Positions 1-35,106 of a DNA stretch of 35,106 nucleotides are shown here, in pieces (position 1 is the first letter of the stretch; the number at the start of each line of letters is the position of its first letter). The DNA lies in contig JALEMY010000116.1 in NCBI GenBank assembly GCA_022767485.1, positions 1 through 35,106 on the forward strand, given 5' to 3'. The DNA comes from Erysipelotrichaceae bacterium. GTDB taxonomy: Bacteria > Bacillota_I > Bacilli_A > RFN20 > CAG-631. Under the pieces are notes generated by a model that saw nothing but the letters and a program-made list of their open reading frames with translations, was not told the DNA's origin and searched no databases. Position numbers and translations under genes: made by a program.

Positions 1-76
1 TTATTCGTTATTGACGTTTTATTTCTGTCTAGTTTTCAAAGATCACTCTCGACCACTTCTTTGTTTCGTGGTCAGC
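1..76 (-). other. rRNA operon leader, partial (boxA-like)
   Basis: Read on the minus strand, this stretch contains TGATCTTTGAAAACT (complement of 31-45). That is the boxA-like/TTGAAAACT signature typical of Firmicutes rRNA leaders and 16S-23S spacers. It lies just downstream of a near-consensus promoter at 83-111. A GACCAC/GTGGTC hairpin (51-56 with 68-73) precedes the boxA. The 16S gene itself would lie to the left, outside the window. This is inferred from the leader signature, because no mature rRNA sequence is visible. Confidence 0.65.
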
Positions 77-82
77 TTACAT

Positions 83-111
83 ATGATACCATTTCATTTC
101 CTTCATGTCAA
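83..111 (-). promoter_or_regulatory. Near-consensus promoter of the rRNA operon
   Basis: On the minus strand the -35 is TTGACA (complement of 106-111), the spacer is exactly 17 bp, and the -10 is TATCAT (complement of 83-88). Initiation would fall near position 76 and the transcript would run left into the boxA-like leader. The match is 11 of 12 to the vegetative consensus, as expected for stable-RNA transcription. Confidence 0.75.
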
Positions 112-228
112 CTATATTTTTTTATTTTTTTTCTTTTTTCATTTAAATTTTTTTTTATTTCAAATATAATATAATCGATAATAACGAAAGGAGAAAGATT
201 AAATTGTATAATTTAATCAAATTAAAAA

Positions 229-639
229 ATGTATTCTTACAATAAACAATCTAAATTATCATTTTATGATGAATCTTTTGATTCAACACTTTTTTTTGAA
301 GATGAAATAATAGATAATAAGGATAAATATGTTTTATCAAAAAAACATCGTTATGTTATATCTTCTTCTTCATTAAAAGACTATATTTATATTTCAACAT
401 TAAACACATTTCAAACTGATGATGGGATTTGTATTGATATGTTTATGAAAAAAACATTCTTAGTTCCTATTGGTAAGGATTTGTATTTATTAGCAAACAC
501 TAGTCATAATAAAAATGAATTGTATTCTATACTACATACTTTTATGATTAATAATTCATGCTTTATCGATATTAGCAAATATAATAAGATTTTTTCCTGT
601 GAAAAAACATTAATTAATCTTTATAAATTAAATAAATAA
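229..639 (+). CDS. Unknown small protein, possibly a distant ComK-like fold
   Basis: A 136-residue soluble, Asp/Ser/Lys/Tyr-rich protein without signal peptide or membrane segment. I do not recognise it with confidence. The stretch around residues 70-90 (KKTFLVPIGKDLYLLANTS) loosely recalls the 'PI.I....iyffPT.S' core of ComK-family competence regulators, but the Cys/Trp landmarks are missing and the protein is shorter than ComK (about 190 residues). The only good ribosome-binding site (AAAGGAG, 187-193) lies about 35 bases before this ATG. It is better placed for a 13-codon TTG-initiated peptide (204-245) that overlaps this start, so translation may be coupled. A TATAAT at 165-170 could be its -10. 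A TspO gene follows after 38 bases. Confidence 0.6.
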   Translation: MYSYNKQSKLSFYDESFDSTLFFEDEIIDNKDKYVLSKKHRYVISSSSLKDYIYISTLNTFQTDDGICIDMFMKKTFLVPIGKDLYLLANTSHNKNELYSILHTFMINNSCFIDISKYNKIFSCEKTLINLYKLNK

Positions 640-677
640 TTATTTCTTTTCATTCATATACTAATAATGGTGATCAA

Positions 678-1121
678 ATGAAAAGAATTTTAAAAACAGC
701 TTTGCCAATAATTGTTTGTGTTATTATAAGTTATATTTGTATCCATTTTGCTAAAACGCCATATGATGAAATGATAAAACCTAAATACTCTCCGCCTTCG
801 TTTATATTTTCTATTGCTTGGAGTATCATTTATATATTTTTTTATTTATCACTTATTTCTAACACTGATGATAAAAAAATATATCGACTATACATCATTG
901 TTTTATCAACACATATATTGTGGAACTTTACTTTTTTTCTTTTAGGTTACTATTTAGTTGGTTTAATCATACTTGCTATTATATATTTTATTAGTTGGAT
1001 ATTTATTTTCTTTTTAAGTAAAATAAAGAAAAAATATTTTTATATGAACTTATTTTATCTAATTTGGTTGTTAGTTGCCTTATATTTAAATATTGGAATA
1101 TTTCAACTCCAATATATATAA
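678..1121 (+). CDS. tspO: TspO/MBR family membrane protein
   Basis: A 147-residue protein with about five hydrophobic segments. Near residues 38-52 it has PPSFIFSIAWSIIYI, matching the family's PPgwvFg.vWt.lY signature after transmembrane segment 1. TspO/MBR proteins bind tetrapyrroles and related ligands in the membrane and are linked to porphyrin handling and stress signalling. The Trp content is lower than in proteobacterial members, but Trp residues remain at the expected helix positions. GGTGATC sits just before the ATG. It lies 38 bases after the unknown upstream gene and is probably co-transcribed. A hairpin terminator follows. The family call is fairly secure; the ligand and role here are not. 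Confidence 0.8.
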   Translation: MKRILKTALPIIVCVIISYICIHFAKTPYDEMIKPKYSPPSFIFSIAWSIIYIFFYLSLISNTDDKKIYRLYIIVLSTHILWNFTFFLLGYYLVGLIILAIIYFISWIFIFFLSKIKKKYFYMNLFYLIWLLVALYLNIGIFQLQYI

Positions 1122-1138
1122 GGAATATATATATAATA

Positions 1139-1163
1139 AAAATGCTTCAAAGAAAAGCATTTT
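1139..1163. terminator. Bidirectional terminator between tspO and mgsA
   Basis: The stem AAATGCTT (1140-1147) pairs with AAGCATTT (1155-1162) around a 7-base loop. It is followed by a T-rich run on the plus strand and preceded by A-rich sequence that gives a T-run on the minus strand. It sits between two convergent genes and can serve both. Confidence 0.75.
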
Positions 1164-1535
1164 TTATTTTATATTTTTTAAATAATCAAGCATTATTTTA
1201 GCGCTAGCAACATTTGTTGCTAAAGGAATAGACATAACATCGCTAAGTCTTAATAAGGCACTAACATCTGGCTCATGCGGTTGTGCTGTTAATGGATCTC
1301 TTAAAAAAATTATCATATCTAACTTTCCCTCAGCAACCATAGATCCTATTTGCTGATCTCCCCCAAGTGGCCCTGATTTCATTCTATTTATATCAAGGCC
1401 CGTGGCTCCCATAACCATCAAGCCCGTAGTTCCTGTGGCATATAATACATGTTTTGCTAATACATCTTTATATTCTTTACATAGTGAAATCATATCTTGT
1501 TTATTCTTATCATGTGCTATAAGTGCTATATTCAT
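1164..1535 (-). CDS. mgsA: Methylglyoxal synthase
   Basis: A 123-residue protein matching MgsA over its length. It converts dihydroxyacetone phosphate to methylglyoxal plus phosphate, a bypass that relieves sugar-phosphate build-up. Visible signatures are [10 protein letters not shown] at the N-terminus with H8 and K12, the phosphate loop ATGTTG (33-38), [11 protein letters not shown] (54-64) with D60, and [15 protein letters not shown] (77-91) with D80 and H87. All expected catalytic and phosphate-binding residues seem present. It is slightly shorter than Bacillus MgsA (about 137 residues). It is apparently a single-gene unit, because terminators flank it on both sides and GGGTGAT precedes the ATG. 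Confidence 0.95.
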
Positions 1536-1552
1536 TTTTTATCACCCTTTCC

Positions 1553-1561
1553 ATTCTAACA
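1553..1561 (-). promoter_or_regulatory. Extended -10 promoter candidate for mgsA
   Basis: The minus strand reads TGTTAGAAT, an extended -10 (TGn + TAGAAT). It lies downstream of the terminator of the preceding gene and about 18 bases before the mgsA start. The -35 region is only a T-run. Confidence 0.4.
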
Positions 1562-1586
1562 TTTTTCCTATCTAAAAAAAAACAAA

Positions 1587-1609
1587 AAACGCAAAAATAA
1601 TTTGCGTTT
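1587..1609 (-). terminator. Terminator of the lipoprotein gene
   Basis: AAACGCAAA (1587-1595) and TTTGCGTTT (1601-1609) form a 9-bp stem with a 5-base loop. On the minus strand it is followed by a long T-rich tract. It lies 15 bases after the lipoprotein stop codon. Confidence 0.85.
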
Positions 1610-1623
1610 AATGATAACAATTT

Positions 1624-3054
1624 TTAATTTGATGAAATTATAGCTTTTTCCCAAGTAGCTAATTTTTCTTCAAATAATGCCTTGTAATAAGAAGATAAAA
1701 TTTCTTCTCTTGTTACTTCAGGTAATAATGTAAGAATTAATGCATCATATACTTCATCTCTCATAGCTAATAAATCAGCGTTTCCTGATTTTAATGATTC
1801 TGAATACAAGTAAGCATATTTTTCATATTGATTTACTGCGTTATTGATAATAACTTGTTTAGTTCCACTTCTTGATACTATAGCATTCATTAAGGAATTT
1901 TCAATAGAGGAATCATCCATTACAAGTTTAATACTTCCACTTGCAACAGCAGCACTTACCTTATCATCAGTTCCCGAAATTGATTTCCAAAGTGTGTCAA
2001 TAGGAGCAACATCAGTATTAGGAGTATTGTTGTATCCTACAAGCCACATTCCATTTTCTGGAAGAACTTTTTGGAATGCATTTGGATTTGTTTCAGGATC
2101 ATAGTCTTCAGCAAATGTGAATGCAGGGTTTGTTGCCGGATCTTTATAATATGACCAATATCCAGTTTCAGAAGCAGGTGTGATACCTCCTGTATAATCA
2201 ATTGGTGCAAAATATGCAATTTTTCCATTTCCATCAGTAATCACTTCATAGTTATAAATAGAACTAATATTTGCTGCATCGTGTACTGGTGGTTCATAAG
2301 AAATGTTGTAGAAATTATCTTCGCCAGAAACAAAATGTTCTATAGTCTTCTTACTAGCATCATAGTGAGCTTCTTGAAGTTTATATGTATCTGTTTCATA
2401 CCATAATTCTACATGCTTGGAGTTCCAAGTAATATTATTTGAATGCTCATTTGCTTTTGATGCTCTAAAGTCGTTAATGTATTTCATAACTACACCATTT
2501 GTTAATGAACATTCAAAAGTTAATGTGCCATTCTTTATATATTTTTCTTCATTGAAGTATGAGCTAGCATCACTTGGAATATCGATTTGCGTATTTGCAA
2601 TTGCAGTAGCAACATCTTTAAAATAATAGATTTCTACGCTTGTAACAATTGTTCCACAAGTTACTGTAATATATGCTTTACCATTTGAACAAACTTCTGG
2701 CATTTTAACTTCAAAAGCTTTGTTTAAATAAGACTTATCTTTTCCAAGAGCTGGGGAATATACATCAAATCTTGTAAAATAAGGAAATGCATCTTCACCT
2801 TCAATATAAATATATTTTGAAAGTTCAATAGTTACATTTGGATCGATTACCACTTCTTCTTCACTACTTGATACTTCATTAGATGCTTCAGATGATTGAC
2901 TTAATGATTCTGAAGGAGTACTTTCTTCTACTGAACTGCTTGTTTCTCCATCAACTTGTGAATTAGATGAATCATTGATATTTTGATTACAACCACACAA
3001 TGAAATCGAAACAATAGATGATAATAACAATGTTTTTAATAAATTTTGTTTCAT
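1624..3054 (-). CDS. Large Ser-rich lipoprotein of unknown function
   Basis: A 476-residue predicted lipoprotein. The start chosen is the ATG at 3054 (MKQNLLKT...), preceded by AAAGGAT. An upstream in-frame ATG at 3096 would put 14 polar residues before the signal peptide. The signal peptide ends in the lipobox L19-C20-G21-C22. A Ser/Glu-rich linker (about residues 23-67) precedes the mature domain. The rest is polar and aromatic-rich with no repeat or catalytic motif that I recognise; the middle looks beta-rich and the last 100 residues more helical. It has its own promoter and terminator. It is probably anchored on the outer face of the cytoplasmic membrane, perhaps binding a solute or wall component. 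No function is claimed. Confidence 0.85.
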   Translation of the reverse strand: MKQNLLKTLLLSSIVSISLCGCNQNINDSSNSQVDGETSSSVEESTPSESLSQSSEASNEVSSSEEEVVIDPNVTIELSKYIYIEGEDAFPYFTRFDVYSPALGKDKSYLNKAFEVKMPEVCSNGKAYITVTCGTIVTSVEIYYFKDVATAIANTQIDIPSDASSYFNEEKYIKNGTLTFECSLTNGVVMKYINDFRASKANEHSNNITWNSKHVELWYETDTYKLQEAHYDASKKTIEHFVSGEDNFYNISYEPPVHDAANISSIYNYEVITDGNGKIAYFAPIDYTGGITPASETGYWSYYKDPATNPAFTFAEDYDPETNPNAFQKVLPENGMWLVGYNNTPNTDVAPIDTLWKSISGTDDKVSAAVASGSIKLVMDDSSIENSLMNAIVSRSGTKQVIINNAVNQYEKYAYLYSESLKSGNADLLAMRDEVYDALILTLLPEVTREEILSSYYKALFEEKLATWEKAIISSN

Positions 3055-3100
3055 ATAATATATCCTTTCTATATTGAAATTAATTTCGTAGTTCACATAT

Positions 3101-3129
3101 ATTATATTTTAAAATTCATTTTTTGTAAA
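3101..3129 (-). promoter_or_regulatory. Promoter of the lipoprotein gene
   Basis: On the minus strand the -35 is TTTACA (complement of 3124-3129), the spacer is 17 bp and the -10 is TATAAT (complement of 3101-3106). This is a strong vegetative-type match about 47 bases before the lipoprotein start. Confidence 0.7.
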
Positions 3130-3194
3130 CATAATTTTCTTATTGGAATGTTGTATTTTCAAGAAAGCAAAATGTGTCTTAAAAAAAAATAAAA

Positions 3195-3213
3195 TGACTA
3201 GTTTTACTAGTCA
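3195..3213 (-). terminator. Terminator of spoIIQ
   Basis: TGACTAGT and ACTAGTCA form an 8-bp stem with a 3-base loop. On the minus strand it is followed by TTTTATTTTTTTTT. It lies 14 bases after the spoIIQ stop. Confidence 0.85.
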
Positions 3214-3226
3214 ATTTAAAATGCTA

Positions 3227-3898
3227 TTATTTTATTACTTCATACACTGTTTTATTGTAAGATTTCAATGGATTTATGAATTGATTGTCGTATTCAAGGG
3301 CAAAATGTAAATGGTTTCCTAATGATGCATTTATTATACTTTCCCCTGATTTTCCTATCACTTGTCCTTGAGTTAATTCTTCATTAACATATACGCTTAC
3401 ATCAGATAATCCACAATAATGTGCTCTCAAGCCCTCTTTGCTTTCTACAATAATAGATAATCCGTATAAGCTATCATTGACTTTTTGAATTACAGTTCCT
3501 TGAAAAGCACTTACGATTGAAAACTCTTCATTATTATACGTATAGTCCACTCCAAGAGATGGAACAAACTTATTGTCGTAATTTACTAAAGCTTTACTTT
3601 TTGTTTCCATATCATCGCTAACATCAAAGAAATATCTAGCAATTTTTGCATTTACAGTAAATGGCATACGTATTTTTTCAATTATAATTTCTTGTGAAGA
3701 TGATGACTCTTGATAAGAAGATTGTGAAGAATCAATCATTTGTGTGCTTTCACTCGTATTAACGCTTACAGGTTTTGTCTTTCTTTGATTCATCATGATA
3801 CCAACACAAATTGCAAAAACAAGAGCGATTGTTGTAATGATTAACCCAAAAGCAGATTTTTTCATCCAATTAATTAATTTAAACATTTTTGAATTCAT
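3227..3898 (-). CDS. spoIIQ: SpoIIQ-like forespore protein with degenerate M23 domain
   Basis: A 223-residue protein with a cytoplasmic start, one transmembrane segment (about 16-36), a Ser-rich extracellular linker (47-70) and a LytM/M23 domain (about 75-212). SpoIIQ is the forespore half of the SpoIIQ-SpoIIIAH channel between forespore and mother cell. Of the M23 zinc ligands, D118, H160 and the HLH motif (H196, H198) are present. The first His of HxGxD is Ser (S114-L-G-V-D118), as described for Bacillus SpoIIQ, so the domain is probably not an active peptidase. A sigma-F-like promoter precedes it, which strongly supports the call. RBS GAGGTGAT. It sits next to the ATP synthase operon. An alternative would be another M23 family membrane protein. 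Confidence 0.85.
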   Translation of the reverse strand: MNSKMFKLINWMKKSAFGLIITTIALVFAICVGIMMNQRKTKPVSVNTSESTQMIDSSQSSYQESSSSQEIIIEKIRMPFTVNAKIARYFFDVSDDMETKSKALVNYDNKFVPSLGVDYTYNNEEFSIVSAFQGTVIQKVNDSLYGLSIIVESKEGLRAHYCGLSDVSVYVNEELTQGQVIGKSGESIINASLGNHLHFALEYDNQFINPLKSYNKTVYEVIK

Positions 3899-3916
3899 TC
3901 ATATCACCTCATATTC

Positions 3917-3945
3917 ATTTTTGCCATTAATGAGGTTTTCTATGC
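3917..3945 (-). promoter_or_regulatory. Sigma-F-type promoter of spoIIQ
   Basis: The minus strand shows GCATA (complement of 3941-3945), a 15-bp spacer, and GGCAAAAAT (complement of 3917-3925). This matches the sigma-F pattern GYATA - 15 - GGNNANANT that I recall from Bacillus. No vegetative promoter is evident in the 53-base space between the atp terminator and the gene. Confidence 0.65.
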
Positions 3946-3950
3946 AAAAA

Positions 3951-3967
3951 AAGGAGTTATACTCCTT
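3951..3967 (-). terminator. Terminator of the ATP synthase operon
   Basis: AAGGAGT (3951-3957) pairs with ACTCCTT (3961-3967) around a TAT loop, followed on the minus strand by seven T. It overlaps the stop codon of the last gene in the operon. Confidence 0.85.
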
Positions 3968-4189
3968 AATAAATAAACATTGTAACAATATTATAGATGA
4001 ATTCACCTATCAAAAATGTGAATGAAGCAGCAATACCAAAAGCAATGACGTAAAACACTTTATTTGATTTTGCTTTCATAATCTTCACATAATCAATAGA
4101 TAAAGCGATAAAAGCAGCAGGAAGAGAGGCAATAATATAGCAACATAGATGAATAATATTAAAAATCTGAGAATTAGAAATAGCTAATA

Positions 4190-4193
<4 letters not shown>
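3966..4193 (-). CDS. DUF1146 (YwzB-like) small membrane protein
   Basis: A 75-residue protein with two hydrophobic segments (about 9-32 and 46-70) joined by a short basic loop (KIMKAKSNK). Size, topology and place directly after atpC match the DUF1146/YwzB family, which follows atpC in many Bacilli. The function is unknown; the position suggests a link to ATP synthase assembly or membrane energetics. It overlaps the atpC stop codon (ATGA), so it is translationally coupled and is the last gene of the operon. The family call rests on position plus a loose resemblance in the AL..D..K..K...V core. Confidence 0.75.
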
Positions 4194-6848
<2,655 letters not shown>

Positions 6849-6863
6849 AAACTACACCTCCAA

Positions 6864-8372
6864 TCATTCAATATAATCGTTTGTAAATTTATTAATAATC
6901 TCTTTTAATTTATTTTCTGTATCTACAGTAATCTTCTTATTTTCTTTCATATCATCGATAAGATCTTGATGATTTGTATGCATATATGAAATTAATGACT
7001 TCTCATAGTCTTGTATTTTATCAAGTTCAATTTTTTTGATAAATCGATGTTTAGCAGTAAATAATTGTATAACTTGATCATATACATCCATTGACTCATA
7101 TTGATTTTGCTTCAATAATTCATAAACTTTTGCTCCATGATCTAAAACATCTTTCGTTGTCTTATCTAAATCAGAACCAAATTGGGCAAAAGCTTGTAAT
7201 TCACGATAGTTTGCAAGTTCAATTTTAATCGTACCAGAAACTTGTTTTATCGCTTTAATCTGCGCTGCACTACCTACACGTGAAACCGATAAACCAGTAT
7301 CGATTGCTGGTCTTTGCCCTGCAGCAAATAAGTCAGATTGTAAAAATATTTGTCCATCAGTAATAGAAATAACATTAGTTGGAATATAAGCTGAAATATC
7401 GCCAGCTTGCGTTTCGATAATAGGTAATGCTGTTATTGAACCACCACCATACTCTTTTGATAATTTAGCGGCTCTTTCAAGCAATCTTGAATGCAAATAG
7501 AAAACATCACCAGGATATGCTTCTCTTCCAGGAGAACGTCTTAATAACAATGACAATGTTCTATAAGCAACTGCATGCTTACTTAAATCATCATAAACGA
7601 TTAAGACATCTTTACCTTGTTCCATCCATTCTTCAGCTAAAGTAACACCAGAATATGGAGCAATATATTGCATTGGAGCCATTTCACTGGCCGTTGCTGC
7701 AACAATTGTCGTGTATGATAAAGCCCCATGAACCCTTAATTTTTCAACTACTTGAGCAACCGTAGAAGCTTTTTGTCCAATTGCAACATAAACGCAATTA
7801 ACATTTTCATTTTTTTGATTGATGATAGTATCAATAGCGATAGCTGTTTTACCAGTTTGTCTATCACCGATAATCAATTCTCTTTGTCCTCTACCAATAG
7901 GAATCATAGAGTCGATTGCTTTTATGCCGGTTTGAAGAGGTGTGTCAACTGATTGTCTTGTGATAACGCCTGGAGCAATTCTTTCAATCGGTCTTGTTTT
8001 GATAGAATTAATTGGTCCTAAATTATCGATTGGTTGACCTAAAGGATTAACTACTCTTCCTAAAAAATCATCACCAACTGGAATTTCTACAACTCTTTTC
8101 GTTCTAGTAACAATATCATCTTCTTTAATAGTTGAATCATCGCCAAAAATGACAACACCTACAGAATCTTCATCAAGTGAAAGAATCATTCCAAATACAT
8201 CGTTATTAAATTCAACTAGTTCAGATAACATGGCATTTTTAAGTCCATGAACCATGGCAACGCCATCACCAACACTAATAACTGTTCCTGTATCTAATAA
8301 TTCAACTTTATTTTGATATTTTTTTATTTGTTCTTTTATAAGGGCACTAATTTCATTGGCTTTAATTTCCAT
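6864..8372 (-). CDS. atpA: F1Fo ATP synthase alpha subunit
   Basis: A 502-residue non-catalytic nucleotide-binding subunit. The Walker A-like loop is G169-DRQTGKT176, and the arginine-finger region [13 protein letters not shown] contributes to the neighbouring beta catalytic site. The conserved [19 protein letters not shown] stretch is intact. Full length, with a lysine/asparagine-rich C-terminus typical of AT-rich genomes. The atpH stop TAA directly abuts the ATG. The ribosome-binding site (AAAGGGGAAG) lies inside the end of atpH, so translation is coupled. Confidence 0.99.
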
Positions 8373-8915
8373 TTACGCTTCCCCTTTCTTAGCAATTGTA
8401 TCTTTTAATTTTTCTAAACGATTCTTTAATGAATCATCTATAATATAATCTTCAACTTGAATTTTAAAGCCTCCAAGTAAAGATGTATCAATCTCATTTG
8501 TTAACGAAACATTTGCATTCAATATTTTTGAAACTTTTTGTGACATTGCAAGTAATTGTGCTTCATCAAGTTTAATCGTCGTGTAAACGACTCCTTTTTT
8601 AATGTGAAGCTTATTTCTTGCAATTCGAATAAATTCTTTACAAACGTCTAATATGTGTCCACCACGTTTGTTATCAATCATAACATAAAACAAATTTAAA
8701 ATATTTGCTTTAATTTTATCTTTGAAACAATTTGTAATCGCATCTTTTTTTTCACTTGCTGTTAATCCATAGCTTTTTAATAATGCAACAAATCCATCAT
8801 TATTTTTTAAAATTTCCAATATTTGTTCTATTTCGTCTATATATTCTTTAATTGAATTTTCATCACTAGCGATGCTTAAAAGAGCAACGGCATAACGATT
8901 TGCTACGCTGTCCAT
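8373..8915 (-). CDS. atpH: F1Fo ATP synthase delta subunit
   Basis: A 180-residue peripheral-stalk subunit that links subunit b to the top of F1 (OSCP type). The N-terminal helical bundle starts ANRYAVALLSIA, matching the usual 'YA.AL...A' start. The C-terminal part shows KKGVVYTTIKLDEAQL and the conserved LLGGFKIQVEDYIIDDSLKNRLEKL. Size is normal. It overlaps atpF by one base (TAATG), with its SD (GAGGATG) inside atpF. Confidence 0.96.
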   Translation of the reverse strand: MDSVANRYAVALLSIASDENSIKEYIDEIEQILEILKNNDGFVALLKSYGLTASEKKDAITNCFKDKIKANILNLFYVMIDNKRGGHILDVCKEFIRIARNKLHIKKGVVYTTIKLDEAQLLAMSQKVSKILNANVSLTNEIDTSLLGGFKIQVEDYIIDDSLKNRLEKLKDTIAKKGEA

Positions 8916-9472
8916 TATTTATCATCCTCAATAAATGATGAAATAATTTTTCTATTATCATCACTTGTAACATTTCTTTCAACGACTTTACTAGCAGCAA
9001 GTAAAGCAACATCGATAACTTCACTAGATAGTTGTTCTTGCATTTGTTTTCTTTCATTTTCAAGATCTTTTCTAGCTTTATCTTTCATCTCAATAACTTC
9101 ATCTTGCGCTTCATTTAATATTCTATCTTTTTCATTTAAAGCAGACACTTTTGCATTTTCAATAATTTCTTTACTTGTTTGTTTAGCATCTTTTATTTGA
9201 TTATTTGCATTTTCAAGTAAAGTAGTCGCTTCTTGATTTTTTATAGCTGCTTCATCAAGATTTGTTTGAATGTATTCTTTTCTTGCAGCGATGAACTTTC
9301 TTGCTGGTTTAACTAAAAATTTTGCTAATATTAAAACTAGAACAAATGTTGCAAATAATTGTACAACAAATGCCCATGGATCGTCAGGAATAATCTTTTC
9401 TGCAATTTCTTTTAAACTAGAAAAAGCATCGCCATCAGTTAAAAATAAATTTAACATTAAAAAAGACTTCAT
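8915..9472 (-). CDS. atpF: F1Fo ATP synthase subunit b
   Basis: A 185-residue stator subunit. One transmembrane helix (about 33-52, FVVQLFATFVLVLILAKFLV) precedes a long charged coiled coil (about 60-160) that runs to F1. KPARKFIAARKEYIQ at the membrane exit is typical. The roughly 30-residue N-terminus before the helix is longer than in many b subunits; its first part is hydrophobic but has no lipobox, unlike mycoplasma AtpF. AGGAGG stands 7 bases before the ATG. Confidence 0.96.
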   Translation of the reverse strand: MKSFLMLNLFLTDGDAFSSLKEIAEKIIPDDPWAFVVQLFATFVLVLILAKFLVKPARKFIAARKEYIQTNLDEAAIKNQEATTLLENANNQIKDAKQTSKEIIENAKVSALNEKDRILNEAQDEVIEMKDKARKDLENERKQMQEQLSSEVIDVALLAASKVVERNVTSDDNRKIISSFIEDDK

Positions 9473-9511
9473 GATTTTCCTCCTTTCCTAAATAAATAAT
9501 CGAATTTATGA

Positions 9512-9799
9512 TTAGAATAATGCCATAATAAGAATTAAAATAGCAATTGCAAATCCATAAATACCAGTAGTTTCAGCTAAAGCAATACCTAAAATCATAT
9601 TTGAACGAATTGTTGGTGCTGCTTCTGGATTTCTACCAATAGCATCCATTGCGTGAGCTGCAACATTACCTTCACCAATACCTGAACCTAAACCTGTTAA
9701 AACAGCAAGACCTGCACCAATACAGGCAAGACCAATACCAACTGCTGTTTCTCCATTACTTAAAGCTAAAACGACATTAATCATATTAGATAGCATCAT
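9512..9799 (-). CDS. atpE: F1Fo ATP synthase subunit c
   Basis: A 95-residue hairpin of two transmembrane helices that forms the rotor ring. The polar loop is R56-N57-P58-E59. The ion-carrying carboxylate is E76 in ALAETTGIYGF. Two things stand out. The 'E-T-T-G-I-Y' context resembles the E-S/T-T-G-I-Y of sodium-binding rings such as Ilyobacter more than the E-A-L-P of Bacillus. Helix 1 also carries a second acidic residue, E43 (GSGIGEGN), where sodium-type rings have Gln. Ion specificity cannot be decided from sequence alone. About 15 N-terminal residues precede helix 1. AGGAGG gives a strong start. Confidence 0.97.
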   Translation of the reverse strand: MMLSNMINVVLALSNGETAVGIGLACIGAGLAVLTGLGSGIGEGNVAAHAMDAIGRNPEAAPTIRSNMILGIALAETTGIYGFAIAILILIMALF

Positions 9800-9817
9800 T
9801 TTAATATCCTCCTTTAT

Positions 9818-10612
9818 CTAACATTTTTTTGAGTTTTGTAACTCTTTATTTTTTTTACTTTTGTTTTTTTTACTTAAATCTATATTAACAGGTGCTGGTA
9901 TTTCTACTGAAATCAACAGCATCGTTAATGTCGTAAAGATTAGCGTTTGAATAAATGCTCCAAAAATATCAAAGTAAGCATGAAGAATTGGAGCGATTGC
10001 AACACCAAAAATATTTAACCCTGCAATACCAATTATAGCTTCACTTAGCATTGAAGTCCCCCAATAAACAAGCCACATTAAAATATAACCTGCAACCGCA
10101 TTACCAAACAAACGAATAGACAATGAAAGTAATGGCGATAATTTACTTAAAATATTAATAGGAACAAATACTGGCAGCCACGTAGGAAGCGGACTTGTAA
10201 ATCCTTTTAAATAATCGAGTTTTTGATAATGTATTGCTGACAATTGAATTCCAATCCATGATACTAAAGCTAAGCATAAAGGAATTGTAAAATATGTCAA
10301 TGGTGAAGGAAGACCAAATAAACTTGCAAAAAAAGAAAGTGGAATATATGAATATAAAAACAATAAATAAGATGAAAACTTATGATATACATTTCCTAAT
10401 GTATTAGCGATTTGCTTATCGACGCTTTCCACTATAAATTCTGCTATAAAAGCAAGTCCTTTTGTCGGTTTTGTAGGATCTGCTTTTTTTATACTTTGAC
10501 CTAAAATAATTGCTAAAATCGCAATAATTAACATAACTAAAAGAGAAACGATCAACTCAGGTTTCGCTTTATTTGCAAAATAATCTAATATTACACCATA
10601 AATTATTGTCAT
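9818..10612 (-). CDS. atpB: F1Fo ATP synthase subunit a
   Basis: A 264-residue membrane stator that contains the ion half-channels. The essential Arg is R167 in LSLSIRLFGN, and the last membrane helices carry PILHAYFDIFGAFIQ, both expected. About six hydrophobic segments are present. The C-terminus continues past the last helix with a lysine/asparagine-rich tail of about 20 residues ending in Cys, which is more basic than usual. It lies 18 bases before atpE. A 95-base gap separates it from atpI and holds a possible extra promoter. Confidence 0.97.
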   Translation of the reverse strand: MTIIYGVILDYFANKAKPELIVSLLVMLIIAILAIILGQSIKKADPTKPTKGLAFIAEFIVESVDKQIANTLGNVYHKFSSYLLFLYSYIPLSFFASLFGLPSPLTYFTIPLCLALVSWIGIQLSAIHYQKLDYLKGFTSPLPTWLPVFVPINILSKLSPLLSLSIRLFGNAVAGYILMWLVYWGTSMLSEAIIGIAGLNIFGVAIAPILHAYFDIFGAFIQTLIFTTLTMLLISVEIPAPVNIDLSKKNKSKKNKELQNSKKC

Positions 10613-10636
10613 TTCTTTTACCTCATCAACATTTTT

Positions 10637-10645
10637 ATTCTAGCA
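10637..10645 (-). promoter_or_regulatory. Possible internal promoter before atpB
   Basis: The minus strand reads TGCTAGAAT, an extended -10, about 25 bases before atpB, inside the only sizeable gap (95 bases) of the atp operon. The -35 region is an uninformative T-run. It could raise expression of the structural subunits above ywlC-rpiB-atpI. Confidence 0.4.
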
Positions 10646-10707
10646 TATTTTGCATTAAAAAAAAAGAATAATATTCATTAAATATATTTTTTACAAAAAT
10701 ATATATA

Positions 10708-11118
10708 TTACTCTTTTTTTACGATATTCTTTATGAAAATTGAAATCTTGACAAGTAAAAAACCAACCACTAAGCCAATAGCAACATAATAGTTTTTAAA
10801 AATTATGATAAATATTAAAAAAGTAGCACAATAGACTATTTGATAAATGCCATGGATTTTTCTAACAGCTTTTTTTAAATCAAGATAATATGTTTCGTTG
10901 ATGATTTTATCGGTTAAATAATATAAAATAACACTTAAAATAGCTCCGACAACAAATCCTATTAAAAGAGAATATAAGTATGTAAAAAACAATGTTAAAA
11001 CAATGAAAATCACTAATAGAAACAATCCGACAATAAGACACACTGAAATATTGCTTTTAAATTCTTTTTGATTTTTTTCAACAACACTATAATCATTTAG
11101 TTTGTTACTTATTTTCAT
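10708..11118 (-). CDS. atpI: AtpI-like ATP synthase protein I
   Basis: A 136-residue protein with four predicted transmembrane segments in two hairpins (about 27-47, 49-66, 93-107 and 110-130) separated by a basic loop (KKAVRKIH). Sequence similarity within AtpI is always weak, so the call rests on size, topology and place directly before atpB. AtpI helps assemble the c ring. Its start overlaps the end of rpiB by 14 bases, so the two are co-expressed. No motif is strong enough to prove the family. Confidence 0.7.
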   Translation of the reverse strand: MKISNKLNDYSVVEKNQKEFKSNISVCLIVGLFLLVIFIVLTLFFTYLYSLLIGFVVGAILSVILYYLTDKIINETYYLDLKKAVRKIHGIYQIVYCATFLIFIIIFKNYYVAIGLVVGFLLVKISIFIKNIVKKE

Positions 11119-11542
11119 ATTGAGTTATTTTATCAATTCTTTTTTGATGACGCGTTTCAAATGTTGCATCATCATAAGCTTTAATTATTTGATATGCTTT
11201 TCTTATAGAAACATCATTGCTACCAAGTGCGATAACATTGGCATTATTATGCATATGTGATAAAGTGGCATTTTTTACATTATCAAGTAAGGCACAACGT
11301 ACTCCTTTTACCTTATTTGCAGCAATAGACATGCCAATACCACTTTTACATATTAATATGCCAAAATCAGCTTCTTTTGAGCTAACTTTTTCCCCAACCT
11401 TAAAAGCAAAATCAGGATAATCACATGAATCATACCCATTTGTTCCACAATCGATAAATGAAAATTGTTTTTTAAAATGTTTTATTATTTTGTTTTTTAA
11501 ATCTACACCACCATGATCACAACCAATTGCTATTTTTTTCAT
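11105..11542 (-). CDS. rpiB: Ribose-5-phosphate isomerase B
   Basis: A 145-residue RpiB/LacAB family isomerase interconverting ribose 5-phosphate and ribulose 5-phosphate. Visible motifs are IAIGCDHGG (5-12) with D9 and H10, catalytic Cys65 in ILICKSGIGMSIAANK, and SHMHNNANVIALG with the ring-opening His. The usual Gly after the catalytic Cys is Lys66 (C-K-S-G rather than C-G-T/S-G), which is unusual. Full length. RBS GGAGGAAT. It sits between ywlC and atpI, as in many Firmicutes, and supplies ribose 5-phosphate that the prs product uses. Confidence 0.94.
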   Translation of the reverse strand: MKKIAIGCDHGGVDLKNKIIKHFKKQFSFIDCGTNGYDSCDYPDFAFKVGEKVSSKEADFGILICKSGIGMSIAANKVKGVRCALLDNVKNATLSHMHNNANVIALGSNDVSIRKAYQIIKAYDDATFETRHQKRIDKITQYENK

Positions 11543-11544
11543 TT

Positions 11545-12156
11545 TTATTCCTCCATTGCCGCTATTATTTCTTTCTTTGTAATCGGCCCTTGTCTTAAAA
11601 TTTTAACTTTATCATCACATAAATCAACTACAGTAGAAGCCACCTTCAATGAAGCGTTTTCCATAATCAACGAAGCTATTTGCCCATTAAAAGTATTATA
11701 AACATCATTCCAATTTATCAATGATTCACTATTTGATAAATTGGCACTAGTTACTAGAAGTGGCTTACCAACATGACATAATACATTTAAAGCAGTTTGG
11801 TTTGTTGGAATACGAATGCCAATTGTTGGTTTATTAAAGGTTACAAAAGATGGCAAGTTATTTTTTGCTTTTAAAACAATTGTTAATGGTCCAGGCATTA
11901 ACTTATCAATAACTTTTTGTTGTTTTATACTAACTTCTGCAACTTTTTGAATTGTATTTTTATCATAAACCATCATTGAAATTGGTTTAGTTATTTCCCT
12001 ATGTTTTATTTCATATAATGATTTAAATGCATCAATACTATCATATACAATTGCAAGTCCATACACCGTTTCCGTCGGGAAACCCACAACAAGACCTTTA
12101 TTTAAATCATTTACTATATTTATATATTCATTTTCTTTATATTTTCTCGTTTCCAT
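11545..12156 (-). CDS. ywlC: Threonylcarbamoyl-AMP synthase (YrdC/Sua5 type)
   Basis: A 203-residue YrdC-domain enzyme that makes threonylcarbamoyl-AMP from threonine, bicarbonate and ATP, the first step to tRNA t6A37. Signatures are GFPTETVYGLA (22-32), the nucleotide-binding KHREITKPISMMV (about 52-64), GPLTIVLKA, and the S-x-N motif in LLVTSANLS. It lacks the C-terminal Sua5 domain found in longer Bacillus YwlC, so it is the short TsaC form. It is the first gene of the transcript running through rpiB and the atp genes. Confidence 0.93.
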   Translation of the reverse strand: METRKYKENEYINIVNDLNKGLVVGFPTETVYGLAIVYDSIDAFKSLYEIKHREITKPISMMVYDKNTIQKVAEVSIKQQKVIDKLMPGPLTIVLKAKNNLPSFVTFNKPTIGIRIPTNQTALNVLCHVGKPLLVTSANLSNSESLINWNDVYNTFNGQIASLIMENASLKVASTVVDLCDDKVKILRQGPITKKEIIAAMEE

Positions 12157-12174
12157 ATTTAACCTACCATTATT

Positions 12175-12203
12175 ATTTTATCTCAATAAAATAGCAAATA
12201 CAA
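12175..12203 (-). promoter_or_regulatory. Promoter of the ywlC-rpiB-atp operon
   Basis: On the minus strand TTGTAT (complement of 12198-12203), a 17-bp spacer and TAAAAT (complement of 12175-12180) form a fair vegetative promoter 18 bases before ywlC. It lies just downstream of the terminator of the cwlD unit, so it is the likely start of the 8-kb operon. Confidence 0.6.
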
Positions 12204-12243
12204 GGAAAACATAGGTACAAAAATATAGCAATTTAAATATAAA

Positions 12244-12287
12244 AAAATCTCTTTATTACGCTAAAGCGCGTCATAAAAAGAGATTTT
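12244..12287 (-). terminator. Terminator of the cwlD unit
   Basis: AAAATCTCTTT (12244-12254) pairs with AAAGAGATTTT (12277-12287). The top has an imperfect inner stem that includes ACGC/GCG. A run of seven T follows on the minus strand. It lies 16 bases after the small lipoprotein stop. Confidence 0.85.
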
Positions 12288-12302
12288 AAAAACTTATTTC
12301 AT

Positions 12303-12476
12303 CTATCTATTTAATTGTGATAACAAGCTTGTATCATCATTTGTTGGCATAACGTTACTTTCACTACTATTTGATGATGGTGTTTGGCTTATACTGTCGC
12401 TTGTGTTATCCATATTACAAGATGAGATAAAAAGTATTGAAACAAACATAACCAATATAGCTAGTATTTTTTTCAT
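12303..12476 (-). CDS. Small lipoprotein, 57 residues
   Basis: A short gene with an ATG at 12476, a good ribosome-binding site (AAAGGAGAAGG) and stop TAG at 12303-12305. The product has a lysine start, a hydrophobic stretch (residues 4-17) and lipobox I17-S18-S19-C20, followed by a polar mature peptide of about 38 residues rich in Ser, Asn, Asp and Thr. No domain is recognisable. It starts 17 bases after the preceding 140-residue protein, and the operon terminator follows. Being in the cwlD transcript, it may be made during sporulation, but that is only inference from position. Confidence 0.75.
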   Translation of the reverse strand: MKKILAILVMFVSILFISSCNMDNTSDSISQTPSSNSSESNVMPTNDDTSLLSQLNR

Positions 12477-12493
12477 TTTTCCTTCTCCTTTTT

Positions 12494-12916
12494 TTATACG
12501 TAACTTACTTCAAAAGTTTTCAAATCTATGGTTGCATAAAATGTCTTAGCTAAACTTTCACTTTTCACTTCAAAATGTGTAAAGCACTCATAATCTTTAA
12601 GATCTTGTCCAATTAAAATCAATAAAGATATAATGTCCTCTTTTGATAAATCTTTTTCAACATCTATTATAAAATACAATGTAGAGCAAGAAAAATAATA
12701 CTGATAGTTAATAATCTCTTCGTAGTTTAAAGTTATTTTTTCATCTTTTAGACTAGAAAGACAAAAAGGATTTTCCACATTTTCATTACCTAATTTTATA
12801 GATAAGCATAGAAATGATATAGCAAATAACAAAATGATAAATGATAGACCTTTAGCAATCATTGCTATAAAATGTAAGACCTTTTTAATATTTATCACCG
12901 TTTTTATTATTTGCAT
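12494..12916 (-). CDS. Unknown membrane-anchored protein downstream of cwlD
   Basis: A 140-residue protein of unknown function. The basic N-terminus is followed by one long hydrophobic segment (about 15-42, IAMIAKGLSFIILLFAISFLCL), then an extracytoplasmic region of about 95 residues with four Cys and alternating acidic and hydrophobic patches. No signature that I recognise. No good Shine-Dalgarno stands before the ATG at 12916, only 17 bases after cwlD, so translation may be coupled or may start at the internal Met19. Its place between cwlD and a small lipoprotein gene suggests a role at the cell or spore surface. Confidence 0.7.
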   Translation of the reverse strand: MQIIKTVINIKKVLHFIAMIAKGLSFIILLFAISFLCLSIKLGNENVENPFCLSSLKDEKITLNYEEIINYQYYFSCSTLYFIIDVEKDLSKEDIISLLILIGQDLKDYECFTHFEVKSESLAKTFYATIDLKTFEVSYV

Positions 12917-12933
12917 TTATTTTTAATATTATT

Positions 12934-13596
12934 CTAAATACTATTATTTAAATATTGATTTATTCCTTCTTTGATAATATATGATAATTTTTTTAAATAT
13001 GAGTCATCCAATAATTTTTTTCGATCATACTCATTAGATAAAAAGCCATATTCGATCAAAACACCTACTGATGATGTATTATTTAATATATAAAAATCTC
13101 CCATTTTGCATTTTTTATCCTTAACATTTTCTTTGTTTAAAAAATCTTGTAAGATAATAGCAAGATTTCGACTTTTTTCATTGCTTTTTTGATAAAACAC
13201 TTGGATGCCATTTACCACACTACTTGAATAATAATTAAGATGAAGAGATACAAATAATGTTGTGTTAAAAGAATCAATATATTCTACTCTTTTCTTTAAA
13301 TCCTCTATTTTATGATTTTTAGCATATGCTGAACTTAAATCATAATCAGCAATTCTTGATATATAGCATATTCCACCATCTTCTATTATCTCTTCATATA
13401 AAATTGAAGCAAGTTTCATATTTAATTCATCTTCAAAAATATCTTCATAATGTGTTCCATTATCTTTACCACCATGACCAGGATCGATAAAAATAATCGC
13501 ATTTGCTAATGAATTTATACATTTATAATGCCTATTATAGAAAAAATATGCTGTTAAAGTAACTACAATTAAAATTAAAAAAATGGCTTTTTTCAT
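12934..13596 (-). CDS. cwlD: CwlD-like N-acetylmuramoyl-L-alanine amidase
   Basis: A roughly 220-residue Amidase_3 enzyme with an N-terminal membrane anchor. Zinc-site landmarks are IDPGHGG (His45 in the longer reading), an acidic EDEL patch (E59/E61) and SLHLNYYSS (His). The catalytic Glu is in GVLIEYGFLSN. CwlD removes side peptides during muramic-lactam formation in the spore cortex, and it follows rplM-rpsI in Bacillus as here. The start chosen is the ATG at 13596 with GGTGA upstream; an ATG four codons earlier (13608) has no ribosome-binding site. The rpsI terminator and a TATAAT-like element precede it. It could be a vegetative amidase, but size and context favour CwlD. Confidence 0.88.
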   Translation of the reverse strand: MKKAIFLILIVVTLTAYFFYNRHYKCINSLANAIIFIDPGHGGKDNGTHYEDIFEDELNMKLASILYEEIIEDGGICYISRIADYDLSSAYAKNHKIEDLKKRVEYIDSFNTTLFVSLHLNYYSSSVVNGIQVFYQKSNEKSRNLAIILQDFLNKENVKDKKCKMGDFYILNNTSSVGVLIEYGFLSNEYDRKKLLDDSYLKKLSYIIKEGINQYLNNSI

Positions 13597-13611
13597 TAAT
13601 TTCACCATTTA

Positions 13612-13619
13612 ATTATATG
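13612..13619 (-). promoter_or_regulatory. -10-like element before cwlD
   Basis: The minus strand reads CATATAAT just before the cwlD start and after the rpsI terminator. It fits both a vegetative TATAAT and the CATA..AT -10 of sporulation sigma factors. No convincing -35 was found, so the sigma class is open. Confidence 0.35.
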
Positions 13620-13648
13620 ATTTTCATATCTTTTTAAGAACAACAAAA

Positions 13649-13669
13649 AAGGACACAAATAGTGCCCTT
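13649..13669 (-). terminator. Terminator of rplM-rpsI
   Basis: On the minus strand AAGGGCAC and GTGTCCTT pair (one G-T) around a 5-base loop, followed by TTTTTTG. It lies 18 bases after rpsI. Confidence 0.85.
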
Positions 13670-13687
13670 GATTGATACAAACAATAA

Positions 13688-14098
13688 TTAACGTTTTGAG
13701 AATTGAGGAGCTCTTCTTGCGCCTTTAAGACCATATTTTTTACGTTCTTTAGCACGAGCATCTCTTGTTAATAATCCAAGTGATTTTAATGTTGGACGAT
13801 AGTCAGCTGAAGCTTGTAATAAAGCTCTTGCAATTCCTAAGCGGATAGCACCAGTTTGACCATTGTAACCTCCACCTTGAACATTACAACTAATATCAAA
13901 ACGAGTTTCATTTGATGTTGCAACAAGTGGTTGTTTTAAATCCATAACAAATGTCGCAGTTGGAAGATAGTCTTCAACCTTAACGCCGTTTACAGTAATA
14001 TTTCCAGTTCCAGGAACTAATGTTACTCTAGCAACTGAAGATTTACGTCTACCAGTTCCTAAATAGCGAACTGCTTCAACTTTTTTCTTTGCTGGCAT
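13688..14098 (-). CDS. rpsI: Ribosomal protein S9
   Basis: A 136-residue uS9. It starts with a short lysine-rich extension and then has [14 protein letters not shown] (12-25), [21 protein letters not shown], and a basic tail that ends [11 protein letters not shown]. The tail reaches the 30S P site. Full length. It is translated from the rplM message 12 bases downstream of L13, with its own AGGAGG. Confidence 0.99.
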
Positions 14099-14110
14099 AT
14101 TTTCTTCCTC

Positions 14111-14545
14111 CTACTTAATTACTAATACTTCAGGTTTTTGAGCATCATTTTTGTGCTCACCTGCATATACATGTAATTTCTTATACATTTTACGGCCAAG
14201 TTTACCCTTTGGAAGCATTCCCCAAACGGCTCTTTCAACCATTTCAACTGGGTAACTTTCTTTCATAACTCTTGCGCTACGAGTTCTAAGACCACCAAGA
14301 TAACCAGAAACATTGTAATATTTCTTGTTATTGATTTTGTCGCCTGTTAATAAAACTTTTGAAGCGTTAACGATGATTACGTGATCACCAGTATCAATGT
14401 TTGGTTGATAAGTTGGTTTTGATTTTCCTGTTAAAATCATTGAAACTTTTGATGCAAGTCTTCCTAAAGGAATGTTTGTTGCATCTACAACATACCACTT
14501 ACGAGTAATATCTTGTGGTTTAACTATTGTTGTTTGTCTTTGCAT
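14111..14545 (-). CDS. rplM: Ribosomal protein L13
   Basis: A 144-residue uL13. Family stretches include RKWYVVDATNIPLGRLASKVS (15-35), VIIVNASKVLLTGDK, and the C-terminal MLPKGKLGRKMYKKLHVYAG. Standard length. First gene of rplM-rpsI, with RBS AAAGGAG. A strong promoter and a structured leader precede it, suggesting autogenous control. Confidence 0.99.
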   Translation of the reverse strand: MQRQTTIVKPQDITRKWYVVDATNIPLGRLASKVSMILTGKSKPTYQPNIDTGDHVIIVNASKVLLTGDKINNKKYYNVSGYLGGLRTRSARVMKESYPVEMVERAVWGMLPKGKLGRKMYKKLHVYAGEHKNDAQKPEVLVIK

Positions 14546-14606
14546 AATTTTTTCTCCTTTTTTATAGTAACTATACCGGGGCTACTATTGGTCGGATAGA
14601 CCATAA
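14546..14606 (-). ncRNA. Putative L13 leader RNA
   Basis: The roughly 60-base 5' region of the rplM transcript contains a GGTC/GACC hairpin with a 5-base loop, then a GC-containing core (AGTAGCCCCGG), then TATAGTTACTATA, another hairpin just before the Shine-Dalgarno. The location and compact stem arrangement match the L13_leader class of Firmicutes, which lets L13 repress its own operon. I could not align it to the covariance model, so the class is inferred. Confidence 0.55.
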
Positions 14607-14609
14607 GTA

Positions 14610-14639
14610 ATAATACTACATTTTATTGACTAAAGTCAA
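14610..14639 (-). promoter_or_regulatory. Promoter of rplM-rpsI
   Basis: On the minus strand TTGACT (complement of 14634-14639), an 18-bp spacer and TATTAT (complement of 14610-14615). The -35 lies inside a palindrome, ATTGACTTTAGTCAAT (14625-14640). Confidence 0.65.
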
Positions 14640-14666
14640 TTAAAATTTAATAAACCATCTTTATAA

Positions 14667-14975
14667 TTAGTTAGTAGTTTTAACAACATCATCAATCGGT
14701 AGTGAAAAAGCGATTCCTTGGGCCTTACTTTTATTTCCACAATTATCATATAAACCTTTAAGTATTTTATCTTTAATATTTTTATCAACTATGATCATAA
14801 CGATTTCTTTTTCAGGTTCAATGGTAATATTAAATATTTTCTCCGCTTCTTTTGATGTTGTCCCTCGAGCATGAATAATAGTTCCACCTGTAGCTCCTAA
14901 TTGCTTAGCCACGTCCATAACTTCATCTGAAAAGCCATTATTTACAATGCACATAATTAGTTCGTATTCATTCAT
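14667..14975 (-). CDS. P-II-like regulatory protein (second of a pair)
   Basis: A 102-residue ferredoxin-like protein from the ATG at 14975 (AAAGGAGAGA just upstream). A longer reading from 15035 would overlap the upstream gene and lacks a site. GATGGTIIHARGT resembles the P-II segment before the T-loop (GAt.idgRG.), followed by IEPEKEIVMIIV and the C-terminal AQGIAFSLPIDDV. The T-loop is short and the Tyr used for uridylylation is not evident, so it is not a classical GlnB. It shares the GIAF-[ST]-[IL]-P ending with the adjacent paralogue. It probably senses a nucleotide or metabolite and acts on the DUF1538 membrane protein encoded upstream; this is inferred from gene order. Confidence 0.75.
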   Translation of the reverse strand: MNEYELIMCIVNNGFSDEVMDVAKQLGATGGTIIHARGTTSKEAEKIFNITIEPEKEIVMIIVDKNIKDKILKGLYDNCGNKSKAQGIAFSLPIDDVVKTTN

Positions 14976-14991
14976 GATTATCTCTCCTTTT

Positions 14992-15363
14992 TCATCTAGT
15001 GATATTTCCAAGCAGCTGATATGAGAAAACACCAATAATACTTGAAAGTGGAATTGTAAAAGCTATTCCTTTTCCATTTTTCACCTTTTCAAATTTTTCT
15101 TGTAATGTTGTTAATACTTCTTTAACTTTTTCTTCTCTTACAAATGAAAATATAACTGCCTTATCGGTATTAGCAAGTCCTAAATACTGGAGCATTTCAT
15201 GGTTTGCTGTTCCTTTTCCATTAGCAACTAGTTGCACATTAATTTCAAATTGTTCTAGTAAATCAATATAAAACAAAGCCTTACTTTTATTAACAACACT
15301 TATTAGAAGTTTTATTTTTTTTATAGCTGGAGTTTTACTTTTTTCTTTTTTATATTTTGCCAT
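14992..15363 (-). CDS. P-II-like regulatory protein (first of a pair)
   Basis: A 123-residue protein. A basic N-terminal extension of about 18 residues precedes a ferredoxin-like domain: LLISVVNKSKALFYIDLLEQFEINVQ, then NGKGTANHEMLQYLGLANTDKAVIFSFV, then GKGIAFTIPLSSIIGV. The LGL.NTDKAV.FS stretch and terminal GKGIAFT-PL are typical of P-II-family proteins beside DUF1538 genes as I recall them. It diverges strongly from the downstream P-II-like protein, so they may form different homotrimers or a heteromer. It lies 9 bases after the DUF1538 gene and 16 bases before the second P-II gene. Confidence 0.7.
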   Translation of the reverse strand: MAKYKKEKSKTPAIKKIKLLISVVNKSKALFYIDLLEQFEINVQLVANGKGTANHEMLQYLGLANTDKAVIFSFVREEKVKEVLTTLQEKFEKVKNGKGIAFTIPLSSIIGVFSYQLLGNITR

Positions 15364-15372
15364 ATATACCTC

Positions 15373-16902
15373 CTACATAAATTTGATGATTTGATCATCA
15401 TCTTCATCAAGTATTTTCTTCATCGCAATTCTTTCACGCATTTTTTGCAACACAATTGCTTTAAAGCCAAGAAGTTGAATAGTGATTAAAGGAGTCATTG
15501 CAACAAGTGCTACTACACCAAAAGCATCAAACAATATTTTCTCTTTTCCTTGCAAGATAAAACATGCCCCAACAGCAAATGGTAAAATAAAACTAGATGT
15601 TAATGGCCCACTAGCCACACCACCTGAATCAAAGGCGATTGCAGTATATATTTTTGGAACAAAAAAAGACAAAGCAAGAGAAATAAAATATCCAGGAATT
15701 ATATAATACAAAATTGAAAAATCAAAAATGATTCGAATAATCGATAAAAACAAAGATAAACCCACACCGAAAGTTAATGCTAAAAGCATCGATGTTTTGC
15801 TAACTGTTCCTGAAGTAATCTCTTCAACTTGATTATTTAAAACATGAATTGCCGGTTCAGCTAAAACTACAACAAATCCTAATATAAAACTAAAAATTGA
15901 TAATACTATCGGATTATAAGTTGCAAGTTGTTGTCCTATCTTATAACCAATAGGCATAAAACCAACATTGACAGCAGTCAAGAAAACTACCAAACCAATA
16001 TAAGTATAAATAATACCAAAAAATATTTGAATTAACTTTGTTTTTGGAAGTTTTAAAAAGATAAATTGAATGATAAAAAAGAAGAAAACTACTAAACCTA
16101 AAGCTAAAGAAACATCTTTTACAACCCCACGTAGTGCAAGTGTAAAATATTTAAACAGATTACTTCCCATTAAATAACTTTCAGGTATTTCATAAGATAT
16201 ATCGCCACTTGCAAATATACCAAGAAAAGATACCATCAAAATAGGACCTATTGAACATAAAGCTATCAAACCAAAGCTATTTTCCTTAGAATGCTTTCCT
16301 CCAATAGTTGAGGCAATCCCTACTCCAAGAGCCATAATAAATGGTACTGTTATTGGGCCTGTTGTCACGCCTCCAGAATCGAAAGCTACTGCTAAAAAGC
16401 CATCATTTGATTGCAAAAACATTAAAGATACTATAGCGAATAATAGCATATAAAAAAGCATTAAAATTGTCGATAATGACTTATTAAAAACTATTTTTAA
16501 AATACCGATTAATAAAAATAATGCGACGCCTACACCAACTAAAATAATTAGTAGTGTTGAATTAATTGCCTCTTTAACTTGTGATGCTAAAACAGATAAA
16601 TCCGGCTCAGCAATAGTGATTAAAAAACCTAATATAAAGCTTATTATCAATAGCAATGATAAACTTTTTGATTTTGTAAGTCCTGTTCCGACTTGCTCTC
16701 CCATTGGAGTCATTGCTAAATCAGCACCAACATTAAATAAACTAATACCTACAATTAAAAAAATTGCAGAAACAACAAAAATTATCAATTCTGTCTTACT
16801 TATAGATACGAGAGGAGTGAAATTTAACAATAAAACAATAAATGTAATTGGCAAAATTGAAATTAATGCCTCTTTAAGTTTTGATAATAATTGTTGTATC
16901 AT
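15373..16902 (-). CDS. Tandem DUF1538 polytopic membrane protein
   Basis: A 509-residue integral membrane protein with about 12-14 hydrophobic segments and a clear internal duplication. In half one, FILGFLITIAEPDLSVLASQV lies near residue 100 and AFDSGGVTTGP near 173. In half two, FILGFVVVLAEPAIHVLNNQV lies near 345 and AFDSGGVASGP near 420. The repeated AEP and DSGG(V)xxGP motifs inside membrane segments look like substrate- or ion-binding loops, as in inverted-repeat transporters, though this is inference. DUF1538 proteins have no established substrate known to me. Two P-II-like genes follow, suggesting P-II-gated transport. Strong RBS (AAGGAGGGA). A palindrome covers the promoter. Confidence 0.85.
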   Translation of the reverse strand: MIQQLLSKLKEALISILPITFIVLLLNFTPLVSISKTELIIFVVSAIFLIVGISLFNVGADLAMTPMGEQVGTGLTKSKSLSLLLIISFILGFLITIAEPDLSVLASQVKEAINSTLLIILVGVGVALFLLIGILKIVFNKSLSTILMLFYMLLFAIVSLMFLQSNDGFLAVAFDSGGVTTGPITVPFIMALGVGIASTIGGKHSKENSFGLIALCSIGPILMVSFLGIFASGDISYEIPESYLMGSNLFKYFTLALRGVVKDVSLALGLVVFFFFIIQFIFLKLPKTKLIQIFFGIIYTYIGLVVFLTAVNVGFMPIGYKIGQQLATYNPIVLSIFSFILGFVVVLAEPAIHVLNNQVEEITSGTVSKTSMLLALTFGVGLSLFLSIIRIIFDFSILYYIIPGYFISLALSFFVPKIYTAIAFDSGGVASGPLTSSFILPFAVGACFILQGKEKILFDAFGVVALVAMTPLITIQLLGFKAIVLQKMRERIAMKKILDEDDDQIIKFM

Positions 16903-16929
16903 TGTTATTGTTCCCTCCTTTTATTATTT

Positions 16930-16958
16930 ATTATATATTTTATCATTTGATGATAAAA
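16930..16958 (-). promoter_or_regulatory. Promoter with operator-like palindrome, DUF1538 operon
   Basis: A TATAAT -10 (complement of 16930-16935) is followed upstream by a near-perfect inverted repeat, TTTTATCAT-TTG-ATGATAAAA (16938-16958). The repeat covers the whole spacer and the poor -35 (TTTTAT). A 9-bp arm with a 3-base centre at this place is a plausible repressor or activator site. Confidence 0.5.
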
Positions 16959-16978
16959 ATTTAAACTACTAAGAAAAA

Positions 16979-16997
16979 AAGTACAATAAATGTACTT
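16979..16997 (-). terminator. Terminator after prs
   Basis: AAGTACA (16979-16985) pairs with TGTACTT (16991-16997) around ATAAA, with seven T following on the minus strand. It overlaps the prs stop codon and ends the uppS-to-prs operon. Confidence 0.8.
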
Positions 16998-17961
16998 AAT
17001 TTGAGTAATGCTCATTAGCAAAAGCCTTATGAACCGAAGATAATGATTTCCCCTCTTCTAAAGCCACTATGATTCTAGAAAATAATTCAGCCATCGATAA
17101 AACTTCAATCTTGTCTGAATGTTTTTCTTTTGGCAAAGGAATTGTATCGGTAATAACAAGTTTTTCTAAAGATGAATTGTTTATTCTTTCAACCGCTGGA
17201 GTAGATAAAACCCCATGGGAGATTGCAGCATAAACATGTCTTGCTCCAAGTTGCTTTAATTTTTCTGCAGCTAAACATAATGTCCCTGCTGTATCAACAA
17301 TGTCATCAACAATGATACAATCTTTATCTTTAACATCGCCAACAATAGCAAAAATTTCCGCTTCATTTGGTCTTGGTCTTCTTTTATCAATAATAGCGAT
17401 TGGTGCATTTAATTTTTCTGCAAGCTTTGATGTTCTAACAACACCACCATGATCTGGAGAAACACATACTATATCTTTTAAATCTAAATCTTTGAAATAT
17501 CGATAAAAAATTGGTAAAGCCGAAACATCATCTACAGGAATGTTAAAAAAGCCTTGAATTTGCGATGCATGTAAATCTGTACACACAATTCTTTGACAAC
17601 CAGCAGTAGTTAATAAATCAGCCACTAATTTAGCAGAAATTGGCTGACGAGCCTTAGCTTTTCGATCTTGTCTTGCATAGCCAAAATATGGCATGATACA
17701 AGTAATTGTCCTAGCTGATGCTCTTTTTAGTGCATCACAACATATTAATACTTCCATTAATCTTTCTGTCACTGGTGCACATGTCGATTGAATGATGTAA
17801 ACATTATTACCTCTAAATGATTCTTTTCCTTCAAAAAGCACTTCTCCATCTGCAAAATGAGTAACTTTTGTCGGTGTAATATCAATGTTTAAAATTTCAG
17901 AAATCTTCTTTGTTAAGTCCTCATTCGCTGTAAGGCTAACTAATTTTAATCGATCTAACAT
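16996..17961 (-). CDS. prs: Ribose-phosphate pyrophosphokinase
   Basis: A 321-residue class I PRPP synthetase that transfers pyrophosphate from ATP to ribose 5-phosphate. Motifs are YFGYARQDRKAKARQPISAKLVADLL (about 95-120), DLHASQIQGFFNIPVD (130-145), the flexible-loop KRRPRPNEA, and the PRPP-binding DCIIVDDIVDTAGTL (about 214-228). Full length. It is the last gene of the operon, 17 bases after the degenerate glmU gene, which preserves the glmU-prs neighbourhood. RBS AAAGGGGAAAG. Confidence 0.98.
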   Translation of the reverse strand: MLDRLKLVSLTANEDLTKKISEILNIDITPTKVTHFADGEVLFEGKESFRGNNVYIIQSTCAPVTERLMEVLICCDALKRASARTITCIMPYFGYARQDRKAKARQPISAKLVADLLTTAGCQRIVCTDLHASQIQGFFNIPVDDVSALPIFYRYFKDLDLKDIVCVSPDHGGVVRTSKLAEKLNAPIAIIDKRRPRPNEAEIFAIVGDVKDKDCIIVDDIVDTAGTLCLAAEKLKQLGARHVYAAISHGVLSTPAVERINNSSLEKLVITDTIPLPKEKHSDKIEVLSMAELFSRIIVALEEGKSLSSVHKAFANEHYSN

Positions 17962-17978
17962 TTTCTTTCCCCTTTATT

Positions 17979-18782
17979 TTATTTTTTTATGGTTTTATTT
18001 TTAATCATACAATTTTCAACCTTAATAAAATTGTCGATAAAACTATCTACAATAAAAGCATTTGGTCCTAGTTCACAGCCAACACCTACCATACTTTTAC
18101 CATATATAAAAGTGTTTGGATAAATAATCGTATCATTGCCAATTACCGCATCATTTGAAATAAATGTCGTATTTGCTGATAAGATTACTACTCCATTATC
18201 AAGATGCCTATTAATAATTCTATCTTTCATTCTTTGATTAGCCAACAATAAATCTTTACGAGTCTTTATTTTTAAACTATCATCTAATGAAATATTACAA
18301 TTTTGCACTCGATAATCATCTTTTATAAACAATGCATCAATTTTATTAAAATCAAACGATGCATTATTGATCCATCTTAAAAATACATCTTTAAATACAA
18401 GGTAAATTCCATCTTGATAAGTAACATCGTTGTTATTTTTTTGATGTATATCTATCAATTGACAAATTGTTTTGCTTTGAATCAATGGACGATCTCCATC
18501 AATCAAAACTATTATATCATAATTTTTTATCTGTTCATTTAATTTTATAATTTCATCTTCAAAAATAATATTTTTATTTTCTAATGTTTCTAAAATCTTT
18601 TTTGAAGAAGACTTTTTCATAACATATGTATACTGTGTTACTTTAGCATTAATTAATGCGTCATGAACATATAAAAATAGTGGTTTATCAATTAAAGGAT
18701 ATAATATCCGACTGTCTTTACGAACATATGATCCTTCAAATGAATCATCTTGATTACACAAAATAAGAGCTAATATTTCCAT
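17979..18782 (-). CDS. Degenerate, truncated GlmU-like protein
   Basis: A 267-residue protein with the architecture of the first 60% of GlmU. It has a nucleotidyltransferase-like N-terminal domain (1-190), the linker helix (ANQRMKDRIINRHLDNGVVI, 181-200) and about three hexapeptide coils (205-267). Linker and coils (YPNTFIYGKSMVGVGCELGPNAF) clearly resemble GlmU. The catalytic G-rich loop LAAGxGTRMxSxxPK is absent (LILCNQDDSFEG...SRILYPL), and so is the uridine-binding QLGTGHA. Only an altered GD motif survives (DGDRPLI). The acetyltransferase half is missing. Enzyme activity is therefore unlikely. It keeps the usual glmU place before prs, has a ribosome-binding site (AAGGAT) and an intact frame, so it is probably made. 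Confidence 0.75.
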   Translation of the reverse strand: MEILALILCNQDDSFEGSYVRKDSRILYPLIDKPLFLYVHDALINAKVTQYTYVMKKSSSKKILETLENKNIIFEDEIIKLNEQIKNYDIIVLIDGDRPLIQSKTICQLIDIHQKNNNDVTYQDGIYLVFKDVFLRWINNASFDFNKIDALFIKDDYRVQNCNISLDDSLKIKTRKDLLLANQRMKDRIINRHLDNGVVILSANTTFISNDAVIGNDTIIYPNTFIYGKSMVGVGCELGPNAFIVDSFIDNFIKVENCMIKNKTIKK

Positions 18783-18793
18783 ACTATATATCC

Positions 18794-21700
18794 TTAAAAT
18801 AATGTTAATTGTTGCGTCTTTTGCAAATTATCTAAAACGCCAAGTCTACTTAGTAGCTTAATATTTGTATCATTTAATTTTGTTCTTTTACGCAAATCAT
18901 CTATTGATAAAAAATTACCGTTTACACGAGCTTCAATAACTGATGAAGCTGCGTTTTCACCTATTCCATCACAAACTTTAAATGGTGGAATAATTTGATT
19001 GTTTTCCTTATCAACAACAAACTCAATATCCAATGATTTATCTAAGTTAATATTAGAAAAACTTATTCCTCTTTGATACATTTCAATTGCTATTTCATAA
19101 AAGGTATATAAGCCATTTTCTTTTACAGACAATTTCTCGTTGTTTGCTATTTTTCTATTTAAATCATCAAATTTCTTTTCAATTTCCTTTGACCCTTTGA
19201 CCATGGCTTCGATATCATAAGCATCAGAACGCCATGTGAAATATGTCGCATAGTATTCTAAAGGATAATAATATTTAAACCAAGCAATTCTTACTGCCAT
19301 TAAGCAATAAGCAACCGCGTGTGCTTTAGGAAATAGATATTTGATTTTTAAACATGCTTGTATAAACCAATCTGGGACATCATGTTCTTTTAACATCTTA
19401 ATGTCATCTTCACTTAATCCTTTGCCTTTTCTTACAGCTTCCATTATTTTAAAGGATTTTAAAGGTTCAACATTATAAGACATAAGCATTAACATAATAT
19501 CATCACGACAACCTATACAATCCTTTATCGTACATTTTTTATCTAAAATCAAATCACGTATGTTACCAAAAAATACGTCTGTACCATGTGATAATCCTGA
19601 AATTTTAGTCAAATCAGCAAACGATGTAGGTTTGGTATCAATAAGCATCTTTCTAGCCACTTGTGTACCAAACTCTGGAAGACCAGCTGCCGTTAGTTTT
19701 TGATTTCCTCTTAAATCTTCACCATTAAATTGTGCGATAACTTTTGGGTCATTTAATGGAACATCTTTAGGATTGATTCCTGTTAAGTTTTGCAACATTC
19801 TAATTACTGTTGGGTCAACATGTCCTAACATATCAAGTTTCAAAACGTTATCGTGAATAGCTTCAAATGCAAAATGAGTTGTTAGCCATTCAGAATCGAT
19901 ATCATCGGCTGGATGCCCTACAGGTGTAAAATCATAAACGTCCATATCGCTTGGAATTACAATTAATCCACCAGGATGTTGTCCTGTTGTTCTTTTAACG
20001 CCTTCACACATAAGAGCAATACGTGCAGCTTCAGCATTACGAATTTCTATGCCTTTATTTTCATAATATTTTTTTGCATATCCAAATGCTGTTTTACTTG
20101 CCGCACAAGCTATAGTACCTGCACGAAAAACGTGATCTTTACCAAACATTTCACGAATAAATAAATGAGAATCAGCTTGATTTAATGCAGAAAAATTTAA
20201 ATCGATATCAGGAACTTTATCACCATTGAAGCCTAAGAAAGTTTCAAATGGTATATTATGTCCATCGCCAATTAATGGCTTACCACATATAGGACATGGC
20301 TTATCTGGTAAATCAAATCCTGAACGGTAAATAGTTTCATCAATATCAAAATCACTATAACGACAAGAAGGACAGCGATAATGTGGCTTTAAAGGATTAA
20401 CTTCAGTAATATTTGCACAAGTTGCTGCAAAAGACGAACCAACTGAACCACGAGAACCAACTAAAAACCCTTCAGATGCTGAGTGCTCAACACACTTTGC
20501 AGCAATTACATACATGATTGAATATCCATTGCCAATGATACAATTTAGTTCTCTTTCAAGTCTTTTTTCAACAATTTCTGGTAAAACATCACCATACATT
20601 TTATGAGCATTTTCATAACATTTATTTCTTAATTGGTCATCTGAATCTGGAATTGATGGTGGATATAATCTATCCTTTATAGGATAGCAATATTCGATTT
20701 GATCTGCGATTAAATTAGTATTCGTAACAACATATTCAAAAGCTTTTTCCTCACCAAGCCATGAAAATGCATCGAGCATTTGTCTTGTAGTTTTAAATTC
20801 TTGTATTGGATATTTTTCAATACGATTTTTATAGTCAAATAATGGATGATAACCTCCACCAATTGCTGGTGTTGAAATAAACACATCACGTGCAATCGCT
20901 TGTTCTTCATTGATATAATGCAAATCGCCTGTCGCACAAATAATCTTGTTAGCTTTATTAGCACATCTTATCATAAATAACAATATTTCTTTTACCTTAT
21001 CCATAGATTCAACTTTTTCAGTATCAACTAGTATTTGATATTGATCTAATGGTTGAATTTCAATGTAATCATACCACTTCATCGCTTCGATAACTTCCTC
21101 TTCACTTTTTGTTGAGGCAAGTTCAAAAATTTCTCCACGGGCACATGATGAACCAATTAATAATCCTTCTTTGTGCTCATTAATAATATGTGGTGGAACC
21201 AATGCTTGTGCTGTAAAGTAATCTGTATTAGCAATACTTAAAATTTTAAACAGATTTTTCATGCCCACCATATTTTTTACTAGTAAATTCACATGGTATG
21301 GATGCATTTTACGTGTTACTTCATGCGATTGGAAAGTGGATAAATATTCATGAGTTATATCATTTTTTATTGCAAGTAGTTGTGGCAATATTGCATCAAG
21401 ATATAAGTCTTTTAAAACCTCAGCATCATAGTCTCCTCTATGTGCGCTTTCCTCATCGTAATCAATACCTTTACTTCTACATAAACTTCCTAAAGTATAT
21501 CTTTTTTCATTTTGGAATAAATAACGACAAAGTGGCAAAGTATCAATAGTAGGATTTGATAATTTCCCTTTAATTGCTTGCTTTAAAAATCCGATATCAA
21601 AAGATGCGTTGTGCGCTATTAATACACTATCTTTAATAAAAGCTAATATTTGTGGTAAAACTTGTTCAATTGATGGTTTATCGCTAAGCATTTCATTACT

Positions 21701-23110
21701 AATGCCTGTAAGATTTGTCGTAAATTTTGAAAGAGGCCTATCTGGCTTTATTAAAATATCCACTCTATCAATTTCTTCACCATTTTTAACTTTAACAGCA
21801 CCAAATTCAATAATTTTATCATGAACACAAGAAAGTCCTGTCGTTTCTAAATCAAAGAAAACATATGTTGCATCTTTTAATAAAATTGAAGATGGATTTG
21901 TAATTGTAGTCAAAGCTCTTGGAGCGACATTTAATTCGATACCATAAATAATTTTAATATCTTTTCCTTTTGCTTTTAATTTTGCTTGCGTTCTTTGAGC
22001 ATCAGGAAAAGACTGAACAGCTACATGATCTGTAATCGCAATAGCTTTATGGTTAAAAGAGCAAGCTGTAGTTATCAAATCACTAACATCACATATACCA
22101 TCCATTGCCGACATATTAGTATGAGCATGCAATTCTACACGTTTTATTTCTTCTTCATCTTTTCTAACTGGATCTGTTTTATCCAAAACATCAAAATTAT
22201 ATATTTCTAAGGAATCCTCTTTATCAAATTGATTATAAGATAATGTTCCTCTAATGATAATCCATTTATTTAAAAGAGATAATATAGCTTCTTTACTATT
22301 AGTTTTACTAACCCAAATATGACCTGTATAAGATGTTTTATAATTTGTAAAATTGATTTTAAATCTCTTATTTGATTTCCCTTCAGCAATAATATCGAAT
22401 ACTTTAACTTCCGCTTCTATATCGACAATATCTTTTGGTATTTGATCTAATTCAACTTTAGTAAACGTTTTATTTTTAAATGAAGGTCTAATGTTATAAC
22501 GACGCATACTATCATCTTTTTGCTTAGCTTCTGCTTCTTGTTTTTTCATTTCAGTAAACTTTGATAATAAGTTTTCATATGCTTCCTTATCTTTTTCATA
22601 ATCAAAAGTTACTTCCTCAGGCTCAATATAAATAAATTCAAGCGATAAATATGTAAAACCAGCAGCATGAAGAAACAATTCTAATTTACCTTTTAAACTA
22701 TTAAAAAAGTCTTCAAGCAAAGCACTAGAATAAGTAATCTTTACAACATTATTCTTAATAGCCATAGATTGTTCTTTTAAAAAACTATACTCTTCTGGAT
22801 TTTTAACCTTGCTATCTATATATAAAGTAATATAATCTTTAACAATTTTATTATCAAAATTTTCCTTTTCTAATTTTATTGATAAACTGACAGTTACCTC
22901 ATTGTCTTGAGAAGATAAATACTTCGTAAAAGCATTTAATGTTTCAACATAAACAGGGGCTAAAAGAGGTTGCAAAGATGATATAACAATGTTATATCTC
23001 TTTTTTTGTGGATTATATGATAAAGACGAAAATGATGCATTTTCAAAATAGGCAAAATATGCCTTTCTTAAATTAATCTTAGTTAAGATGTTTAATAGTT
23101 TCTCATTCAT
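18794..23110 (-). CDS. polC: DNA polymerase III alpha subunit, PolC type
   Basis: A 1438-residue replicative polymerase, the length usual for Gram-positive PolC. Domains in order are an N-terminal region, an OB fold (about 230-320), a PHP domain starting RVELHAHTNMSAMDG (about 323) that is split by a DEDD proofreading exonuclease (FFDLETTGL, about 417; HNASFDIGFL), and a zinc module CPSCRYSDFD...CPICGKPL (about 915-940). The polymerase palm follows with PDIDLNFS (about 968) and then the thumb/tail. PHP, exonuclease and palm signature residues appear intact. It synthesises the chromosome with the beta clamp. It lies 31 bases after rseP; the usual proS is missing between them. Confidence 0.99.
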   Translation of the reverse strand: MNEKLLNILTKINLRKAYFAYFENASFSSLSYNPQKKRYNIVISSLQPLLAPVYVETLNAFTKYLSSQDNEVTVSLSIKLEKENFDNKIVKDYITLYIDSKVKNPEEYSFLKEQSMAIKNNVVKITYSSALLEDFFNSLKGKLELFLHAAGFTYLSLEFIYIEPEEVTFDYEKDKEAYENLLSKFTEMKKQEAEAKQKDDSMRRYNIRPSFKNKTFTKVELDQIPKDIVDIEAEVKVFDIIAEGKSNKRFKINFTNYKTSYTGHIWVSKTNSKEAILSLLNKWIIIRGTLSYNQFDKEDSLEIYNFDVLDKTDPVRKDEEEIKRVELHAHTNMSAMDGICDVSDLITTACSFNHKAIAITDHVAVQSFPDAQRTQAKLKAKGKDIKIIYGIELNVAPRALTTITNPSSILLKDATYVFFDLETTGLSCVHDKIIEFGAVKVKNGEEIDRVDILIKPDRPLSKFTTNLTGISNEMLSDKPSIEQVLPQILAFIKDSVLIAHNASFDIGFLKQAIKGKLSNPTIDTLPLCRYLFQNEKRYTLGSLCRSKGIDYDEESAHRGDYDAEVLKDLYLDAILPQLLAIKNDITHEYLSTFQSHEVTRKMHPYHVNLLVKNMVGMKNLFKILSIANTDYFTAQALVPPHIINEHKEGLLIGSSCARGEIFELASTKSEEEVIEAMKWYDYIEIQPLDQYQILVDTEKVESMDKVKEILLFMIRCANKANKIICATGDLHYINEEQAIARDVFISTPAIGGGYHPLFDYKNRIEKYPIQEFKTTRQMLDAFSWLGEEKAFEYVVTNTNLIADQIEYCYPIKDRLYPPSIPDSDDQLRNKCYENAHKMYGDVLPEIVEKRLERELNCIIGNGYSIMYVIAAKCVEHSASEGFLVGSRGSVGSSFAATCANITEVNPLKPHYRCPSCRYSDFDIDETIYRSGFDLPDKPCPICGKPLIGDGHNIPFETFLGFNGDKVPDIDLNFSALNQADSHLFIREMFGKDHVFRAGTIACAASKTAFGYAKKYYENKGIEIRNAEAARIALMCEGVKRTTGQHPGGLIVIPSDMDVYDFTPVGHPADDIDSEWLTTHFAFEAIHDNVLKLDMLGHVDPTVIRMLQNLTGINPKDVPLNDPKVIAQFNGEDLRGNQKLTAAGLPEFGTQVARKMLIDTKPTSFADLTKISGLSHGTDVFFGNIRDLILDKKCTIKDCIGCRDDIMLMLMSYNVEPLKSFKIMEAVRKGKGLSEDDIKMLKEHDVPDWFIQACLKIKYLFPKAHAVAYCLMAVRIAWFKYYYPLEYYATYFTWRSDAYDIEAMVKGSKEIEKKFDDLNRKIANNEKLSVKENGLYTFYEIAIEMYQRGISFSNINLDKSLDIEFVVDKENNQIIPPFKVCDGIGENAASSVIEARVNGNFLSIDDLRKRTKLNDTNIKLLSRLGVLDNLQKTQQLTLF

Positions 23111-23141
23111 CTTATCACCAAACTTTCACTAATCGTAAAGA

Positions 23142-24359
23142 TTAAAATAAATTGAAAATATCTCGAATATTAACAATAATCATTAATGCCATTAAAATAA
23201 ACAAACCGATTGTATGAATTTTTCCTTCAAGTTCAGGATTGATTTTTTTCTTTCTAATAGCTTCAAGTGCTACAAATACCAATCTTCCTCCATCAAGAGC
23301 AGGGAAAGGAATTAAATTGAAAAATCCAAGAGAAAACGAAAGAGCTCCTGAAACATAAATAACATTGATAAGACGTGTTAGAAAAGAAACGCTAGTATCA
23401 GTTGCAACACTATCAATCGTTCCATAAATGCCAACAAGGCCTGATAAACCAGAAAAATCACCAACAAACATTTTTCCAAATGCGCGACATATTTCCACAG
23501 TGTAATATCCCATAAAATGGAATGTTCCATATAAACTTGTTAAAGCATTATATTGATAAACTTTATAAGCTTGTGATAAGCCGATTTTTGATAAAACTAG
23601 AGAACTTTGTCCATTTTCATCAATTACTGTACTCATTTGACGAGAAACTGTAACTTCTTTTATTTGATTGTTATCTGATACATCCTCAAATGTTATTGTA
23701 ATTGTTTGTACACCGCCATCTTTTGTTGGTTTTTTACTATCTAACGCCTTAACGATTTCTTCATATTTATCAATTTCATATGTGACTTCATCATCGCTAG
23801 CACCTTGTTCATTTAAGCGTGTTTTAATAGTGATGATTTTATCTCCACTTTCCATGCCTTGATCATATAAGATAGAATGATTTCCTGCATCATCAACAGT
23901 TTCAACAACGCTAACTTCATTTGTTCTTAAAGCGATGGCAAAACCATTATTAGCAACTAACACAACATAAAAGCAAACAAGGGCAAATATGACATTCATT
24001 ATACCTCCTGCAGCTAAAACTAAGGCTCTTTTACCACAAGATTGATTAGCTAAAATACGATTTGAAGGAATAGGATTCCCACTATTATCTTTCAATTCGT
24101 TTCCCTCTTCAACGCCTTCCTCACCTGCCATTTTAACGTATCCTCCAAAAGGAATAGCACGCAAGCAAAAATGAGTTTCATGCTTCTTATTTTGATAAAG
24201 TGCTGGTCCAAAGCCAATAGAATATTCATAGCAATAAACATTGCATTTTTTAGCAACAAATAAATGTCCTAATTCATGCCAAGCGATTAAAAAACATATC
24301 ATTAATGCAAACAAAATAATCGTACCAATGTTTGATAATGAAAAAGCAAATACTATCAT
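23142..24359 (-). CDS. rseP: Site-2 intramembrane protease RseP/RasP
   Basis: A 405-residue membrane zinc protease. H28-E29-L-G-H32 lies in the first transmembrane helix and NLIPFPALDGGR in the third, supplying the third metal ligand. A single PDZ-like domain lies between (about 165-290). A longer acidic insert after the first helix pair (EEGVEEGNELKDN) is present. It cuts anti-sigma factors and remnant signal peptides within the membrane. AGGAGG precedes the ATG, which overlaps the dxr stop by one base. Confidence 0.96.
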   Translation of the reverse strand: MIVFAFSLSNIGTIILFALMICFLIAWHELGHLFVAKKCNVYCYEYSIGFGPALYQNKKHETHFCLRAIPFGGYVKMAGEEGVEEGNELKDNSGNPIPSNRILANQSCGKRALVLAAGGIMNVIFALVCFYVVLVANNGFAIALRTNEVSVVETVDDAGNHSILYDQGMESGDKIITIKTRLNEQGASDDEVTYEIDKYEEIVKALDSKKPTKDGGVQTITITFEDVSDNNQIKEVTVSRQMSTVIDENGQSSLVLSKIGLSQAYKVYQYNALTSLYGTFHFMGYYTVEICRAFGKMFVGDFSGLSGLVGIYGTIDSVATDTSVSFLTRLINVIYVSGALSFSLGFFNLIPFPALDGGRLVFVALEAIRKKKINPELEGKIHTIGLFILMALMIIVNIRDIFNLF

Positions 24360-25495
24360 TAATAAATCCTCCTTGCAAAATTTCTAGCCCATGCATCGGC
24401 TTTAACTATTTTTTCATAAGTTAATACGCCTTTTTCATTTTCATGAGCAGATAATGTTTTAATTACAACATCAACAATTTGATAAAATTTTATTTTATCA
24501 TTTAAAAACAACTCGACAGCTACTTCATTAGCAGCATTTAAAACACATGGGTATGTACCCTTATTTATCAGTGCTTGATAGGCTAGTTTTAATGGAACAA
24601 AGCGGTTTAAATCAGCTTCGTAAAATTCAAGTTTTCCAACACTGCTTAAAGATAAAAAGTCAGACGTGTTTTCTAATCTTCTACCATTTGTTAAAGCATA
24701 TGAAATTGGAATTTTCATATCAGAAACTGCAAGTTGAGCTTTAATTGAGCCATCGACAAATTCAACCATTGAATGAACTATACTTTGCGGATGAATTAGC
24801 ACTTGTATTTGGTTTTCAGCAACATTAAATAAATGATATGCTTCGATAATTTCAAAAGCCTTGTTAAACATCGTTGCTGAATCAATGCTTATTTTCCTTC
24901 CCATTTTCCATGTTGGATGATTTAAAGCTTCCTCTTTACTAACATTTTTTATCTCATCCAAACTTTTTTTAAAAAATGGTCCCCCAGAAGCAGTTAATAT
25001 TATTTTATTAACCTTAGAATTTTTTTCTAAGCACTGATATATTGCAGAATGTTCTGAGTCGATTGGAATAATATCTACATTGTTTTCTATAGCTTTTCTT
25101 TTTATTAATTCACCTGCAACAACTAACGTTTCTTTATTAGCTAAAGCTATAGTCTTTTTAGCATCTATGGCATCTAAAGTTGGTTTTAATCCTACAAAGC
25201 CCACCAATGCATTAACGAGTATATCGCAAGATGATGTAGCAACCTTATTCAATCCTAAATCTTTTTCATAAAAAGAGACATTAGGATATTTATTGATAAG
25301 ATCTTTTATTTCCTCAAGTGATTTTACTCCGACAACATTAACATTTTTAAATTCATTTAATAATGGCTCAATTAACTCAATTTGCTTATAGACACTAAAT
25401 GACACTAAAACAAATTCATTAGGATGCCTTCTTATCACTTCAATAGTGTTTTGTCCAATTGAGCCACTTGCTCCTAAAATAGCTATTTTTTTCAT
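24359..25495 (-). CDS. dxr: 1-deoxy-D-xylulose 5-phosphate reductoisomerase
   Basis: A 378-residue MEP-pathway enzyme making 2-C-methyl-D-erythritol 4-phosphate with NADPH. Motifs are the Rossmann GASGSIGQNT, metal-binding PIDSEHSAIYQCL, LTASGGPF, PTWKMGRKISIDSATMFNKAFE, and IHPQSIVHSMVEF. The start chosen is the ATG at 25495 (AGGTG upstream); a GTG three codons earlier (25504) directly abuts the cdsA stop. It shows that isoprenoids come from the MEP rather than the mevalonate pathway. It provides precursors for UppS encoded in the same operon. Confidence 0.98.
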   Translation of the reverse strand: MKKIAILGASGSIGQNTIEVIRRHPNEFVLVSFSVYKQIELIEPLLNEFKNVNVVGVKSLEEIKDLINKYPNVSFYEKDLGLNKVATSSCDILVNALVGFVGLKPTLDAIDAKKTIALANKETLVVAGELIKRKAIENNVDIIPIDSEHSAIYQCLEKNSKVNKIILTASGGPFFKKSLDEIKNVSKEEALNHPTWKMGRKISIDSATMFNKAFEIIEAYHLFNVAENQIQVLIHPQSIVHSMVEFVDGSIKAQLAVSDMKIPISYALTNGRRLENTSDFLSLSSVGKLEFYEADLNRFVPLKLAYQALINKGTYPCVLNAANEVAVELFLNDKIKFYQIVDVVIKTLSAHENEKGVLTYEKIVKADAWARNFARRIY

Positions 25496-25504
25496 ATTTT
25501 GCAC

Positions 25505-26395
25505 CTACATAAACATTATAATCATAATAATACAAGAACATAACATAGAATTAATTAAAAAACTATCACATCTATCTAATACTCCACCATGACCTGGCAA
25601 TAAATTAGAATAATCTTTGATATTAAAATACCTTTTTACAGCTGATAAAATTAAGTCTCCAATTTGACCAAAAAGAGACAAAACTAAGCTTATTGGCAAA
25701 TATATTATTGCATTATATTGTGGAAGATTTGTATTTTTAAATAATAAGATAGCAAATATAAATCCTGCTATAGTTCCAATCAATGTTCCACCAATTGTTC
25801 CTTCAATTGTTTTCTTAGGAGAAATTCTTTCATTTAATTTATGTACTTTTTCTTTGCCAAGTACTTTATAACATAGCATACCAGTAAAATAAGCAAAAAT
25901 ATCAGTCATGCATGTTATCAATAAAACATATAAAATTAAAATCAAGCCATCATTTTCCACAGGAAAAAACTTTGTTGTATTAAAAGTTCTTAAAAATAAC
26001 ATTCCTTTTAATCCTAAAGATAAATACAATACTAAAGATATACAATATACGCTGTCAATTATGGAAAATCTTTTATCAAAAACACTTGTTGCTAATAATA
26101 TAATAATAAATAAAACCAGCCATAAAGGATTAATCAAAAACAATTTTAATCCTCCATTTTCAAACAAAAAAGCATATTCATTAAATAATGGCAAATCAAA
26201 AATCAACAAATATGCAAAAACACAACATATAAAATATATATATTTTGGAATATTATTATTATTTGCATGCAATAATTCATAGACACCAAGTATCATTAAT
26301 AAAAAAATAAAAGCAGCCATTAAATAACTTCCAAAATAAATAATAGGAGCAAGTAAAATAGTAAGAATTATACCTGTAAGTATCCTTTTTTTCAT
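25505..26395 (-). CDS. cdsA: Phosphatidate cytidylyltransferase
   Basis: A 296-residue polytopic enzyme (about eight transmembrane segments) that makes CDP-diacylglycerol from phosphatidate and CTP. The family signature is present: RISPKKTIEGTIGGTLIG, then GQIGDLILSAVKRYFNIKDYSNLLPGHGGVLDRCDS. The start chosen is the ATG at 26395, eight bases after a GGAGG that lies within the uppS stop region; a TTG five codons earlier lacks a site. Only one base separates it from uppS, so the two are coupled. Confidence 0.96.
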   Translation of the reverse strand: MKKRILTGIILTILLAPIIYFGSYLMAAFIFLLMILGVYELLHANNNNIPKYIYFICCVFAYLLIFDLPLFNEYAFLFENGGLKLFLINPLWLVLFIIILLATSVFDKRFSIIDSVYCISLVLYLSLGLKGMLFLRTFNTTKFFPVENDGLILILYVLLITCMTDIFAYFTGMLCYKVLGKEKVHKLNERISPKKTIEGTIGGTLIGTIAGFIFAILLFKNTNLPQYNAIIYLPISLVLSLFGQIGDLILSAVKRYFNIKDYSNLLPGHGGVLDRCDSFLINSMLCSCIIMIIMFM

Positions 26396-26396
26396 A

Positions 26397-27119
26397 CTAT
26401 ATGCCTCCAAATCTTCTTTTCCTTTTACTAAAATCCTTTAATGCTTTATCTAAATCGCTTTTAGTAAATGCTGGCCATAATGTCTTACAAAAATATATTT
26501 CGGCATAAGATATTTGCCATAACATGAAGTTTGAAATTCTTTTTTCGTTACTTGTACGAATAAGTAAATCAACCATAGGAAGATCTTTTGTATATAAATA
26601 TGAAGAAAACATCTCTTCATTAATATCTTTAACATCAACCTTATCATTTTTAACTTCGTAAGCAATTTGTTTTACAGCACGAATGATTTCATCATGTCCT
26701 CCATAATTTAAACAAATGTTTAATACGTGTGATTTGCAATCTTTGGTTTTTAAAACGGCACTATCACACGCTAAAATCGTTTGTTTAGGTAAAGATGATA
26801 TATCACCTGATATAATAACTCTTATGTCATCTTCAATTAATTTATCCATATATTTATTAAAATATTCGATTGGTAATGTAAATAAATAATCTATTTCTTC
26901 TTTACTTCTTTTCCAATTTTCAGTTGAAAAGCAATAAAGTGATATTACTTCAATTCCTAATGAAAAAGCATAATTGACCATCTCTTTCATAGTATTAGCA
27001 CCAATTTTATGGCCAAAAGTACGTGCTTGTCCTTGACTTAATGCCCATCTTCCATTTCCATCTAGTATTATAGCCAAATGTCTTGGAATTTTTATTTGTT
27101 CATTTGAAACATTAGCCAC
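26397..27119 (-). CDS. uppS: Undecaprenyl diphosphate synthase
   Basis: A 240-residue cis-prenyltransferase producing the C55 carrier for wall polymers. HLAIILDGNGRWA (14-26) contains catalytic D20, followed by the expected FSTENWKRSKEEIDYL, and DLLIRTSNEKRISNFMLWQISYAEIYF near the C-terminus. RTSGE is RTSNE here, a mild change at the diphosphate-binding loop. First gene of the seven-gene operon ending with prs. AAAAGGAGTGATA precedes the ATG. Confidence 0.97.
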   Translation of the reverse strand: MANVSNEQIKIPRHLAIILDGNGRWALSQGQARTFGHKIGANTMKEMVNYAFSLGIEVISLYCFSTENWKRSKEEIDYLFTLPIEYFNKYMDKLIEDDIRVIISGDISSLPKQTILACDSAVLKTKDCKSHVLNICLNYGGHDEIIRAVKQIAYEVKNDKVDVKDINEEMFSSYLYTKDLPMVDLLIRTSNEKRISNFMLWQISYAEIYFCKTLWPAFTKSDLDKALKDFSKRKRRFGGI

Positions 27120-27141
27120 ATTATCACTCCTTTTAATAATT

Positions 27142-27157
27142 CATATCTAAAGATATG
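27142..27157 (-). repeat. Inverted repeat in the uppS leader
   Basis: CATATCT-AA-AGATATG is a 7-bp inverted repeat between the uppS -10 element and its ribosome-binding site. As RNA it would form a small hairpin in the leader; as DNA it would be an operator-sized palindrome. There is no T-run, so it is not a terminator. Confidence 0.5.
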
Positions 27158-27166
27158 TTATAAATA

Positions 27167-27195
27167 ATTTTACCAAAAATAGTCTCATTTATCAA
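27167..27195 (-). promoter_or_regulatory. Promoter of the uppS-prs operon
   Basis: On the minus strand TTGATA (complement of 27190-27195), a 17-bp spacer and TAAAAT (complement of 27167-27172), located between the frr terminator and uppS. Confidence 0.65.
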
Positions 27196-27235
27196 TCGAT
27201 ACTTATCTTTTTACTAAATCTTTTAAAAGAAAAGA

Positions 27236-27259
27236 AAAATGATACTTAAGTATCATTTT
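27236..27259 (-). terminator. Terminator after frr (perfect 24-base palindrome)
   Basis: AAAATGATACTT/AAGTATCATTTT is a perfect palindrome 7 bases after the frr stop, followed on the minus strand by a T-rich tract. The absence of any central spacer means the hairpin loop comes from the innermost AT pairs. Confidence 0.75.
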
Positions 27260-27266
27260 AACAACA

Positions 27267-27818
27267 TCATATAGTAGTTAATTCACTCTCTTTAGCTTTT
27301 ACTAATTGATCGATCTTTTTAGTAGCATTATCAGTTAATTTTTGAACATCATCTTCCAATGCTCTTTCTGTATCTTCAGGAATTGATTTATCCTTTTTTA
27401 ATTCTGCAATAGCATCTCTTCTAATGTTTCTAACAGCAACTTTAGCATTTTCTGCCATCTTGTAACATTCTTTAACAAGTTTAGCTCTTGTTTCTCCAGT
27501 AAGCTGAGGAATATTACAACGAATTACAGTACCATCATTAATTGGTGTAAATCCTAAGTCAGCATTAATAATCGATTTTTCAATCTCTTTTAATTGATTT
27601 TTATCGTAAGGCTTAATTACAATTTGTGTTGCATCTGGTGTTGAGATGTTTGAAACTTGATAAAGTGGAGTTGGTGTCCCCCAATAGTCAATTTCAACAT
27701 CGCGTACTAGACCAGCACTTGCTCTTCCAGTCTTCACTTTCATAAGTGATTCAGCAAATGAAGAAATAGATTTTTCCATTCTTTCTTCACAATCCATTAA
27801 AACAATATTATCTTCCAT
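27267..27818 (-). CDS. frr: Ribosome recycling factor
   Basis: A 183-residue RRF of normal length, a tRNA-like helical protein that splits post-termination ribosomes with EF-G. Signatures are VKTGRASAGLVRDVEIDYWGTPTPL (about 27-51) and the three-helix C-terminal part VRNIRRDAIAELKKDK. The usual YYGTPTPL is YWGTPTPL. It follows pyrH by 14 bases, as in Bacillus. RBS AAAGGAG. Confidence 0.98.
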   Translation of the reverse strand: MEDNIVLMDCEERMEKSISSFAESLMKVKTGRASAGLVRDVEIDYWGTPTPLYQVSNISTPDATQIVIKPYDKNQLKEIEKSIINADLGFTPINDGTVIRCNIPQLTGETRAKLVKECYKMAENAKVAVRNIRRDAIAELKKDKSIPEDTERALEDDVQKLTDNATKKIDQLVKAKESELTTI

Positions 27819-27832
27819 TTTTTTCTCCTTTA

Positions 27833-28537
27833 TTATTGAACAATTGTTCCTAAAATATCACCTTTACATGCTTTTAAGATATTTCCTTTCTTATTCATAT
27901 TAAAAACATGAAGAGGTATATGATTTTCTTTACATAAACTAATAGCAGTTAAGTCCATAACTTGCAGATTTTTTTCAATAATTTCCTGATATGAAATATT
28001 ATCGAATTTTTTTGCTAGTGCATCTTTTCTAGGATCTGATGAATAAACCCCATCAACACCATTTTTAGCAGCTAAAATAATATCACAATCCGTTTCAATG
28101 GCCCTTAAAGCAGAGCATGTATCTGTTGAAAAATATGGATGTCCTGTCCCTCCGCCAAAAATAACCACCTTGTTATTATTAAAAGCTTCTACTGCTTTTT
28201 CCTTACTAAACTGTTCAACTATTCCTTTTATTTCAAAAGATGATAAAACGACACTAGAAACGTGATTTTTGTGCAAAGCATTTTTTATTGCAAGAGAGTT
28301 CATGATGGTTGCAAGCATTCCCATGTAATCACCCTCATAACGGTTCATACCAAGTAATTCGCCCATTTTACCGCGATAAATATTTCCACCACCAACAACA
28401 ATGCCAATTTGAACATTGCATTTAATCGCTTGAGCAATTTCTTCAGCAATAGGGTTTAAATGCTCATCACAAAATGGATTATCGATACCGTTTGATAATG
28501 CTTCACCACTTAATTTCAATAAAACCCTTTTATACAT
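27833..28537 (-). CDS. pyrH: UMP kinase
   Basis: A 234-residue hexameric UMP kinase of the amino-acid kinase family. Motifs are YKRVLLKLSGEAL (2-14), VGGGNIYRG (about 48-56), and FGGGTGHPYFSTDTCSALRA (about 131-150), followed by AKNGVDGVYSSDPRKD. It phosphorylates UMP to UDP for pyrimidine nucleotide synthesis and is usually GTP-activated and UTP-inhibited. AAAAAAGGAGTGGT precedes the ATG and overlaps the tail of the intergenic hairpin after tsf. Confidence 0.97.
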   Translation of the reverse strand: MYKRVLLKLSGEALSNGIDNPFCDEHLNPIAEEIAQAIKCNVQIGIVVGGGNIYRGKMGELLGMNRYEGDYMGMLATIMNSLAIKNALHKNHVSSVVLSSFEIKGIVEQFSKEKAVEAFNNNKVVIFGGGTGHPYFSTDTCSALRAIETDCDIILAAKNGVDGVYSSDPRKDALAKKFDNISYQEIIEKNLQVMDLTAISLCKENHIPLHVFNMNKKGNILKACKGDILGTIVQ

Positions 28538-28557
28538 TTTACCACTCCTTTTTTAAA

Positions 28558-28583
28558 AAGAGTGCTTGATAAAAAGCACTCTT
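28558..28583 (-). terminator. Terminator/attenuator between tsf and pyrH
   Basis: AAGAGTGCTT (28558-28567) pairs perfectly with AAGCACTCTT (28574-28583) around GATAAA, followed by five T on the minus strand. The pyrH start is only 21 bases further on. There is no room for a separate promoter after it, so partial read-through probably feeds pyrH-frr. Confidence 0.75.
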
Positions 28584-28587
28584 AAAA

Positions 28588-29454
28588 TTACTTAATTTGT
28601 GACATTACTTCAGCAGCAAAATCTTCTTGTCTTTTTTCGATTCCTTCGCCAACAATGTAGTAAGTCATACTTACAACTTCAGCATGTACACGTGCTAAAT
28701 AAGCGCCAACTGTAACTTTATCTTCAAGAATAAATTCTTGTGATTCTAATGATACTTCTTCAGCAATCTTATTTCTTAAACCAGCATATGCTTTTTCATT
28801 TAAAGGTCTTCCTTGAGCAACTGCAGCTTCAATTCTAATCTTTAATTCTTTTTCTACATATTCAGCTGGAACATCACTTTTTCTAACATATGTTGGAACA
28901 GTAGCAACAAGTTGCATAGCAATATTTGAAGCAACTTCTTCATTACCACCTTTAACAACTACGATAGAACCTTTTTTTCCACCAGCGTGAAGATATGTTC
29001 CAAATAACTCATCATCGTTTTTGCTAACGATAGCAAATCTTCTAAATGAAATCTTTTCACCAATTTTAGCAGTTGCAGCAACAACAGCATCTGCAATTGT
29101 TTGGCTACCATCAAGTGATAAAGCATTTGCATCATCTAAAGTAGATGGCTTTGCTAATACTACTGCGTTTGCAATTTTCTTTAATAAATCTTTAAATTCA
29201 ACGTTTGCACATACAAAGTCTGTTTCACAATTTAATTCAACAATTGCAGCATCATTACCATTAACAGCAACAAATGATAATCCTTCTGCAGCGATTCTTC
29301 CAGATTTTTTTGCTGCTTTTGCAATACCATTTTCTCTTAACCAATCACATGCTTTTTCAACATCATCATTACATGCATCAAGTGCTTTTTTGCAATCCAT
29401 CATTCCAGCACCTGTTCTATCTCTTAAAATTGGAATCAATTTAATATTAGCCAT
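28588..29454 (-). CDS. tsf: Elongation factor Ts
   Basis: A 288-residue nucleotide exchange factor for EF-Tu. It has the UBA-like N-terminus with RDRTGAGMMDCKKALDAC (10-27), the nearby NCETDFVCANVEFKDL core signature, and a coiled-coil C-terminal region. Length is as in Bacillus. It lies 20 bases after rpsB, with which it is always paired. RBS AAAGGAT. Confidence 0.98.
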   Translation of the reverse strand: MANIKLIPILRDRTGAGMMDCKKALDACNDDVEKACDWLRENGIAKAAKKSGRIAAEGLSFVAVNGNDAAIVELNCETDFVCANVEFKDLLKKIANAVVLAKPSTLDDANALSLDGSQTIADAVVAATAKIGEKISFRRFAIVSKNDDELFGTYLHAGGKKGSIVVVKGGNEEVASNIAMQLVATVPTYVRKSDVPAEYVEKELKIRIEAAVAQGRPLNEKAYAGLRNKIAEEVSLESQEFILEDKVTVGAYLARVHAEVVSMTYYIVGEGIEKRQEDFAAEVMSQIK

Positions 29455-29474
29455 TAGTAGTTATATCCTTTCAA

Positions 29475-30485
29475 TTATTCTTCTGTTTTTTCAACTGGAG
29501 CTTCTGCCTCTGCAGTTTCTTCTACTTCTTCAACCTTTTTGTCTTCTTTTACAGTTCTTGGTTTTCTATCGTTTCTTTTGAAATTCTTTTGTTGATTTTG
29601 TCTTTCTTCGCGTTCTTTTTGCATTTTTGCTTGTCTTCTAGCTTCTGCTGCTTTATCTGCAGATTTGATAACATCATTCATAGAAACTTCTTCGCCTTCA
29701 TCTTTAGTGTATGCAACTTCTAAAGCAACGCCTTTTGCTTCACAAATAGCATCAGCCATAACTGCTGTAATAAGTTTTACTGAACGAACTGCATCATCGT
29801 TTGCAGGAATTACATAATCACATACATCAGGATCGCTATTTGTATCAACAATAGCAAAAACTGGAATATTTAATTTTCTAGCTTCTGCAACTGCATTGTG
29901 TTCGATGCGAGGATCAATTACAAATACTGCTTGAGGTAATTTTCTCATTTCTTTGATTCCATCAAAGAATTTTACAAGTCTTTCTTGTTCCTTTTTAATT
30001 GCTAATTGATCTTTCTTTGGATATGTTTCAAGTGTTCCATCTTCGATCATTGCTTCAATTTGTTGAAGTCTTCTAGTTCTTTTTGAAATTGTCTTGAAGT
30101 TAGTTAAAGTTCCACCTAACCATCTTTGAGTTACATAGAAAGAACCTGAACGAGTAGCTTCTTCAACAATGATATCCTTAATTTGTTTTTTAGTTCCAAC
30201 AAATAATGTTTTTCCACCTTTTTCAGTGATTGCTTTTAATGCTTGGTATGCTTCTTCAACTAAAGTAACTGTTTTTTGTAAATCAATGATGTAGATACCA
30301 TTTCTTGGAGCATAAATGTATGGAGCCATTTTAGGATTCCATCTTTTAGTTTGATGACCAAATTGTGAACCTGCTTCTAATAATTTTTTAATCGTGATAA
30401 TTGAAGTTCCTTCTTCAACTACACTTACTTCTGGTGTTACTTCTTCAGTAACTTGTTGTTCTACAACAACTTTTTCTTCTGACAT
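29475..30485 (-). CDS. rpsB: Ribosomal protein S2 with long N- and C-terminal extensions
   Basis: A 336-residue uS2; the family is usually about 230-260. The conserved core (about 27-255) includes [44 protein letters not shown] and [10 protein letters not shown]. An acidic N-terminal tail (about 1-26, Glu/Val-rich) and a C-terminal extension of about 80 residues are added. The latter is first Arg/Lys/Gln-rich (about 279-310) and then Glu-rich (315-336). Both tails look disordered. The frame is open and the start has AGGAGG, so the extensions look real. It pairs with tsf in the transcript, driven by a near-consensus promoter. Confidence 0.98.
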
Positions 30486-30587
30486 TTTAATTTTCCTCCT
30501 AGTTTTTTTCCTCCACAGTTTATCTTTTTATTCAACTAAGCTGTCTAACTGTGTGTGTATTGCTATTTTTAAGCCCATAGCATTAGT

Positions 30588-30616
30588 ATTATACTTTAAA
30601 GTATAAAAATATGCAA
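30588..30616 (-). promoter_or_regulatory. Promoter of rpsB with overlapping palindrome
   Basis: On the minus strand TTGCAT (complement of 30611-30616), a 17-bp spacer and a perfect TATAAT (complement of 30588-30593). A perfect 16-base palindrome, TATACTTTAAAGTATA (30590-30605), overlaps the -10 and the spacer. The leader to rpsB is about 95 bases and contains two GGAGG boxes. Confidence 0.7.
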
Positions 30617-30699
30617 GAATTAGTTTTATTAAAATCATGTGCTGGTTTTGTGTTTATTTTAAAAAAAATAAACCAATAATATAGTTGAGGTGTATTCTT

Positions 30700-31218
30700 T
30701 TGAAAACAGGAATGGTTCGCAAAATTGATGAATTAGGTAGAATAGTAATCCCAAAAGAGATAAGAAGAAATCTAAAATTAAATATGGGTGATGTTGTTGA
30801 AATATATGTTGAAGATAATAAAATTATCTTTAAAAGATTTTCCACACTTCTTGGTTTAGAAGAAGATTTATTTAATATTGCTAAAGTTATTAATGAACAA
30901 AATGGGGCGACAATTCTTTTTGTCGATCAAGATAAAATCATTGTTGGCTATGGTAAATTATCAGAAAACTATTTAGATAAAGAAATATTAAGAGAAATAT
31001 ATGAAAAATCTCATGAAACATTTTTTAATAAATATAAAGACATATCTTTAGTCTCCGATTATATTGAAGATAGACAAATATATATAACATCACTTCATAA
31101 TAAAAAAATTATACATGGTTTATTTATTGCCATAGAAAACGAACACCACTTTGAACAAAAAGATTTAGATATTATGTTACAATTTAAAAAATTTATTTGT
31201 AAACAACTAGATAGTTAA
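30700..31218 (+). CDS. spoVT: Stage V sporulation protein T (AbrB/GAF)
   Basis: A 172-residue transcription factor from a TTG start at 30700, seven bases after GAGGTG; a TTG at 30685 has no site. The N-terminal AbrB swapped-hairpin DNA-binding domain is nearly identical in pattern to Bacillus SpoVT (KTGMVRKIDELGRIVIPKEIRRNL). The C-terminal GAF-like domain (about 55-172) is divergent. SpoVT tunes sigma-G-dependent genes in the forespore. It is transcribed away from rpsB. A weak sigma-G-like element (TGTTTA-18-AATAATA, 30651-30681) and an AT-only inverted repeat (30652-30673) lie upstream. Confidence 0.9.
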   Translation: MKTGMVRKIDELGRIVIPKEIRRNLKLNMGDVVEIYVEDNKIIFKRFSTLLGLEEDLFNIAKVINEQNGATILFVDQDKIIVGYGKLSENYLDKEILREIYEKSHETFFNKYKDISLVSDYIEDRQIYITSLHNKKIIHGLFIAIENEHHFEQKDLDIMLQFKKFICKQLDS

Positions 31219-31253
31219 TCATTATTTTTGTATAATTGTCTTGGGTGATTATT

Positions 31254-31526
31254 GTGCGTCTAGATAAATATTTAAAAGTATGTCGAATATTTAAAAGAAG
31301 AACAGTTAGTAAAGATATTATTTCCTTTGGGCAAGTTTCAATCAACAATAAAAAAACAAAACCTTCTAGTGAAGTTAAGATAGGTGATCATATTAAATTA
31401 AACCTTTCAAACAAGGAAATCACCATTGAAGTTTTATCAATAGATGATAAAATTAAAAAAAATGAAGTGACTAATCTTTATAAAATAATCGATGAAAAAG
31501 AAATAAAATCTCCTGAAGAATCATAA
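31254..31526 (+). CDS. rqcP: RqcP (YabO) ribosome quality-control S4-domain protein
   Basis: A 90-residue S4-domain RNA-binding protein from the GTG at 31254 (GGGTGA just upstream); an ATG at 31236 would add six residues without a site. It begins RLDKYLKVCRIFKRRTVSKD, aligning directly with Bacillus RqcP (RLDKFLKVSRL.KRRT..K), and continues with the S4 core SINNKKTKPSSEVKIGD. With RqcH it adds alanine tails to nascent chains on stalled 50S subunits. Gene order rqcP-yabP-yabQ is conserved. Confidence 0.93.
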   Translation: MRLDKYLKVCRIFKRRTVSKDIISFGQVSINNKKTKPSSEVKIGDHIKLNLSNKEITIEVLSIDDKIKKNEVTNLYKIIDEKEIKSPEES

Positions 31527-31548
31527 GATTATTTAGGAGGTTTTTTTT

Positions 31549-31824
31549 ATGACAATAATGGGACAAACATTAAAATTAAGTGATAGGAACAATCTTGAGA
31601 TGAACAATGCTAAAAAGGTCATTAGTTTCAATACTAACGAATTTTTAGTTGATACACCTTATGGAGTATTAAAAATACTAGGAAAAGATTTATCTATTGG
31701 AAAAATGGATACTGAAAAGCAAGAATTAGTAATTAAAGGAAATATTGATTCTATCTCATATGTAAACACCAAAAATGAGTTAAACAAGCAAAAAGAAAGC
31801 ATTTTTAAAAAAATCTTTAAATAA
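31549..31824 (+). CDS. yabP: Sporulation protein YabP
   Basis: A 91-residue YabP. The match to the Bacillus protein is visible along its length: LSDRNNLEMNNAKKVISFNTNEFLVDTPYGVLKILGKDL, then the GNIDSISY segment and the C-terminal IFKKIFK. Members are needed for cortex formation in some sporulators and are related to YqfC, a SpoIVA partner. Strong AGGAGG before the ATG, 22 bases after rqcP. It overlaps yabQ by one base. Confidence 0.92.
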   Translation: MTIMGQTLKLSDRNNLEMNNAKKVISFNTNEFLVDTPYGVLKILGKDLSIGKMDTEKQELVIKGNIDSISYVNTKNELNKQKESIFKKIFK

Positions 31825-32255
31825 TGAATCTAAATGTACAATTTGAAGTCGTATTAGCATCGCTTTCTTTTGGCGTTTTATTCATGATTTTATATGATTT
31901 ATTCAATTTGCTTTTATATAGGAAAAAAGGCAAGTTTTCTCGATTGATATTAGAAATTATTTTCATGGGAACTATGACTCTTTTTTTCTTTTATATAATG
32001 TTAAAAATTGCAAACGCTAATTTAAATATCTTTATTCCTTTATTTATTTTTTTAGGAATTGCTATCTATTTTTTCTTTCTAAGAAATTCATTTTTATCAT
32101 ACTATCAATATTTATATAGCAAAATTAATCTTTATATTAAAAGAAAAAAACTATCAATAAGAGCAAAATTTGATATAATAAAGATGAAAAAAAGAAAGGC
32201 AAGAATCAAAAAGCATGAAAAGAATCTTAAATCAAAAGAAAGTAAAGTGTCATAA
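31824..32255 (+). CDS. yabQ: Spore cortex protein YabQ
   Basis: A 143-residue membrane protein with about four hydrophobic segments in the first 95 residues (QFEVVLASLSFGVLFMILYDLFNLLLY is the typical start with the conserved YD.). A strongly basic cytoplasmic tail of about 45 residues (RKKLSIRAKFDIIKMKKRKARIKKHEK) follows. YabQ localises to the mother-cell membrane around the forespore and is required for cortex synthesis. Start and yabP stop overlap (TAATG). The end of the gene overlaps a short downstream reading frame. Confidence 0.9.
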   Translation: MNLNVQFEVVLASLSFGVLFMILYDLFNLLLYRKKGKFSRLILEIIFMGTMTLFFFYIMLKIANANLNIFIPLFIFLGIAIYFFFLRNSFLSYYQYLYSKINLYIKRKKLSIRAKFDIIKMKKRKARIKKHEKNLKSKESKVS

Positions 32256-32349
32256 AAGTAAGTGGAACATCATTTTTGTGCTTATTACACTTATTTGTCT
32301 TGCAGGTATTTTTTATTTATTTTATTTATTATTCCAAATAGTGTTCTAA
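32215..32349 (+). CDS. 44-residue DivIC-position membrane protein
   Basis: A short frame starting inside the end of yabQ (41-base overlap), ATG at 32215, stop TAA at 32347. The product has a basic cytoplasmic N-terminus (residues 1-17) and one hydrophobic helix (about 18-44, NIIFVLITLICLAGIFYLFYLLF), and ends there. It occupies the place of divIC in Bacillus (between yabQ and spoIIE) and has DivIC topology, but the extracellular coiled coil is missing. SD is weak (AAAGG about 15 bases upstream), so it may be translated by coupling. It could be a remnant of divIC or a chance frame. Confidence 0.5.
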   Translation: MKRILNQKKVKCHKSKWNIIFVLITLICLAGIFYLFYLLFQIVF

Positions 32350-32373
32350 ATTCGACCAAATTATACAAAATAT

Positions 32374-32396
32374 GCATCGATAAGATGCTATTTTTT
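32374..32396 (+). terminator. Weak terminator after the yab genes
   Basis: A short GCATC/GATGC stem (32374-32378 with 32384-32388) followed by TA and eight T. The spoIIE ribosome-binding site begins a few bases later, so it may act as an attenuator allowing some read-through. Confidence 0.55.
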
Positions 32397-32416
32397 TTAT
32401 GAGGTGATTTATATTC

Positions 32417-34633
32417 ATGAAAAAAATCATTAAGTATTTTTTAGTATTTTTCCTTTCCTTTTTAGCAATTTTTTATAGGCAAGATCAAATTAATATTGTT
32501 TTAACTATCCCTCTTTTAGCTTTTTTTATGTTTAATGGTATACAATCTTTTATCGTTTCGCTTATCGGATTATTAATTGGCTCTATTTATTCGTTTTATA
32601 TATATCAAAGTTACTTATCTATCGTTTATTTGCTCATAGGATTATGCGCTTATTTTCTCTTGTATCACTTATTACTTTTATTCAACAAAAAACTAATAAT
32701 CAATTATATTGTTTCAGCAATTATAGCGATAGTTATTTCATATATTATTTACGCTATTAGCAATGATGACTTTCATTTAATCAAAGCGACAATTGTCCTT
32801 TTAAAATCATGTATTATTTGTCTTTTATTTGCTTTTTTATTAAAAAACTATTCATTTTATTTACATGTCTATAATGATGAATATAGTCCTATTATTATCG
32901 TTTCGTTAATTTTGGTTTATCTTTCACAGTTTTATGTGATTTTACCAACTATTATAGGCAAATACATCACTTTATTCTTACTTCTTTTAACTTCTCTTAT
33001 CTTTACATTAAAAAACAAGACGACTTTTGTTTTGTGCTTCAATAGCGCTATTTTACTTTTAGGTTATATCTTTTCAATAGAGTTTTTGTATAAGTATGTA
33101 TATATAATTTTGCCAACGACTGTTTGCTTATCTATCAATAAATCAAATAAAAACATCTTTAATTCCTTGTTATCTTTATCATGCTTTATCGTTTTATATT
33201 TTATTTTTAAAGACGATAATCTCGTATATTATTGTATTATGTCTTTTTCTATTTGCTTCATATTATTGTTTATTAAGAAAAAAACATTTGTTTTAAAAAC
33301 CAACGAATATTATAACCAATATATAAAAAATAGAGAAGAAATGCTATATCAACTTAAAAACTTTCAGTCTTTGTTTACTTACATGAGCAATAGTTTTAAA
33401 AATGCTAGACAAAATAGAATATTAACTAAAGCAAAAGAGGAAGTTTTTGATAAGCTATGTTTTAATTGTAGCAAAGCAGATATTTGTCATAAAAAAGGTA
33501 AGCATCTACTTTTAAATTACATAAAGGATTATATTAATGATGAATTAGATGAGGATTCCATTAGATATATCAAACATAATTGTTTAAAACAAGAAGCTTA
33601 TTTTACTCTTTTAGACAAGTTTACTAAGCATTATTTACTTAATAATTATAAAAAAGAAGAAGAATCTAAAATGAAAGAAATAATTGCCGCAGATTTTTAT
33701 AGCTTTTCTATGGTAATGGAACAATGCTGCATAAGTTTTAATAATGATAAACTTCTTTTAGCTAATCATTTTTATAAAAAACTTGATAGTATATTGAAAG
33801 ACTATCACTTTGATATCTTATTTGTAAACAATCATTCTTGCGATGATTATTACCAGTTTGATGTTGCAATTAAAAACATAAAAGTTAAAGAAATTAACGA
33901 ATTGTTACTTCCTTTAATCGATGAAGCATTACAAACAAATATGGAAATAATACAAGTTCATAACGCTACACTTTCCTCATCTTATTATATTTTGACCATA
34001 AAAGAAAAGGAAAATTTATCTATCGACTTTGCTATTAAACAGTCAAATGAAGACATAAAAGCTAATGGTGATTCATATTCAAGTCTTTATACATCTAAGC
34101 TATTCTTTTTTGCCATTGCTGATGGAATGGGAAATGGAATGGATGCAAATGAGGAAAGTAAATTTGCACTAGATTCATTATTTTCCTTACTAAAAACAAA
34201 TATGGATATCAAATCGAGTCTTCATATAACTAACGATATTATTCAATTAAAAAATGATTTTGAAAGTTATACAACGATAGATTTATTAGCGATTGATAGG
34301 AAAAAGAAAATTGCCTCATTTTATAAACTTGGAGCCTTCAATGCATATATTATTCGCGATCATCAAGTAACAGAAATTAATAATTTTTCTTTACCAATCG
34401 GCATTTTAGATAGTATAAACCCTACTGCATCGTCCTTTAAAATAGAAAAAAACGATGTTATTATCATGTGTAGTGATGGAATGATTGATGACACAAATTC
34501 TAAAATCAATTCCATATTAGAAGATATCACATATGATAATGCTAGTATTATTGTTAACTCCTTATTTTCTCACCTTATAGAAATTAGAAAAAACGATGAT
34601 GATGCTACATTAGCTGTTATAACAATACATTAA
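32417..34633 (+). CDS. spoIIE: Stage II sporulation protein E (SpoIIE) phosphatase
   Basis: A 738-residue membrane PP2C phosphatase. It has about ten transmembrane helices (1-290), a central regulatory region (about 300-540) with a Cys cluster C348-x2-C351-x5-C357, and a C-terminal PPM domain. Metal-binding Asp residues are visible at D569 (IADGMGNGMD), D687 (CSDGMIDD) and D727-D729 (DDDATLAV). SpoIIE dephosphorylates SpoIIAA to release sigma-F in the forespore, which fits the sigma-F-type promoter before spoIIQ. It is shorter than Bacillus SpoIIE (827 residues), mainly in the central region. RBS GAGGTGAT. Confidence 0.97.
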   Translation: MKKIIKYFLVFFLSFLAIFYRQDQINIVLTIPLLAFFMFNGIQSFIVSLIGLLIGSIYSFYIYQSYLSIVYLLIGLCAYFLLYHLLLLFNKKLIINYIVSAIIAIVISYIIYAISNDDFHLIKATIVLLKSCIICLLFAFLLKNYSFYLHVYNDEYSPIIIVSLILVYLSQFYVILPTIIGKYITLFLLLLTSLIFTLKNKTTFVLCFNSAILLLGYIFSIEFLYKYVYIILPTTVCLSINKSNKNIFNSLLSLSCFIVLYFIFKDDNLVYYCIMSFSICFILLFIKKKTFVLKTNEYYNQYIKNREEMLYQLKNFQSLFTYMSNSFKNARQNRILTKAKEEVFDKLCFNCSKADICHKKGKHLLLNYIKDYINDELDEDSIRYIKHNCLKQEAYFTLLDKFTKHYLLNNYKKEEESKMKEIIAADFYSFSMVMEQCCISFNNDKLLLANHFYKKLDSILKDYHFDILFVNNHSCDDYYQFDVAIKNIKVKEINELLLPLIDEALQTNMEIIQVHNATLSSSYYILTIKEKENLSIDFAIKQSNEDIKANGDSYSSLYTSKLFFFAIADGMGNGMDANEESKFALDSLFSLLKTNMDIKSSLHITNDIIQLKNDFESYTTIDLLAIDRKKKIASFYKLGAFNAYIIRDHQVTEINNFSLPIGILDSINPTASSFKIEKNDVIIMCSDGMIDDTNSKINSILEDITYDNASIIVNSLFSHLIEIRKNDDDATLAVITIH

Positions 34634-34636
34634 TTC

Positions 34637-34665
34637 TTGCAATTAATCACTAATATTGATAAAAT
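34637..34665 (+). promoter_or_regulatory. Promoter candidate for tRNA-Arg
   Basis: TTGCAA (34637-34642), a 17-bp spacer, then TAAAAT (34660-34665). The predicted start (about 34672) falls inside the spoIIE terminator stem, so this transcript would lack the full hairpin and escape termination. Confidence 0.45.
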
Positions 34666-34669
34666 TTTT

Positions 34670-34693
34670 ATGCAATGTTTTCATTGCATTTTT
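34670..34693 (+). terminator. Terminator of spoIIE
   Basis: ATGCAATG (34670-34677) and CATTGCAT (34682-34689) form an 8-bp stem with a TTTT loop followed by a T-run. It lies 37 bases after the spoIIE stop. Confidence 0.8.
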
Positions 34694-34698
34694 ATAGT

Positions 34699-34775
34699 GT
34701 CCCAGTACCTCAGCTGGATAGAGGATCCGCCTCCTAAGCGGGCTGCCGCAGGTTCAAATCCTGTCTGGGACGCCA
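34699..34775 (+). tRNA. tRNA-Arg (anticodon CCT)
   Basis: A 77-base cloverleaf including encoded CCA. The acceptor stem is GTCCCAG with CTGGGAC, the D-stem CCTC/GAGG, and the anticodon loop CTCCTAA giving anticodon CCT (reads AGG). The T-arm is GCAGG-TTCAAAT-CCTGT, the discriminator is G, and CCA is at 34773-34775. All stems pair, with G-T wobble in the anticodon and T stems only. Confidence 0.95.
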
Positions 34776-34805
34776 TCTTTGTAGTACGAAAAAACTACAA
34801 AACAT

Positions 34806-34842
34806 AAAAAGCACAGGATTTAGTAGGTCTTATGCTTTTTTT
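34806..34842 (+). terminator. Probable terminator after tRNA-Arg
   Basis: AAAAAGCA (34806-34813) pairs with TGCTTTTT (34833-34840), with a 19-base loop and trailing T. A separate AT-rich hairpin, TTTGTAGT/ACTACAAA (34778-34801), precedes it directly after the tRNA. Confidence 0.55.
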
Positions 34843-35016
34843 GCTACTATATTTTGTGGTTCGCACACTTTGCGGAATATTTGAATTCAGGAGCTGCATT
34901 TCAGCACTTTTTTCAAAAAAAGGGGTTTGAACTGTCGACTTCGCCTTAATTTCCGCATGGCACCTACAATTTAATATAAATCTTTTAAGAGAGAACAAGG
35001 ATAAATGTTCTCTCTT
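34843..35016 (+). ncRNA. Candidate structured non-coding RNA, strand uncertain
   Basis: No convincing gene is present in the 323 bases between tRNA-Arg and the next start. By hand count about 42% of 34842-34966 is G+C, clearly above the neighbouring sequence. It can form a long-range stem TGCGGAA with TTCCGCA (about 34871 and 34949), a CGCA/TGCG hairpin, a GCTG/CAGC hairpin and CTTTTTT/AAAAAAAG. It ends in a strong intrinsic terminator on the plus strand. These are the usual signs of a stable RNA in an AT-rich genome. I recognise no known class (not tmRNA, SRP RNA or RNase P RNA). A mobile-element remnant beside the tRNA is the main alternative. Confidence 0.4.
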
Positions 35017-35018
35017 TT
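34987..35018 (+). terminator. Strong intrinsic terminator
   Basis: AAGAGAGAACA (34987-34997) pairs with TGTTCTCTCTT (35006-35016) around an 8-base loop and runs into a T-tract. No plus-strand protein gene ends nearby, which implies a non-coding transcript terminates here. Confidence 0.85.
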
Positions 35019-35098
35019 TTTATGCCGTTTCGAGGGGTGATTTCCTATTTACGGTGAGAAAAATTATAATAATAACAGTAAATCGAAAGGAGTTTTCA

Positions 35099-35106
35099 AT
35101 GAAATA
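35099..35106 (+). CDS. Start of a truncated gene at the window edge
   Basis: An ATG at 35099 is preceded by a good ribosome-binding site (AAAGGAG, 35086-35092). Only Met-Lys and part of a third codon are inside the window, so the product cannot be named. By Bacillus gene order after spoIIE, tilS or a neighbour would be expected; this is a guess. Confidence 0.5.

Follow-up and report, generated by a model that had tools for sequence, protein, structure and literature searches.

What is the role of two dissimilar P-II-like genes lying directly behind the gene for a membrane protein of the DUF1538 family in an Erysipelotrichaceae bacterium, and what does this membrane protein carry? P-II proteins are known above all as controllers of ammonium and bicarbonate transport, in which GlnK plugs the AmtB ammonium channel and SbtB acts on the bicarbonate transporter SbtA. 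The window analysed here is the whole stretch of 35,106 nucleotides of contig JALEMY010000116.1. Based on the data below, we consider it likely that the locus encodes, in one operon, a monovalent-cation/proton antiporter of the DUF1538 (UmpAB) kind together with its own pair of P-II regulators.

Organization of the locus

Three adjacent open reading frames on the minus strand, covering 14667-16902, code for the DUF1538 membrane protein, P-II-1 and P-II-2 (Table 1). The gaps are 9 nt (transporter/P-II-1) and 16 nt (P-II-1/P-II-2), in agreement with the tightly packed three-gene unit described in the initial annotation. Each frame is preceded by a good ribosome-binding site, AAAGGAGGG for the transporter, AGGAGG for P-II-1 and AAAGGAGA for P-II-2. 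The P-II-2 frame had been listed as 14667-15035 from a TTG start at 15035; this start overlaps the neighbouring gene, is unsupported by homologues and was rejected. The conservation of homologues and the AAAGGAGA site place the real start at the ATG at 14975, giving a protein of 102 aa.

The unit is flanked by prs on one side and, on the other, by two ribosomal-protein-like genes, which we take by eye to be those of L13 and S9. No terminator-like site was found at the three-gene unit, and the promoter-like sites (24, against 16.5 in shuffled sequences) were in modest excess in an AT-rich region; the operon boundaries are therefore drawn from spacing only. The three genes most likely form one operon. 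Elsewhere in the window, a sporulation-type gene run was observed, in a genome of 1.7 Mb, and a tRNA gene is the sole Rfam match of the window.

Table 1. Features of the window, with positions counted from its first letter
Feature	Position	Strand	Remarks
umpAB-like gene, 509 aa	15373-16902	-	fused UmpA-like (N half) and UmpB-like (C half); PF07556 twice
DUF1538 repeat 1 (UmpA-like)	16213-16848	-	AEP at residues 98-100, DSGGVTTGP from residue 175
DUF1538 repeat 2 (UmpB-like)	15463-16092	-	AEP at residues 348-350, DSGGVASGP from residue 425
Acidic C-terminal tail of the transporter, LDEDDDQIIKFM	15376-15411	-	candidate docking peptide
P-II-1, 123 aa	14992-15363	-	divergent; basic N-terminal extension MAKYKKEKSKTPAIKK; extra C-terminal helix
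P-II-2, 102 aa	14667-14975	-	conserved ARGT, PEKEI and GQGIAF-type motifs
prs	16996-17961		flank of the three-gene unit
Ribosomal-protein-like gene, presumably L13	14111-14545		flank of the three-gene unit
Ribosomal-protein-like gene, presumably S9	13688-14098		flank of the three-gene unit
Sporulation-type gene run	30685-34633		MazE/SpoVT-like, S4-domain protein, YabQ, SpoIIE-domain protein
tRNA gene	34699-34772		Rfam match

The membrane protein and its relation to UmpAB

The 509-aa protein matched PF07556 twice, with 425.7 bits against the Pfam gathering cut-off of 22.6, indicating its membership in DUF1538. Its two halves share 31% identity over 232 aa (E ~3e-33), and the AEP and DSGGV-x2-GP motifs recur exactly in both repeats, so that the internal duplication and the repeated motifs noticed in the initial annotation both hold. 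Four acidic residues, E99, D175, E349 and D425, were invariant in an alignment of 19 homologues, and are the likely ion and proton sites of two pseudo-symmetric halves. When the halves were compared with split umpA-umpB homologues from Methylocystis and a related genome, the N half was closer to the first (A) gene and the C half to the second (B) gene, indicating that the duplication is older than the fusion. Searches of PDB sequences with protein and profile queries detected no relevant solved relative of the DUF1538 protein.

According to the initial annotation no substrate had been assigned to such proteins, a view that has to be revised. DUF1538 is the family of UmpAB from Halomonas zhaodongensis, whose two DUF1538 subunits form a heterodimer with pH-dependent Na+(Li+,K+)/H+ antiport activity (PMC5484666). 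It is the only DUF1538 pair assayed so far, in a heterologous host (PMC5484666). Since its antiport in E. coli was obtained from a plasmid with only umpA and umpB (PMC5484666), the P-II proteins would be regulators and not subunits that transport requires. UmpAB and the protein described here share two homologous DUF1538 units in A-B order. They differ in that the latter is a single fused protein, scores far below the equivalog cut-offs, and is followed by two P-II genes; no mention of P-II was found in the UmpAB paper (PMC5484666).

Against the UmpA and UmpB equivalog models (NF041627/NF041628), the whole protein scored 175.5/141.4 bits, compared with NCBIfam cut-offs of 490/500, the N half 102.6/88.7 bits and the C half 86.4/67.3 bits, and both halves aligned with both models over most of their length. 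With scores below these cut-offs we infer the ion of the fused protein from its relative. It is probably a DUF1538 member that works like UmpAB, rather than a certified UmpAB, and its ion specificity may differ from that of the tested pair, from which it is far removed. DUF1538 is listed among the families informative for growth pH in a machine-learning paper (PMC13255231), as would fit proteins involved in balancing cations and pH. The same genome carries a separate gene of the Na+/H+ exchanger family (PF00999; G000:C35:14597-15754), so that the DUF1538 protein is not its sole candidate Na+/H+ antiporter.

That second exchanger, the low equivalog scores and the single assayed pair in a heterologous host (PMC5484666) would all fit a different cargo. 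In that case the fused DUF1538 proteins of Bacillota would carry another ion or solute, for which Halomonas UmpAB is not representative, while still being regulated by the P-II proteins. We regard this as unlikely, though it is the alternative that survives best; against it stand the invariance of the four acidic residues across the aligned fused proteins and the alignment of the halves with the UmpA and UmpB models over most of their length.

Two dissimilar P-II-like proteins

P-II-2 matched the Pfam P-II family (PF00543) with 33.7 bits, above the gathering cut-off of 25, whereas P-II-1 reached 20.8 bits and stayed below it. Despite this low score, the homology of P-II-1 to P-II is clear from the match between the profiles of the two families (98.9% in hhalign) and from the predicted fold. 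The AlphaFold (AF2) monomer models of both proteins are ferredoxin-like, with pLDDT of 89.7 for P-II-2 and 82.5 for P-II-1. In Foldseek searches, the P-II-1 model matched P-II, PstA and CPII at a probability of 1.00 (TM-score by query length, about 0.5), and the P-II-2 model matched GlnK, SbtB and other P-II proteins at the same probability (TM-score by query length, 0.6-0.7), including the SbtA-SbtB complex 7egk. Both models thus match solved P-II proteins, as had been supposed when the two were first described as small ferredoxin-like proteins with a shared GIAF..P ending; this ending corresponds to GKGIAFTIP in P-II-1 and AQGIAFSLP in P-II-2, near the C-terminus of each.

When aligned with canonical P-II sequences from the same phylum, the two paralogues carry GQGIAF or GKGIAF in place of the B-loop GDGKIF; they have no C-loop RxRT, and their T-loop segments lack the tyrosine. 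Judged from the predicted models and this alignment, the P-II fold is kept in both paralogues and the known ATP-contact and uridylylation residues are lost. Since the residues for the canonical set of ATP and 2-oxoglutarate are missing, the ligand is probably a different one. The best solved relative of both families at the sequence level is 9p1x_H, annotated as 'P-II family nitrogen regulatory protein' (at no better than E=0.08 for P-II-1); no mention of 9P1X was found in the open-access literature. No other P-II was matched in the source genome, which is 81% complete.

Linkage of DUF1538 and P-II genes

For a systematic comparison, DUF1538 loci were gathered whether or not a P-II gene was nearby, drawing on relatives, on the phylum and a second Bacillota group, on a contig scan and on plasmids, and duplicates were removed; a few contigs entered the set through a P-II search of genomes of the same phylum, and the other sets alone agree. 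A P-II gene was located directly 3' of the last DUF1538 gene in 182 of the 183 distinct loci, with a median gap of 3 nt. The sole exception (L179) carries a 105-aa DUF1538 remnant, and its P-II genes are gone too. The neighbour of this N-terminal remnant (L179:4857-5174, plus strand) is a gene that, in a congeneric relative, comes after the cassette; both P-II genes have been deleted.

The architectures include a fused transporter with two P-II genes (131 loci) or with one two-domain P-II gene (24 loci), and split umpA-umpB with two P-II genes (6 loci), with a two-domain P-II gene (10 loci) or with one P-II (3 loci, including two alphaproteobacterial plasmids); the few remaining loci are other architectures or cases at contig edges. 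Bacillota mostly carry two P-IIs, either as two genes or as one fused gene. Three consecutive P-II genes follow one fused DUF1538 protein in one locus (L138:2200-3171, plus strand), and two tandem umpA-umpB-P-II cassettes, with a single P-II each, were detected in one genome (L206). Some contigs bear MAG labels such as Bacteroidales or Fibrobacter, and nothing rests on these labels.

DUF1538 was carried by 58 of 295 genomes in one sample of Bacillota and by 84 of 250 in another. Of the 295 genomes from the phylum, 57 have both DUF1538 and the P-II-1 family, 1 has DUF1538 alone, 4 have the P-II pair alone and 233 have neither (Fisher p=6.6e-55, a value that ignores relatedness and on which the conclusion does not depend). 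The proposal of the initial annotation, drawn from gene order, that the P-II pair belongs with the DUF1538 protein is strongly supported by this survey of neighbourhoods and by the co-conservation of the genes across genomes.

P-II pairs with and without a transporter

In a tree of 134 P-II domains, resolved from few columns and with many open forks, the members at the first and second positions separate, with 3 and 7 label changes compared with means of about 45 in shuffles. The split by position holds for fused and separate P-IIs alike, P-II-1 being the more divergent paralogue, and the single P-IIs of alphaproteobacteria group with the second-position members. The simplest reading of this tree would be one old duplication with gene order conserved thereafter.

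Complete P-II-1/P-II-2 pairs without any DUF1538 gene were detected in four loci, L175, L176, L177 and L178 (genomes G007, G041, G054 and G233). Three of these genomes belong to one genus, in which the pair adjoins a gene that we named by eye as rluA-like; in other relatives, the rluA-like gene is located upstream of DUF1538. The dN/dS of the orphan P-II genes was 0.01-0.04 between G054 and G233, the least saturated comparison (dS 0.6-0.75), and 0.05-0.14 in comparisons over greater distances, which were partly saturated; that of the neighbouring rluA-like gene was 0.03. In this genus, which lacks DUF1538, purifying selection thus acts on the orphan pair, and with such low dN/dS the pair seemingly has a function that does not need the antiporter, suggesting that the P-II pair can have another target.

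Such orphan pairs in four genomes, and their dN/dS as low as that of the rluA-like neighbour in the genus with three of them, would be expected if the P-II pair were a general signalling module that happens to stand beside DUF1538 and has its main target elsewhere. We judge this improbable, given that the pair occurs without DUF1538 in only 4 of the 61 genomes that carry it, that 57 of 58 genomes with DUF1538 have the pair, and that one genome (G039) has lost transporter and pair together. Mere coincidence of the operon, with P-II genes adjacent and co-transcribed for reasons of expression only, is hardly credible in view of the linkage in 182 of 183 loci, whose neighbourhoods vary and whose transporter and P-II parts may each be split or fused, and of the co-occurrence at p=6.6e-55, both of which strongly disfavour it.

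A candidate contact between transporter and P-II-1

The acidic tail of the transporter, LDEDDDQIIKFM, contains the motif DDxQIIxF and comes after a K/R-rich stretch, QKMRERIAMKK, by which it is probably placed on the cytoplasmic side. The motif was detected in 85% of the fused transporters, compared with 10% of shuffled tails. Among distinct fused-transporter loci, it is present in 121 of 125 in which the P-II genes are separate and the first P-II is of the A3 type, and in 1 of 21 with a fused P-II of the other, less divergent type. Separate as opposed to fused P-II genes were considered as the cause of the tail and rejected, as loci with an A3-type fused P-II retain it; the tail tracks the clade, not the fusion.

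In loci with the motif, the N-terminal extension of P-II-1 has a median of 26 residues and a charge of +4, compared with 9 residues and a charge of 0, lengths that vary with the start codons, which were assigned mechanically. By numbers of loci the association is strong, but over the tree the tail switches state just 3 times, corresponding to few independent events. With these two limits in mind, the acidic tail and the basic N-terminus of P-II-1 are put forward as a docking pair by way of hypothesis, and not as demonstrated coevolution.

Proposed mode of regulation

Resting on the family membership, fold, gene order, co-occurrence and paralogy established above, our preferred reading is that the two P-II-like proteins very probably control the antiporter; physical binding, the sign of the control and the ligand are inferred, and the linkage could reflect a shared pathway instead of binding. 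P-II-1 and P-II-2, as old paralogues, would most likely assemble into P-II-type oligomers that attach to the antiporter from its cytoplasmic side, with the DDxQIIxF tail and the basic P-II-1 N-terminus as a possible point of contact, and tune its activity to the small molecule they have bound, much as in the established pairs GlnK-AmtB and SbtB-SbtA. By analogy alone, inhibition would be the more likely sign of this control. A fuller version, to which we give somewhat less than even weight, is a widespread system in which a P-II sensor of two paralogues with non-canonical ligand sites docks on the acidic tail of the DUF1538 antiporter and couples the cytoplasmic balance of Na+, K+ and pH to a nucleotide or metabolite signal; in certain lineages the antiporter would have been lost while the sensor pair persists, working on a second target.

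Comparison with known P-II systems

As in the GlnK-AmtB system, a gene for a P-II fold lies beside a transporter gene, and GlnK structures are among the Foldseek matches; the locus described here differs in its transporter family, in its two dissimilar P-IIs and in the lack of the GDGKIF B-loop, the RxR C-loop and the T-loop tyrosine. With SbtB-SbtA it shares the pairing of a non-canonical P-II-like protein with a transporter, and 7egk is a structural match, whereas the transporter family is again another one and a second, divergent P-II paralogue is present. NifI1 and NifI2 are a dissimilar pair of P-II paralogues acting together on nitrogenase. They resemble the present pair as two adjacent dissimilar P-II paralogues, but their target is an enzyme and not a transporter. 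PII-NG with CzcABC, discussed for Geobacter GSU2134, is a case of a P-II domain gene beside a cation/proton antiporter operon; it differs in that CzcABC is a metal efflux pump and only one P-II is involved (PMC7726332). In the open-access literature, to which the search was confined with subscription journals outside its scope, no paper describing a link between DUF1538 and P-II was found, and for a cation-linked P-II group only the discussion of the CzcABC-linked PII-NG was found (PMC7726332).

The proposed control is open to direct tests, since an E. coli KNabc complementation assay is established for the antiporter and the P-II proteins are small and soluble. If it is true, P-II signalling would reach into the homeostasis of monovalent cations and of pH across much of Bacillota and in some Pseudomonadota.
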